Source: Nigrospora sphaerica (Eukaryota; Ascomycota; Sordariomycetes; Amphisphaeriales; Apiosporaceae). From it: DNA of 64,000 nt. The position numbers were made by a program, and so were the translations under genes. The notes beneath the pieces were generated by a model. It had not been told where the DNA came from. It worked only from the letters and a program-made list of their open reading frames with translations, and made no database searches. The stretch spans positions 37,290-101,289 of the forward strand of contig JAGVVL010000014.1 in NCBI GenBank assembly GCA_018287875.1. Reading direction: 5' to 3'. Positions 1 to 64,000 of this stretch are shown one piece after another. Position 1 is the stretch's first letter, and every line of letters starts with the position of its first letter.

Positions 1-204
1 GTGGACAATCTATACCTGAAAGGATCCAGAAAGTCTAAGGAAACTGCGGACTTCTACAACGTTTCTGTAAGCTGTCTATTCCTTAATCTTAATAACCTTT
101 CTCTCTGGCAGCCGGCGACTATTGGAGCCACAGATATAGCTCACGACCTCGATCTACCTTTAGCACCATTAAGACTTAGAACTATTAATAAAGACGCCTG
201 CTAG
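1..204 (+). other. Unassigned 3' end of an open reading frame, cut by the window edge
   Basis: An open frame enters from the left edge and stops with TAG at 202-204. A possible 45-nt intron lies at 67-111, starting GTAAGC and ending in a pyrimidine-rich CTCTGGCAG; it is in phase 0, so the frame stays open whether or not it is removed. The C-terminal residues (ATDIAHDLDLP...) faintly resemble a helix-turn-helix of a Tc1/mariner transposase. That resemblance is weak, and I do not assign a function. The chromovirus LTR starts 25 bp after the stop. Confidence 0.2.
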
Positions 205-228
205 TTCTATATTAAATAACACAGTATC

Positions 229-461
229 TGTAACGGAATGATACGAATCGAACGAGGTGACTATGTGCACGCAATTCCAATGACTGGCTGGCTGTATTGA
301 CTTCAATCTGGCCGTCCCTCCGTTTGCGGGCGCGGCCAGATTCTGCATAAGGGCGCCCCGGATTAACGTGGCGCCGCTCCGCCGTTTCGGCGACCGCCCT
401 GGCGCTTGCTTCCCGCCGGCGCGCCGACGCACCGCCGATCCGCCCGCCCGGCCCCTTTACA
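229..461 (-). repeat. 3' LTR of the chromovirus (233 bp)
   Basis: This direct repeat of 9399-9631 begins TGTAACGGAATG and ends CCCCTTTACA on the plus strand. The two copies read as identical over the full 233 bp by eye. That implies a recent insertion, or gene conversion between the LTRs. Confidence 0.95.
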
Positions 462-932
462 ATGCCCCCCAATTCCTGGGCCCGGTCTCCGGCGCCCGTG
501 GAATTCCTATCGGTGGAGCGGTCTCGGGTGCGCCGCGCCGCGTGGGTCCTTGGCCCGCCACCTTGTGGTCGCCGCCCTTCGTGGGGTTGTCCTATGCGCT
601 CGTTATGTCTGCTGGCCCGCCCGTCGGCGGCCGGTCGTTGCCTGGGCGGCGCTGCCCCGCGCTGCGTGTTTGTCTCCAGTCGCGCTCTCTGTCGCGGCGG
701 CCTCGCCGCCTCGCCGCCTCGCTGCCTCGCTGCCCGTGTTGCTGCCTGGGGCGCCGAGGGCTCGGCTTTGTTTGTAGCTCCGTACTCCATACCAACTCCT
801 GGGTCGGCGCCTGGTTGCAGCTTTCCTTTGTTCCCGTTCCTTGTGGCAGGCGACCTCTCCATTCCCCGTACGTCTCGTGTTTCGTGACGCTCTCTGTTCC
901 TCATCCATTCGTTCTTCGACTGTTCGCCGACA
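462..932 (+). promoter_or_regulatory. Candidate 5' region of the antisense gene, overlapping the polypurine tract
   Basis: This 471-bp GC-rich stretch lies between the 3' LTR and the first plausible ATG of the opposite-strand gene (933, context ACAATG). It is pyrimidine-biased on the plus strand and has no convincing TATA box. On the minus strand its outer edge is the G-run polypurine tract needed for plus-strand DNA synthesis. The promoter role is inferred only from position. Confidence 0.3.
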
Positions 933-3900
933 ATGCTGTACCCGATCTACTCGCGCGAGGACGCGCTTAACCGCATTCGCGAGTGGGAGGTCCTCCCCGC
1001 CTGTCACTCTGTCTTTCGTTTTGGACACTCCGGCGGCCCTTTGTCCCGGAACGCCGACGACGATCTTGTCGTTTCCTTGTGCGTCCCGCATCCTGGTCGG
1101 CGCTCTATCGGGCCTCGCTCGGCTGCCTCGGGCGTTGCTAACCCTCCCCTCTAGCCCCAATGCCTTTTGTTGCAACAGTGTCACGACCGGCGCTGTTGAT
1201 CCCTCTCTGAACTGTGAGGGTGCCGGCAAGTGCGGGATCTGCGCCATTGATCATCGCAAATGTGTCGCCGTTTGTGTTGCCCTTTGCCCGCGACTGTGTT
1301 GCGATGGCTGACGCGTTTAGATTCCCGAGGAATTGGTCGGTGCCGGCCGCGTCCTCACCGCTGGCATCGCCCATCTTCGCGTCCTTCAATACCGCGGTAC
1401 CCACATGGGCCAGGTGGGCAGTTCCAATTGGAACTGGCGATACGTCCAAGCCTATGGGTCGCTCAAGACGGTCTACCACGAGGCGGCGATGGCTTTCCGC
1501 CTATGCTGCAATGAGGAGGACATTGCCGTCTTCCAGGAGCGCAAGGAACAGAAAAAGCGCGAAGCCGCCAACTCCCTCGCCGTTGTTGAGGCGCAGAGCC
1601 AGCGCCGGTTCGTCCAATTACAAACGGACATCCTCGCCGTGAGTTTCCCCTCCTTTCGCCGCCGCGTCGGCGTACTGGTTCTAATCGTGTTCCGGTAGGG
1701 CGCCCATGGCCAACGGGAGCCTGTCAGTGCTGAGGAGTACCAGCGGCGATACACCCTCGCCCTTCCTGTCGGCGATCGCAGTGCCGATAGCCTGTCCCGC
1801 CTTATCGCGCACTGCGAGGAACTTTATCGCCTAACCGTCGACAACTACGACGACAAGCTGTACCGCTGGGCGCCTGGATACCATTTTCTCGCGGGCGAGG
1901 CCACATCGGATATCGATTGGCAGCGTCGGTTCAAACGATCGCAGAAAAAAGGTGCTGCGAGGGTTGATTCGTGGTTTGGTGTCAACCACGCCCGGCGGGA
2001 GAAACATGGTAAGAGCCGCGTTGCTCGAGCAGGTCCCGCCGCCCCTGGTCGCCGTACCCCGGTGAGTCCTCCCCGTCTTCGTTTTGACGCGACCGGTCCT
2101 TAGTTAACACTTCCGGTAGGGTAGCAAGGCGTCTGTCCGCCGATCCCATTCCGACGCACGAGTCGACTCCGCCGGGCCTTCGTCGCCCTTCACGCCAGTC
2201 CCCGCCGCGATGCCTGGCGATGAATCGCCTTCCGACGACGAGGACTCTGACGACGACGCCTCGAGCCTGGGTGCGGACACTGACGACGATGGCGAGTACG
2301 TCCAGTCGCCGTCCGGTCGCAGCTCTCCTTCCGGCTCCAGTGCCCGTCCTGGCCCCTCCGGCCGGGGTGGCTCGGGCGCGCCTGCGCTAGAGGATCGCGA
2401 CCTGCTGTCCTCTGCTGCGTCCCTGTCGGACGCGCCGATGTCCTCTGCGCCGGCCTCTCGGGTCCAGCGCTCCACTCGTGCTGCGACACCCTGGCCCTCC
2501 AGCCCTGCCTCCGGCGTCCGCTCTGCTAGCGGTGCTCCCTCCGCTAGCGGCGCCTCCTCGATGGTGGAGTGGCGGGCCGAGCGGCGGATCCATCTCACGA
2601 TGATCTCCAATACCTGTCCTCTGCCTGAGAAGCCTTGGTCCGCGGAGGAGTATCGCGACTGCGTCGCCGCGCGCTTGGAACTGTGGCATAAGTTCGACCA
2701 GGTCCCCACGACCGTCGCCGAGCCACCTCATTCGTCCGCTCGTGACCAGAAACTCATTGAGTTTCGCGATTTGGTTCCCCCCGCCCTTCCGAGGTTGGAG
2801 GCCACCATAATCCTGTCGCAATGTACGACGTTTACCATACTGCCCGACGCGGTTTCGAGACCTGGCTTCGACGTCTACACCCTTGCCTTCGTCCGGCGGC
2901 TCGCTGCCGTCCCCTCTCGTCGCCGGCGAACGGCCAGCGTACTTACAGCGCCTCTCCGGGCTATGGCAAGGCGAGTACGACCCGTTCGCTTCGCCTAAGC
3001 GGGTAAACTTCAGCATGCCCGGCGACGGCGGTCGCGACGTTTCCTCGCTGGACAGTAGCCGCTCTGGTTCCGATGTCGTGGACGGTCTGGACTCGTGCGG
3101 CCCTTCCTCTCCCTTGAGCGCGGTCGCCGACCCAGATGCGTCCGACGGCGGCAACGCCCTGTCCGTTGGCTCCGACACCGGCGGTGACCGCTCCCCTAGC
3201 CCTGATGGCGATGTTGACATGGTCTCGGGGGCACTGACGCGTCGGCGCAAATGCCGCCACCCGCGCAAGCTCTTGCCCCGACCGGCCCGTCCGTGGACCC
3301 ACACTGGACTGCCGAGCAATGGGCGCTCGCCCGCCGACGGGCCATGAACCGCATCCTCGAGCTGTATCCTGACCCCGCTCCCCTGTCAGCGTTACCGCCT
3401 TCCGGGACGTCCTTTGGGCCCGGCACTTCAGTCTCCACTCGGCGAACCGCGAGATAGACACGGCTATGCGCTGGGATTCCCATCCCGCGCCGCCTAGTGT
3501 TCAGCACACGCGAGACACTGAGAACCTCGACGTGGCCACCATCACGCTCTCGGCGACGGCTGACGTCCTTGGTTGTGCTCCCCGAGCTGGCCATCTCTCT
3601 CTGGCTCGGCTTGCCCAGGCCGGCGGACGATCGCATGTCCTGCGCCGCTTCCCGATCGACGCTACCCGCCCCGATCCCATTGGAGCTGGGTACACACCCC
3701 GGTACGTCTCCGAGATCGTGACTAGCCTTCCGGCGGCGGCTCCTCCCCCTGCCGTTTAAGGACTGGTCCCCGGCCGCAATGGAGGAGTACTACAACAGCG
3801 CCTTCTCGTCACTCGGCTTGCGACGGATCAACGTCCTCGGTGGCATCGCTCCGCCCGCCGTCTCGCCGTCCTCGTCGACCCGAGGTGCCAAACGTCGCCG

Positions 3901-3979
3901 CTCTGCCGCCGACGACGCGGCTCACGGTCCCTCGGCTGGACCCCCTCCTTCGCGACGCCTTCGCCCGTCTCGCCGCTAG
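933..3979 (+). CDS. Opposite-strand, intron-containing accessory gene inside the chromovirus; function unknown
   Basis: The gene starts at ATG 933 and ends at TAG 3977-3979, tail-to-tail with pol (stop at 4159). Four introns restore one continuous frame: 1079-1154 (GTGCGT, branch GCTAAC, CTCTAG), 1270-1320 (GTTTGT, branch GCTGAC, TTTAG), 1639-1698 and 2062-2119 (both GTGAGT with TTCCGGTAG ends). Exons 2 to 5 then follow in phase. The N-terminal part has a Cys cluster, CX5CX2CX6C, in exon 2. Exon 4 is basic and Tyr/Trp-rich. Exon 5 opens with an acidic Ser/Asp-rich region followed by a conserved-looking globular part, and the C-terminus is basic (KRRR). After about 2775 the frame steps at C- or G-runs near 2776-2781, 2920, 3225 and 3380, and again near 3745; most are consistent with one lost base. 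I do not recognise the family. The Cys motif suggests nucleic-acid binding, which is inference. A captured host gene is an alternative origin. Confidence 0.7.
1079..1154 (+). other. Predicted intron 1 of the antisense gene
   Basis: A 76-nt intron runs from GTGCGT to CTCTAG with GTTGCTAAC as branch site. It is in phase 2, and splicing joins TT+C to give Phe and opens the Cys-rich frame of exon 2. Without splicing, the exon 1 frame stops at 1152-1154, on the acceptor itself. Confidence 0.6.
1270..1320 (+). other. Predicted intron 2 of the antisense gene
   Basis: A 51-nt intron runs from GTTTGT to GCGTTTAG with branch site GGCTGACG. It is in phase 0. The TGA at 1309-1311 and the TAG at 1318-1320 both fall inside it. 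The GTTTGT donor is less common than GTRAGT but is used in fungi. Confidence 0.5.
1639..1698 (+). other. Predicted intron 3 of the antisense gene
   Basis: A 60-nt phase-0 intron has donor GTGAGT, branch TTCTAATC and acceptor TTCCGGTAG. The upstream frame terminates at 1696-1698, exactly on the acceptor. The downstream exon, 1699-2061, is open for 121 codons. Confidence 0.7.
2062..2119 (+). other. Predicted intron 4 of the antisense gene
   Basis: A 58-nt phase-0 intron has donor GTGAGT, branch GTTAAC and acceptor TTCCGGTAG. The last nine bases match those of intron 3. Splicing joins a Pro codon to Gly-Ser-Lys and continues into the long acidic exon. Confidence 0.7.
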
Positions 3980-4158
3980 GTCGCCCTGACGCGTCACCTA
4001 GTTTGCCGTCCCCTCATCCGCTGCGTCCTGCGCTTTGGCGGATCCTCGTCGCCCGTACGCCGCCTAGCGGACCTCCTGCGTCCTACTCTGCATGCCGCGT
4101 GCGACCTTCCACAGCAATTGCATGGCTTAGCTCCGTGTACTTCTAGGCCCTGGCCTCG

Positions 4159-5741
4159 TTAATTGATCTGCTGCGCTTCGCGCCCCGCCACTCCGTGATT
4201 TCCTGTGCTCGGAGGGCGATCGTCGTCCCATTTACGGTGGGACCGCCGCTTACGATAGCGTGCCACGATCTTCGGCGCGTTCTCCAGGTTCGCCTCTGGC
4301 TCCCAGGTGTTATATTCCACCGGCCAGCCCATCCATTTCACGAGGTACTCCGCCCCTCGGGCGGTCGTCCTGTGTCGGAGGATATCCTCGACCTCCCACT
4401 CCTCTTGGTCCTCCACCAGTCCTGGGAGTGCCTCATGGTCCCCGGAGGCCTTGCCAGTCCATGGCTCCAACGATGACACTGGGAACACGTCGTGTATCCG
4501 TTCGTACTGCGAGGGCAGGGCGACCCTGTAGGCCACCTTACCAATCCTCTCCGTGACCTTTACCCGAATGTACGTCGGGGCGAGCTTCGCACCGCACTTA
4601 AATCGGAACCGCTTCGTCGAGAGGCCTACCCACTGACCTGGTTGGAACTCTTGGTCCTGGTGCCTTCGGTCGTAGCCCTTTTGTTGGGCTTTCACTGCGA
4701 CGTCCCAGTGTTCTCTCATACGCGCGCGGACCTCTCGGCTCTTCTGTAGCCGTTCTAACACGCCCGCGCTCCGAAAGCGTTCTGCTTGGGGGCGAACTCC
4801 GTCATCCTCGGGTGAAATCCATACAGCGCCTCAAACGGTGACACCCCGATGGAGTCGTGGCGGCGGTTATTATAGGCGAACTCGGCTTCGTGTAGCCCGG
4901 ATGCCCATGTCGCCTCGTCGCAACACGTGCGTAACCACTTCTCTAGTGTTTGGTGCGTTCTCTCTGTCTGCCCGTCCGTTTGGGGATGGTACGCCGTGCT
5001 CAGCCGGCGTTTCGTTGCCCTTGCCTCGCACCACTCTTGCCAGAACCGGCTCGTGAGTAGGGAGTCCCTATCGCTCACAATCCCGAGGGGCGTCCCGTAC
5101 CGGCATTCCACTTCCTTATACAGGATATGGGCTAACTCTGCCGCAGTTAGGGTTTTCCTCGTGGGTAGGAACAGTGCCATCTTCGTGAATCGGTCCACGA
5201 TGACTAACACGGCGTCGCAGGCGTCGCCCTCGGGTCGGCAGCTGATCGGCAGCCCAGTGATGAAGTCCATGCTAATCTCTTGCCAGGGTCCCTCGGGTAG
5301 CGGTAGGGATTGGAGTAGGCCGTACGGTTTGTGCCTTGGTCTCCTTGCTCCCTGGCACTCCTGGCATGACTCTGCGTACTGTCGCACCTCCTCGGCGATC
5401 GCGGGCCAGTGGAACTTCCTCGTGAGCAGCTCTAAGGTCTTATTCGCGCCTAGGTGTCCCGCCCTGGGGTCATCGTGGTGTTGGTGGAGTAGTTGGGCCC
5501 TTAACGCTCCCTCATTAGGGATGACTAGCCTTCCTTTAAATCGGAGGGCTCCTTCCTCGTCTAGGTGGTACCCCGCAGCTTGGCCTTGCCGCGCCTTCTC
5601 CATTCGTTCCGCGATGTCCCGGTCCTGGGGTTGTAGCCCCCGAATGAGCTGGTAGAACGCCTCAGTGGGCTTATCCGCCCAAGTGGTCTCGTTTCTTGCC
5701 ACGCTTCGAGCCACTGCTCTCGGGAGCACCTGTCCCCCCAC
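4159..5741 (-). CDS. Chromovirus pol 3' part: integrase with C-terminal chromodomain
   Basis: The first segment (5741-4755) holds the HHCC zinc-binding domain (H-X3-H ... CQEC) and an integrase core with the catalytic triad in the contexts SMDFITGLP, IVSDRDS and QTDGQTERTHQ. One base is lost near 4765. The frame then resumes at 4761-4159 with the integrase C-terminal fold and a chromodomain (WEVEDILRHR ... VKWMGWP ... NTWEPEANL). Chromodomains of this class guide integration to modified histones; that is family knowledge. The aromatic positions W, W and W are kept, so the module looks functional apart from the indel. Integrase inserts the cDNA in the nucleus. Confidence 0.9.
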
Positions 5742-5993
5742 CGGCCTCGTCGATCACTGCTCGGCGCCTCGTCGTGGGTGGCCCTCCTGGCCTTGTGCCC
5801 GGGTTACCGGGGCAAGGACCGCGTCCCCCCTGGCCACCCGCCGACCTTTTGTCTGTGTGCGTCACCATCGCCCGCACCGCCCCCACGTACGTCGCGGTCC
5901 CGACGTTTCTCGTGGTGCTGATCCTTGCCACCTGGTGTCGGACCTCGGCCGGCAGCTGGTCGACGAGTGCCAGTTTCATTGCTAGTGACGGAA

Positions 5994-8420
5994 TCACGTC
6001 GTGGTAGCTGATCTCCCCAGCCATGTAGTCTGGTCGCCGCGATAGCGGATCCGCCGGGTTCGTGGCCCCTTCCGATATTCCATATCGAAGTCAAAATGCG
6101 AGAGCCTGTACACCCATCTTGCGAGGCGGCCTCGTAAGTCTCTCGCCGGTGCTTCCACGACCCCTTTCAGTGCCTGGTGGTCGGTCCAGACCGTGAACTT
6201 GGCGCTCAGCCCCTCAAGGTAGTGTCTCCAATGCTCGAGTGATTCGACAATCGCTAGCAGTTCCTTTTGGCCCGTGGCCCAGTTCAGCTCGGGCGCCGTG
6301 AGTTTCCGCGACCAGTAGGCGACTGGCCTCCACTCGCCACCTCCTTGTTTCTGTGATAGGATGCCTGAGACTGCCCTATCACTCGCGTCTGTCTCGACCC
6401 TGCTAGTTTTCTCCGGGTCCCAGTGTCGGAGCACCGTCGCCGAAGTGAACGCGTGCTTTAGCTCTTCGAACGCCTTCTGTGCGTCCAGGGGCCACTGGAA
6501 CGGGCCCTTCTTCCGGCCGGCCTCCATGCCTTTCAGTAGCGCCGTAATCGGTGCCGTGATATGCGAGTACTTCGCAATGAACTTCCTATAGAAGTTGGTG
6601 AACCCTAGGAACACTTGGATGTCCCGGTACGACTCAGGAGGCTGCCATTCCTGCACGGCTATCACTCGTTTCGGGTCCATCTTTAAGCCTACTCGGCCGA
6701 CCACGAATCCTAGGAACTCGATTTCCTCTTTAAAGAATTCGCACTTCGAGATCTTCGCAAATAGCTCGTGCTCCTTCAGCCGTTCGCACACCATTCGGAG
6801 ATGCGTCGCGTGTTCCTTCGCGTCCTGCGAGTAGATGACGATGTCGTCGAGGTAAACCACGCAAATGGTGTCAATGAGCCCTGCTAATGCCTTCTGCATA
6901 TAGGCCTGAAACGTGGCGGGCGCGTTCGTGAGCCCCATGGCCATCACGTTATACTCGAAGTGGCCGTACTTCGTTCGGAACGCGGTCTTCCAGCGGTCGC
7001 CCTCTGCGATTGCGAGGCGAAAATAGGCGTCTCGTAAATCCATCTTCGAGAACACCTTCGCCGACCCCAGCTGATCCATCAGCTCGCTAATTAGCGGAAG
7101 CGGATATCGGTTCTTTACCGTGACCTTATTTAGGCCCCGGTAATCGACGCATAGTCGTAGACTGCCGTCCTTTTTTGGCACGAATAGCACGGGTGCCCCC
7201 GCCGGGCTCGTGGAGTGCCTAATGCGACCGGTTTCCAACGCCTTCGCGAGGTACTCCTCGAGCTCCTTTCGTTGCGGTTCTGAGAGGGGATAGATAGGTC
7301 CGTGTGGAGGCTGTGCGCCGGGGATGAGGTCGATCGTGTGCGGTGTCTCTCCTAAAATAGGCGGCTCCGCGGCTGCGGACTCACTAAACACGACCTCGTA
7401 CTCCTTTAAACAGGCTGGTAGCGCGACGGTCCCTATGGGCGGTTCGTCGTCAAGCCCCGGTATCGCCGACGCGTCACCTAACTCTAGCCTCGCTAGCTGG
7501 GCGATTAGCACCGGTTCGCCTTCGGTCGCTTCGCGGGCGAACTCCTCTGGCCCCACGAACTGCATCACTCTAAACGTGAACGTGTCTGGCTTTCGTGTGT
7601 CTAAGGTAATTCCCTCCCGCCCCATGCCCGGGCGGGACAGTAGCACCTGGGCCGCGTGCTTATCTCGGCGCACGACGAAGAACACCTGCGTGAACCTCCG
7701 TACCTGCCCTTGCACGTCTTGCATCTCTATCGCCGCTTCCACGGCGCCATAGCACCGTAGCGGCTGCCCGTCGACCCCTAAAAGTCGCGGCAGAGTTATG
7801 GGGACTTTCGTAACCCAACCCCTCGTGACGGCTCGATCCGCCGTCCGCTTTGCGATCACGTTGACCTCGGCCCCCGAATCCAGGTCGATCCGAATCGGCT
7901 TCTTCGCTCGGCCGAGTTCGTCGCATAACTGGCCCGTGGTGCGCATGGCCGCGCCTAGCACCCCTGTCGCGCGGTGTGTGTCCGCTGAGTCGTCTTGCGC
8001 TCCGTCCGGCTCAGCTACACATTTCCCGCCTCGCTCGCGCTCCAGTCGGAGTCGGATCGGTACTGGGGCGTCTCTTGCTTCACCTCTGCCGCCTGGATCC
8101 GCGCGCCGGCCGCTCGTGTAGCGCCGGTGTGCGCCGCCGGGGATTGCCTGCCCGGCGGCTTGGCCGTACAATCCCGCTGGATATGGCCCCCTCGCCGCAT
8201 TTATAGCAACGGACGTACTTCGGGCGGGGTCTCCTCTCGGTGGCGCCTGGGCCGAACCCCCTCGACGAACCTTCGACGCTGGTTGCACCACCGCCTGGTT
8301 CACATACCCCTGTCGGGTCCCGCTAAACTCGTGCTCGGCCCGGGGTCGCTTCCTTCCTCCCGGAGTCCCGTCGCGTGTCCCTTCGCGATCCCTTCGCTGA
8401 TAAGGGAGAGGATCTGCCAT
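5994..8420 (-). CDS. Chromovirus pol 5' part: aspartic protease, reverse transcriptase, RNase H
   Basis: This is an 808-codon open frame. The first about 120 residues overlap gag in another frame and may not be translated in this frame. A retropepsin motif, DSGAEVNV, lies at about 7854-7886. Reverse transcriptase follows, with SPAGAPVLFVPKKDGSLR, the catalytic YLDDIVIY (6833-6856) and the thumb region. RNase H (VETDASD ... WTDHQAL) ends the segment. The frame then breaks at a G4 run near 6066: one added G would continue into the DPLSRRPDYMAGE linker. All key catalytic residues are present. Confidence 0.93.
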   Translation of the reverse strand: MADPLPYQRRDREGTRDGTPGGRKRPRAEHEFSGTRQGYVNQAVVQPASKVRRGGSAQAPPRGDPARSTSVAINAARGPYPAGLYGQAAGQAIPGGAHRRYTSGRRADPGGRGEARDAPVPIRLRLERERGGKCVAEPDGAQDDSADTHRATGVLGAAMRTTGQLCDELGRAKKPIRIDLDSGAEVNVIAKRTADRAVTRGWVTKVPITLPRLLGVDGQPLRCYGAVEAAIEMQDVQGQVRRFTQVFFVVRRDKHAAQVLLSRPGMGREGITLDTRKPDTFTFRVMQFVGPEEFAREATEGEPVLIAQLARLELGDASAIPGLDDEPPIGTVALPACLKEYEVVFSESAAAEPPILGETPHTIDLIPGAQPPHGPIYPLSEPQRKELEEYLAKALETGRIRHSTSPAGAPVLFVPKKDGSLRLCVDYRGLNKVTVKNRYPLPLISELMDQLGSAKVFSKMDLRDAYFRLAIAEGDRWKTAFRTKYGHFEYNVMAMGLTNAPATFQAYMQKALAGLIDTICVVYLDDIVIYSQDAKEHATHLRMVCERLKEHELFAKISKCEFFKEEIEFLGFVVGRVGLKMDPKRVIAVQEWQPPESYRDIQVFLGFTNFYRKFIAKYSHITAPITALLKGMEAGRKKGPFQWPLDAQKAFEELKHAFTSATVLRHWDPEKTSRVETDASDRAVSGILSQKQGGGEWRPVAYWSRKLTAPELNWATGQKELLAIVESLEHWRHYLEGLSAKFTVWTDHQALKGVVEAPARDLRGRLARWVYRLSHFDFDMEYRKGPRTRRIRYRGDQTTWLGRSATTT

Positions 8421-9365
8421 CGACGCTCCGCCTCGTGGGCGACCGCTTGGGCGTCGGTGATAGCAACGTTATCCCGAATGATGTCCATCCGTAGCCACGG
8501 TCGCAGCTTGAGTAGGAACTCGTGTGCGATGAGGGGCTGGCCTGCGATGCTCTCTCGAACCCGTCGCTGCCACGCGGACCACTCGTTATAGAACTGTGTC
8601 GGCGATTGGTCGGCCGTTTGCCGGATCCGTTGTAGCGCCGCCATTGACCTCTGCATATTCTGAGCCGGGTCGATGTGTTCCCGTCGAATGAACTTTAAGA
8701 AGTCTGCCCACTTGGCCTGCTCGCTGTATTTCCCTTGCGGGTATAGATCTTCGGCGTGGGTGCGCCACTCGCTTTGCAAGGCGTAGTCCACGTTGGTGAG
8801 GGCCCATTCGATATAGCGAGCATCCGTCTGGTCGGGTCGGCTCTCGTTTTGTTGTTCCACCGCCACGATCCAGCTTCGGATCTCCACGTGGGTCGAGGCC
8901 TCCTCTAGCTTCTTGCATGCGTAAGTCGGTGGCTTCTCGTACGTGCGCGGTTCTCCGCTCGTGCTCCGACTGGGCGGCGTTAGTCCTTGACCCCGTTGGC
9001 GGTCGGCTCGGTCCGCCGTCATCATCTCGATCATCTTCTGCTGTGTCTTCAGCAGCGCGCGGAGAAGGTCGTTCTCCCGCGTGGCGACCCGGAACAGATC
9101 GGACTCCGAGGGGTTGACATGTCGGGTCCCGGCGTTGGGCTTGGATCCGTTTCGCCGGATGGTCGCGGTTCGTCCGCGCCCGTGGGCCCTTCGTCCATTG
9201 GGAACGGGCGCCCTCCACCGTGCCCGCTCCGGTAGTCAGGGCGCCGGGGATCGCCGCGTTGCTCGGCGCGGCTGGCTCGTTGGCTCCTAACCCTAAGTTG
9301 GGGTGAGAGCTTGCTTGACCGGGCGTCGAGCTGTCGGGGCGCGATCGGGTAGCGGGTGCCATAGC
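8015..9365 (-). CDS. Chromovirus gag (capsid and nucleocapsid), broken by a stop and frame steps
   Basis: An N-terminal segment begins at the ATG near 9363-9365 (MAPATRSRPDSS). The main capsid-like part is 9034-8300, about 244 residues, with a Gag-type alpha-helical region (YIEWALTNVDYAL ... WADFLKFI ... FYNEWSAWQ). A TGA at 8300-8302 interrupts the same frame. Downstream the frame encodes a CCHC zinc knuckle, CYKCGEGGHIQRDC, at about 8170-8212, and ends at 8015. Gag forms the cytoplasmic particle and binds RNA. The N-terminal portion switches frame near 9100-9250. Whether the stop is real or an error is unclear. Confidence 0.8.
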
Positions 9366-9398
9366 CGGCTCGTTCTCGTGGTGTAGAGATTGAAGAAT

Positions 9399-9631
9399 TG
9401 TAACGGAATGATACGAATCGAACGAGGTGACTATGTGCACGCAATTCCAATGACTGGCTGGCTGTATTGACTTCAATCTGGCCGTCCCTCCGTTTGCGGG
9501 CGCGGCCAGATTCTGCATAAGGGCGCCCCGGATTAACGTGGCGCCGCTCCGCCGTTTCGGCGACCGCCCTGGCGCTTGCTTCCCGCCGGCGCGCCGACGC
9601 ACCGCCGATCCGCCCGCCCGGCCCCTTTACA
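9399..9631 (-). repeat. 5' LTR of the chromovirus (233 bp)
   Basis: This is the same sequence as 229-461. It lies upstream of gag on the minus strand and would hold the promoter. The bases just inside it do not start with the TGG expected for a tRNA-primed binding site, so the primer is unresolved; a self-priming mechanism as in Tf1-like elements is possible. Confidence 0.95.
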
Positions 9632-11526
9632 GCTCGGCTATTGCTAAACACATACTTTATAATAGTCACTCAATCTCTATTAAGAGGGTTGTTAATGAGG
9701 ACCTCATTAAGCTTAGAAGGTTTATTAATTAAGGGAGCGTCTTTAATACCAACTATTGTTCTTATCTCGTTAGCGTTATAAGTGTAAGTAAGAGAAATAG
9801 CTAATATAAGGGGGTTATCTAGCTAATTAAAAAACTTAACGATATTAATGGAACATATAGCGTTAGCACGTCTTTAATTAAACTGTACGCTTTATAAAGT
9901 CTTTAACTTTCAATGTCTCGTAGAAATCTCCAGACTTAGTGTGTTTTAAGGGTTTAAGGGTCCCTTAAAGCTTAAAATAGCCTTATAGCAAATAAAAGAA
10001 ATCTTAAGTGTGGAGGAGTGTAGCCTACCTTAGTTTATAACTTAACTTAGCATATTTAAAAAGCGCTTAATAGTTAAGGATATGTTTTAACGCTTTTAAG
10101 AGGCCCCGCGGCGTAAAACACCGCGGTCTATATGGCGCTGTAGGGTGGTTCTAGATACTCCATGTCTGATAGCCGCGCCTGGCATAGATAGGCCATTTCG
10201 GTGGGCTCTAGCGGCTGCACGCAGCTTCTTTTCGTGGTCGGACAACATGTTATAAGATGCGCAATTAAAAGAGGAGTAGAATAGTATATTGTCGCAATAT
10301 GAGGCTATTCACGTGGCTTAGCCTCTCCTGTCAGGTCACGTGGCTCCTCTTCACATGCCAGGATTCACATGGTGACAGGGGTCCTGAGCTACTATATGTA
10401 CTACTGCACCTACAGACAGATTTCCTTTGTTTCCTTCTAAGGGATAACTTGAACCTCGCTTTCCACGATCTCTGCAGTGCGACATATATTCTATTTACTT
10501 TTACGAGCGCTGGTTACCGTGCTATTTATTAGTGACTATGTTAGAGTTGTTGAGGTTGGTGATACTTTTTAGGTGGCCCATTAAGGGGGTGGCCCGAGTA
10601 GAGGCGGTCTAACTTATATAGCCGCACTAAAATAAGAATTAAAATTCTCCACGATATAATAAGAATTAAAGAAATAAAGAGAGTATTGCTATAATCTATA
10701 GGTAGTTAAATCTTAGTATATCGTATTAATTTAATAATTTTTTAAAGTGGGAGAATTTTCATTTGTTTACATTAGAAACTTAGTTTAGGTGGCTATTTTA
10801 CTGTGGTGGCTGTTTTGCTAGGAGGACCGGCTGGTACATGCCTATCCTTATGGATAACGGTATGTGAGGCGTCTGGTTTGTAGTGGCCATGGCAGGTGAC
10901 TGTTGCCCGTGGGAATTTTCCGTGCTATGTATGCCGCGCTATATGGCGCGGTAGGGGGGGGGCGGGCTAGCATACTTAACACGGTCAGATTCATCGTCGC
11001 GGGGGCTAGGGGCAGCATGATGACCGCGTCGGTGCTCGCTTCTGGGGCGGTTCGTTGGCAATTTCATCAGGGTCCGTACCTGTGATTGTGGCGGGCTTAA
11101 TGAGTTCGCTTAGATAGCATTGAGGCGGCAACACAAGGTCGGGAACCCCGGTAGCGCCACATTTCTGTGCGTCTAGCACGACAGAAGGCCATGGGCGGGC
11201 GAGGCGGCAAAGCCGGCGTCGCGTGCTTAATATCCATGGCGCCTTGTCCTAGGCTAAACGTCGTTCCTTGCGCGACGGGCACGTCGCGGGCCAGATTCGA
11301 GACACTGTAAGGCATGGGCCTGTTCCCCTTTTGACTGTCTTATGAACTATGGTGTCCGGCCCAGGCTGTCAGGCCATCTGTTTGGACAAAGCCGTGGGGT
11401 GACATCAGCGGCCAACGTTTTTGTCACCTGGAGAAAAGGCACTAGGATGAGATGGTATCTTCAATACTCATCGTCGAAAACTCTACGAAACCTGCCATGG
11501 AAATCGGAGAATCGCTTCTCGACAGC
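9632..11526. other. AT-rich intergenic block with transposon-like fragments, no gene seen
   Basis: The stretch 9632-10090 is AT-rich with many TA steps, as in RIPped repeat DNA. Two short GC islands share a CCGCG...TATATGGCGC core at 10121-10140 and 10934-10951; the second is a near-perfect 18-nt palindrome. Two similar motifs starting TTTAGGTGGC lie at about 10569 and 10791, reminiscent of the GGTGACCCCC/GGCCACCC ends of the pogo element at 55603. They are direct, not inverted, so I do not define an element. Confidence 0.35.
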
Positions 11527-11955
11527 CTACTCAGATCGGTCCTTGATGCCTTCCTCGATACTTTGTAGTATGTGTAACCGCATTGTCATTTTGGAACGAA
11601 ATGGATAGGAAGTGGTCTCGTGAGTAACGGCATCGGCAGGCCGTCGGCGTCGACATCGGCTTCGGGTTGGACGAAATTCCAGACGGCGCGGACCGAGAAA
11701 AAGGTAAGCGCATCGGTTTGTCGCCGCGGCTCGGGAGATGGGCCATGGGCCTTGGTGCTTTGTGGAGGCCATTGAAGCGGAAGCGCACAACTTGGGGTGC
11801 TCTGGAGTAACCTGTATACCGTCAGTTTTTATGAGTGATTGTACCGTATCGTCTGATAGCGCGTCCTGTGGTAGGAAAGGGTGGGAATGGATAGCCGAGA
11901 GATTGATGAACAAAACAACGAGGCATAGAACAGAGGTAACCAAAACACGCAGCAT
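11527..11955 (-). CDS. Hypothetical small secreted protein (weak candidate)
   Basis: A 142-codon frame starts at ATG 11953-11955. The first about 24 residues look like a signal peptide: a basic start, a hydrophobic core (VLVTSVLCLVVLFINL), then Ser-Ala-Ile-His-Ser. The remainder is not recognisable and becomes Arg-rich, which suggests the true frame may end or splice before about 11720. No homologous family comes to mind. The open frame extends further upstream, but only this ATG gives a signal peptide. Confidence 0.3.
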   Translation of the reverse strand: MLRVLVTSVLCLVVLFINLSAIHSHPFLPQDALSDDTVQSLIKTDGIQVTPEHPKLCASASMASTKHQGPWPISRAAATNRCAYLFLGPRRLEFRPTRSRCRRRRPADAVTHETTSYPFRSKMTMRLHILQSIEEGIKDRSE

Positions 11956-12451
11956 TCTTGTCACTAGAGCCCGGCGGAAACCAAGGCGCCTATTTATTCG
12001 CGAATAGCCACGCTGGCTGGGTCGCGACGAGCCATACGCCATGGAATTGACTGCGTGGCTGGCAACAAGCACTCTGCTAGGCGCCTGAAAGGGGCTGTGC
12101 ATAGAGCTGCATACATCTCAGTTGGCTGCAAAATGTGTTCGTATCAGCGCTCACCGGAAGGCAGATTTTGGTCAGCCTCGGAGGCGCCAGGGAGGCTGTG
12201 CAGCCGCGACCCCGCACTTGACCAACAATACCGACCAAAGGGCTGACAGCAGTTCCTCGTCCCAATCGTCCCCCTCTCTCTCGGTTTGAGCTTGCATAAC
12301 ATGACTGCGATCCCTCCTACATTCCACGTTCTGTCTCCCTGAATACCATGGATTGGAACAGACTTCAACCGGAGACGAGTAATTGTTACGCTCGAATTAC
12401 CTGCACAACATACCGACACCGTCCTATCATCAGATAATCGCTGCCGTCGCC

Positions 12452-12977
12452 ATGCCCAACAGCCGTGATGGCCGTAAGAGTGTCCGCTTTAGCATAGGGT
12501 CCGAGCAGTTGAGCGGCTCGAGACGCAGCCGTTGGGATGATGAATGTGATTCTGGAATTGGCTCGTCGTCAAGTGAACAAACCTCCCAGAGACGAGGGAG
12601 ATCTGATTGGGGTTAACAGCTGCAGACCGCCTCCACCAGAGCAACGACCCCGACGCTTTACGAGAGGCCTACGTCACCTTGCTTGCAGAAAACCAGAACC
12701 TCAAGGGCGCTATTTGCCAACATGAAGCATCTCTGAGCACATCCCATCGGGCGATCAAGCAACTGGAGGAACACGCGACCGGCCTTTTTACGCAGATAGA
12801 AGAACTCCAGGCCAAGAACAACGACTACAAAGTCGAAAGGGCGCGCCTAGCCACTAAGAGAGATGAACTCGAGGCCGAGAACAACTTATACAATGAAGAA
12901 AGGGCGCGCCTAGCTACCAAGAGAGCTGACCTCGAGGCCATGATCGACTCGAGGTCCTTCAACCTTGATAAGCTGAC
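12452..12977 (+). pseudogene. Coiled-coil N-terminal part of a fungal gene, cut at the inversion breakpoint
   Basis: The gene starts at ATG 12452 (context GCCATG). The N-terminus is a basic, Ser-rich leader with the SVRFSIG and DSGIGSSSSE motifs, common to a family of fungal coiled-coil proteins. The frame shifts near 12605. Translation continues as an amphipathic coiled coil with an internal repeat: two copies of about 21 residues sharing the core ERARLATKR (around 12835 and 12898). The coil ends at ...NLDKLT (12961-12977), exactly at the inferred breakpoint. Beyond that the plus strand reads the reverse of the neighbouring block. The coil continues in frame on the minus strand from 15209 downward (VFEHQPTKWRADYEHKRARL). 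Confidence 0.6.
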
Positions 12978-15209
12978 GTCCTCGGAGGATATGGTGGAAG
13001 TCCGGGGGTCCGTGTATGTGATCCTGGAGTCGCCTAGACTCTCTATGACGTGCCACACTAGCGAATTGCCCGTTTGCTTAACAAGTAGCAGCATAGCTCT
13101 GGGTCCTTTGATAAACATCTTTCCGTTAAAGACCGTCGCATACGGTGCCTGTACCAGTTTAGAAATGTGATTGAGGGCCAGCTCAACACCTGTCCCGCGC
13201 TTCGGTCTGCGACGGATGGGAAAGCCATGCGTGAGAACTCGGTTCCTAACGAGTCCAGTCCAGCACCGACCATTAGATAAATCGGCTGGAGGATCCTCGT
13301 ATGTCGTTTGGACCCAAATACCCCAGATAGTGTGCAAAATAAGGCGGGCTTTACTTTCCTTCCTGTCAATTCATATGAGGTGAGGAGTGCAGGCTGCACT
13401 AATCGGTTGACCCGGGTTTTGTCCTCGAATAGGGAGGTCACAACTGATCCAGGCCAGTTGCTGTGTGATCTCGGCTAGCGAAGCTTTCGTCCCGAAAGCT
13501 CTCGCCACTAGCTGCGATGCTTCCATACGAGCGTACAGCTTCGTATAATCGTAAAACTCGGCTAAAACTTAATTAGACGAGATATAAGAGGTAATGGTCT
13601 CTATACTTACTTGAATGTTCCGCGCTACGTTTATCTTCAACGAGGTCTTTTATTAGTTGACAGACCACCTCCCCTGTGAGCGGCCATGTCTCGCTCAAGT
13701 ACTTGGCACAAGGAACTGCTTGCGCTTCTAGTGACGACCCAGTGAAGCAGAGGGCATTTGCGATGGCATTGCCCCGATCACCCTCGTATCCCTGCTGCGT
13801 AAGAAAGAAATGCGGATTCCATTCAACTCGGAATGTCACACCGTAAGTCATCGACGCGGCTCGGCGACTGACTTTCTGTGGGCTTGGTAGCTGACACATG
13901 ACTTGTTGGCCTATGTCAGTCATGATGTCTGGGTCCGCTGGCGTGGTGAGGAAATGTTGACATAATTGGCTGCGAAGCCTCTGGTAGGCTTTTTCTTTAG
14001 AAATGAAATCGCCGTACATCCGTAAGCGTGCTCTAGCTTCAACCGTATCCTCATAATCTTCATTAGACGACCAGTCTACGCTGTTGTCATCACTGGGAAG
14101 ATCACTCGGATGCACTGGGTGGGTTGCAGACTCGCTCATTTCCAGCCATTGTGACACCAGGTTCGCCTTGTCAGGATCAATGCCAATTCTCCTCGAAAAG
14201 GAGCGACTTTCAGATGAATGAGCTTCCTGAAATGCCGCGGCTATGTCTCTGGGAGACTTCAGGGTTAGATTGGATGACCAATTGATTGAGGATATCGACT
14301 TACCTTCTGTGCCTGTGGACAAAGACCATGACATTACGCTGGATTTGCTTGCTAGCCTGATGCCCAACGCTGAGGGAGAAATTCTGTAGCAGATTTGGCA
14401 AGGAGGCGAAAACTCGCTTCCATACCTGTTCATCTTCTGCAGTGTCCGTGGAGGTGTGGGCTGCGTGAGCTTGCTCGAGAGTTTGTGCAAAAAGGTCTTT
14501 GGCCAGTGCCGAGATGTAGTCCATGTCCCCTGGATTTGTTGCGTCCGAGTACTCCGTCCTGGTTTCCTCCTGGTCGTCATCATCATCATTATTTGCGTCA
14601 TCCGAGGCGTGGTCGTGTGAATTTTGGCCGTGGTGCTGCGTTTGGATTTTCTCGCTATCAGTTGAAAGGGTTTGGTTGCTGCTAGATTCTCCGACCGAGA
14701 ACGATTGTGGTTCGGAAACTTAACTTGCAGAATTTTCGCTGTTCAAATCAGTCTCACCACTAATCGAAGCCCGCTGGTCAGCTTCAGACGGAAATCGCTC
14801 TTCCTTGTTCTTCTGCGAAACGCTGTATGACTCGACCCAGTAGAAGTCGGAGAGTACAGCGGACGCGGTATTGGCAACGCCATCGCTGGAAGGCTCTGGC
14901 TCCGGAGCTTGTGACCACCGCCCCTCGCTTGCTGTGAAGGATACCTCCCTCTCAAGGGTGGGTTCGGTAAGGAACTTGGGCTTTTTGTGTCTACCAGTAG
15001 CACTCGAGTCGGTGGTCTGGGGCTTGCCGCGCTTCTCGTCAGAGCGGATCGGGATCCGCTCTACCACGTCGTTAAAGACGCGAGGCGAATGAGACACGAT
15101 GCCGCCCGGTGGCTCCGCCTTGGCCCCGAGTCTTTCTCTATTGATATCCAGGCGCGCGCGTTTGTGCTCGTAGTCGGCGCGCCATTTTGTGGGCTGGTGT
15201 TCGAAGACT
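12978..15209 (-). pseudogene. Inverted block: N-terminal and middle part of a fungal-specific gene (partner of the SWLVDG-type tail)
   Basis: Read on the minus strand, exons are about 15209-14304, 14248-13611 and 13561 to about 12978. The introns are 14303-14249 (GTAAGT, branch TCTAAC, CCCAG) and 13610-13562 (GTAAGT, TTTTAG). The protein begins with the rest of the coiled coil, then a Ser/Asp-rich linker, then LLQNFSLSVGHQASKQIQRNVMVFVHRHR, a WPLTGEVV...LIKDLVED segment, LAEITQQLAWIS, and a domain with HGFPIRRRP, MFIKGPRAMLLL and ITYTDPR. These are landmarks of a large Pezizomycotina family of unknown function, recognised from memory. One in-frame TAA at 14720-14722 interrupts it, and a frame step occurs near 13370. 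In relatives these parts precede the tail that here lies on the plus strand at 15290-16559. Confidence 0.65.
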
Positions 15210-16559
15210 GTCAGCTTAGTGGGTAAGAGACTCACTAGCACTAGAGGAAGAATAAACATGAAGTACTAGTAACCACGAGTAGGAGCGCCTAGGGCCATGT
15301 ACGACATTGGGTCTCGGATTTCGAGCTGAGTCAAGACTGCCCATTGAAGCAGGGACCCATTTCACCTGGAGTCAATATCGGCCGCGGAAGAGGCTTTTCT
15401 GTGGCACAGAACTCCAACGCCGTTAATTCGCGCGCTAGTCACCTTCAGGGTCTCTATGATCTGACCAAAGAATCCGTTGCATTGTTTGATTCAGACGACA
15501 AAAGAAGCTGGCTGGTTGATGGAGTCAGCGTGCTGCTTCACCTAGCTCGAGCATCTCTGAAGCGCGACGAAGACGATCCCATCACCCGCTCTTGGTATCA
15601 GTTCAAGATGAAGGAGTACAGTCACACCTCCCAACCCAGCGACAATCCCGCCTTTAGCATTCTAATGGACCCCACTAATCTTAAGGCACCATTGCACGAC
15701 ACTCCTACGGGATCTCCTGAAACATTTGGCCAGCGAGTTGAAAAGATTTGGTCCTTTCTCGAGATGGTAATGGACGACGAGAAACAAGCGAATGACGAAC
15801 AACACGCTTGCACAGACCTCGAAGCCTTTGAATTCCGACATATTGCGACCGTCACCGGCCCTGTCTCTCGCTGCGCAATCCCGTTGCCGCCGGAAGGCCG
15901 TGCATCCATCGACCTCTGTCGAGAAGTCAATGCGGTGACCCTCGTTGGAAGTGGATTTGGGGAGCTCATTAAACCCAAACCCCTCGTACGACTCTGTCCT
16001 CCTTGGCAATGCGTGCCCAAGGGCATGGGCTACATTTGTGTCCAAACATGCCATCTTAGGCACATCATAGAGAACCGAACAGACAAAAAATATCGGGTCT
16101 GGGGTCGCATCGGAAACATCTACTGGAGGAAGCTCGAAATGGGCTTCGACGGAGGATGTGACTGCCGCATAGGGCCTAGTTGCAACTATGCCAGGAATCT
16201 TTAGGCGGTGGGCCAGTTTGCCGGTTTCAAACCCGGCCCGGTTGACAGAGGAAAGGAAAGCCTTCCTCCCGAGGGCGCAGTAATCTTTGGCGGTTATTCT
16301 TCTTTCTCCGAAAGCCGGCAACCCGACAGCCCCAACAGCCATGGCTTACTTGGATCAAGTTGTGGCTCAGCCACGATGGCAAACCGCGCCTCCCCAGCGA
16401 CTGATTCTACATATTCCCCAAGTCTTGGCCTCTCCTCTTCCAGTGGAACATCTTTGCACGCAGAGTCTTCTCAACCTACCGAGACTGATTACCCGCAACT
16501 CACATACATTCCAGGGACAGCGCCAAACAAACGAATGCGAGTGGCGGGATGGCCAGAAG
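15210..16559 (+). pseudogene. C-terminal part of the same fungal-specific gene (SWLVDG / FGELIKP / GAVIFGG motifs)
   Basis: An open frame in one phase runs from about 15293 to 16559, except for a single TAG at 16202-16204. Landmarks in order are RGRGFSVAQNS, ESVALFDSDDKRSWLVDGVS with LLHLARASL, a RVEKIWSFLE segment, LVGSGFGELIKP, PPWQCVPKGMGYI, and GAVIFGGYSSF. The SWLVDG...LLHL, GFGELI and GAVIFG motifs are typical of the C-terminal half of the fungal family whose N-terminal half sits inverted at 12978-15209. The start of this half has no ATG of its own. An intron starting GTAAGA at 15223 probably linked it to the upstream half. It continues through a 62-nt intron (16560-16621) into the PNP domain. 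Confidence 0.65.
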
Positions 16560-16621
16560 GTAGACTTCATCAACCACGTTCCTCTCTTCGCTTATACGGC
16601 CGACTAATATTCGCGTTTCAG
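16560..16621 (+). other. Predicted intron joining the SWLVDG-type tail to the PNP domain
   Basis: The intron has donor GTAGAC, branch CGACTAAT and acceptor GCGTTTCAG. It is in phase 1, and splicing makes GCC (Ala) and opens a frame that runs without a stop from 16622 to 17706. It is the only join that links the two domains in one frame. Confidence 0.55.
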
Positions 16622-17706
16622 CCAGAGATAGTGAGCCGCTCTTCAGCCGGAATCTCTCCCTACAGCCTGTGGAGGCAGATCCCAACGTTAGAATTGGCCA
16701 CGTTGGAGGTGGTCATTCAGCACCCGGTAGGAAACCACAACATCCCCGAAACCGCGAAGAATTCAGCGTGGTAGTTATCTATGCGCTGAGGCTCGAGGCC
16801 GAGGCGTTCGGTGACATGTTCGACCAGCGCTGGGATACTTCGTTCGGCAAGGCCCCAAGGGACCCCAATGCCTACTCGACCGGCACCATTGGCGAGCATA
16901 ACGTTGTGCTTGCCCACATGGCGGGTATGGGGAAGTCGAACGCCACGTCGGTCGCCGCTTACGTCCACTCCAGCTTCCCCAACATCAAGTTAGCCTTGGT
17001 TGTGGGCGTCTGCGGCGTCGTGCCTCTGCCTCCGCGGAGGGAGGCCATCGTACTCGGAGACGTGATTATCAGCGACAGTGTCTTCCAGTATGACCTCGGC
17101 AGGAAGCACGGCCGGGATCGAGTCGTGCCGAAAAAAGAACTCCGGGAGTCGCTGAGGTTTCCCACGTGCCCGCAGCTCCGTCACCTCATGGCCAGGATGG
17201 ACACGAGAAGCGAGCGGCAAAGGCTGGCCATGAGATTGGCACACTACACTAATGGAACCCCGCGGAACCCCGATATGGGCGCGCAATATCGAGAAGACGC
17301 AGGAGACGGGCCGGACCGCGGCCTTTTCCACACCGCGTACCGGCACGCGGATAGCGCCCAAACGTGCGCCGGATGCGGCTGCCACGGCACGGCGTCCCAA
17401 CGCCAGCGACTGGGCCAAGGCAACCCGAAGCCGGCGGTGCACATTGGGCGGCTGGCCTCGGGGGACTCGGTCATCCGGTCAGCCGAGGACCGCGACGAGC
17501 TGGCCCAGGACGACGACATCATCGGCTTCGAGATGGAGGGCGCCGGCGTCTGGGATCACTTTCCCTGCCTCGTCATCAAGGAGGCCTGCGACTACGCCGA
17601 TGCCCACAAGACGAAGGAGTGGCAAGGATACGCCGCCACTACGGCGGCGACGTGTGCCAAGGCCTTCTTGTTGCTGTACTGGGAGCCCACGCCTTATTTC
17701 GGATAG
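16622..17706 (+). CDS. Purine-nucleoside-phosphorylase / UDP-phosphorylase superfamily domain (fungal NLR-type), C-terminal part of a possible fusion
   Basis: The stretch from about 16766 to 17706 encodes the PNP/UDP fold: an opening SVVVIYALRLEAEAF strand, TIGEHNVVLAHM, the Rossmann-like core LALVVGVCGVVP with VLGDVIISDSV, and the C-terminal nucleoside-site motif GFEMEGAGVWD with CDYADAHK. It closes with YAATTAATCAKAFLL. This form is the usual N-terminal domain of fungal NACHT/NB-ARC proteins, but no NTPase follows here: the frame stops with TAG after TPYFG. Before the domain, about 48 residues link it to the upstream SWLVDG-type gene. Glu-Met-Glu, which binds the ribose in active enzymes, is kept. 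The normal VGIGGGVP loop reads VGVCGVVP here, a non-consensus change. A shorter independent gene starting inside is possible. Confidence 0.75.
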
Positions 17707-18236
17707 CTGTCTTTGGTCATGTATGCCTCGGTCAAAGGACAGGACTTCAACCGGAGTGCGAGATGAGGGCCATACGTCGTGCGGAACATTAGTCGTTGCG
17801 GTACCCCGGACAATCCTACGACTGGAGTTTCTCCCGACTGAACAATAGCAGCCTCGTGACCATGTCTCCGGCACGGGGCATTTTAACGTGCCGGCCGCTG
17901 TATGCAAACAGAGATCTCGTCGTGTTAAAGTGGGATACACAGGATAAAGCCGGCAGCCAAAACGTAGGATCGATGGCAGACGAGCCGTCATATCCACCTG
18001 CACACACTTTCCTAGTGCAAGTTATCGCCCTCCGAGAATCACGGAGGTTACGGGCTACGAGAAGAAATAAGGCTTGACTTTTTCTGGTACGATCTTAAGT
18101 ACGCTCATTTAAGATGGATATCTTTGAATTATGAATGGTTCTATCACCCGTCTATTAATACGACGCACTCGGCCGTCTGATCGGCTACCTGGACGCCGTA
18201 CATGCCCGGCGTGAGCCGCCACGCTCGGCACGTCTA
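17707..18236. other. Intergenic, nothing recognised
   Basis: This is mixed-composition sequence with stop codons in all frames and no repeat that I can pair with another copy in the window. Confidence 0.5.
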
Positions 18237-18530
18237 ATCCCAAAAGCTACAGGCCACCTTAAGATCTCCTTGGAGCTCCACCTGCCGCTCTTCGCCTGGC
18301 TCCGTCAAGCGTAGCTTTGTGAAGGCCTTGAGCTCCTTCTCGGGGTACCATATGCAGCCATTGCGGGCCGTGGTTGGTGGCAGAACATACAGCTCTACTA
18401 CTCCACACCCGGCCGCGGCGCCCATGTTCCACAGCCGCACGCCGTAGGCCAGAGACCCTGGCGGCATGACCTTGGAGGCGGCGGCCACGGCTTGGATGAG
18501 CTGTGCCTGGGTATCAAGACCGGAGCCTTC
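18237..18530 (-). pseudogene. Relic of a GH3 beta-glucosidase, two distant fragments fused
   Basis: Minus-strand translation gives GLDTQAQLIQAVAAAS, the segment that in family 3 glycosidases precedes the NPxTVVV strand. It runs directly into a fibronectin-III-like C-terminal domain (LAYGVRLWNMG ... GVVELYVLPP ... KELKAFTKLRL ... PGEERQVELQ ... ACSFWD). In an intact enzyme roughly 200 or more residues separate these parts, so an internal deletion joined them. The catalytic domains are absent. The reading frame across the join is open, to a stop at 18234-18236. Family recognition is from motifs only. Confidence 0.65.
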
Positions 18531-18793
18531 AGACCCTCTTAAGTAGGACCATTCCGTCCCGGGCGATGTCGCGGGCGCCGGGCTTACCGACGCTGTGCCT
18601 ACTATTCCACGGCACAGACAGCAGCCAATGCCGGCGGGCTCGTCGACTTGGGGAGTTCAGCGGGACGTCGCGGAATGGCAAACTGGGCTCTCATTACACT
18701 GCCGAACCATGACCGCGTGACTACGTGAGCGATGGCGCACCGCGCGTCTTCCCTCGGCGCGCACGCACGACGCGCCTCAGAGTCTAGCGCTCC
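18531..18793. other. Intergenic, nothing recognised
   Basis: This short GC-balanced spacer lies between the GH3 relic and the convergent end of the DUF3500 gene. No supported feature is seen. Confidence 0.4.
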
Positions 18794-20068
18794 TCAACCG
18801 CTCCACACAAAGTTCTGCTCTTGTCCCTCGGCGAGCGGCCGCAGGGCCATGCCGTAGTCGCCGCCGTTGGGCGTCCGCAGCAGCGTGTGGATGTGGAAGC
18901 GGGCGGGCTCGGCGTTGGTGAGGAAGACGCCCGAGTGGTGGTCGAACTCGACGATGACAACGGGGCTCTGCACGCGGTAGTAGAAGGCGTCGGCGTCGCC
19001 GAAACCGCCGATCCAGCAAAAGTACGTCTCGCCGAAGTGGGCGCGCGCCTGGGCGAGCCGGAGTGCGCGCGCCCGCGCCGGCAGGTAGAGCAGAAACTGG
19101 GCGAGGAGGTCGCCGACGAGGGTCTGCTGCCGCGCGTCCATGTCGCCGACGCGCACGCCCTCGTACGGGACGACACGGTTGTCGCGGTAGGCGCCGCAGA
19201 GATGCCGCTGGTCGTCGTGGTTCCAGCGGCCCGGCGGCATGGCCGGGTCGCGCAGCTGCTCGTAGACGCGGGCATGCGCCTGCAGCGGCGCCGGCAGGGA
19301 CTGCATCAGCTCGAGCCCCAGCCGCTCTTCGTCGTGTAGGATGCGCGTGCCGTAATACGGGTCGGCCGGGTCGTCGATGTGGCTGGGCTCGGCGCCTGTG
19401 AACCAAGGCGACAGCACCATCTGGTTGCGGACCAACAGCACGTTGAGGCACAGGTGGTGGCCGTACCAGGAAAAGCCCCACGGGCGCTCGGTCGACGGCG
19501 TGCCAAACAGGGCCACGTTGTAGGACAGGTCGTTGCAGATGCGTGGCGCGCCGACAAGCCGGCCGAGGAAGCCGTTGATGCGCATGGCGGCGAGGGCCTT
19601 GGCGTAGCCCTCGGGCGAGAGCGTGCGCCGCAGCAGCTCGAGGGCGGCGTCGCGCACCTCTTCGGCCACCTCGTCGAGCCGGATGCCCTTGTCGCTCAGC
19701 AGGAACTCGGGGTTGGACCAGGACCGCCACTCGGGCGAGTCGATGTGGTGGCTGATGCGCTCCCGCTGCCGCGCGTCCAGCCGCGCCAGCAGCGCGTCGG
19801 CGGCCGCCGCGATGTCGCGCACCGGCACGCCCTCGTCCTCGAGCCGGAACAGGCTGGGCCGCACGACGCCGTCGCTCGTGATGCCGCGGAAGGGCTCGGC
19901 GAACAGCCGCCGCCAGTGCTCCCACAGCGCGTGCAGCCACGGCGGTTGTTTGCTGTCTCGGAAGGCCGCCGCGTACTCGTGCGCGTCTTGCTGCTGCATC
20001 GCTGCGAAGCGCGCCTGGCCCAGGTCGGGCAGGAACCGGCGGAATCCGGCCTGCTCGTTTTCAGTCAT
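18794..20068 (-). CDS. DUF3500 family protein, intact single-exon gene
   Basis: The frame is 424 codons from ATG 20066-20068 to TGA 18794-18796. It extends upstream, but family members start near this Met (MTENEQAGFRRFLPDL). Family landmarks are EPFRGITSDGVVRPSLFRL, WRSWSNPEFLLSDKGIRL, MRINGFLGRLVGAP, FGTPSTERPWGFSWYGHHLCLNVLL, a hydrophobic-His stretch, DNRVVPYEGVRVGDM, FCWIGG, and the closing SPVVIVEFDHHSGVFLTN with FHIHTLLRTPNGGDYG. The His and Asp clusters (GHHLC, EFDHHSG, HIHT) look like a metal site, which is inference. There is no signal peptide. The biochemical role of DUF3500 is not established. GC and codon bias are higher than in neighbouring genes. Confidence 0.9.
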   Translation of the reverse strand: MTENEQAGFRRFLPDLGQARFAAMQQQDAHEYAAAFRDSKQPPWLHALWEHWRRLFAEPFRGITSDGVVRPSLFRLEDEGVPVRDIAAAADALLARLDARQRERISHHIDSPEWRSWSNPEFLLSDKGIRLDEVAEEVRDAALELLRRTLSPEGYAKALAAMRINGFLGRLVGAPRICNDLSYNVALFGTPSTERPWGFSWYGHHLCLNVLLVRNQMVLSPWFTGAEPSHIDDPADPYYGTRILHDEERLGLELMQSLPAPLQAHARVYEQLRDPAMPPGRWNHDDQRHLCGAYRDNRVVPYEGVRVGDMDARQQTLVGDLLAQFLLYLPARARALRLAQARAHFGETYFCWIGGFGDADAFYYRVQSPVVIVEFDHHSGVFLTNAEPARFHIHTLLRTPNGGDYGMALRPLAEGQEQNFVWSG

Positions 20069-20583
20069 GGTTGTGTGCGCTGTTTGCCTTTTGGGCAAGC
20101 TTGCAATGCGTGCATGCGTGCAAATGAGCAGTGCGTGTACAAGAGCGGGGCAGGGCAAGTGGAGGTTTGCGTGCGGTAGGGGTGCTACGATTTGATCTGC
20201 TCGTACCCACTGGTAAGACGGGCTGGCGCTTGGCCGACGTGCGGAATCCATCTACTTCGACTACCCATTTGCCGGGTCTTCCCGTCCTATGGTGGGCCCC
20301 GAGGCCATACATTGTCATCCCGAGTCTTCCCTCATCCCGGGTGTTTCGCCACCGGCCCGGCCACGCCAAGACGAGCCCGGCTTTCCTCCCGCCCTTCTTG
20401 ATGCGCACGCAAACCCGCATGTGTCATTGATGTCGCGCGATGGGGGCTCATGTTGAAAGATGGGGTGGGCCGCTTGGGAACCATATACTCGCTAACATAA
20501 TACTCATCTTGGGGACAGCCCGGCCACCCGGAGACGACCGCCCCTGCTAAACCCTTTCCGCCTCCGCCCGAGCACTCGCCAGA
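20069..20583. other. Divergent intergenic region between the DUF3500 gene and the FAH-like pseudogene
   Basis: This spacer of about 515 bp lies between divergent gene starts and probably holds both promoters. An open frame continues minus-strand from the DUF3500 ATG to 20251 but lacks family similarity. No clear TATA box is seen. Confidence 0.4.
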
Positions 20584-21190
20584 ATGTCACTCCCTGCTTT
20601 CTCCCGTACGTGCCCCCGCCCTTTCTCCATCGACACGACCGCGCCGCGCCGCTCACGGCCTGACTCGTGTCGAACCCTGCAGGCTTCATCCGCTTCGTGC
20701 CCAAGTCGGACGCGTACGCTGCATTGGCTTGAACGTGAGCTGCCTACCCGAGGGCGCGGCGCGGCCGCAGCGACCGGGAGTGCGCTGACGGCGGGCAGTA
20801 CTTGCAGCACGCCAGAGAGCTTGGCCTCGACCTGCCTACGGTGCCGACGGTGTTTCCGTCCGTTTTGAGCCCCGACCTCGCCTTCGTTGTGCTGCCTTTG
20901 CTGACAGCCGGATACATGTTCCCAGGAAGCCCAGCACGGCCCTGGGCGACCCGTGGCCTGCCCCCACGGTGCTGCCGGCCCTCACCCAGGCCTCCGACAC
21001 GGGCGACTACGAGTCGGAGCTCGCCGTCGTTCTCGGCCGGAACTGCAAAAACGTCGCCGAGGCCGACGCTCCGGACTACTTTCGGGCTACACGGCGCGCA
21101 ATGATGTTTCGAGCCGCGCGAGCCAGTTCGCCCAAAGGCAGTGGTGCTTCTCCAAGGGATTCGACGGCTCGTGCCCCTCGCTACGTCTCG
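20584..21190 (+). pseudogene. Fumarylacetoacetate hydrolase family gene, broken
   Basis: Exon pieces are 20584-20605 (MSLPAFS), 20683-20734 (RFIRFVPKSDA joined to RCIGLN), 20808-20857 (HARELGLDLPTVPTVF) and 20926 to about 21190 (KPSTALGDPWPAPTVLP, then DYESELAVVLGRN). Introns are 20606-20682 (GTACGT...CTGCAG), 20735-20807 (GTGAGC, branch GCTGAC, TTGCAG) and 20858-20925 (GTCCGT, branch GCTGAC, CCCAG). The DYESELAVV core with its metal-binding acids and GYTARNDVSSR are typical of the FAH fold. Breaks: about 50-60 residues are missing between VPKSDA and CIGLN, a frame step follows PDYF near 21082, and the C-terminal about 100 residues after FDGSCP are gone. FAH-type enzymes cleave C-C bonds in acylpyruvates in the cytosol or mitochondria. 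Confidence 0.75.
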
Positions 21191-21754
21191 AGCGAATACA
21201 GGCCCCCAGGTACCGATCAGCAAGTAGCGGCGGGATGGGGGTGCGGAACTTACCACCATGTCCTCGATTCCGCCTTGAGCTGGGCCGGTGGCTTCTTGGT
21301 GTTGGGCCCCAGGTCTCGATTAACGCCCATGGCCAACGCAGTTCGGACGGCGAGGCCCACGTGCATGTACGCCACTGGGGCTGCGTGAGCCATCGTACCG
21401 CCTTGAATTCAGCACGCGGGTACCCAAGGTGTGGTTTCAGTTCGTTTGGCAAACCTTGATCAGTAACGCGCGTCAGCCGGCGAACCGATGCCCAAGGAGC
21501 CGCGAGGTAGGCTGCGGCACGTGTACCATGATGAAATAGCACTGAACCATGGCCAGGTCCGTCATCAAACCGAGCTCGTCCTATTGGGTATGTATTTGTG
21601 CGGGGTCGGTATTCCTAGGGCACGGATTTGGGGCTGCGGGTACCGCCGCTCCCCAAGCACGGCGAATGCGGGGGCACTTGAACACCTCTGGTGGGATCGA
21701 CAGTGCCTCCCCACTATTTGCCCCTCCCCCAACCGGCAGCTAGTTCGGCACCTA
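21191..21754. other. Intergenic, nothing recognised
   Basis: This stretch follows the truncated FAH-like gene. I could not find the missing FAH C-terminus in any frame here. No repeat is evident. Confidence 0.4.
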
Positions 21755-22165
21755 CTACGCCAGCACTCGTGGTATGACCTCCAGGAGGTCTCGACGACGA
21801 CGTCGGAGCCCTTTTCGGCCTTCAGTCCAAAGGGGATCGCGTGCAGCTTGATGTCGGGCTTGATGGATCGGCATGGCTGTTGGATTTCGGCTACGTCGTC
21901 GGCCGTCCACATGGAAGCCGTGAAGAGAAGGTCGGGCTGGAATTCGCCGACCTTGCTTGCCACCTCCTCCTTGCGTACCGCCTTCTGGTCAGCCATGACG
22001 CCCGGCCGTGCCACCGCCCGGCCTTCTCCACTCACTAATGCAGTTCGCTACATAGTCGATCGTGTAGTCCTCCTTGAGCGCCTCGGCCACGCGCCCGATC
22101 AGAAGTTTGGCCCTTTCGGGCGCCGTATTGACCCTGACGAGCCGGTAAACCCATTGGGGCGCCAT
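21755..22165 (-). CDS. Small uncharacterised fungal alpha/beta protein (one base lost near its end)
   Basis: The gene starts at ATG 22163-22165 (MAPQWVYRLVRVNTAPERAKLLIGRVAEALKEDYTIDYVANC). An intron of about 50 nt with donor GTGAGT and a GCTGACCAG end brings in KAVRKEEVASKVGEFQPDLLFTASMWTADDVAEIQ, then IKPDIKLHAIPFGLKAEKGSDVVVE. One base is missing near 21784; restoring it would continue to LLEVIPRVLA and TAG at 21755-21757. I recall similar short proteins in ascomycete genomes but no function. The alternating strand and helix pattern suggests a small Rossmann-like fold, which is inference. The gene is convergent with the FAH-like pseudogene. Confidence 0.5.
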
Positions 22166-22740
22166 TGTCGAGGCTTACGTCGGCCGGGCTCGTGTGGGTG
22201 CTCGGATCGCGTTCGCTTCACTTCAGCCCGCGATTTTCTTGGAGCCTGCCCTGCTCCTGGTGGCCGTCAACCGGTGTACGCGGGGGCTGTAGGGAAAGCG
22301 TTTGTTGCGGGGTATATAGGTCACCGAAGATGCCCATCTGTCTGGCCGTTGCGCTGAAAAGCGGGAGGGCTGACCGGGAAACGTTGCTGCCGTTGTGGCT
22401 CCCTATTGGCCCGAAAATGCCGACCCCGCTGAGACCGGGGTGGCCGGCTTTTCCGGAACAACCCCATGCGAAGACCAAGGAAGGGCCGCGCGACATTCCG
22501 ACGCTGGAGCAGAGAAATCCGAGGTACATCTCCGGGACAACGTCGGTTATGTCCAGGGACCTGCAGGTCACGTGATATGTGTTTGGCGGGGGGCATTGTC
22601 AGGCATCGATGGCAGTGCCCGAAGGCTCACAGGCAGTAAAACACGCAATTGGTTCCCACCGTCTCGTGCTAATGCCCCCGTGCTCCGTCGTTAAGGAAAG
22701 AGGCCTGGGAACGAACTCTTTTGAGCTGCCGTTAAAGAAA
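22166..22740. promoter_or_regulatory. Intergenic and probable promoter region of the FAD monooxygenase
   Basis: A TATATAGG motif occurs at about 22313-22320, some 420 bp before the monooxygenase ATG. That is far for a core TATA box, so its role is uncertain. No other gene is supported. Confidence 0.3.
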
Positions 22741-24386
22741 ATGGCGTCCACCTTGGCCCAGTCGCCCTCTACGCTGTCAGGTCCCGCGCAGCTTGATGTG
22801 ATCGTCATCGGCGCCGGGCTCAGTGGCCTGGCGACGGCCGTGTCCATTGCCCAGTCCGGCTCCCGGGTCACCGTCTTTGAAGGGGCTAAAGAACTGACAG
22901 AGGTCAGTAGCCAGCTTAACGCCTACGTAGGGGCGTAAGCCCAACGTCGCGGAATAGCTGATGGGGACCAACACGAAGAACACGCGACGCAGGTTGGCGC
23001 CGGCTTGCAGCTGACACCCAACTGTACCCGAATATTACAACGGTTCGGCCTTGACGACTCCTTCTGGGCGGCGGGAGCCGAACCCACCTTCCTCACGGTA
23101 CGCCGGTACACCGGGACAGTGCTGGCGCAAGACCCCGTCTTCTCCCAAAACATGCGGGCGCGGTACGGCGCCCTTCGTCGACATGCACCGCTGTGACCTG
23201 CAACGGGCGCTGTATGACCGGGCCCGGGCCCTCGGCGTTCGTATCCGGCTGGGCGAGAAGGTCGTCGACCTGGCGCTGGACCGAGCGCGGCCCGTCGTCA
23301 CCACGGCTGGCGGCGACACGGCCGAGGCGAACCTTATTGTGGCGGCGGACGGGTTGTGGTCACACTGCCGTAGCCAGTTCCTCGGCTGCGCCGACCCGCC
23401 CCGGCCCACGGGCGATCTAGCTTACCGCGTCGTGCTGAACCTCGACCAGATCCCCGACGAAGACCTACGCCGCCGGGTCACCGAGCCCACCTGCGAGTTC
23501 TGGATCGGCCCCGGCGCGCACGCCGTCGCCTACTCGCTGCGCGGCGGCAACATGTACAACATCGTGCTCCTTGTACCCGACGACCTGCCGGCGGGGGTGA
23601 GCCGTCAGCGGGGCTCCGTCGAGGAAATGAAAGCCCTGTTCCAGAACTGGGACCCCATCTTGTCCCGGTTCTTGTACCTCGTTGACAACGTCGACAAGTG
23701 GAAGCTAATGCACCGTATGTTTCCCGCGTCGTAGTCATCAGCACTCGGCTGACAGAATTTCTTAGGGGACGAAATGTCGGCATGGGTCAACCCGAGGTCC
23801 AATCTCGTTTTTGTGTGGGTAGACCCCAGCTTCTCGGGTCCAACAGCTGGACTGACCATGACAGTGGCGATTCATGCCACCCCATGTTGCCTTACCTGGC
23901 CCAAGGGGCGAACTCGGCCATTGAGGATGGGGCAGTGCTGGGTTCCTTACTGGGCCATGTCCAGTCCGCAAACCAAGTGCCCCATGCCCTAAGGATGTAC
24001 GAGAAATTGCGCAAGTCTCGAGGCGAGTCCATCGTGAGAGAGACGTTCAAGCAGGTACGTGTACAAGCAAGTCTTTCACCCCCGCCTATGTCAGGTTTAT
24101 CAACTAAGCCCCCTTGCCCCCCGTCCCGCCTCCGTCTTAGAGAGAGGCTTTCCACATGCCAGATGGCCCCGAACAGGAGGCCCGCGACAAGCTCTTCTTA
24201 TCCCAGCTGGGAAAGGAGCTGCAGGGCCCGTTTCCGAGCCGCTGGACCTGCCCCGAGGTCCAGCCCTGGCTGTACGGCTACGACGCTTACGAAGAGGTGG
24301 AGACGGCCATGCAGGCAGAGCCTTTCCCCCATGGTCCCGAGATCACGCAATCCATTCCGAGTTGCAAGACGGGAGTTACGGCATAG
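22741..24386 (+). CDS. FAD-dependent aromatic monooxygenase (salicylate-hydroxylase-like, group A)
   Basis: Five exons: 22741-22902, 22993-23714, 23766-23814, 23865-24054 and 24141-24386. Introns start GTCAGT, GTATGT, GTGGGT and GTACGT and end in AG after CTGAC/CTAAC-like branch sites; all joins preserve phase. Motifs are the FAD dinucleotide fold VIVIGAGLSGLATAVSIAQSG, the DMHRCDLQRALYDRA segment, the DG motif LIVAADGLWS, and the second FAD motif GDSCHPMLPYLAQGANSAIEDGAVLG. This combination marks group A flavoprotein hydroxylases, which use NAD(P)H and O2 to hydroxylate aromatic rings in the cytosol. One frame break lies near 23170 (two bases missing or one extra). Length and ends are otherwise normal, so it may be functional if that is an error. 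Substrate is unknown. Confidence 0.85.
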
Positions 24387-25949
24387 TTCCAGATAATGAA
24401 TTCTTTTAGGTTTCAACCAAGAGTCAATGGTAGCAGGATTACCTGGCCGCAACCCCCGATGGCTCTTGTGAGGCAATTCAAGTAGCACATAAGGTTGGGC
24501 ACTCTTCATAACAATCATGTGATGGGGGGATTAGTTACGATATTGTATTCACTAATCGCCGCATGACGGTTAGGTCACGCAACGAATTACTTCGGATGGC
24601 TTAGGACTCACAGATGGGCTACGAAAACCACGAAGCGTCACCAACAGTTTATGGTGTTAGTAGGGGAATAAGAAATTCGTAGGAACTAACGGCAGGCCTG
24701 TACACAGAGACAGTCACTCTTTGCTGTCGGTTCTTGCGTCTCCAGTCCGCGTTGCTTTCGGAAGGCAGAGTTCACACCCCATCCCATGGCCGTGTGCTAG
24801 GGCGGACTGAAAGGCGTGCTGGAGGGAATGGACACGATGAGAAAGGGCGACGTCACTACTGTGAAGTTGGTTTATTCTCTGACATCTTCTCCAGTCGGAT
24901 AAGTATGCCTGCTGTTACGGACAACCCGAACCAACAAGCATCTTATGGAAGCAGGTAAGCGCCCATGCAGCCAAGACCTCGCCTACTACACCACCAAGCA
25001 AGGGAGACCAGCCTCAGGCAAGGGATACCAGCCCCAAGGGCAAGCCACGCCAAGGCTAGGTCACGTGATGGATCACTAGGCTTGGCACTGATCCAACGGG
25101 ATGGATCAGCGGGGCCAGTGGTGAGCCTCCAGTACAGGATCAGTAGTGGTGTTAGTAAGCCAACACTAGGAGATCACTTAGATCAGTGGTAATCCAAGGT
25201 AATCCAAGGTATTAATAAGGGAATAACTTAGTATATAAGTTAAAAGGATTTTCTATATAGACAGTTATTACCTTAGTAATTAATCTAAGTATTTATTTAA
25301 CCTATAAATAGGCGTAACCTCTTAATAACCTATTATAAAGTTTAGACTAGTTACTTAGTTAAGCACTTTTAGTTATTAATTACCCTACGATTAGTATTTA
25401 AGCTAAATAGACGCTCTCTATCACTAATTATACAACCCTTATATTATATAGTACTTAGGTATAGCGTTTTGTTATATTTTAATTACTTATACTTAAGTTA
25501 GTCACTGTGTACTACCTTAAATACTAACTCTCGATATAATGGCACCTTAAACCCTAATTACACTTGCACTTACTATAGGCTAGCGAGCCCTAGCAACTCC
25601 TTAGCCGACTGTATAACCTGTAGCTGCCGATATCTCTTAAAAGCTTTACAATATAGTCAACGCTCTTCAATAGAGTGTCGCGACCCTCCGATATAATAAT
25701 ATGCAGCTCCAATATGTAAGGGAGGAGGCGCTGGAGAGGTGCATCCGCACGCTGGTCATCTGACCTGCGGCGCAGACCCACCGGCAGCCTACTAGCGAGG
25801 AGCGGGCGCACTGCTGGCGCCCGACCCGAACTTAGATTCTGCAAGAATCAGTCTTGCAGTGGAATTGAGCCTGCCCTTCGCTACCCTATACCTGACGGTG
25901 CCATTGTGATTCCTTCGGAACCTTACACAATAGCAGATCGCCGCTAAGA
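24387..25949. other. Transition from host DNA into AT-rich repeat DNA
   Basis: The stretch 24387-24960 is host-like but has no recognised gene. From about 25190 the sequence becomes AT-rich with dense TA steps, marking RIPped repeat DNA. A short GC-rich island at about 25690-25850 breaks it. This part may include the 5' LTR and leader of the old gypsy relic, but I cannot define the LTR because no second copy is visible. Confidence 0.4.
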
Positions 25950-26315
25950 ATAGGGATCAGAGAAAGCACAAGTACCTTAGACTTACGCCTTATAACAGCA
26001 GAGATAAGAACGTTTAGATGTTCCTCACGTAAGCTAAAGCTTACTTAAAATACTACTTAAACAGCTTCTTTAATAACTCCAATAAGGTTATATATATTAC
26101 CGGATACCTTCAAGCGACGCCTTTATGTGGTTTAAACCTATAATAAGAGACTACTTAACTAATAAAAAGAAGCTGCAGGAGGATAAAACTAAGGCAATTT
26201 TCGAAAGCTATAAGACGTTCAAAGCTAAGCTTAAGGGCACTTTTAGAAACCCAGATAAGGTCTGTACAGCCAAACGATAACTTATAAAATATTAACAAAG
26301 AGGATCCGCTGCCGT

Positions 26316-26671
26316 TGTGAGAGGCTGAGCCTTGAAGCACTATCGAAGGGGCCAAATGCTGTTTATTTTCTAGATGAGAAAAGAGAAGAGAATCGTCCTC
26401 AGGAGGCCGGGCGCAGCGTCTCGTTAAATCTTGCGAGACCGGACCGGAACGTTCGGGTCGGAACGTTCGGACCGGAACGTTCGGACCGGAGCGTTCGGAC
26501 CGGAACGTTCGGATCGGAACGTTCGGATCGCTGCTCAGCTCCCCCTCCTAGGTCTTGACCACTAGCCTGGCGTTCGAATGGAGAGACCTACTCGAAGCCT
26601 CATGTGAGGGGTTCGTGAGACGCTCAGGCCAGGTGCGCCTGAGCCTATCTCCCAGGTCCCAACCTGTAACA
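26316..26671 (-). repeat. 3' LTR of the second chromovirus (356 bp) with six tandem 14-bp units
   Basis: It begins TGTGAGAGGC and ends CCTGTAACA on the plus strand. At about 26441-26531 it carries six tandem 14-bp units around the palindrome GAACGTTC (one unit reads GAGCGTTC), separated by GGACCG, GGATCG or GGGTCG. Confidence 0.93.
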
Positions 26672-26829
26672 TCACCCCCTTCTCCCCCCTTTTTCTTTCT
26701 ATAACCCTCTGTACGTCTCCTCCTGCACGTCTCTTCCCGTATGTATCCTCCCGTACGTCTCTTCCCGTATGTCTCCTCCTATACGTCTCCTCCTCCTGAC
26801 CCTTCAATTCCCTACTTGTGCTTCTTCTA

Positions 26830-29800
26830 GGCTTCGGCTAGCCTAGTTCTTCTTTGGCTAGCGGGCTTTTCGCCATCGAAATCCGTCGCTGGTCTGTATT
26901 TCGCTTCGAATTCGTTTAGCGCTTGAGTATCTTTCAAGTTCTCTAGAGGCTCCCAAGTTGGTTCTGCGTAGCCTCTCTATTTGACTAGGACCTGCCGGTA
27001 TGAGCCCCTTCCGCGTCTCTTCGTACGGGCTCTTGTAATACTCTCGACTTCCCACTCGTTGTTATCTGGGTTACTGTTATCCGTAAAAGCTGGCGGCGGT
27101 TGATAGTCTGTTGTCTTCTGGGAAGGTAAAGGGTCCTCGTACGCAGGTTTTATAAGGTCCACATGGAACCTTGGCCATACTCCTTGTGGGACGTCTAGTT
27201 CGTAAACGTGAGAGCTGATAACCTTTGTAACAGTGTATTTCGCGTGTAGCCAGGCTAGCTTTTTCGATGGGACGTCTAGGTTAAAGTTCTTAAGGGAAAG
27301 CCAAACCTTATCCCCTACTCGGTATTCGCGTGCGGCGGTCCTTTTTCGGTTCGCGAGGTCCTCCTGGGCTTATTGGGCGGCTATCATAGCGGCTTGGGCG
27401 AAATCTCCAGCGTCCTTTAGTCTCTGGACGAAGTGTTCGGCTCTTATGCGTGGATCCCTCGAGCTTTATGGCGATCTCTCGATGACTTGGATTGGTTCGA
27501 CGTGGTATCTGTGTAGGAGAAAGAACGGACTGACCCTAATAGCTCTCGAGTCTCTATTGTTAATCGCTAGCTGAGCTCCTGGGAGTAGCTTAGCCCAGTC
27601 GTGCTGGGTTAGAGCTGTATAGGAGCGTAAGTACGCGAGAACCTCTTGATTAGCTCGTTCAGTTGCTCCGTCAGTCTCAAGGTGGAAGGCGGTGCTTAGC
27701 CTCTGATCCATTGATGTTAGCTAGCAAAGTCGCGTCCAGAATCGGCCAGTCCAGTTAAAGCCCCTATCACTCGTGATGGCCCTTAGGAATCCGTGGAACC
27801 GCCAGAAGGCTCTCACAAAGGTCTCGGCGCAGGCTTCCGCTTCCATCGTTGTCATGGCCTCTAAGGTTACCTCTTTAGATAGCCTGTCGGTGATCACCAT
27901 TAGGAAGCTCGGGTCGGTCTCGCACGTAGTTGGTAAATCCGTCATGAAGTCGATCGAGATCTCTGTGTGGAACCTATCCGGGACAGGTAGCGGCTTTAGA
28001 AGCCCTTACTTTGCGTCTCTCTAGACTCTCTTTTTGCCGCAGGTGTCGCAGTTCCTTAGGAACTGACGAACTGCTAGTGTAAGGCCAGGCCAAAAGAAGC
28101 TTCGGTTTAGGATGCTAATCGTTCCGTCCCTTCCTGGGTGTCCTGAAGCGTGCGAGTCGTGGGCGTTCTGGATTAAGGCCGTCCTGAGGGGCTCGTACGC
28201 CGGTATCCAGATTCTGTTGCGAAACCTGACTCTTCCTTCCGGGTCTAGCTTGCACTCCGATATCGATACGACGCCTTTTAGGCTAGGAGCAAAGGACTGC
28301 TGCTTCGTACGGAGGTCTGCCACCATAGTTCGGTAATCGGGATCCTTCTCGATGGCTTGGTTCCAGAGCGTCTGAAGGTCTTCATGGGCGAAGCACTCGT
28401 CTCCTGATGGGAATTGCTGGCCATCGATGTTTAGGACTCCAACACCGAGGTCCTCACTCTCCTCCTCCTCCGCTGGTTGCTTCTCGCGAGGATCTCCCTC
28501 GTCCTTAAGGAGCTGTTGGTAACGGCCTTTCGTTCTCTCGTCGTCGTACCCATCCGGTTTGTCTTGCTCTCTTCTAGACAGCGTATCGGGCCTGTCTGCT
28601 AGCCTCCCCGGTCGGTAATGGAGCTTATAAGAGTACCTCTCGAGCTTAACTACCCAGCGAGCTTGTCTCTCTGTGAGGTGTCTTGCCTTTCGGAAGTATT
28701 CGAGGTTCTTGTGGTCCGTTAGGATCTCGAAGGGCTCTCGTATGCTCCTTAGTATCCCGTCCCACGCGCTAAGGCAGTCTATCACCGCTAGGAGTTCTTT
28801 ATCGTGGATCTCGTAGTTGAACTCTGCTGGGGAGAGCTTCCGGGAGTGGTATGCTATTGGGTGTAGCAGACTGTCTTCGCTGTACTGTGATAAACAGCCT
28901 CCAAGGCTGTGTCCTGAGCAGTCTGTCTCGACTACTGTTCGTCGGTCTGCGTCCTACTGGGCTAGGACTGGAGCTTCGATAAACACTCTCTTAAGATGCT
29001 CGAAAGCGCCTTGTTGCTCCTGGTCCCACTGGAACGGGGTTCCCTTCTTCGTTAAGGCGGTTAGTGGCCGTGTGATCGCTGAATACTCGGGTATGAACGT
29101 TCGGTAGAAGTTTGCGAATCCTAAGAAGCTGCGTACTCCTTTAAACGTCTTAGGAGCCTCCCACTCCTGGATCGCGAGTACCTTTTGAGGGTCCATTCGA
29201 ACTCCTTTGCCTGCCTCGATAATGAACCCTAAGTACTTAGTCTCCTTCACCGCGAACTCGCATTTCCCTAAGTCGAGACCTAGGCTAGCGTCTCGTAAGC
29301 GGCTTAGGACCTTCTCGACTTCTTTCATATGGTCCTCCCTACTCCCTAAAGAGTAGATAAGGATGTCGTCTATATAAGCTGAACAGGAATGGTTTAGTAG
29401 GTCCTTTAAGGTGTAGTTAATATACCGTTGGAACGTGGCTGGTGCCCCAGCTAATCCGAATGGCGTCACGAGCCACTTGTATAGGCCGAACCTGGTCCTA
29501 AAGGCTGTCTTCTATTCCTCGCCCGCAGCAATTCGGATCTTATGAAACGCCGCTCGGATATCGAGCTTCGTGAGCCAGCGCGCTCCTGAGAGCGTCGTGA
29601 GTGTCTCTCGGATTAGCGGCAAAGGGTATCTGTCTCTCTTCGTAATCGCGTTGAGCGCTCTGAAATCGCAGCAAAAGCGTAGTCCGCCTCCCGGCTTTTT
29701 CACGAACAGCACGGGAGCTCCTCCGGCGGAGCTGCTCGCTCGGATATAGTTCTTATCCAGTAGGTCCGTTAAAGTCTTCCGTAGCACTAGGAGCTCTTCG

Positions 29801-30534
29801 CGTGACATTCCATATAAGGGCCCCCAAGGCACCTCTAGTTCCTTGCTATCGGTTCCTTTTGTTAAGGGGATCGTGTGGTCTACCCCTAGCTGGTGTGGTG
29901 GTAAGCAGTTGTCGGCTGCTGGGTCGAATAGGTCCTTCCATTTCCGTAACTCCTTCGGGAGTTTCTCGTACGGCACTCGTTTATCCTTAGGTTCGAGCGC
30001 CTTTTCGATGTCCGCTAATGAGGCTGCGAACACCTGTATCTCGTGTGGGCCTTGCGAGCGTCTTGCTCGTCTTATAAGCGTTCCGATGGAGGCCGCTCCT
30101 ATCTCTTTAGGCGGCTTGATAGAAGAGCTCTTCGCAGCTTCTATATCTCGTATGCGAAACTCTCCTTGAGACCTCATAAGGAGTTCGCGCGCTGTAGCGT
30201 CGTACATTACCCGATGTTTCTCGAACCAGGGCTTCCCAAGTATAAGGGAATGGTTTAAGCCTGGTACCACGTATCCATAGATTCTCTGCGAGAACCCTTC
30301 GAGGTCGATCTCTAAGTAAGCGATCTCCGAGATACGAGGGTCTTGTTTCTGCGAGCTTTTCGTAAAGGTAGTTTCGCGTAATACTCGGGGTCGTGTTGGG
30401 ATCCTTGGTAGGTCTAGCTGTCGAGCTAGTTTTTCGCTGATCGCTGCGTAGCAGTCGCATCCGGTGTCGGCTAAGATAGGAATAATCTTTTTATTGTTCA
30501 CGAGGCCTTCAATAGTGAGTGCCGAACTATTCAT
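26830..30534 (-). pseudogene. Pol of the second chromovirus: protease, RT, RNase H, integrase, chromodomain
   Basis: The segment 30534-29512 has the protease motif LADTGCDCYAAIS and the RT start (SSAGGAPVLFVKKPGGGLRF). It stops at a TAG where GEEWKTAF is expected. The segment 29469-28954 continues RT with AYIDDILIYS. RNase H follows a TAG in the VLAQ-W-D context, and the H2C2 finger ends at 28021 (NCDTCGKKRV). Integrase core parts lie at 27945-27721 (TDLP, ITSDRGFNW) and 27711-27466 (TDGATERANQE). The C-terminal chromodomain is about 27070-26900 (EWEVESITRAR ... RQVLVK, TAG for Trp, RGYAEPTWEPLENL). All catalytic acids are preserved. The stops are nearly all TAG, which fits RIP rather than random decay. 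Confidence 0.9.
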
Positions 30535-30599
30535 AAGCTTCTCTATCTTCGGTAGCGACAGGGTGGCTGCTGTTGACCTTTGAGGACGACTTCCCCTAG

Positions 30600-31860
30600 A
30601 GGTTACTCTTTTTCCGAATCCGATGTCTCGACTCCGCTGCTCTCGCTAGCGTCTTGCTCGGCCTTTATGCTGTGCACTTGTGTGTTAGGGCGTTTCGCAG
30701 GCCTTAGCTTGCACGTTATTATTCTATGCCCTTGCTTCCCGCATCTTAAGCATGAGCCGTCGTCTCTTCGCTTTTGCATCTCTTCGGGGAGGCCCACGCG
30801 GCCTTCGTGTGAGACGACCTGCTCTGGCCTTGTCCCTTAGGCTTCTTCTTATCGAAGGGGTTCATCCCAGTCATGACCGTGTCTCCGGAGGCGTCTTTCG
30901 TGTGCGAGCTCTGCGCGGGGCTTATGCGTCCTGTAGGCGCTGGCGTAGGGTTCCCATAAGTAAGGGAGTAGGTGGTTTCCAGCCTCGAGGCTGTTAGCAT
31001 GAGCTGGTTCACCATGTCTGTGTATCCTTCCGGCAGTGAGACGGGTATTAGAATCCTCTTAAGCTGTTCGTTTAGGCCTCCCTCGAGGAACGTCCTCTTA
31101 ACAGCGTCGGGCTAATCGATTCCACCAGCCTCCGCGAGGGCCTTCTCGAAGCTCACGTAGTACTCATGGAACGGCTGTTTCTTTCCTTGCTTCATCTCCC
31201 TAAGCCAGACAGTAGCGGCTTGCTGCTTGTTCCGGTCGAGGTATTTGTTCTCGAGGTACTCGAGGAACTCGTCTGGGTTCTTCGCGTAGCTAGGACCGCC
31301 CGAGAGGAAGAAGGCGCTCACGACTCTTTAAGGAGCTTCTCTAAGTTCTGGTAGATAGAGTACTAGCGGTCCTCTTGGGATCCAATGATCTCGGCGTCCG
31401 CTTGCAGCTTATGTTCCATTGAAACCTTCCATGCTGGGAAGTATGTCTTGTCGCCTTCGAACTTTGCGGGCCAAGCGAGAGGTTTTCGTTTAGGCCTTAT
31501 GTCGGGCTCGCGAGCGACTACGATCGAGGGCCCGCTACTTGGGGTGTTCTCGGTCTGGATCGAGCTGCCCGAGGCGGGCGCTATTGTAGGGCCAGTCGTC
31601 TCTTGTGTCGTGCCTTGGCTTTCGGTAATCTGTTGTTGGAGGCTCGCGATAGTCTGCTGAGACGCCTGTCGGTCGTGCTGAAGGTTTATAATGTCTTGCT
31701 GCATCTGGAAGACAAGAGCGGCCCATTCTTCTGAGGATTGGGGGTCTTGGCGCTTGGCCGGCCATCGTTTCGTCGGTTTGAGATTCCATTGAAATAGCCT
31801 TCTGAGACGTCCGCACGTCTCTCGGAAGGTATAGAAAAGAAAAGAAAAGTGATCTAGAAA
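30600..31860 (-). pseudogene. Gag of the second chromovirus
   Basis: Fragments on the minus strand include a Gln-rich leader with possible coiled coil (31704-31363, MQQDIINLQHDRQASQQ), the capsid core (FEGDKTYFPAWKVSMEHKL; FLEYLENKYLDRNKQQAATVWLREM; FHEYYVSFEKALAEAGGID), a Pro/Thr-rich linker, and a CCHC zinc knuckle CLRCGKQGHRIITC at about 30700-30745. In-frame TAG/TGA codons separate the fragments. Gag would package the RNA in the cytoplasm. Confidence 0.85.
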
Positions 31861-31863
31861 ATA

Positions 31864-32206
31864 TGTGAGAGGCTGAGCCTTGAAGCACTATCGAAGGGGC
31901 CAAATGCTGTTTATTTTCTAGATGAGAAAGAGAGAAGAGAAACGTCCTCAGGAGGCCGGGCGCAGCGTCTCGTTAAATCTTGCGAGACCGGACCGGAACG
32001 TTCGGGTCGGAACGTTCGGACCGGAACGTTCGGACCGGAACGTTCGGATCGGAACGTTCGGATCGCTGCTCAGCTCCCCCTCCTAGGTCTTGACCACTAG
32101 CCTGGCGTTCGAATGGAGAGACCTACTCGAAGCCTCATGTGAGGGGTTCGTGAGACGCTCAGGCCAGGTGCGCCTGAGCCTATCTCCCAGGTCCCAACCT
32201 GTAACA
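31864..32206 (-). repeat. 5' LTR of the second chromovirus (343 bp) with five tandem 14-bp units
   Basis: It is almost identical to 26316-26671 but has five rather than six GAACGTTC units and small purine-tract differences near the TGAGAAAG stretch. The right flank is the target duplication GCCGT. Confidence 0.93.
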
Positions 32207-33994
32207 GCCGTATACGTAGCCGGATTCCGACAGATTATCTCTAAGTTAGACTAAGACGACGATGTCTATATCACCTAATTCTACCACGGTCTTAAAGAAG
32301 AAATCAAAGACGAGGTCGCTAAAATAGATCGCCTTAGCGAGCTCTCCGAGTATATCGAGCTCGTTATACGTATTAATAATAGACTTTATAAGAGAAAGAT
32401 AGAGCGTAAAGGATAATAACCTATCTACAAGCCTATAATCGCTAACTTTAAAAAGAAGCGATAAACGAATCTATCTTTCCAATGCAATAATAAAGGATAA
32501 AGGAATAAGACCTCCTATAGTAATTATTTAAGGCTAATAGACCTTAACATAACCCACTATAATAAGCCCAGATTTTAAGGCAATTGTTACAACTATGGGA
32601 AGAAAGGACACCCTGCACGCCTATATAAGAAACCAAAGAAGCCCTGACAGTGGCAGTAAGTCTTTAAGCGACATGCTAACGTCCTCTAATGTAGCGACAC
32701 CACGGCACTAGATAAAGTGGGAAAGGAAGTTACGAGTACCCCTAGTATACCCCACGACGAACTCAACTGGACAGTATATTATAACGACGACTGTGGTACT
32801 CACTGGTTAGCTAAGGATAGCACTGGATAGTACCTTTAACTGCCACGACGGACATGTACCCTCGCGATAGTATTACAATAAGATATCCACGAGGAATGGT
32901 TCCTAGTTAAAGAAAGTAGCAACAATAAAGAGGAACTCCGATAATAGGTCGAGTTCCTTGAACCTCACGAAATAAACAAGTACTCCGACGAGACACTTAA
33001 TAATCAAGCCATGTTCCACTAAAGTATAGAAGGCGACAGCTAGATCTTGTTTAAAGGGGTATTCCTTATTTAGAATTACTTAATAAAAAGATTTATTAAC
33101 GCCGCTTAAAGTAACGGCTAAATATAACAAAGACCGAGATTCGGTGACAATAAAAGAGTTCACTCTTATATTAAACGTTATAGAGAGCTAGTATAGATCT
33201 CTTATATTTACGACGCCTGTTTTCACCACCTAAAAGAGAAGCTCCGGAACTATGTATTTCCTTGACGGGTCCCTAGATAAGCGGTCCACTACCTATACAC
33301 CTTAGAAGAAGTCGATAAAACTATTGTTAAACTTATCAAATAAAGCCTGTTTATATTATTTAAAGCACCCTTTAAGTATCCACGTGTATATATAGATAGC
33401 GAACTCGATTAGCACCAGTATATAACATACTAATACTGTATCTATAAACTTAAGAAGGCCGAAGTATAAATAAAGTTGAAAGTCTTTTATAAATAAAAGG
33501 TCCGCGAATAATAAAAGGTATAGCTAGTTATGCCTTTAAGAGGACATAAGGTAAGGAACTTATCAAAGTTCCAACACTATATAACTCCGCTCCCATAAAG
33601 AGAAAGGAGCCTCGTTAACTAGAGTATCGACGTTAGAAATTATCGATCCGATAGAGTATATATTGTTATCCGACGACGACTTAACCTTAAGAGAGTATAT
33701 AGGACATTTAAGACGTTAAGGCGCTTGGATAGATAGGGAAGCTGCGAGGCAAGCTAGAGCTACTCGCCAGCAATAAGCTAAGAAGTTGGGAAAAGACCAA
33801 CGCCAGCTATAAAGGGACTACACCTAGCTTAGCAGAACTATAAATCCCTATATACGATAGGTAATAAAGGAAGACACCACTGTAATAAATATAAACTGCT
33901 AGTATTACTAATATAGGTTATAGGATATAAAGTGCCTATATTAATCGATAGCAGAGCTTAAGGAAACTATTTTTCTTTACGAATTGTTAATAAA

Positions 33995-34321
33995 TGTTAC
34001 AGGTTGGGACCTGGGAGATAGGCTCAGGCGCACCTGGCCTAAGCGTCTCACGAACCCCTCATATGAGGCTCCGAGTAGGTCTCTCCATTCGAACGCCAGG
34101 CTAGTGGTCAAGACCTAGGAGGGGAGCTGAGCAGCGATCCGAACGTTCCGATCCGAACGTTCCGGTCCGAACGTTCCTATCCGAACGTTCCGGTCCAGTC
34201 TCGCAAGATTTAACGAGACGCTGCGCCCGGCCTCCTGAAGACGGTTCTCTTCTCTCTTTCCCATCTAGAAAATAAACAGTATTTGGCCCTTCGATAGTGC
34301 TTCAAGGCTCAGCCTCTCACA
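33995..34321 (+). repeat. Solo LTR of the second chromovirus family, opposite orientation
   Basis: This is a single 327-bp copy, inverted relative to the LTRs at 26316 and 31864. It begins TGTTACAGGT and ends CTCTCACA. It is flanked by perfect 5-bp duplications, ATAAA, at 33990-33994 and 34322-34326, which shows insertion of a full element followed by LTR-LTR recombination. It has four GAACGTTC units. Confidence 0.93.
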
Positions 34322-34674
34322 ATAAACTCCGGATATTATAGAGAATAAAAGACGCCCCTTATTAACTTAACGTGGCAAATAGAGAGCCCTTTGTGTATAA
34401 CTATAAAGAAGTGTTAAAGGAGACTGCGCCCTCCTAATACACTTACCTAGGAAGACAGAAACTCTTATATACGATATCGCTGATATATTAGGTTACGATA
34501 TGATTTTGGGAATACCTTGGTTATAAGAGAGTAATCCTAGAGTTAATCAGATAACTGGCTAAGTCTAGTAAGATATATTAAGAAGAGACTGAGCCTTTAA
34601 GAAGCGTTGCCAAAGACCTTTAAGCAAGCCTATAACTCTTTAAGCCTATTTAAGGATATAGAAGGATAAGGAAG

Positions 34675-35239
34675 TGTTAAAAGTATAGGGCTTACCTCTA
34701 TACCGTTATCCTTTGTTAAGGACTTAGCTATGCACTTATCGAAAAGCTAGTCCTTTAACCCAGACTGCCCTAAAGCTCAGGCCACCTTACCCGACAGCAC
34801 GGGCCACCCTACCCTAAAGCTAGGGCTACTTTTCCTGTATACGTGGCCTACGCCACTTGGAACCTTCTATAAGTTTCTACGAGTTTCCACGTACTTCCAT
34901 AAGGTTCCACAAGCCTCCACGTAGTCCCACGAGGTTCCATAAGCGTCCACGTGCTTCTAAGCTACGTCACTGCTTACGCGTCCACTTACGCGTCCCCTCT
35001 TTGTATTACTAAGAGGATAAAGGGTTAAAAGGGTATAAAAAAGGGATAAATCTTCCTTCTTTATGTACATAGTCTCGGAAATAAGCAAGCAAGCAACTTA
35101 GAGATCTCACTCTCTACCCCCCTTAAGAGAAGTTCCTACTCTTCCGTGTTCCTTTATCCTTAAGGAACGGCCTCCGAGATCGAAAGAGCCCTTATAAAGG
35201 GGTTGCTTCCTCTTTTCGATCAAACCACCACTTCCAACA
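34675..35239 (+). repeat. Solo LTR of another family (565 bp)
   Basis: It begins TGTTAAAAG and ends CTTCCAACA, and is flanked by GGAAG at 34670-34674 and 35240-35244. It contains a run of imperfect TTCCAYAAG/CCACGT units (about 34855-34960), a TATA-like GGGTATAAAAAAGGG at about 35030, and pyrimidine-rich sequence before the end, all typical of a fungal LTR. GC is higher than in the surrounding relic. Confidence 0.8.
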
Positions 35240-35631
35240 GGAAGTCAAGTCGAAACTAAGGCCCGAAGTATTAGAGCAGTACTAAGAGTTCGATAACCTG
35301 TTCAGTGGAAAACTGCCTATAGGATTACCAGAGCATAATAGATAGAACTATAAAATACCTTTAAAAGAAGGCCACGAGCCTTAATTTATACCAACATACT
35401 AACTTATACCCAAATATAAGGAAGTACTTAAAGAATACCTTAAAGAGAACTTTATAAAAGACAATATTAAACCTTTGATATCGCTTACCGGATACCTTAT
35501 AATCTTCGTTTTAAAGAAGGCTAGTAAGGATCGTAAGAAAAAGTGGCGACTATATATTAACTATAGGAAGTTTAATAAGATAACAGTTAAGAACTATTAC
35601 CTACTACTGTTAATTAGCAACCTACCAAATG

Positions 35632-37705
35632 TCCTTACTAAGGCAGGCCAGTGGAAGGCACCTGGACTAGACCAGCTTCCGAATGGATTCCTTAAACGCC
35701 TAGGAAAGCCCTCTTCTAGGCCTTGGCCTCCCTAGCAGAAGCGTGCTGGTATATAGGATACTATCCAAGAGCGTTCCGGAAAGCAGTCACCGTTATCCTC
35801 CAGAAGCCAGGAAAGCAGCTAAACGAGTATCACCAAGCCGGCGGATGGAGACCTATTGCGCTGCTTAACACCATGGGGAAAGCGATCGAGAGCCTACTAG
35901 CGCAACGGCTAGCTAGCTTTGCCGAAGAGAACGGACTGCTCCCGGACGAACAGATGGGCAACTGGAAAGGCCGCTCCACGGAAACAGCCCTACGGTTGCT
36001 AACGGACCTAGTCCGCACAGCCTGGAAACATGGAGGCGTAGCAACCCTTCTATCGCTGGATATTTCGGGCGCTTTCGACTCTGTCGACTATGGAAGGCTC
36101 CTCGCTAACTTGCGAGCGCTAAGGATCCCTATATAAACTATCAGCTGGATCCGAAGCTTCCTATCTAACCGGTCCACTACGCTATTCTTCGATAGCTAAG
36201 AATCGGACGAGATCCTAGTCCCGGCAGGCGTCCCGCAGGGCTCACCTTTATCACCTATCCTCTTCTGCCTCTATACAGCCGGTCTCTATAAAGCTCTCCG
36301 CGCCGTACTAGGGATAGCTACTATAGCCTTCGTAGACAACATAAACCTCGTGGGCTTTGGTTTGGACCCCGAGCAGACCTGCAAGCGGCTGGAAGCCGCT
36401 CACAGGATCTGTAAAGAATGGGCAGTCAGCGACAGTATGACCTTCGCAGTCCAGAAATATCACCTAGTCCACTTCTCTCGAAGACGGAAAGGTCCGGACA
36501 CGAAGATAGCCTTAGAAGGTCACGAAATCGAACCAGAAGACTCCTGCCGCGTCCTTAGCATCCAGGTGGATAGACGTCTCCGCTGGGACGTCCATATCCA
36601 GTCGATATCGAAGAAGATGGCGACGCAGGTCTATGCCCTAGACCAGATAGCCGGCTCAACATAGGGCGCGTCCCTCCAGCGAGCCCGCCAAGTCTACACA
36701 GCCGTCGTACGGTCTGCTATAGGCTACGGAGCCTCAGAATGGCACTATCATATCCCGAAAAGCAGGGCTAAAACACTAAGCGACATTCAAACTGAGTGCC
36801 TCCGTAAGGTCACGGGGGCCTTTAAGGCGACAGCAGCCACGACACTAGAAACAGAAGCCTACGTATCGCCCTTAAATATATGGCTTGATAAAAGAGTGTC
36901 GGCTTCGGAAGAAAGGCTCCAACAGCCACGTATCGCCTCGCTTATCCAAGTAAGATGCGATAACGCAGCTAGATGGATTCTAACAAGACCGACTCGCCAG
37001 CGCAGACCGAAAGGCCCCGACGCTCCCGATCGCAAGAGGTGGCTAAACGAATGGCTAACTGGAGACTTAGCACACAAGGCTGAGGAGAAAGACTGGCTCC
37101 AAAGATGGCAACAAACGCAGAAAAACCGAATAGCGCGAGCCCCGGCAGTAACTAAGATGCCGCCAGACAAGCACGTCCTTAAGCTCCATAAAGGACTTCA
37201 CAAGGCAGAGAGCTCGATCCTCGTCTAAGCGAGGACTGGCAAGATTAGGCTGCGAGACTTCCTTTTAAGCGCAGGGTACCAGGCTTCGACAGCCCATGGT
37301 GTGACTACGGTCAGGGCAGGGAGACCGTCCAGCATATCCTCGTTTTCTGCCCACGGGAAAGAGAAAGACGAGAGCATCTCGTCCAAGCTCTAGGAGGACC
37401 GGTAGACACGGATAGGATGCTCGACACCCCGGAAAAGCAGGAATTATCGCGAGATGGCTACTCCGCTCGGGCAGGCTGGACATGTTCCAGCTGGCGAATC
37501 AACTCATCAGCTAGGAAGCGGGCGCGCTGAGCCCGATCTCGGTATGGCAGGTTAAAGAGCAGATAGAAGCGGTGCGACGCAGCAGAACCTAGGTTTTTCA
37601 CCCGGCCGGACGTCAGCCCGGAACGGTTTTCCTAGGCTAAGATGCGCAGGGGGTCCTCATGGCCTAGATAGGTCGCTAGGTGTAAGAACAATAATAATAA
37701 AAAAT
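35632..37705 (+). mobile_element. 5'-truncated non-LTR retrotransposon (LINE, Tad/I-like)
   Basis: The insertion is flanked by a perfect 13-bp target duplication (AACCTACCAAATG at 35619-35631 and 37706-37718) and ends in a TAA/A-rich tail. It encodes the LINE reverse transcriptase in several frames: KAPGLDQLPNGFLK, WRPIALLNTMGKAIESLLAQRL, STETALRLLTDLV, SLDISGAFDSVD, VPAGVPQGSPLSPILF, and the catalytic box read as FVDNINLV, where one Asp is replaced by Asn. A C-terminal segment holds an RNase-H-less tail with basic residues. There is no endonuclease domain, so it is 5' truncated. It split the gypsy RT of the relic. Confidence 0.9.
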
Positions 37706-38666
37706 AACCTACCAAATGGATACAACCTTATATATATTAAGGAAGGCGAAGAATAGAAAATAGTATTCTATACTAAGTACAGACATTTCAAATACCTGGT
37801 AATGTCCTTCGGCCTCACTAATATGCTAGCAAGCTTCTAGAATATAATAAATTATGTCTTACGCGACTTTATTAAGAAGTTCGTTATCGTCTACCTTGAC
37901 AATATCCTTATCTACTTAGAAAACCTTAAGCAACACTAAGAGCACATCCGGCTAGTGCTATAAGCACTCCGCGACGCGAAGTTACTTGTTAACCCTAAGA
38001 AAAGCGAGTTTAAGTAAAAATAAGTTAACTATTTAGGATACGTGATATCCGCGGGAGAAATCCGTATAAAAGAGTCTAAGGTGTTAGCAGTTAAAGACTG
38101 GCCAACTCCTTAAAACGCAAGTAATATACGATCCTTCCTAAGATTGGCAAACTATTATAGGATATTTATTCACCAGTTCGGAAAAATCGCCACTCCCTCA
38201 ACAAACCTAACCTATAAGGACACCGACTTCCAGTGGATAGATAAGGAAGAAACAGCCTTCAACGAGCTAAAGAAAAGATCACCGATAAGCCAGTACTATA
38301 TATAGCCGATCCCACGCGACCCTTTAAGGTCGAGACCGATATATTAGATTATGCGATCGGAGGCTAACTAAGCTAAGCAGACGAGAATAGGAAGCTACAC
38401 TTAGTAGCCTTCTTCTCGAAGAAACTTAACAGACCACAACTTAACTACCAGATTCACGATAAAGAGTTGATAGTTATTATCGAAGCATTCCGAGAATAGA
38501 AACATTACTTAAGTGGTACCACCTATTAAGTTAAGGTGTATACAGACTATAAGAATCTCGTAATATTCGCTACAAATAAGGAACTTAACAAACGATAGAT
38601 CTATTAAATAAAATTTCTTTTAGAATTTAATTTCGTTATTATCTATTATAAGGGTAATAAGAATAA

Positions 38667-38966
38667 TGAGACCGGGCCAGGGCGCTTATGTCAGCCTTGA
38701 TCAAGGGTGTACGCATATATAGGTCAGCCTCCGAAGCGTAGTTCTTGTGGGAGACACCATGGCGTTTTTCCCATCTTTCACTTCAACCACTACGCCTAGG
38801 CGCAGCTTCTCACACTTATTTCTGTATCTATTTTGAACCTCTTTTGCTGTCCTACATTAAGGACTGCCTTGATCAACAGTATCCTCACCTCTGCTTTACT
38901 TTTGGGATCGACCTCACGACCGTGTCTTTCCACCAGACTCCCTACAGTTCGGGGTTTCTTTGTTCC
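38667..38966. mobile_element. 300-bp insertion with 5-bp target duplication, probable solo LTR of unknown family
   Basis: The flanks AATAA at 38662-38666 and 38967-38971 match. Removing the insert plus one copy restores the gypsy reading GNKNNRADSLSRRPD, a strong internal check. The insert starts TGAGACCGGG and has a TATATAGG motif near 38718. It ends TTTGTTCC rather than CA, so the LTR label is tentative. No second copy exists in the window. Confidence 0.7.
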
Positions 38967-39930
38967 AATAACAGGGCCGATTCCTTAAGCCGCCGACCGG
39001 ATTATAAACAAGAGGTACCAATCGAGAGATATATAATTCTTATTAAGGATCCAAACGGAAACCTCGTACCTATTAAGCAACTCGACGTAGTATATCGTGT
39101 ATAATATAAGGATTAGGATAAGCGAATTCGAAAGATTAGCGGTAACGAATTAACCAGGTATAACAGCAAGATTGAGATCCTTAAATGTCTTCAAGTTAAG
39201 CTTGTTAAGGACTTCTATAAGTATCCCGCTTATAGACACTAAGGAAGGTTCAAAACCTTAATATAGATCAAGTAATAGTACGACTATCCTAACCTAAAGG
39301 ACATTGTTGCAACTATTATTAAAAAATGCAATCTATATAACAAGGCTAAGGCCTCACGCTATAAGCTATACAGAGAACTCTAGCCTATATCACCACCAGA
39401 TAGAGCCTGGAAGATAATTGCATTAGACTTCATCGTGAAGCTACTACTATCGAAGGAACCTATAACGTAAGCAGTCTATAATAGCATCCTTATTATCATA
39501 GATAAACTTATAAAGTACACGTATTTCATACTATATAAGGAGTTAAGCAACGTAAAGGAACTCGCATATACCTTCCTTAAGACTGTCGTCAGCTAACATA
39601 GGTTGCTAAAGTAAATTATCTCCGATTAAGATAAGCTATTCACTAGCAAATTCTAGAAATCACTTATAGTACAGCTAGGTGTTAAGTATAAGCTATCTAC
39701 AGCCTATCATCTATAGACAGACGGATAAATAGAAAGAATAAATTAAATACTCGAATAGTATCTACAATATTATATTAACTATCGATAAAACAACTAGATC
39801 AGACTACTACCGACAACATAGATCTCTTATAACAGTGCTAATAACGAGTCACTTAGTATATCACTATTTAAGGCCAACTATGGATTCAACTTAGAAGTTA
39901 TACGACTAGTAATCGAAGGGAAGACGCCCT

Positions 39931-40427
39931 ATTTGTTGTGACGGCGCTGGCAACTGTACACTGATGGAACAGGTGGTGGACACTGGCAGAAGGGAGGGCC
40001 TGTGCGTCTCAGGGTACTTAGATACCTTGAGACTGCCAGAGCCATCGTGTGTTTTCCTTCTTTTCTTCCTCACGTTGCTATCCTCAGTCAATCTACGATC
40101 AGTTGTCGACTTGTCCAACTGCGTGCCGTGACATTTGTTTCCACTTTGTGCATCTTCATCCGTACCTGCTACCGTCTCGCGGAGCTGAGTATGGGTCTGG
40201 ATAGTAACCTTGCCAACGACGAGGTTGCCTTTCTGGTTCCGGAGGGCGTCATGGTGGCTATTGCAGTCATTTCTCTCAGCATTTCGCATCCCGACGTTGC
40301 TTTTCAAGGACTGTGGGATACGACGGATTTCCGCTTGGTGGACAAAAGACCGCTGAGGGTAGACAGTCAAACCGTTCTTGGCAACGATATAGAATTTGAA
40401 CCCCACAACAGACGCTACAGCTCTTAA
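39931..40427 (+). pseudogene. C-terminal part of an RTA1-like membrane protein gene
   Basis: The frame ending at TAA 40425-40427 encodes a transmembrane segment (VTFVSTLCIFIRTCYRLAEL), a loop with the RTA1-typical acidic-Glu context LANDEVAFLVPEG, and another hydrophobic helix (VMVAIAVISLSISHPDV). RTA1 family proteins are seven-helix membrane proteins linked to lipid translocation and toxicant resistance in fungi. The first five helices are absent: upstream sequence is the gypsy relic, ending near 39930. I did not find the missing half on the other side of the transposon nest, so the gene was truncated or rearranged, not merely split. Confidence 0.6.
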
Positions 40428-41402
40428 ATCCTGTTCTCATGTCTGTAATTTATCGATGACTGAGTTTTGGATATAACAGTGGTGTATTCGAGCAACGGCC
40501 AAGTTACGCACGTCTTTCTTCGTGATCTGCTCCGGCAAGAGACCCCGGTGTTGCTTCACTCAAGTGGTGGAGGTACAGACCCTGCTATTCGACAACTCCT
40601 CAAACAGGACGAAATACCGCTTCTTTTTGACGTTTCGCGAAGTCAAGATTCTGGAGATCATCATCAACGAGATTAATTCCGCTGCCAGCGACAGAAGTAG
40701 TATCATGGATGGCTCCACTGAACTTGGAGGGCATGCAACACGCGGTTCTAGTCAAGGTCAGGTAAAAAGCTTGGTCTATCAGCGACGGGGACATAGGCAC
40801 GACTGATATCACAGGTCAGGTACTCTAAGTACGTAAAAGATAAAGATAGTTTGATTGGAGTGCATGTCTGGACGACGAGGCAGCAAGCAGGATGTCATTT
40901 TCTCTACACTCACATAAGCTCAAGCATCCCTTCGCGAGGCAGCCCCTTTCCGAGCAACTCGTTTTCAGGGCGTCTTACGATGCCTTCGGTTACCGATACG
41001 CCCTTATGTTTAACTAACTACAGGCATATTGCTATGTAAGTGATATCACTTAATTCATAGCGCCATGTGCTACTCCCATCGGCCATTCGAGGCGTGGCTG
41101 GCCTCTACATCTGTTACGCCATGATCAGCCGATTACACTGCGCAGCTCGCCAGGTTGCGAAGTCGTAGAACCCAAATAGACACCATCTTTTTCTTTGCGC
41201 AAAGAATTTTATTGGATCCGGAATACCAGCCGATAATCTAACCTGAACAACCCTCCCAATGACAAATGAAATATCCTTCTATATTGTTATCGAAAGGAGA
41301 ATCCCTTCCATATTACGCCCCTCCCCGCTGTATCCAACTCGGCAGCCGACGCCCTAGGAACAAAGCGATTCGGTGCTTGGATTCTAGTAAGTGCGAGCCC
41401 AT
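40428..41402. other. Intergenic, nothing recognised
   Basis: Short open frames occur (for example 40467-40676) but none carries recognisable motifs or intron-supported extension. The region includes the downstream tail of the secreted-protein gene at 41403. Confidence 0.45.
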
Positions 41403-42872
41403 TTAGCAGGCAATGTCGTAGACGACGGCGTTCTTGCCGGTGCCGACGGCCGGGAGGATGGCGGCCGAGACGGTGAAGAGACGGCACTCCTTGGCGCTGC
41501 TGTCAGCGGTCTGGCCGAACTGCACCGACAGGCAGCCGCTGGTGGCCTTTCCGAGGGCTAGGCAGGCGTCGACGGTGAGAATCGAGGCGTCCGACTTCAG
41601 AGGCGAGGGGGCGCTGGTGGCGGCGCCGACGGGCGCCACGCCGCACTTCTTCTCGGCGGTGGACTTTGAGGCGGTAAGTGATTGGGTCGGGTAGCTGTTG
41701 CTGTTGCTGTTGTTGTCGCCGTTCTTGATGCTGTTGCTGTCACTGTTCTTGTTGCTGTTGTTGACGGAGGAGGAAGCACCCGACTGAGAAGTCGATTTCC
41801 CTTCCGAGCTAGTGGGGAGGGCCTGAGTTTGGTAGCTGTTGCCGCTGCCGTTGTTGTCGGTCTTCTGCTTGTTGTTGGCCGAGGAGGAAACAGCGGCACC
41901 CGCGTCGGGAGCCGATTTCCCATCCGAGTTAGTGGGGTACGAGGTGCCGGCCTGTTGGCTATCGCTAGCCTTCTGGCTGTTGTTGGTAGCATTCTGGGAA
42001 GCAGAACCGGACTGGGCGCTGGCCACGTTCTTGGTTGGGTAGCCGCTGGTCTTCGAGGCTACGGCACCCGAGGTGGCCGTCGATCCTTTGTCCGAGTTGC
42101 TGGTCTTGTAGCTGTCTCCCTGCTGCTTCTGGGCCTGAGCCTGACCCTGCTTCTGACCGGCGGCCGGCTGGGTAGTTGATCCCTGGAGTAGATCGAGCGA
42201 GACGGACAAGTCCAAAAGGCCGACGGGCTGGGTGCGGGTCGGCTGGGTGGTGGGCACGCTGTCGCAGCCGAGGTCGAAGGCGACGAGGTTGGTCTCCTGG
42301 GCGGGGGCCTGGGCAGCCGGAACGGCAAAGAGGCGGCAGAGGGGCACGTCGGCGTTGGCAGGCAGGCCGAAGGTGAAGCTCTGGCAGCCGCTCTCCTTTC
42401 GGGCCGCTGCCTGGCACAGCTCGGCCGTGCCAACGGAGAGGGCCAGCAGCGGCTGGGCCCCGGCAACGCCAGTCGGCGCGGCGCCGCAGACGTGGCCGCG
42501 GCGCCGCAGGGGCCCGACGGGGTGGGCGGCCGTAGGCGGCTGCGCCGACACCTCGGTGCAGCCCAGGTCGAAGACCTTGACGTTCGTCGCCTGCGGCGTC
42601 ACCTTGGAGCCGGTCACGGGGAAGAGCTTGCACACGGGCGTCTGCACGTTGGGGGGCAGGCCGAAGGCGAAGCTCTTGCAGGCCTCGTTGGCGCTGCAGG
42701 CCTTCTTGCAGGCGGCGGTGGTGCTGGCCGCGGGGCTCTGCAGAGGCTTTTGGGTGCCCGCGGCGCTGGGGGTCGCGTTGCACATGTTGCCGGCACCCGG
42801 GATCGGGCTGCCTTCGGCCTGGGCGGCCATCATGGAGGCAACAAGGGCGATGGTGGAGATGGTGAACTGCAT
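41403..42872 (-). CDS. Secreted protein with three Cys-repeat modules and a Ser/Asn/Gln-rich linker
   Basis: This is an intact single-exon gene of 489 residues. Residues 1-19 form a signal peptide (MQFTISTIALVASMMAAQA). Modules lie at about residues 31-105, 129-203 and 410-489. Each starts with C-X-A-x-P-x-G/S-like and shares a CX15CX23-25C tail (FAFGLPPNVQTPVCKLF; FTFGLPANADVPLCRLF; VQFGQTADSSAKECRLF) ending VFDLGC, AFDLGC or VYDIAC. Modules 2 and 3 add CX9C. An RRR site before module 2 could be cut by a Kex2-type protease. The linker, about 215-405, is low complexity with SYPT/SYQT-led repeats. The spacing recalls PAN/apple-like domains of fungal wall proteins, but I cannot name the family. 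A surface or matrix role is inferred. Confidence 0.85.
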   Translation of the reverse strand: MQFTISTIALVASMMAAQAEGSPIPGAGNMCNATPSAAGTQKPLQSPAASTTAACKKACSANEACKSFAFGLPPNVQTPVCKLFPVTGSKVTPQATNVKVFDLGCTEVSAQPPTAAHPVGPLRRRGHVCGAAPTGVAGAQPLLALSVGTAELCQAAARKESGCQSFTFGLPANADVPLCRLFAVPAAQAPAQETNLVAFDLGCDSVPTTQPTRTQPVGLLDLSVSLDLLQGSTTQPAAGQKQGQAQAQKQQGDSYKTSNSDKGSTATSGAVASKTSGYPTKNVASAQSGSASQNATNNSQKASDSQQAGTSYPTNSDGKSAPDAGAAVSSSANNKQKTDNNGSGNSYQTQALPTSSEGKSTSQSGASSSVNNSNKNSDSNSIKNGDNNSNSNSYPTQSLTASKSTAEKKCGVAPVGAATSAPSPLKSDASILTVDACLALGKATSGCLSVQFGQTADSSAKECRLFTVSAAILPAVGTGKNAVVYDIAC

Positions 42873-45638
42873 CTTGGCGATTGTAGTAACAAAATCTTTC
42901 CCGAAGTATGGAACAGGAAGTGGAATGAATAAAGAACGAGTGTGAGTGAGTGACCGAGTGTGTTGTAAGTAGTAGAAGTAAGCGAATGAGTGATTGGTGG
43001 TGATGAAAATTTATCTGCCTGGGAGACGGCGTTAACTTTATACCCAGTTTCTCCATCTCAGGAACTATCCTCTCCTTGTTGCCTTGAAAACACCCAGCCC
43101 CTTTCTGTCTCCCGCAATCTCCTTCTCATGCCTCGCGATGCTTCATGGCCGGTCCCAGCCACATTGCTGACACGATCTAAAATTGAGGCCGCGAATCTAC
43201 TGGAGTATACCAACTCTGGCCTGATCTGGGCTGTGATCTGTTTCCCGGGTAAATCCATGAATATTTCCGCACCGCTGGATATTCAACGCCTCCGCTGCTG
43301 CCACGCCTCTGGTGTTTTCCTCGTTCCGGTTAGAGCCACGATATAATGATGCATAGTCTGCCTTAGTCCGTGCCCAGAGCGTGCCGGGTTAATTCGCCTC
43401 GCGACTCATACTATAGTGTTGTAGATCCTTACCAACTAAAGCAAGGCGTGTGAATCTTTCCGCGGTGGACTTATCAAATCCCAGGAGGTGTGAATATGGT
43501 TCTCACTACTAGTGCAACGACGACGACGGCGACGACGCGTCTTGTGCCTTGTCCACTTCAATTAAGACTCCACACCATCTAGTTTTCCTGGAGGTGGTCC
43601 GGTCGCAGAAGGTTGGCTCAAGATTGATATGGCGCTTGACACAACGGACAGAGGCTTAGAGGACAGGGGTAGGGTATGTATTGACGTGCAGAAATACCGG
43701 TGGATCTTCTATCGCAACCGTAGACGGCCTTATTGTGCGGGAGTTTTCGGTGCCGCTCGTGGCCGACCCGGAAGGCCAGAATGGGTCGGCTGGTCTCCTG
43801 AGTCGGGTCCGTACGGCAGTTCCGCTCCGCCTCCTCCACTCCATTCGCCTAAATCCGGTGTGTGGGAAAGTACTGCGCCCATGGCTAAGCCACACGGACT
43901 TACAGGCGCTTCAATTCATGCCGGATCTTTCTTTGACGTCCGCAACTGCATAGGATCGCGAGCGCCGCCACTGGGCAAAGGGAAGCGGAACTATGACCCC
44001 AGATTCCGCCGCAAGACGGGCCGTATGGCATAGAAGTCCACACCGCCTATTGATTCAGAAGCCGTGTAAAATGTGAGAATGGGTGCCTATCCTAAATGTT
44101 GAGTTGTCGCCCTGCGTTGTGAAGTACACCGGATGTTTTTTAGGACTGCGTCAGCTGGCTTCCAAGCCCCTCACCCTCTTCTACCGGATAAGAATATATC
44201 CACCTGCTAGGTTTTACCTATTGCACCGTCATTTCAATCTATGCACGACCCCCAGCTTGGGCCTCAGAAGGAGGCTGCGGCTTCTACCGAACCACTACAA
44301 TCTCTTCCTAGAAGGCACACGGAGAAAGCTGTATCGTCGGGCATGTCTACTTGCCTAGAACTATTAATAGTGTGAAGCTGTGACCCATTCCTCGTTGGTG
44401 GTAGTTGGGACGGCGATTCCTTACGCTGCCATATACCGGTAATTCCTCCGTTGGCCCAATACATTGATATTGGCACTGCTGGATGCCTCCTAATTGCGCA
44501 TAGGACAAGAAGGTAGGATAGTTGCATACGTACTCAGGGTTACGCAGACCCCTGTCTTCAGCTGGCCAGGGATGATGAGAATCATTTTGTGGAGTTGGGA
44601 TGGTTCTTTAGGGCGCCGGTGGGGGCCGGTGGGGGACCGTCTAGGCTGCATCAAGCTTAGAGCCCCGGCGCAGCTTGATTAAGCGTTGGCGGGCCCGTCA
44701 CCCGAGTTAGTAATATGGGGCCCTCACGATGATAAGTTGAGGGCTGTGTAGGGTGTTCGTCCCATTTACCCCTGTGTACGCACACATACGCTGGTTTGAG
44801 ACCTCAAAGTGGGGACGTAGGGGTTACCCGGCACCAGGGTTCTACCGACATCGCTCTTTTAAACAGAAGTGCCTTGCATGCTGCTAGAAGAACTTGTCCT
44901 TGCCACTGCCATCAGGTATATTAAGGTAGTCTCCTCCTTTCGTCGGTTTCTCCTCTCTCCTCTTTAATTCTGTAATCTATTCTTCTCCGCCTGGCCCCTG
45001 TTTTCGCCAGTCAAAATTTGGCTTTCCAGGAGAGGAAAGACAAATCGTCGCAGAGCTCTAGAGCGTACCGCATGCCGGAGCACATGTAGCCAAGAGCTGC
45101 GCGAAGCACCGGTTTGAGACACTTCATCATCTCCTCAAATGACCGTCTTGGCGCACGGAACCAAGCAATCGCAGCGAAAGCAGGCGTTGATAATACCGCC
45201 TGCGAGGCAGAGCATACGCAGTCTAACTGGTACGCAGTCTAACTGGTCGTTATTGCAGGGCCCGTAACTCTGCGTAAGATCCTAGGATACAGCTAATAGC
45301 GGTTCAAGAAGCTGCAAAAGGGAGTATCCATATCATAAGGATTCATTTGCCGGGAAGGCCTTCACCTAGGCCTTCGCCTAGGCCGTACCCGGACTCTGAT
45401 TTGAATCACGGCGTGTGCAGCGGACCTAACCGAATGTTGCCAAATTGTAAGAGTCGATCCCTCCGCAGTCTCACGCCTGACTCAAGAGCACCACCAGCAT
45501 ACAATCAAACCCACCAGACGGGTGAAACATTACACAACAAACATGCCAAGAAAGGGTAACCTGAATTATAAAGCGACAAGATATTCCTCACCCGTGTCGA
45601 GTTTCGTCTGCCTGCGACCTTTACCATTCCTAGACAAG
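42873..45638. other. Intergenic, about 2.8 kb, no gene supported
   Basis: The stretch upstream of 42872 should hold the secreted-protein promoter. Two minor direct repeats occur near 45213-45247 (a 16-bp unit twice) and 45358-45385 (a CCTAGGCC-containing unit). Open frames at 43629-44033 and others lack motifs. I see no tRNA fold or transposon ends. Confidence 0.45.
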
Positions 45639-46705
45639 ATGCAATTCATCTCGAGCTCAGTCCTCGCCATTACGGCGCTGCTCATGATATCTTGTGGATC
45701 ATCGTCGGCAACACCAAAAGAGCCAACCAATGACAACACCACGGGTGCCCTGCTGGAGCTGCCCCCACCCATTCGCACGGTATTCCAGCTTAAGGAGAAG
45801 CCAACGTGGGTTGAGAACATCGCCGTCGGACCCAGCGGCGACCTCTTCGTCACCCTGTTGTGGCCAACGGCATCGCTCTACCGGATCCGAGACCCCAGTT
45901 CCCACGCGCCCAAGGTAGATATAATCTACACCATCGAGAGTGCCCAGGGCCTAACGGGAATTACGGCCATCTCCCGCGATACCTATGTCGTTGCCGCCGC
46001 CAACTACAGTACTATTGCTCAACCAGTACCCGGCACCGGTGCGCTGTGGGCCATTACAGTGCCCAAAGAAGGCAACGCGGCGGCCAGGAAGATTGCCGAC
46101 ATATCAGAAAGCGCCCTCCTGAACGGCTTGACGACCGTCCCAGCGACCCAATGTCATGGTAACGCCACGACCGTTCTTGTCGCCGAAAGCATCAATGGCG
46201 TGGTCTGGCGCGTCAACACCGACACGAGTGCCTACGATGTGGCGGTCAAGGTGCCTGAGATGGCCCCAACAAGCGACGCGATCCTTCCCATTGGCGTGAA
46301 CGGGATCAAAATCCGGGACCATTACCTGTACTGGACCAACTCGGCTACCACGAACATCTATCGGGTTCCCATCGACGCCGATGGGGCTGCCGTGACCGGG
46401 GCCGCCGTGGAAACAGTAGCGCATATCGACGCCGTTTTGATCGACGATTTCACCTTTGACCGAGCGGGTAATCTCTGGGTCACGACCAATCCCGGTAACA
46501 AGGTCATACTGGTCAGACCAGATGGCAGCTCACAGGTGGTGGTGGGGGCACCGGCGAACTGACGGTAGCCGGGGCTACGGCGGCCATGTTTGGCAGGGGC
46601 CCGGCAGATAAGTCCACGTTGTACATCACGACTGCTGGGGCTAATGGTTCGCCTGTGAATGGGACCATCACAGAGCCCGCAAAAGTAGTAGCTGTTAGTA
46701 CTTGA
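45639..46705 (+). CDS. Secreted SMP-30/gluconolactonase-like six-bladed beta-propeller protein
   Basis: The ATG at 45639 gives a signal peptide (MQFISSSVLAITALLMISCGSSSA); the open frame extends upstream without similarity. Repeated propeller strands follow: WVENIAVGPSGDLFVTLLW, LTGITAISRDTYVVAA, VLVAESINGVVWRVN, PIGVNGIKIRDHYLYWTNSATTNIYRVPID and DDFTFDRAGNLWVTTNPGNKV. The frame stops at 46562 after a GGGGG run (46544-46548). One more G would continue to GELTVAGATAAMFGR ... KSTLYITTAG and stop at 46703-46705, the expected length. This fungal family is extracellular; enzyme activity is not established. A similar propeller gene lies at 48689-49899. Confidence 0.75.
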
Positions 46706-48688
46706 ATGATGCACTGTCAGGCTGTATATTACACATTAGGGTATTGTTATTTTCTTAATCCTGGATGGGCGCAACAGGCCGAGACACGCTTGTAGAGACA
46801 CAAGATTCTCCATATGGGCCACCAATCAGCTGAGATGGGTCGCCACGATGCGGACGAGAGGTACGTAACTAGGGCAGATAGAGAAATGTACTGTCCATCA
46901 CAGGTCGCATACCTCTTCCGGTCAGTAAACCACTGAAAAGCTCGATAGGCTGACGACGGTGAAAACCAGGGTTCAAAATGGCCAAGCTCAAGGGTTATTT
47001 CAGTTGTAGCCCACAAGGGGTGCCTGTTCCCTTCTTTGACGTCCGCAGCTCCGTGAAACTGCTAGAATGGCGCCTCCTCGCCTTGTCCCCGCGCCCCCAA
47101 TGCATCCATCTTGTACTTGTAAATTTCGTTAGTTAAGTGCTTGGCGCGGCGGTTGTTCGTCATCGCCTATATTGGGCAAGTATAATTCTCGGAAGCTTGG
47201 TATAGAGGCCGCAATATGATTCTGCTGTATGTTTTCTGCTACCAAAGCCCTTTTAAAAACCATCGACCATCTTTAGGTGTATAGAAGACGGTGGGTTTAC
47301 GATTCAAGCTTGCCTAGAAACTGCAATAATCGTGCTTACCTTGAATCGCCAGCTAGCTAATACAGACTGTAGAGAGCACCGGGAAGAATTTGAAAGCTCC
47401 GGCCAACTATAATCGCAAAACGTTTCCAGTGCCGAGAAGCACCTAAGTAGACCCTCCCTGGCGTGTCTCTTTAGTTTTGTCTCCTCGTCCGTTATAATCA
47501 AAGTGCACATAATCAGCCCGCAATGTGTGGTAAGTAAGAAAAGGCGGTACCAACGCGATCTCCCTGAGCAAAGCTAACTTCTTCAAAAACTGCATGATTT
47601 CGTTGGCGGCTGCGGCCATTTCATCTAAAAATGACTGCGAGCTGACGCCACCTGCATTAATGGCCTTCGAAGAGCGGAGCCTGGATGGAACGAATTGTTC
47701 GTCGGTATGCGGTGTACCCACCACGAATACATTATCAGCATTCGTCAGGATGCTCTGCTGATATTTTCAGAGGAAAGTACGCCAGCAAGTCTGAAACCCC
47801 TACCAAATTTGGCTTTAAGTTGCTGGGCTTTCAAGTGGAGAAGCCTGAAGAAGACGACAACAAGGTTACTCTTGCCGTCGTGAGTCAGAGCATGGAGCAG
47901 GAATCCAGTGTCCGCGGGTGAGCATCTACATTATCTCCTACCGGCCTGCTCATGTAGTTGCTCACCTTCATAGCAAATCTCGTGGGATCGGATAGCGGGA
48001 GCTCCGCCGAAGCCAGCTCGCGGGCATTGCAATGGAGGGAATCGAAACTGCGATGAAGCGGGTTCGAATCAACGGCAAGTTCGATAATGATATGTCCGAT
48101 AGAACCATGGGCTTCGTTTCCATCGAAACACAAATCAACGGCATCATGCTCTGGTTGAAGCTTGACAGGCCGCGCTCACCAGCGGCCCAGAAGATGGACC
48201 GTTGTCATCTTTGGGGGTGGTTATGGGCTAAGAAGGACCATCTGGCTGCGCTTCTGCATAAAATTCAAGACAGAGGGCTCGGCCAACGGCCTCGGAGGAT
48301 GCTGAACCTGGCCACCTTGCTTATCGGAACGACTGGAAACGTATGGGACGCCCTTGACGGGCCGGCAATTGGCTAGCTGTATTTTAACTCCGAGGAGAGG
48401 CCCACGCTTGGTGCTGCGTCTGGCTCGACAACAGGGCCATTGGTGTTATCCGGTTCGACGGTACCCTTGGCTTCGCGGTACAGCCGCACGAGCTCGCAAA
48501 GGTCCGGGAATACTTTGGTGGGTTTCGTGCTTGAGGCTTTAGTTTTTGGTGGGTAGTGCTTCTATGGTCGGGTTAGAGACCGAATTGTCGAGGATTGATT
48601 CCAAAAGAACATTTACTTAAGCAGCAAATGCATAGTATTGCGTTTCATTACCGAGCATTATTAACTGGCCCATTATCATCCATCAGAC
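46706..48688. other. Intergenic, about 2 kb, no gene supported
   Basis: Short open frames at 47443-47724 (minus), 47685-47921 and 48032-48376 (plus) show no recognised motifs. A GGTTCGAATC string near 48059 resembles a tRNA B-box but has no tRNA arms around it. Confidence 0.45.
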
Positions 48689-49899
48689 TCACCACAGGGC
48701 ATTGCTATAATTAACAATGTCCGCTTTCACGCCCAGCCCCGAGCCCGAATATTTGTCCCAGTTCTCACTGACGTTCAACCCTTGTACAGCGGCCCCGCCG
48801 ACGCGAATAAGCGTCGATGTGGTCAGCTCCGAGATGTATAGGCTTTTTCGGTGCGAGATCATGCGGTGAGTCCAGCTGTTGGGGGTGGGCAGCACGATGG
48901 TGTTCTGAATGGCGATGCGCGGCTTCGCCGTGCCCTTGCTGTCCTCAATCTTGACTGTGAAGACGGCGTTGACGCATGTCGGGCACACGGTCGATGACCC
49001 CAGTAGCCAGAAACGCGAAGGATCCTCGTCGAAGGCCATGTGGATGAGGGGCGCCGTGCTTCCGACGGCAGAAGAGAGCGTCATCCAGTCAATGGAGGCG
49101 TCGGGGTTGATGCGCCCAAACGTCCCCGTGCCCGCCGTCTTGTTGCCCAGCAGAGCAACCCATACATTCTTATCGGGTCCCGCGACCAAGCCCACAGGCG
49201 TGCTCCCTTCTCGAGCGGAACCGAGATCTCCTCGCCGACGCCACCGTCATTCTTGTAGTGCCAAATTTTGCTGCTCGAGTCAAGACTAGCATAGACGTGG
49301 CCGCTCGAGGGGTGGACGGCGACGAAAATGGGCCGCCCGCTGACGGCCCAGACTTGGTGGTCGTCGGGGTTGTCGATGCTGAAGCGCACCACGTGCGAGC
49401 TATCCTTGCAAGCCACCCACAGGTTACCATTGTGTTCGATGATGCCGTGAGGCCCCGAGGCCGGCGCGGGCAGGGGGAAGGTCTGGAGGACCTGCGGCGC
49501 CGCATGGATGTCGTCGCCGTTCGGGTTCAGCTTTAGCACGGCACTGTCAAACTGCACTGTGGCCCAGACGACCGACGAGTTGCTCCGGCGCGAGCTCCCC
49601 TGCAGCGCCAAGCCGTGCAGGCCGGACCAGGGGTTCGTTGGGGTCCATTTTCGCGCGCCCTTGGGCTGGCCGTTGGAGTCAAGCGCCACTTTGAGCATGC
49701 TCCCGTCCGATTGCTGCGTCACCAGCAGGAGGTTGTCGCCCACTGCAAGGATCTCGTGAGTCTGCGCCGCGGCAGGAAGGGGATATTGTTCGACTTTCTT
49801 GACGGGCGGGGAGCTGATCGTGGTGGCGCCGGCAAACAGGAAACCTGGTAGCGATGACTGCAAACATAGCAGAGGAAAAACGCCATCAAGAAACCTCAT
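48689..49899 (-). CDS. Secreted streptogramin-lyase-like (Vgb-type) beta-propeller protein
   Basis: The ATG at 49897-49899 starts a signal peptide with a hydrophobic stretch up to about residue 24. Propeller motifs are typical of the Vgb fold: LHGLALQG, SGPHGIIEHNGNLWVACKDSSHVVRFSID, PIFVAVHPSSGHVYASLDSSSKIWHYK, VGLVAGPDKNVWVALLGNKTAGTGTFGRINPD, and PNSWTHRMISHRKSLYISELTTSTLIRV. The PHGI and G-WV-x-x pattern is the lyase-family repeat. The frame is broken once near 49205 at a CCC/GGG run, consistent with one lost base, and then runs to the stop at 48689. Bacterial Vgb opens streptogramin B rings; fungal relatives are uncharacterised, so substrate is unknown. Confidence 0.7.
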
Positions 49900-51974
49900 T
49901 GTGGTGTTGGTTTTCTTGTTGCGTCCGTCAGGAAAGAGAACGTATTATGTGTAGGAACTGTCAAATCAGAGGAAACAAAGGGACCTCGATGCGGATATTA
50001 AACGAAGCGGTCTGAAGGGCTCAATCTTTGGAAGAAAAGGAGTAATGAGGACAATGGGAGTTAGGGAACAAGAATATTGCGAGAAAGAAAACAGGGTGTC
50101 GCTCTATCGCACTATTGTTACGTTTGTAGATACAGAAAGAGCACAACAAAACGGGATAACAGCGTCAATACTTATAGTATACCGAGCTGGTTGACAGTGA
50201 TGCGAGGATTAACTGCAGCGGCTTAACTTGGGAAATTTCTAGCCTGCTGCCCCGATACTAGACGTGGCGCAGGGCGGGGATGCCGAGGACTACCGTTCAG
50301 GTGTAAGCGGCTGGAATCCCCACCTGCAATAGCTATTGGGTAGAATGCGTACACAGCCTGTTCAGGCTATGTGTTGAATGGACGTCGGTCCCTGATTTCT
50401 TAAAAGTGAGGATAACAGCCACACAACCGGCTTGGCCAGGGTTCAACGGCAAGACTGACGAACCCAGCTTGATCGTGCCCAGCCTCGAAGAACACTGAGT
50501 GGAGACAGCGAAGAAATGTAACAGAACAGTTCTTTATTGCATGACACGGAGCTTTCTATTTTTTATGTTGGCCTAGAGAGCTCTACGGTGGGCCTTTGTG
50601 TGGGTCTTGTTGTAAGGCCATTCAGAGTTATCGCCCTATGAGGGCTCCGTTCTGAAGGCAGAGTCCTCACTGCAGAGGCCGTGGAACGGTCTTCAAGGTG
50701 ACGCCTTCATCTTTGCCAGTGTGGCAGGCCTCCGTTGGGGCTGGGGCGGTGGCTAGAGCGCCATATAAGAAGCTTAAGTATGCAGGTAAGCTTACGTGAT
50801 AAACTTGAAGCAAATTCATACGAGGAAGCTTTAAGTACATAAGATTGTACGAGCAAGCCTAAGTAAGCTTACAACTGTGAGATTAGCGGGCAAACACGGT
50901 AAGCAGGTAGATAGCGAGGCACTTGGGGTCTCCCGCTGCGTAACGTTGTGGGCCACAAAAAGGTGGAAGCCCAAAATTACTCTGTTGGTAAAATCAGCCG
51001 GGGTACGTACTAGAGATTAACCCCGCTTTCTGTAAGAGGCAACGAGCTCTCCAAGCTCTGCACCCTCTCCTGTTAATCGTTATGGCCCACGTGCCCGCAT
51101 CCACTGGTGGCGACGAGGAACAGTTTCTCCTGGCGGCATTGCATCGGCAAGGCTGCTGCGCCGTGCCACTAACCCTGCGCTGATGTCCCCAAAATCGCCG
51201 CGATATGCCCTTCCCCAAGCAGCGCTACTGCCTATGCTTAGTAGCACACGAGAAGGACCGCGAAGACGAGAAAATAACATGTCGCATGCTGGTGAGTGGA
51301 CGGTCCAATGGGATGGAGACAAATGAAAAAACTTCATGCGGCTCTATTATGGAGGTGCGATGGATGGGAATGAGGCGCAGATGATGAGCGTTGGGCAGGT
51401 CGAATGGGCTCCCCAACATGCATGAGCTGGTAACCTTTCCCTTGGTTGCCTGTTGCCCTCTCTTTTCATCCCCTTGCGGCTTTTGTCAAGGCGGCAAAAC
51501 AGCTATCCCGTTCGGTTGCAGCCAAAACTTCTGCTTTGACCTCATCGTGGGGGAAGCTGAAGGCTGTGACGGGATGCTTGTACTCTGGGCTCGTGTTATG
51601 GTGTTTGGGGGAAGGGGTTATTTTGCCTGGTCCCGTTTATGATGCCGTGGGTTGGGAATGATTTACTATTAACCTGGTGTGCTTCCACCCGACATCTATA
51701 GCTTCTTCAGCACACTCGTCGAGTATCCAGGCGCGTATCTACAGGCGAGGTATCCCCTCCACTCCCTTTATTATGGGCCCGGGACTGGGTTCTTCATAAA
51801 GAAGAATGCCTCGAGAAACTAAGTAGGTTTTTCATAATCAGATGGGGTTGAACACGTCGAGAAGTAGGTAAGGCGTAGAGATAAGAAGGGTTCCGGTTTG
51901 TGTTAAGAAGGGTGATATTTTTACACGTTGCGTTGCTAGCCGATATAGACTATTAGGTTGGCCGGGCAGGGAAC
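49900..51974. other. Intergenic, about 2.1 kb, no gene supported
   Basis: This region includes the propeller-gene promoter. At about 50770-50880 several TAAGCTTAC-like hexamer clusters recur, giving a weak repeat flavour. Open frames such as 51391-51642 have no motifs. Confidence 0.4.
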
Positions 51975-52860
51975 ATGATGCGACATGGGTCAGTAGTTAC
52001 AGAGGCCAATAACTATCAATTCAATGGTGACGGGGTCTTTCAGTTTGAGGATATGCGTGGCGCAGATGAGACGACCATCTCTGGCTGGCTATTCCTTATC
52101 TTTCACTTCTCCCGGAGAACACACACAAAACGCACGGATCGACTCCCGTTCCTCGCAGGCCTGGCCCAGCTTGCTACCGAGATTCGCCCAATGGTTTATC
52201 TTGCCGGCATCTGAAAGGATTTCTTGCATTGTGACTTGGCCTGGTTCCAAACCTTATTTGAATTGGACTACGCATGTACGATTTCGTCGGTCATTGATGA
52301 TCTACAGACCCCAGAGATGTATATATCGCCGTCGTGGAGCTGGGCCAGCCGACCCTTCGGCATTTTCAATCCGGGAGACACATCTCACTCTTTGTTTCTC
52401 GCATCTGATGCCGAGGAATTTCAGAAGGATTACAGGAGCGTGGAAGGTGGAGCTATTCTTACTGGTCTTAATCCTTACGGAGAGGTTTGTGGAGGCATCC
52501 TGATAGTTACCGGAACGGTCGTGTCAATTGACCCGTGTCTATTACGACGCGCGGAGGATAGACTCATGTGGCTGGATACCTGATTTGTTCCAATCGGCCC
52601 ACAAGGTGGCGCAAGGATCATCCTGGATTGGCGCTTGGACGGTAGTGATGAGTCGACTTCTGATTTCTCTCTTGTTTTCCTAGGAAGCTGCGTTCCACAG
52701 CTTGATAGGTTGGCCCGGAAAAAGCGGAGGGAGTTTGAGAACATGGAGTACAAGCTATGGCGAAGGCGAACCGTTGTTTCGCACGCCCTCCAAAACCGAG
52801 ACGCAAGATATCGGCGACATGAACAGCGCAGGACGGACAGAGATGGGCAGAGGTGACAGG
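51975..52860 (+). pseudogene. C-terminal fragment of a HET-domain (heterokaryon incompatibility) gene
   Basis: One frame carries TDRLPFLAGLAQL ... MVYLAGI then TGA at 52212-52214 where relatives have Trp, then KDFLHCDLAWF, YISPSWSWASRPFGIF, a strand-rich region (AILTGLNPYGEVCGGILIVTG), a second TGA near 52581 after LMWLDT, and SLVFLGSC. LAGLAxx...YLAGxW and PSWSWAS are diagnostic of the post-HET region. Both stops are explained by TGG to TGA. The N-terminal HET catalytic-like domain is not found upstream. HET proteins trigger cell death in nonself recognition. A fragment is expected to be inactive. Confidence 0.75.
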
Positions 52861-53268
52861 TACGAAGGAGGCCTGGAAGGTGCTGTCAGATGCGCGAAAG
52901 AGACTGATGCAGATTTGGACGAGGCAGCCCAGCCACCGGATGGCTGGACCGTTGAATCTTCGGAAACATCCAGCGCTCACAGCAACCATGAAGAAGCGAA
53001 GAGTGACAGCAGCAGTGAAGGATACATACCGGAGTTGTCGCGTCATAGCTTCGTCTGCATCTAAACATTAGCCCTGCGAATCCATCTAAACCCGCGATCA
53101 AGCCAGAATCAGTCAAAGGCGCTGTTCCCACATCAGCGCGAGCTACTCGTTCAATCCACCAAGCTAGTCCAAGGTTGCGCATCTCTTTTCCGTCACATTA
53201 ACCGCATCTATCGCATCGTCCGCCGTTTATTGTCCACGTCCACCATCGAATTGCAGCCCCAGGCGGAC
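52861..53268. other. Intergenic between the HET fragment and the PD-(D/E)XK-like gene
   Basis: No supported feature is seen. Open frames are short and Ser/Lys-rich. Confidence 0.35.
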
Positions 53269-54955
53269 CATGATGGAGCCATCTTCCGCGGGCTTCAATC
53301 CCACGTCTGCCGCCACAACCCACTAGGATCCCGGATTGGATCGCATCCTCAGCCTCCGTGTCTACGGCTTCGGGAACTCGGGCCTCGCAGCAAGTATGTA
53401 TCGCGCCTTCGGCGAAGCGCGTCCGTCACGACAGATCGACCTGCGCGACCGATGCGGCTTTCGCGAACGCATTCAACCTGCCCAACACACCCCTTCTCAC
53501 CGGTGGCATGCCCCGCACACCGAGCTGATGTGATGGCTCCTCGGCGCGGACGAGGAAGAGGCGAGCCGACGACACGATCGACGACCACGATCCCGACGCT
53601 GACCCCACACCGAAGCCTAAACCGAGATCCTCGAATCCCTTCCGATCACCTACGAAGTCAGCACGTCGACTGAACAGTCGAATAAACCATAAGAAGTATA
53701 TCGAGATGCTGCAGATGCCGATTTATACCGTCCGTTTCCAGGACATGAAGAGGCGCGACTACATATGACCAGCCGACGTTCAAGACTCGTACAAGTAACT
53801 TCTGCGCGCCATGCATGGCGAGGGCGTGATTCTGAACGAGGTTCGGGACCAGGTCACGGTGATGGTCGACAACGACGCTCGCCCGCACCATTTCCGCGCC
53901 GCTATAGCGCAGGAAGCACCAGATCTCGCCACTGCCATCGCCGCCGCCGTGCTCCACGACGGCATCTGGGAAGTCTGGAATAAGGTGACGACCACCATGG
54001 ACGGGCGCTCCTACGAGTCTTTCCGGAACAACCTTGTGCACACACCGACACTTGAACTCGTCTTTACGGCAACGAAAACTTTCGAGCGCCACGGTCAGCC
54101 GGGCCTTAGGCACCCCCAGCCTGCCCGCGCACGCTTCGAACCCGCCATGAATGCCACCATCCTTCGTCGCTACGTCCCGTACACTGGCCAACGCGTCACG
54201 GGTCCCCCGAGGTCGTCGTCGTCCTCGGCCGCCTCGGACACGAGTGACCTGGCGTGATCCGTGTCCAACACCAGCGGCACGGACGCTTCCGACGCACCGA
54301 AGGGGCTGTCCCACACCAGTAGCGACAGTAAAAGGCCGACTACGTGCTAGCTATCGACACGCCAAAGGGCTCGAGGCTACCAGCCGTCTTCGACAGTCTC
54401 ATCCCGGCCGAGAACCTCGAGGCCGGCGGCGGGTTCGACCAGGGCATCCTCCCGCACGTGAATCAAACGCTGTCAGGCATGCTGCAGTGGAGCCCTATCT
54501 TCTCTTCCATTGGGACCAAGTTGCCGGCTTCGGCCGCTGCCGACCCGCTGGTCAAACTTGGTATTTGGGTGGCGGCGTGGTATAAGCGGATGCGCTCCGC
54601 CCGCAACTACATTCGAAGGCTGCGGCCTGGTCTACCACCACCCGCACCCGACAAAGCACCGCCCTCCACCTTCCTACTGGAGTTCATTGGCCATGAGTGG
54701 CGCTTGTATCTGGCATCTCCAACGCAAGATACTGGCATCACGGGTGACACGATCGAGAGCCTCACACCCTTTGGGCCTTGCACCATCGGCTCGAAGGAAG
54801 ACATTGTCACCCATATAAGCTCGTGGCCTGCTTATGGGCCATTAGAAGTGAGGCAGACGATGTTCCAAAGTAGCCCAGAGGGCTGGTTCCTATGTGATGA
54901 GTTACTACCGGCGTTAGAGACACCACAACCTAATGATGGGAAAAGCGAATCATGA
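53269..54955 (+). pseudogene. Fungal PD-(D/E)XK nuclease-like protein, several frame breaks, catalytic Glu apparently replaced
   Basis: A possible start is the ATG at 53269-53271 (MMEPSSAGFNP). The N-terminal low-complexity part is scattered over frames. At 53790-54254 the conserved N-lobe reads LLRAMHGEGVILNEVRDQV ... GIWEVWNKVTTTM ... TPTLELVFTA and INATI-like NATILRRYVPYT. The C-lobe, 54332-54955, has the acidic ADYVLAID strand, then SSIGTKLP, then LVKLGIWVAAWYKRM and a GHEWRLYLASPTQD strand. In the family, SIETK supplies the ExK catalytic pair; here Glu is Gly (GGG). A frame step at AAAA near 54329-54334 and a TGA at 54255-54257 separate the parts. Relatives are uncharacterised proteins, often near mobile elements. 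Confidence 0.65.
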
Positions 54956-55602
54956 CAACGTCCAGGCGTGGCCAAATTTTGCATTGAGCATGCCGAGGAC
55001 CCAGAAGAGGTGGGCGTGGACGATTTTCGGGAGGCGCAACGCCGCAGTGTGTACTCAATACCGAGGTTCGACAGTTTCTCAAGATGGTGATAATTACCTC
55101 ACGCGGCACGTCGTGGAAGCCTTCATACCTCGTCAAACGCGACGGCGCAGGTGGGGCCGTAGATGGCGGGCGGGTCAACGGGGGGACGTGTACAAAAGTA
55201 CAGGATTAGACGGACCAAAGGACAGATGGGCAGAGCACTCGACAGTGTTCAAGGACGGTGATGCCGAGGGGACAAGAGTGGACTGGGTTTACACAGCGTC
55301 CGGATAGAAGGGGGATGCGATGCACAAGGGACGAAAGTAACCACACGGGCCAAGGCGGGCAAGTGCTGAGGCCCGGCCCGCCGAATTGCCATCCATGGGA
55401 AGCTCAAGGTACGCGAGAGCCGAGCATCCTCGTCTGGAGGGCAGGGCGCAGCATTGCTCCCACAGCACGAAGCGTCAGGCCTCTCAGTAGCTCCGTTGAC
55501 CTCGGCGGCAGGAAACGGGATCCAGGTGAAAACAGGCTGTTAGAGTGGTCCCTCCGTAAATCGCATCAGCCGCGTTTTTCTTTCTCGACATGTGGTAAGT
55601 TA
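54956..55602. other. Intergenic up to the pogo transposon
   Basis: No supported gene is seen. The TA dinucleotide at 55601-55602 is the target site of the next element. Confidence 0.4.
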
Positions 55603-56820
55603 GGTGACCCCCATTTGGCCACCCCCACTTTTGGCCACCCTAAAATATTCACCGCCATCCCAGCCACCCGAATTGATATCTTTTATTTCTTCGCCAATTT
55701 TGCTCCAAATGAAATATTACTTAAGTTAAAATTGTAGTAATTAAAGATGAAGCCATACGACGAACAAGATCTCCGAAGTGCTCTCGATTCCGTCGCCAAT
55801 AGGGCTTCAGTCCAGCAATCCGCTTAAGAATACGGAATTCCGAGATCGACACTTAGAAACCGAATTAAAGGACATCAACGCAGGTCAGAAGCTTTCGCAT
55901 ACCAGCAGAGGCTTAGACCAGTCTAAGAAGAGCTACTTACAACTTGGATCCTAACCTAAGCTGCCTTAGGCTCTTCACCTCACACACCTAAGCTCGCTGA
56001 AGTTCGCCGAACGCATCCTCCGGGCTTAAGGCGACAGCGAGCCACTGGGAAAGAGGTGGCTACAGGCCTTCCTACGTAAGAACCCAGCTGTAAGGGTTCA
56101 GAAGAGCCGGTCTATCGACTTGCAGCGTGTCAATGGCGCCTCAGTTGAGGTAATTTGCTTATAGTTCCTGATATCTTCAATTACCGGAGATCCAGCAGGC
56201 TGAAGCCAGCTAACTGCTATAATATGGATAAAGCAGGACTCCTAAAAAGTGCTGGATTAAACAGTTTAGTACTTGGAGGTTCGGAAAAACGCTTAATCTA
56301 AAAGAAACAGCCTAGTTCTTATACTTAAACATCCTTTATTGAATATATCTTTGCTTAAGGCAAGGCGCCCTGCCCCTATTAGTTATTTTTAAGGGCAAAA
56401 CAGTTTAATAGCAATAGTTCCCGGTCGATTTAAGCCAATTTAGAGGCTGGCAGTTCACTGTAACCGAAAACAGATGGATCATAGACGAAACAGCGCTCGA
56501 GTGGCTTAAGAAAGTCTTTATCTTAAATACCACCCTTGAGGACCCTTCCGAGTACTGCCTCACTCGTTATGGACGGCTATGGTAGCCATACAACAACTGA
56601 TTTTATATTTCAGTGCTTCTCTTATCGGATTTACCTTCTCTTTTTGCCCCTTCATACCTCTCATGTCCTCCAACATCTCGATTTAGCCGTTTTCAGTTCT
56701 TTAAAATCGGCGTACCGGAAAGAGCTCGGATTTCTGACTCAATTAACGGACTCAACGGTAGTTGGCAAGCGAAATTTTCTTGCCTGCTACCAGAAGGCTC
56801 GCTTAGCTGGTCTTACCGGT
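55603..56820 (+). mobile_element. 5' part of a pogo/Fot-like DNA transposon, interrupted by a chromovirus
   Basis: The element starts after TA with GGTGACCCCCATTTGGCCACC, followed by subterminal GGCCACCC repeats. The transposase starts at ATG 55747: psq-type HTH (ALDSVANRASVQQSA, EYGIPRSTLRNRIKGH), CENP-B-like HTH remnants, NMDKAGLLKSAGLNSLVLG, and the DDE core VMDGYGSHTTTDFIFQCF with YLLFLPLHTSHVLQHLDLAVFSSLKSAYRKEL. Many stops and frame changes are present. The coding sequence is cut at 56820 inside the CYQKARLAGLT segment by the LTR that begins at 56821. The 3' end and TIR lie beyond the window. Confidence 0.85.
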
Positions 56821-57036
56821 TGTTACGGCATGGGTACATAGGTACAAGGGCATGGCAACGCATGGACGACTTACCGCTGCCTGGCGGTACGTACCGCCGC
56901 TGGCTGGATATATTCCTGCCAAACAGTGACTGAGAGGAGCCTGTTCCTCTTCTTTTCCTCTTCACCTGTAGTTTTCGCATCTCAATAGAACCCTTGGGTC
57001 ATCAACAGATCCCTCGTTCCTCTGAACCGTGACACA
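56821..57036 (+). repeat. 5' LTR of the third chromovirus (right end approximate)
   Basis: It starts TGTTACGGC. The best CA end before the leader is CGTGACACA near 57036, giving about 216 bp. The end cannot be fixed because only 60 bp of the other LTR are in the window. Confidence 0.6.
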
Positions 57037-57189
57037 ACTTCTGGTCTCCTCATCCGCCTGGGAAGGCTTCTATCAATATCCCAAACCTTCAAGATATCTG
57101 GATGGGTACGCAGCTACAAGCGCGACCTACACGATCGATCAGCTAAGACGGGTACGCAGCTGTAGGCGCGACCCACACACACCACCAAG
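57037..57189 (+). repeat. Leader of the third chromovirus with a 29-bp imperfect tandem repeat
   Basis: Two copies of a 29-bp unit starting GGGTACGCAGCT lie at about 57105-57134 and 57148-57177, separated by 14 bp. Their differences are mainly C/T and G/A transitions, so they probably diverged by RIP. Confidence 0.5.
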
Positions 57190-58400
57190 ATGCCGCCAAA
57201 GCGCGCCACCCCCCAGACCACGGAACCTAAGAACGATAACCGCGGGGGTTCTGCCGATACCACCGACTCCAATAATACCGAGATCGACACCGAGTCCGAG
57301 ATTCGTCTAAGAGCACCACCGACGCCTTAAGCTAGAGAGACAGATGAAGGATCTCTAACAGCAGATGGCTGCCTTAATCCAGCAGACAGCAGGAAGTACC
57401 TAAGGCACACCACCGCCTGTTCCCCCGCTGAAGGTTCCCGACCGAGGCTAAGCGCCTCCTCAACTCCGGTACAATCAGAAGTCTAAGGATATCGTCAAGT
57501 TCGAGACTTGGTTCCGTCAGGTTAAGAATAAAATCTTAGTTAACGTTTCCTGTTTCCACAGACCTTCTAAGCAGGCCTATATCGAAGGCCGCCTCGGCAG
57601 AGAGGCCAGCGATAATCTCTAGCCCTACTTTTAACAAACGCACTCTACTCCGATCTAGTTATACGAGGCCTTAATAGCGCATCTTTAATAACAGTACTAT
57701 AACCCTAACTAAATAGAGGCTGCCTTTTAGAATTTGAGAACCTTTATATAGCCGCGGAATAGATTTTAGGTCTTTAAGAACAAGTTCCTTCGACTTACTA
57801 GCGAAACTAGCTAAGTTAAGACAGATTAGAAACGCCTCTTTAACCGAAAGTTTATAATAGAGTTGTAAACAGCACTAGCCTCCTATATTAAGAGCAGTAT
57901 TAGATTTGATATGTTTATAACTGGCTACTTAAATTACACTGGTCCTTTAGTTTACTAAGAGTGACGACCCTAGATATCGCGCGAACTATAGAAACCGTGG
58001 TGGTAATTACCAAACCCTATCCCCGCTATCGACTAATCGGATCCTGCTAAACCTTTAAAGAAGCATTATATTACCTTAGCCTTAGCCTGTTAACACAGTC
58101 TTAATAAGCTTTATCGCCTTTTAAAGAACCGACTTTATCTTAACTATAAAAAGCCTGGCTACTACGTTAATAACTGCTTAAAGAAGCGAGTTAATATTGA
58201 CTATTCGAACCGTATTAATGTTTTAGTCAGCTAATAAATAGAACTCCCGTCCTTATTCAAACGCCGATAATCTTACAATTGAGATTCTTAACTTTAACTA
58301 AGTTAAAGATATCACAGATTCGGAAAACTAGATACCCTAAATGAGTGGACTCAAAAGGAAATTATCGATATTAAGAACATATAAGATAAGCGATCCTCTA
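57190..58400 (+). pseudogene. Gag of the third chromovirus
   Basis: The gene starts at ATG 57190 in good context (CCAAGATG), MPPKRATPQTTEPKND. A Pro-rich linker leads to capsid fragments (KFETWFRQVKNKILVNVSCF; AYIEGRLGREASDNL). The nucleocapsid finger at about 58131-58180 reads LNYKKPGYYVNNCLKK, where Cys-to-Tyr and His-to-Tyr changes destroy zinc binding. These are C-to-T or G-to-A changes. Frames are otherwise broken by TAG and TAA. Confidence 0.75.
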
Positions 58401-61400
58401 ATTTTTAAGTATTTAAAGGGAAAACCGTTTACTTTCCCTTATATTATAGCTTATAATAGATTATCTTTCTCTGCCTATGCCCTCGTTAACACGGAGTAAG
58501 CGAATACCTGTTTATAAATGTGCCTTCGCTTAAAGGCTCCTCTAATACCTACACCTCTCTACTGTTCGTGACTTTCACCCTTAACCTATTGGCGGATTTA
58601 ACAGTACCTTATCGCAATTAGTGGACATTGCCTTACTAGGACACTTCTAAATCCAGAGCTATCTCACTGCCCGAACCTATTTTCTAGTCCTTAATATACG
58701 CTACGACGTGATAGTTGGTCGTAAATAGTTGGAAACACACGATATAATATTAAATATTCGTTATTATTATTTTCTCTTCCTTAAGGAATAGACCCTTAAC
58801 GTATAGAACATTATATTACTATAGACTAAGCTAGATAGCTTTTATAGAACCCTACTTTCGATACAGACGCTTAATATCGTAAGCGAAAGATAGCTATCAA
58901 AGACTAGCGACGCTTAGTGCCAAAGATTACAGTATCTAAATTCTCCCGTTATCCGCGGTATATATAACCAACACCGATTATAAGAAGTCGCCACCGATAA
59001 TTCGATATAAGAAAATCCTAACGCGACCTATAACCACTTATATATAAGGATAACGAAACGACAAAGGCATCGCAAAGATAAAACGCGCGTTAGCTGAACT
59101 AACCAACGCGCCGCCCCCGTTGCCAACACCGCTACCGAGGCCACCGTTGTCCCCGATGGAACGCGACTTTAAGGACCCTTCATCTAACGCTGGAGCTCGG
59201 CAGGAAGTTTTAAAGAACGTATCGACGTTGCTTTTATCTCCGCACTAGCAATGGAAATATCCTACCGCTGAAACCCTTAAGATTAGCACGTTACTAGCCT
59301 CCATGTAATAGACAAGATTATCCTCTAGAAGTAAACGTTATAAGGACGTCTTACCCTTAAACTCGGACACTCTTTACGAAAAGTATTACAAGTGGTATTA
59401 AAGCAATACCACGAGTATTTAAATATGTTCAGTAAGTTCGAGTTTAATAAGTTACCACTGTATCGCACTTGCGACTATAAGATTATCTTAAATAATAACG
59501 CTAAGTTAGACGAGCTCTTAGGATACTCGGGTTTACAGAAGATGTTGCTTAAGGAAATAGAGATATACTGGAAGTACGTAACCGAGAACTTAGCAAAGAG
59601 ATTTATCGAGTTAAGTAAAGCGCCTTAAGTAGCACTAATCCTTTTCGCGCTTAAAGGGAACAGAGGACTACGCTTTTATGGACTTTAAAAAGCTTAACTT
59701 TATTACTTATAAAGACCGACACCCACTTCCTTAATCGAGGAGATTATAACCCGGATTTCTAAGATAAAGGTCTTTATAAAGCTGGATACCTAATATATAT
59801 TCCACCGGATCCGAATAACGCCAGGATTAGAAAAGTTAACAGCGTTCTATACTTATTATAAGACCTTTTAATATAATGTACTCTTATTCGGATTAACAAA
59901 CAGACTCGCGACTTTTCAGCGCTTTATAAATAACACTTCAATAGACTATTTAAATAATTTCTACTTAGTATATTTAGACGATATCGTCATTTTTTCGGAT
60001 TTAATTAAAAACACAAGGATTATATAAGGAGGGTCTTATAACGCCTTTAAAAGGCTGGACTATAAGCCGACACCGATAAATACAAATTTTATATTCGGAA
60101 ACAAAGTTCTTAAGCTTTATTATATTTATAGTGAGTGGCCGTGGATCCTATTAAGATGTCCGTCGTCTACAACTAGGCACCCCCGATATCTGTTAAAGGA
60201 GTGTAATCATTTCTCGGCTTCTACAATTTCTATTGTAAGTTTGTTCGCGAGTATAGGCAGATTGCTTAACTACTTACTAACCTAATAAAGTAAGGCTTAC
60301 CGACGTTCTAGTAGACAGAGGAGTGCTAGGAAGCTTTCGATACCTTAAAATAACGACTATTAGAAGCCCTAATCCTCGTATATTTTGGCTATAAGAGCGA
60401 TATATAAGTAAAGATAAATATTTCCGACGGAGTGATTACTAGAGTCCTATTATAAAAGAAGGATAACGCTTTTAATAACTAGCACCCTGTCGCCTTTTAC
60501 TTGAGACCTCTAAAGTTCGGAGCTTAATTATAGCATCTATAATAAAAAACTGTTAGCTATAGTTTAAGCCTTTAAGTATTAGTACATAAGCTTATAAGAC
60601 TTCAGTACCTATACTTCACGATTATAACGGACTATAGTACGTTAGAATACTTTAGCTAGAAACGTTATTTTAACTTATAATAAGCGAATTAAGCAGAGCT
60701 CCTTACCGAATACCACTGCCTACTGAAGTACCGCTTAAGAACGTAGAATACTACGGCCAACGCTTTATTATAGAAAACGGAAAATCTGAAAACATAGAAA
60801 AAGAAAACCAAGGCAATGCAATACCTGGCTATCTTCTAGGAGGGCGAGCACAGATATATACCAGCGCTTTCTATAGTGGAACCCTTAAGTAAGGTGGCCC
60901 TCTTGAAGGATGACCTGCCATCGCCACCACTCTTTAAGTCAATGCTAATATATCGTGCCGTCGAACTTAACTGCACCGACCCCCTTCTCCAGCCGTTTCG
61001 GGAAAAGACTACGTTAAAGCTAACCGACAGCATTACCTAAACCCTTTTTAACAGAACCCTCCTAAAGAACAGTAAACTAGTAGTCCCCAAATAAGACAAT
61101 TTAAGGAGGTATATTTTAGAAGACTTCTATTTGCACTTAATATCCGCGTACCCAGGATATAACAAGCTCCGTAAATTAGTGCTGAGCCAGTACTAGTAGC
61201 CAGGATTATCTAAAGACGTCGACTATTTCGTAGCCAACTGTCGAGTATGCTGATTATTTAAAGTCCCTGGATAAGACGCTAGGATTTCTTTATCCCTTTC
61301 CGATACTGCTTCGCTTATAGTAGTCGATTTAAATAAACTTTAATACTATACTTAAAAATCGAAAGGGGTTTAATAACCTCTTTATTATAGTTTACTTATT

Positions 61401-61403
61401 AAG
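58401..61403 (+). pseudogene. Pol of the third chromovirus up to the integrase core
   Basis: Protease remnants lie at 58560-58740. The pre-RT segment is open at 59392-59628 (KQYHEYLNMFSKFEFNKLP). RT follows with an FGLTNRLATFQRFINN-type motif and YLDDIVIFS intact. RNase H lies at 60340-60700. The H2C2 finger (LISAYPGYNKLRKLVLS, ANCRVC) lies at about 61140-61260. The first integrase Asp region (VDLNKL) and NNLFIIVYLLSN end at the TA insertion site. Stops are numerous. Confidence 0.8.
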
Positions 61404-61405
61404 TA

Positions 61406-61451
61406 ACGTACATGTCAATTGAGCTGCGCAGTCAATTGAGATGCGCACTCC
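61406..61451 (+). repeat. Left TIR of the second pogo element
   Basis: The 46-bp TIR contains two copies of the palindrome TCAATTGA followed by GCTGCGCAG and GATGCGCA, likely transposase sites. It is identical to the reverse complement of 63215-63260. Confidence 0.95.
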
Positions 61452-61511
61452 TAAGCACTTCACGTATGAATCCATCGACTACCCAACCAGAACGCCTTAA
61501 ATTAATTCAAA

Positions 61512-63163
61512 CTATTCGGAATCGGACTCTATAGACGTTTCCACCTTTACTTCATATGTGCGCGCATTATGGCCGGTGTTGCTGCAGATGCCACACCAGT
61601 GTTCGCGCGGTCGCGACCGTGTCGCCCGACTGCTACTCGCACGCGTTTCCTCGGCGAACTGCGCATCCACGTCCCTCTGGGCTAAAAGGTCTTGAGCCTC
61701 GCCTACTTCAAGTGTTCCTCCTTCTTGTAAGCGAGATTTTTTAACATTGCGACGTTTTACGAGGCCGGTGTTAGCCTCTCGAAGCGTTTTAACCTCGGCC
61801 CGGAGGAGGGCGGCCTCGTGTATTATCGCCATCGCCCCCTTCGCAAACTGGTCGATAGCTAATAAAATCGGTGTCGGGGAGCTTCCCTGGTGCTGGCGAA
61901 CTCGATTTTTAATATAATCGGTTTGCGAAGTCGCTTGCGTTGGGTTGTGTGGCGTCTGAGATGCCCACGCGAGGCCCGTTAGCGGGAGGCTACCTGACAG
62001 CGAAGGCGTCGATATCTTCACATCTAGCTTAAAGAGAACCCGTTCCGGATCGAGAGGCACTAATCCGGCCCTGGCGAATCCAGCCTTAACGTTATTCGGC
62101 GTGAAAACCTTCGTATACACGGCTTGGAAGGCGATAAGGAACTCGGCCTTAGTAATATAGTTAACAAGTGACTTCATAAAGGTTTCGATTTCGCTACCGT
62201 ACGCCCGCTTTAACGGGCTAAAACACCTAACGTCGAGTGGCTGGAGTAGGTGCGATAAGTGCGGAGGTATAGAGATATAAATAATGTTCTTCTGCTTGCA
62301 GAACGCCTAGAAATCGGCCGAGACGTGGCTCCCGTGCCCGTCGATCACTAACATTCGAAATAAGCCGGTTGCACACGACACGGTGTGTTTTTCAAAATGT
62401 CGAAGCCAGTCTAGGCCCGTCTCGTTATCGGTCTATCCATTCGCAGTTAGTTTAATAACCCAATCGCGTGGGAGGGTGCTGTCGGCGTACTAATTGGCTA
62501 GGTAGTAGGCGCCCTTCATGGCGATGAACGGCGGGAGGCACCAACCGTCTAAACAGACGCCCTGGATCACGGTGACCCATTCCCGATTGCTAGGCTGGAC
62601 CTTCTTTCGCTTTCCGCTCCGATCGGCGCCGGTTACGACTATCGAGGACGTGATTTGGCCCATCATGAAGCCGGTCTCGTCGAAGTTGTAGATATCCTCA
62701 TCCTGAATGCCGTATTTCGCCTTCAGATTTACGAAAAGCGCGAACCAGCCCGAGATCTTTTCAGGGTCTTCGCAGAGGGCCCTCTAGTAGTCGTATGCAC
62801 ACGAAAAACGCGTCCGGAGTTGTGGTTGTCGCTTGACGAAGTTCCCAGCCCAACGCGTCCCGACGCGTGGCGCGTTACGCGACGCGACGAGGATATTCGC
62901 CATATCTTCCACATCGCGTAAGCGCGGGGCAAACCCTCGCGAATCTAAGTCGAGGATGTATCGGATAAGCATCTCTTCGAGTTCGGTAAGGCGACACTTA
63001 TTACTGCGTATGTCGTCTCGGGCGCGTTTTCCTTCATTCTATTACGGATAGTAGATTCGGGGACGTGGAAGATAGATGCAGCGCGGCGTACTGTTATTGC
63101 GGGGTCGTTCCGAATCGTCTGGACCGCGAGAATGATTTGAGACTCTTGGGAACGTTGTAGCAT
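61512..63163 (-). pseudogene. Pogo-like DDE transposase, nearly complete
   Basis: The gene starts at ATG 63161-63163 and ends at the stop at 61512. The order is psq HTH (ILAVQTIRNDPAITVRRAASIFHVPESTIRNRM), CENP-B HTH (ADVEDMANIL-like RDVEDMANILVASR, VGTRWAGNFVKRQP), NFDETGFMMGQ with the first Asp, VIDGHGSHVSADF with the second Asp, PPHLSHLLQPLDVRCFSPLKRAYG with the third Asp, and a C-terminal CGICSNTGHNARTY zinc-knuckle-like motif. Breaks: one base lost at the AAAA run near 63029, and TAG codons near 62787, 62492, 62434 and 62309, where Trp or Gln is expected. The protein would cut and paste the element at TA in the nucleus. All three Asp residues are preserved. Confidence 0.9.
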
Positions 63164-63214
63164 GTTTAGTTGTGGAAATATATCTATCTAAAGTGGACGA
63201 AGTTGAATATAGCT

Positions 63215-63260
63215 GGAGTGCGCATCTCAATTGACTGCGCAGCTCAATTGACATGTACGT
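63215..63260 (-). repeat. Right TIR of the second pogo element
   Basis: It is a perfect inverted match of 61406-61451 and is followed by the TA target copy. Confidence 0.95.
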
Positions 63261-63262
63261 TA

Positions 63263-63940
63263 TAGAAACGGCATAATAATAGGCTACCTTATTTTAACAC
63301 TGTATATATAACTAGGCTAATAAGTTATAATATAAGCTAGACTTTAAAGTCGGGGATAAGGTGGTTATCTTTAAATGGATATAAACGACGGGCTAACTTG
63401 GCAACGCTATAACGTTCCCTTTAATATAGTAATATTATATTAAGGGGATAAGAGGACACTCTTACGAACTCGACATACCGCTAAACTAAAAGGGCACGAA
63501 CGTGTTTTATGCTAATCGCCTTCGGCGATTCTAAGACGACCCTCTCCTAGGACAACAGGCCGAGAATCCGGAGGGCGAAATTGTGGATCCTTCGTTAGAC
63601 AAAGAATAGGAGGTAGACCGAGTGCTGTCCTCTCAGCTGCACTATAGGAAACTTCAATACCAGGTGCGCTGGAAAGGTTAGGACCCGGACGTAACGTGGT
63701 ATAACGCGGAGTTATTCAAGAACAGCGCCACACTTCTCCAGAAATACCACGAAGAGTATCCAGATAACGCAGGACTGCCGAAGCGACTGGCTTCATAGCT
63801 TAACGCCGCAGCTAACGGTAAGATCGACCCACCTCACGTCGACGACAACTCTTCGGCTTCGACGAACCGAACGAGAAAGAGAATTACCCGGAAGAAGTAA
63901 CCGAAATTTGCAGATAAGTTTCATTTCTTAAAGGGGGTAA
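63263..63940 (+). pseudogene. Pol end of the third chromovirus: integrase C-terminus and chromodomain
   Basis: After the pogo element the reading resumes with KVGDKVVIFKW, HSYELDIPLN and VFYANRLRRF. It continues to the chromodomain at 63601-63770 (EVDRVLSSQLHYRKLQYQVRWKG ... DPDVTWYNAELFKNSATLLQKYHEEY). Two TAG codons there stand for Trp (E-W-EVDR and KG-W-DPDV). About 100 residues of the integrase core between the pogo site and KVGDKV are missing. The stop is at about 63900. Confidence 0.8.
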
Positions 63941-64000
63941 TATTACGGCATAGGTATATAGGTACAAGGGCATGGGAACGCATAGACGACTTACCGCCGC
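63941..64000 (+). repeat. 3' LTR of the third chromovirus, cut by the window edge
   Basis: The 60 bp match 56821-56880 at 54 positions. The terminal TG is mutated to TA. Confidence 0.85.

Follow-up and report, generated by a model that had tools for sequence, protein, structure and literature searches.

A chromovirus of Nigrospora sphaerica carries, on the strand opposite to gag-pol, a putative gene whose four introns are retained in every full-length copy of the element that we found. The window analyzed here is a stretch of 64,000 nucleotides from the assembly GCA_018287875.1 (contig JAGVVL010000014.1, positions 37,290 to 101,289). Analysis of the assembly shows the layout of this candidate gene, its four well-signalled introns, its presence in all full-length copies found, the retention of the introns through retrotransposition and past selection on the encoded sequence. 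These results can be brought together in one account, which we consider likely: a long-standing accessory gene of the chromovirus lies opposite gag-pol and is spliced from an antisense mRNA, and its protein is probably nuclear.

Layout of the element and of its antisense gene

The window contains a 9.4-kb Ty3/gypsy chromovirus (229-9631) encoded on the minus strand (Table 1). Its LTRs are of 233 bp each and identical, and the order of reverse transcriptase, RNase H and integrase between them is that of Ty3/gypsy elements. The minus strand codes for these domains and for a chromodomain (Pfam scan), the latter at the C-terminal end of pol (PF00385, E = 6.9×10−19). The antisense gene is located on the plus strand, in tail-to-tail orientation to pol. 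It lies between pol and the 3′ LTR, where a preliminary description of this DNA had placed it, and the four introns named in that description are all bounded by exact GT...AG.

Table 1. Features of the chromovirus and of its antisense gene (positions in the window).
Feature	Position	Strand	Basis or remark
3′ LTR	229-461	-	Identical to 9399-9631; TG...CA ends read on the plus strand; sense strand of the element is minus
Putative leader and promoter of the antisense gene	462-932	+	Suggested by position; the last 60 bases upstream of the ATG are pyrimidine-rich (72% C+T)
Exon 1, ATG at 933	933-1078	+	GT-AG reading, spliced-ORF search
Intron 1 (GTGCGT...GCTAAC...CTAG), phase 2	1079-1154	+	Sequence signals
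Exon 2, Cys-rich	1155-1269	+	Exons 1 and 2 give the N-terminal 87 residues, with 7 Cys
Intron 2 (GTTTGT...GCTGAC...TTTAG), phase 0	1270-1320	+	Signals; start of exon 3 matches the relative L033
Exon 3, conserved, predicted helical (modest confidence)	1321-1638	+	Shares 36% amino acid identity, phase and both borders with exon 3 of L033
Intron 3 (GTGAGT...TCTAAT...GGTAG), phase 0	1639-1698	+	Donor and AG kept in L087; L033 has an intron at the same place
Exon 4, conserved, basic	1699-2061	+	Codon-position test with L087
Intron 4 (GTGAGT...GTTAAC...GGTAG), phase 0	2062-2119	+	Donor and acceptor kept in L087
Exon 5: acidic stretch rich in Ser, Pro and Gly, followed by a basic one	2120-2998	+	Spliced frame of the window copy stops at 2998
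3′ part of the gene, frame unsettled	2999-3979	+	Homopolymer lengths vary among copies; possible fifth intron 3289-3389
C-terminal pol piece: chromodomain (PF00385) and Tf2-1-like SH3 domain	4159-4761	-	Pfam
Integrase piece (H2C2 zinc-binding, rve)	4755-5741	-	Pfam
pol piece: reverse transcriptase and RNase H	5994-8420	-	Pfam
gag-like ORF	8300-9034	-	Position alone; without Pfam match
5′ LTR	9399-9631	-	Identical to 229-461

The window's own copy of the element has no target duplication. On contig C5, a tandem pair of elements with one common LTR (C5:119567-138134), also without a target duplication, has outer flanks identical to those of the window element (16 bases shown), which indicates that the window's contig (C6) and C5 contain versions of one site. 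Further mutated integrase relics are found on C6 (window 27493-28254 and 39186-39896), and relics on C5 score equally, which again suggests that part of C5 is duplicated in C6. The small contig C6 thus looks like another version of the C5 region that differs by one element unit. Outside the element, the window also contains two 63-base direct tandem copies (12794-12919) that are 81% identical.

Introns and the spliced reading frame

We scanned the region 933-2998 with a strict fungal-type intron pattern (GTNNGT, a YTRAY branch site and YAG, 45-120 nucleotides), which was written after the four introns had already been seen. All six plus-strand candidates are located at the four introns, one of them with an alternative donor and one with an alternative acceptor, and no candidate was found on the minus strand of this region. 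When the scan was extended to the complete element, the plus strand showed 10 donors and the minus strand 4. Removal of the four introns leaves an open frame of 606 codons (ATG at 933, stop at 2998). A mechanical search for the longest spliced ORF with strict signals returned a model of equal length and intron number (606 codons, four introns), in comparison with 262 codons unspliced and 114 codons on the minus strand. GC contents at the three codon positions are alike in the antisense gene (0.656/0.552/0.700) and in pol (0.645/0.478/0.692).

Could GC-rich DNA produce such a structure by chance, through fortuitous ORFs and motifs that resemble splice sites? Among 300 dinucleotide shuffles, there are 1.1 intron candidates on average and 6 at most, the same as in the real sequence, so that the number of candidates alone is not decisive. 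The shuffles also give long ORFs, of 131 codons on average unspliced and 298 at maximum, but the latter is far below 606 codons. Moreover, the codon-position pattern of one relic (L087, see below) already refutes chance unless that relic is misaligned, and we consider this explanation extremely improbable.

The length of the product is a different matter. The preliminary description expected about 400 codons before the first frame step and a product of about 900 residues, and both figures have to be revised: the window copy is open for 606 codons, a 403-codon frame being found in 8 of the 18 other copies, and no copy as assembled extends past 726 codons. Frames were taken as assembled, with no consensus built and no frame mended. 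On this basis, the four-intron frame reaches codon 605-723 in 5 of the 19 full-length copies and stops at codon 544 or earlier in the other 14, and none of the 19 copies has a single frame to 3979. A candidate fifth intron (3289-3389) takes two copies to 726 codons. Fifth and sixth intron candidates were tried as frame extenders and were set aside, as none of the 19 copies passes that length. Similar homopolymer indels occur in gag-pol (9 of the 19 copies compared), and thus the breaks are not special to the antisense gene. The homopolymer breaks point to assembly error or to shared decay, and the gag-pol indels do not tell which.

Copies in the genome and retention of the introns

The genome scanned comprises 51.6 Mb in 33 contigs, and the copy counts given here are lower bounds. 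At least 40 LTR matches were scored, and at least 19 full-length elements were read from them as LTR pairs with a spacing of about 9.17 kb; two of these elements form the tandem pair with one shared LTR. Other LTR matches belong to a mutated copy on C5 (C5:1944k), to a solo LTR and to contig C30, which has a single LTR close to its start. A search of the genome with the antisense gene gave 128 matches (E up to 10−3). The preliminary description had proposed that homologues be sought in other copies of the element, and in this same genome the gene, with all four introns, is indeed found beside pol in 19 of the 19 full-length copies found. Over positions 700-4200, the differences among these copies are homopolymer-length changes of one to a few bases, a single two-base indel of another kind and a small number of substitutions; inside the introns, the only changes are single-base changes in homopolymer length (introns 1 and 3, three copies). 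Integrase matches of at least 75% identity all fall within these 19 elements or within the C5:1944k copy, which is mutated and likewise has the gene; a close relative lacking the gene was thus not seen.

Perfect 5-bp target duplications, all different from each other, were found at 12 of the 18 element loci read, and none at the other six loci and the solo LTR. Because the flanks of the window copy are also those of the C5 tandem pair, the 18 loci amount to 17 distinct sites. The different target duplications indicate that the introns survived independent retrotranspositions. Retroelements lose sense-strand introns when they pass through RNA, and intron-based retrotransposition reporters rely on this loss. 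The element described here would be a natural case in which four introns pass reverse transcription at many independent insertions owing to their orientation. The preliminary description had reasoned that the introns are kept owing to the antisense relation of the genomic RNA to the gene, and the four introns in all 19 copies, together with the duplications at 12 of the 18 loci, bear this out. Thus, on genomic evidence, it is supported that the antisense orientation of the genomic RNA explains the retention of the introns.

The copies at C10:1380731 and C12:4440640 have the same 16-base left flank and different right flanks, with a target duplication in the C12 copy only. This observation suggests ectopic recombination between copies.

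Relics and past selection on the spliced sequence

The 19 young copies are too alike, differing mostly by homopolymer indels, and selection was therefore read from relics. Heavy C>T and G>A changes of a RIP-like kind are seen in C5:1942561-1947205 and in the relics L031 and L032, and none in the compared parts of the nearly identical 19 full-length copies. Among the differences of the C5:1944k copy, 207 of 230 are C>T or G>A. Such mutation makes L031, L032 and the C5:1944k copy poor material for tests of selection.

The case for selection rests mainly on one relic of 602 bp, L087 (C7:3360000-3365500; approximately L087:2252-2852), which itself contains 2 stop codons. It covers positions 1538-2137 with 84.7% identity. 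Its differences are concentrated at third codon positions (12/160, 9/161 and 50/161 at positions 1, 2 and 3; position 3 versus positions 1 and 2, P = 5×10−12, Fisher's exact test). The estimated dN is 0.056 and dS is 0.61 (NG86, 148 codons, the 2 stop codons dropped), with dN/dS near 0.09. L087 covers two of the introns, 3 and 4, and in both the GTGAGT donor and the AG acceptor are kept. The introns of L087 differ (18/117) more than codon positions 1 and 2 (P = 0.007) and less than position 3 (18/117 versus 50/161, P = 0.003). The latter result is not predicted by plain neutrality of introns, and splice signals and chance are the sole explanation that we can offer for it.

One might then ask whether it is only the antisense RNA that matters, by silencing or trans-control, with the protein being irrelevant. 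Ty1 in yeast is described as controlled by antisense RNAs (PMC12786077), the frames are broken by codon 544 in most copies as assembled, and introns that are more conserved than third positions would suit such a role. However, the third-position excess, the low dN/dS ratio and the kept splice sites of L087 need selection on a spliced coding sequence, and we regard an RNA-only function as very unlikely.

Other relics extend the history of the gene, which we favor as a protein-coding one. In a remoter relic, L033 (C18; L033:4218-5517 and 7239-7300), exon 3 can be recognized at 36% amino acid identity, its borders and phase are unchanged, and an intron is found at the place of intron 3. Values for this exon are near saturation (dN 0.65, dS 1.5, 103 codons). 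A short stretch coding GGLMGLSLDRPPSL is present twice in the L033 locus. L032 (C13) is a diverged RIP-like element with the same layout, an LTR (66-68% identity) followed by the gene, and a weak pol match (28%) is placed as expected. In L032, transversions are slightly fewer at position 2 (33/593 versus 99/1190, P = 0.04) and reverse transitions are fewer at position 1 than at position 3 (8/596 versus 27/594, P = 0.001), both of which give weak support to selection; its introns are not more diverged than its exons (intron transversions, 13/228). As read from these relics, the pattern is one of past purifying selection on spliced protein-coding sequence, and the putative antisense gene is an old part of the chromovirus lineage.

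The preliminary description had offered two origins, an element-encoded accessory protein or a captured host gene. In its recent form, capture would mean that a host gene was taken up in reverse, as unspliced DNA or as a piece of antisense RNA, and is carried as a passenger. A multi-intron structure is typical of host genes, and no LTR or pol of this element was detected in the 5.5 kb around L087 or in the 10 kb near L033. Nevertheless, a genome gene search found no intact host copy (72 of 76 candidates scored), and the matches outside the 19 copies, namely the C5:1944k copy, L031, L032, L033 and L087, are all RIP-like relics or fragments. L087, and L033 beyond exon 3, contain stop codons; L032 shows that the association of LTR and gene is old; and the gene is present in every full-length copy found. 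The first of the two origins is thus preferred, because of the LTR-then-gene layout of L032 and the purifying selection seen in L087, and recent capture appears unlikely.

Features of the predicted protein

The Cys-rich N-terminus is followed by the predicted helical exon 3, and further downstream residues 315-480 are rich in Ser, Pro and Gly (pI 4.7) and residues 480-606 are basic (pI 10.2). Exons 3 and 4 gave poor structure models (pLDDT 66 and 47), too weak for a fold search. No Pfam match was found in the spliced 606 residues (E up to 1); when pieces were scanned at E up to 10, including the 3′ part at 2883-3347, the only match was a weak one to CDC26 (E = 0.22), below the cut-off of that family. 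In a search of 5.8 billion proteins, the whole query gave no homologue at E up to 0.01 among the best 7993 candidates scored, and residues 1-290 gave none at E up to 1 (2158 candidates scored). As a control, pol gave 6358 matches among 7981 candidates scored, and those listed include matches in Gaeumannomyces, Colletotrichum, Fusarium and Penicillium, so that fungal proteins are present in the database. A search of viral contigs confirmed no relative of either pol or the antisense ORF. By its composition, and by analogy with known antisense proteins, the product would fit a regulator that acts on nucleic acids or in relation to chromatin.

A model for the expression of the antisense gene

We propose that RNA polymerase II transcribes the antisense gene from a promoter located between the 3′ LTR and position 933, or in the LTR itself. 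Splicing of the antisense mRNA would then allow the translation of a protein with 606 residues or more, in which a Cys-rich N-terminus, a helical middle, an acidic Ser-rich stretch and a basic one would follow each other. This protein would most likely act in the nucleus and control the expression or the integration of the element, as judged from its composition and by analogy. The genomic RNA, in turn, would show each splice site as its reverse complement, and the introns would be copied unspliced. Splicing would thus take place in the antisense mRNA only and would mark it apart from the genome: only the antisense mRNA could be spliced and become competent for translation, and genomic RNA and cDNA would always keep the introns. 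This arrangement also provides an internal test of antisense expression, in that a plus-strand junction read can come from antisense mRNA only. In addition, the approximately twenty near-identical young copies make the function of antisense accessory genes of LTR elements directly testable. It is conceivable, although we advance it tentatively and at somewhat less than even odds, that this is the first described LTR accessory gene to keep several spliceosomal introns by means of antisense orientation, with the introns as a strand mark and the gene as an old, selected part of its lineage.

Comparison with known antisense genes of retroelements

Boty-like elements with an antisense brtn gene were reportedly described in Botrytis cinerea in 2011. 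The preliminary description knew of no fungal chromovirus with an intron-bearing antisense gene; any wider claim that fungal precedent is lacking would be too bold, since in Boty of Botrytis cinerea and Sclerotinia an antisense gene, brtn, is described that is situated between pol and the 3′ LTR (PMC7264820), and a Boty-like gag-pol protein is described as having a CHROMO domain (PMC4227169). The brtn gene has been named as an additional ORF of BcGypsy1 (PMC8365987). As far as descriptions can be compared, Boty is like the window element: both are fungal LTR elements with gag-pol, a chromodomain and one antisense gene between pol and the 3′ LTR. The window gene had no homologue among the candidates scored from the 5.8 billion proteins, a set in which BRTN may not be included.

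In plants, the elements Grande, RIRE2, Retand and PvRetro13 are described with an antisense gene in the same arrangement, and the antisense protein of Grande as nuclear (PMC7264820, PMC11963269). Their antisense genes resemble the one described here in position, orientation, presence in most copies and unknown function. They differ in that their hosts are plants and that Retand is a non-chromovirus, whereas the window gene has neither TRP28 nor any other Pfam match. Introns are not mentioned in the main text of either source, the first of which calls for attention to antisense and spliced transcripts. The window gene shares properties of the aORF-3R class (antisense accessory ORFs between pol and the 3′ LTR), being present in most copies (19 of 19) and conserved in protein sequence (L087 and L033).

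Among retroviruses, HTLV-1, HTLV-3 and HTLV-4 have spliced antisense transcripts (PMC3185765). HBZ of HTLV-1 and the antisense proteins of HTLV-3 and HTLV-4 are, like the product of the window gene, encoded in antisense near the 3′ LTR, and there they come from a spliced antisense transcript. In HTLV-1, however, both the transcript starts and the ATG of the main form are described as lying within the 3′ LTR, whereas the ATG of the window gene (933) is 471 bases outside the LTR, which ends at 461. HTLV is moreover a retrovirus, and the window gene has four introns. No match to the bZIP domain of HBZ was found in the 606 residues scanned (Pfam, E up to 1). Among the literature matches listed, at the level of titles and the first parts of abstracts, none described an intron-bearing antisense gene of an LTR element. 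Antisense accessory genes are thus already known in plant and fungal elements, and what may be new is a multi-intron structure with direct evidence of intron retention. For this class of genes, the comparison of copies and relics is unusually direct evidence, at the level of the genome, that introns are retained and that the predicted protein has been under selection.
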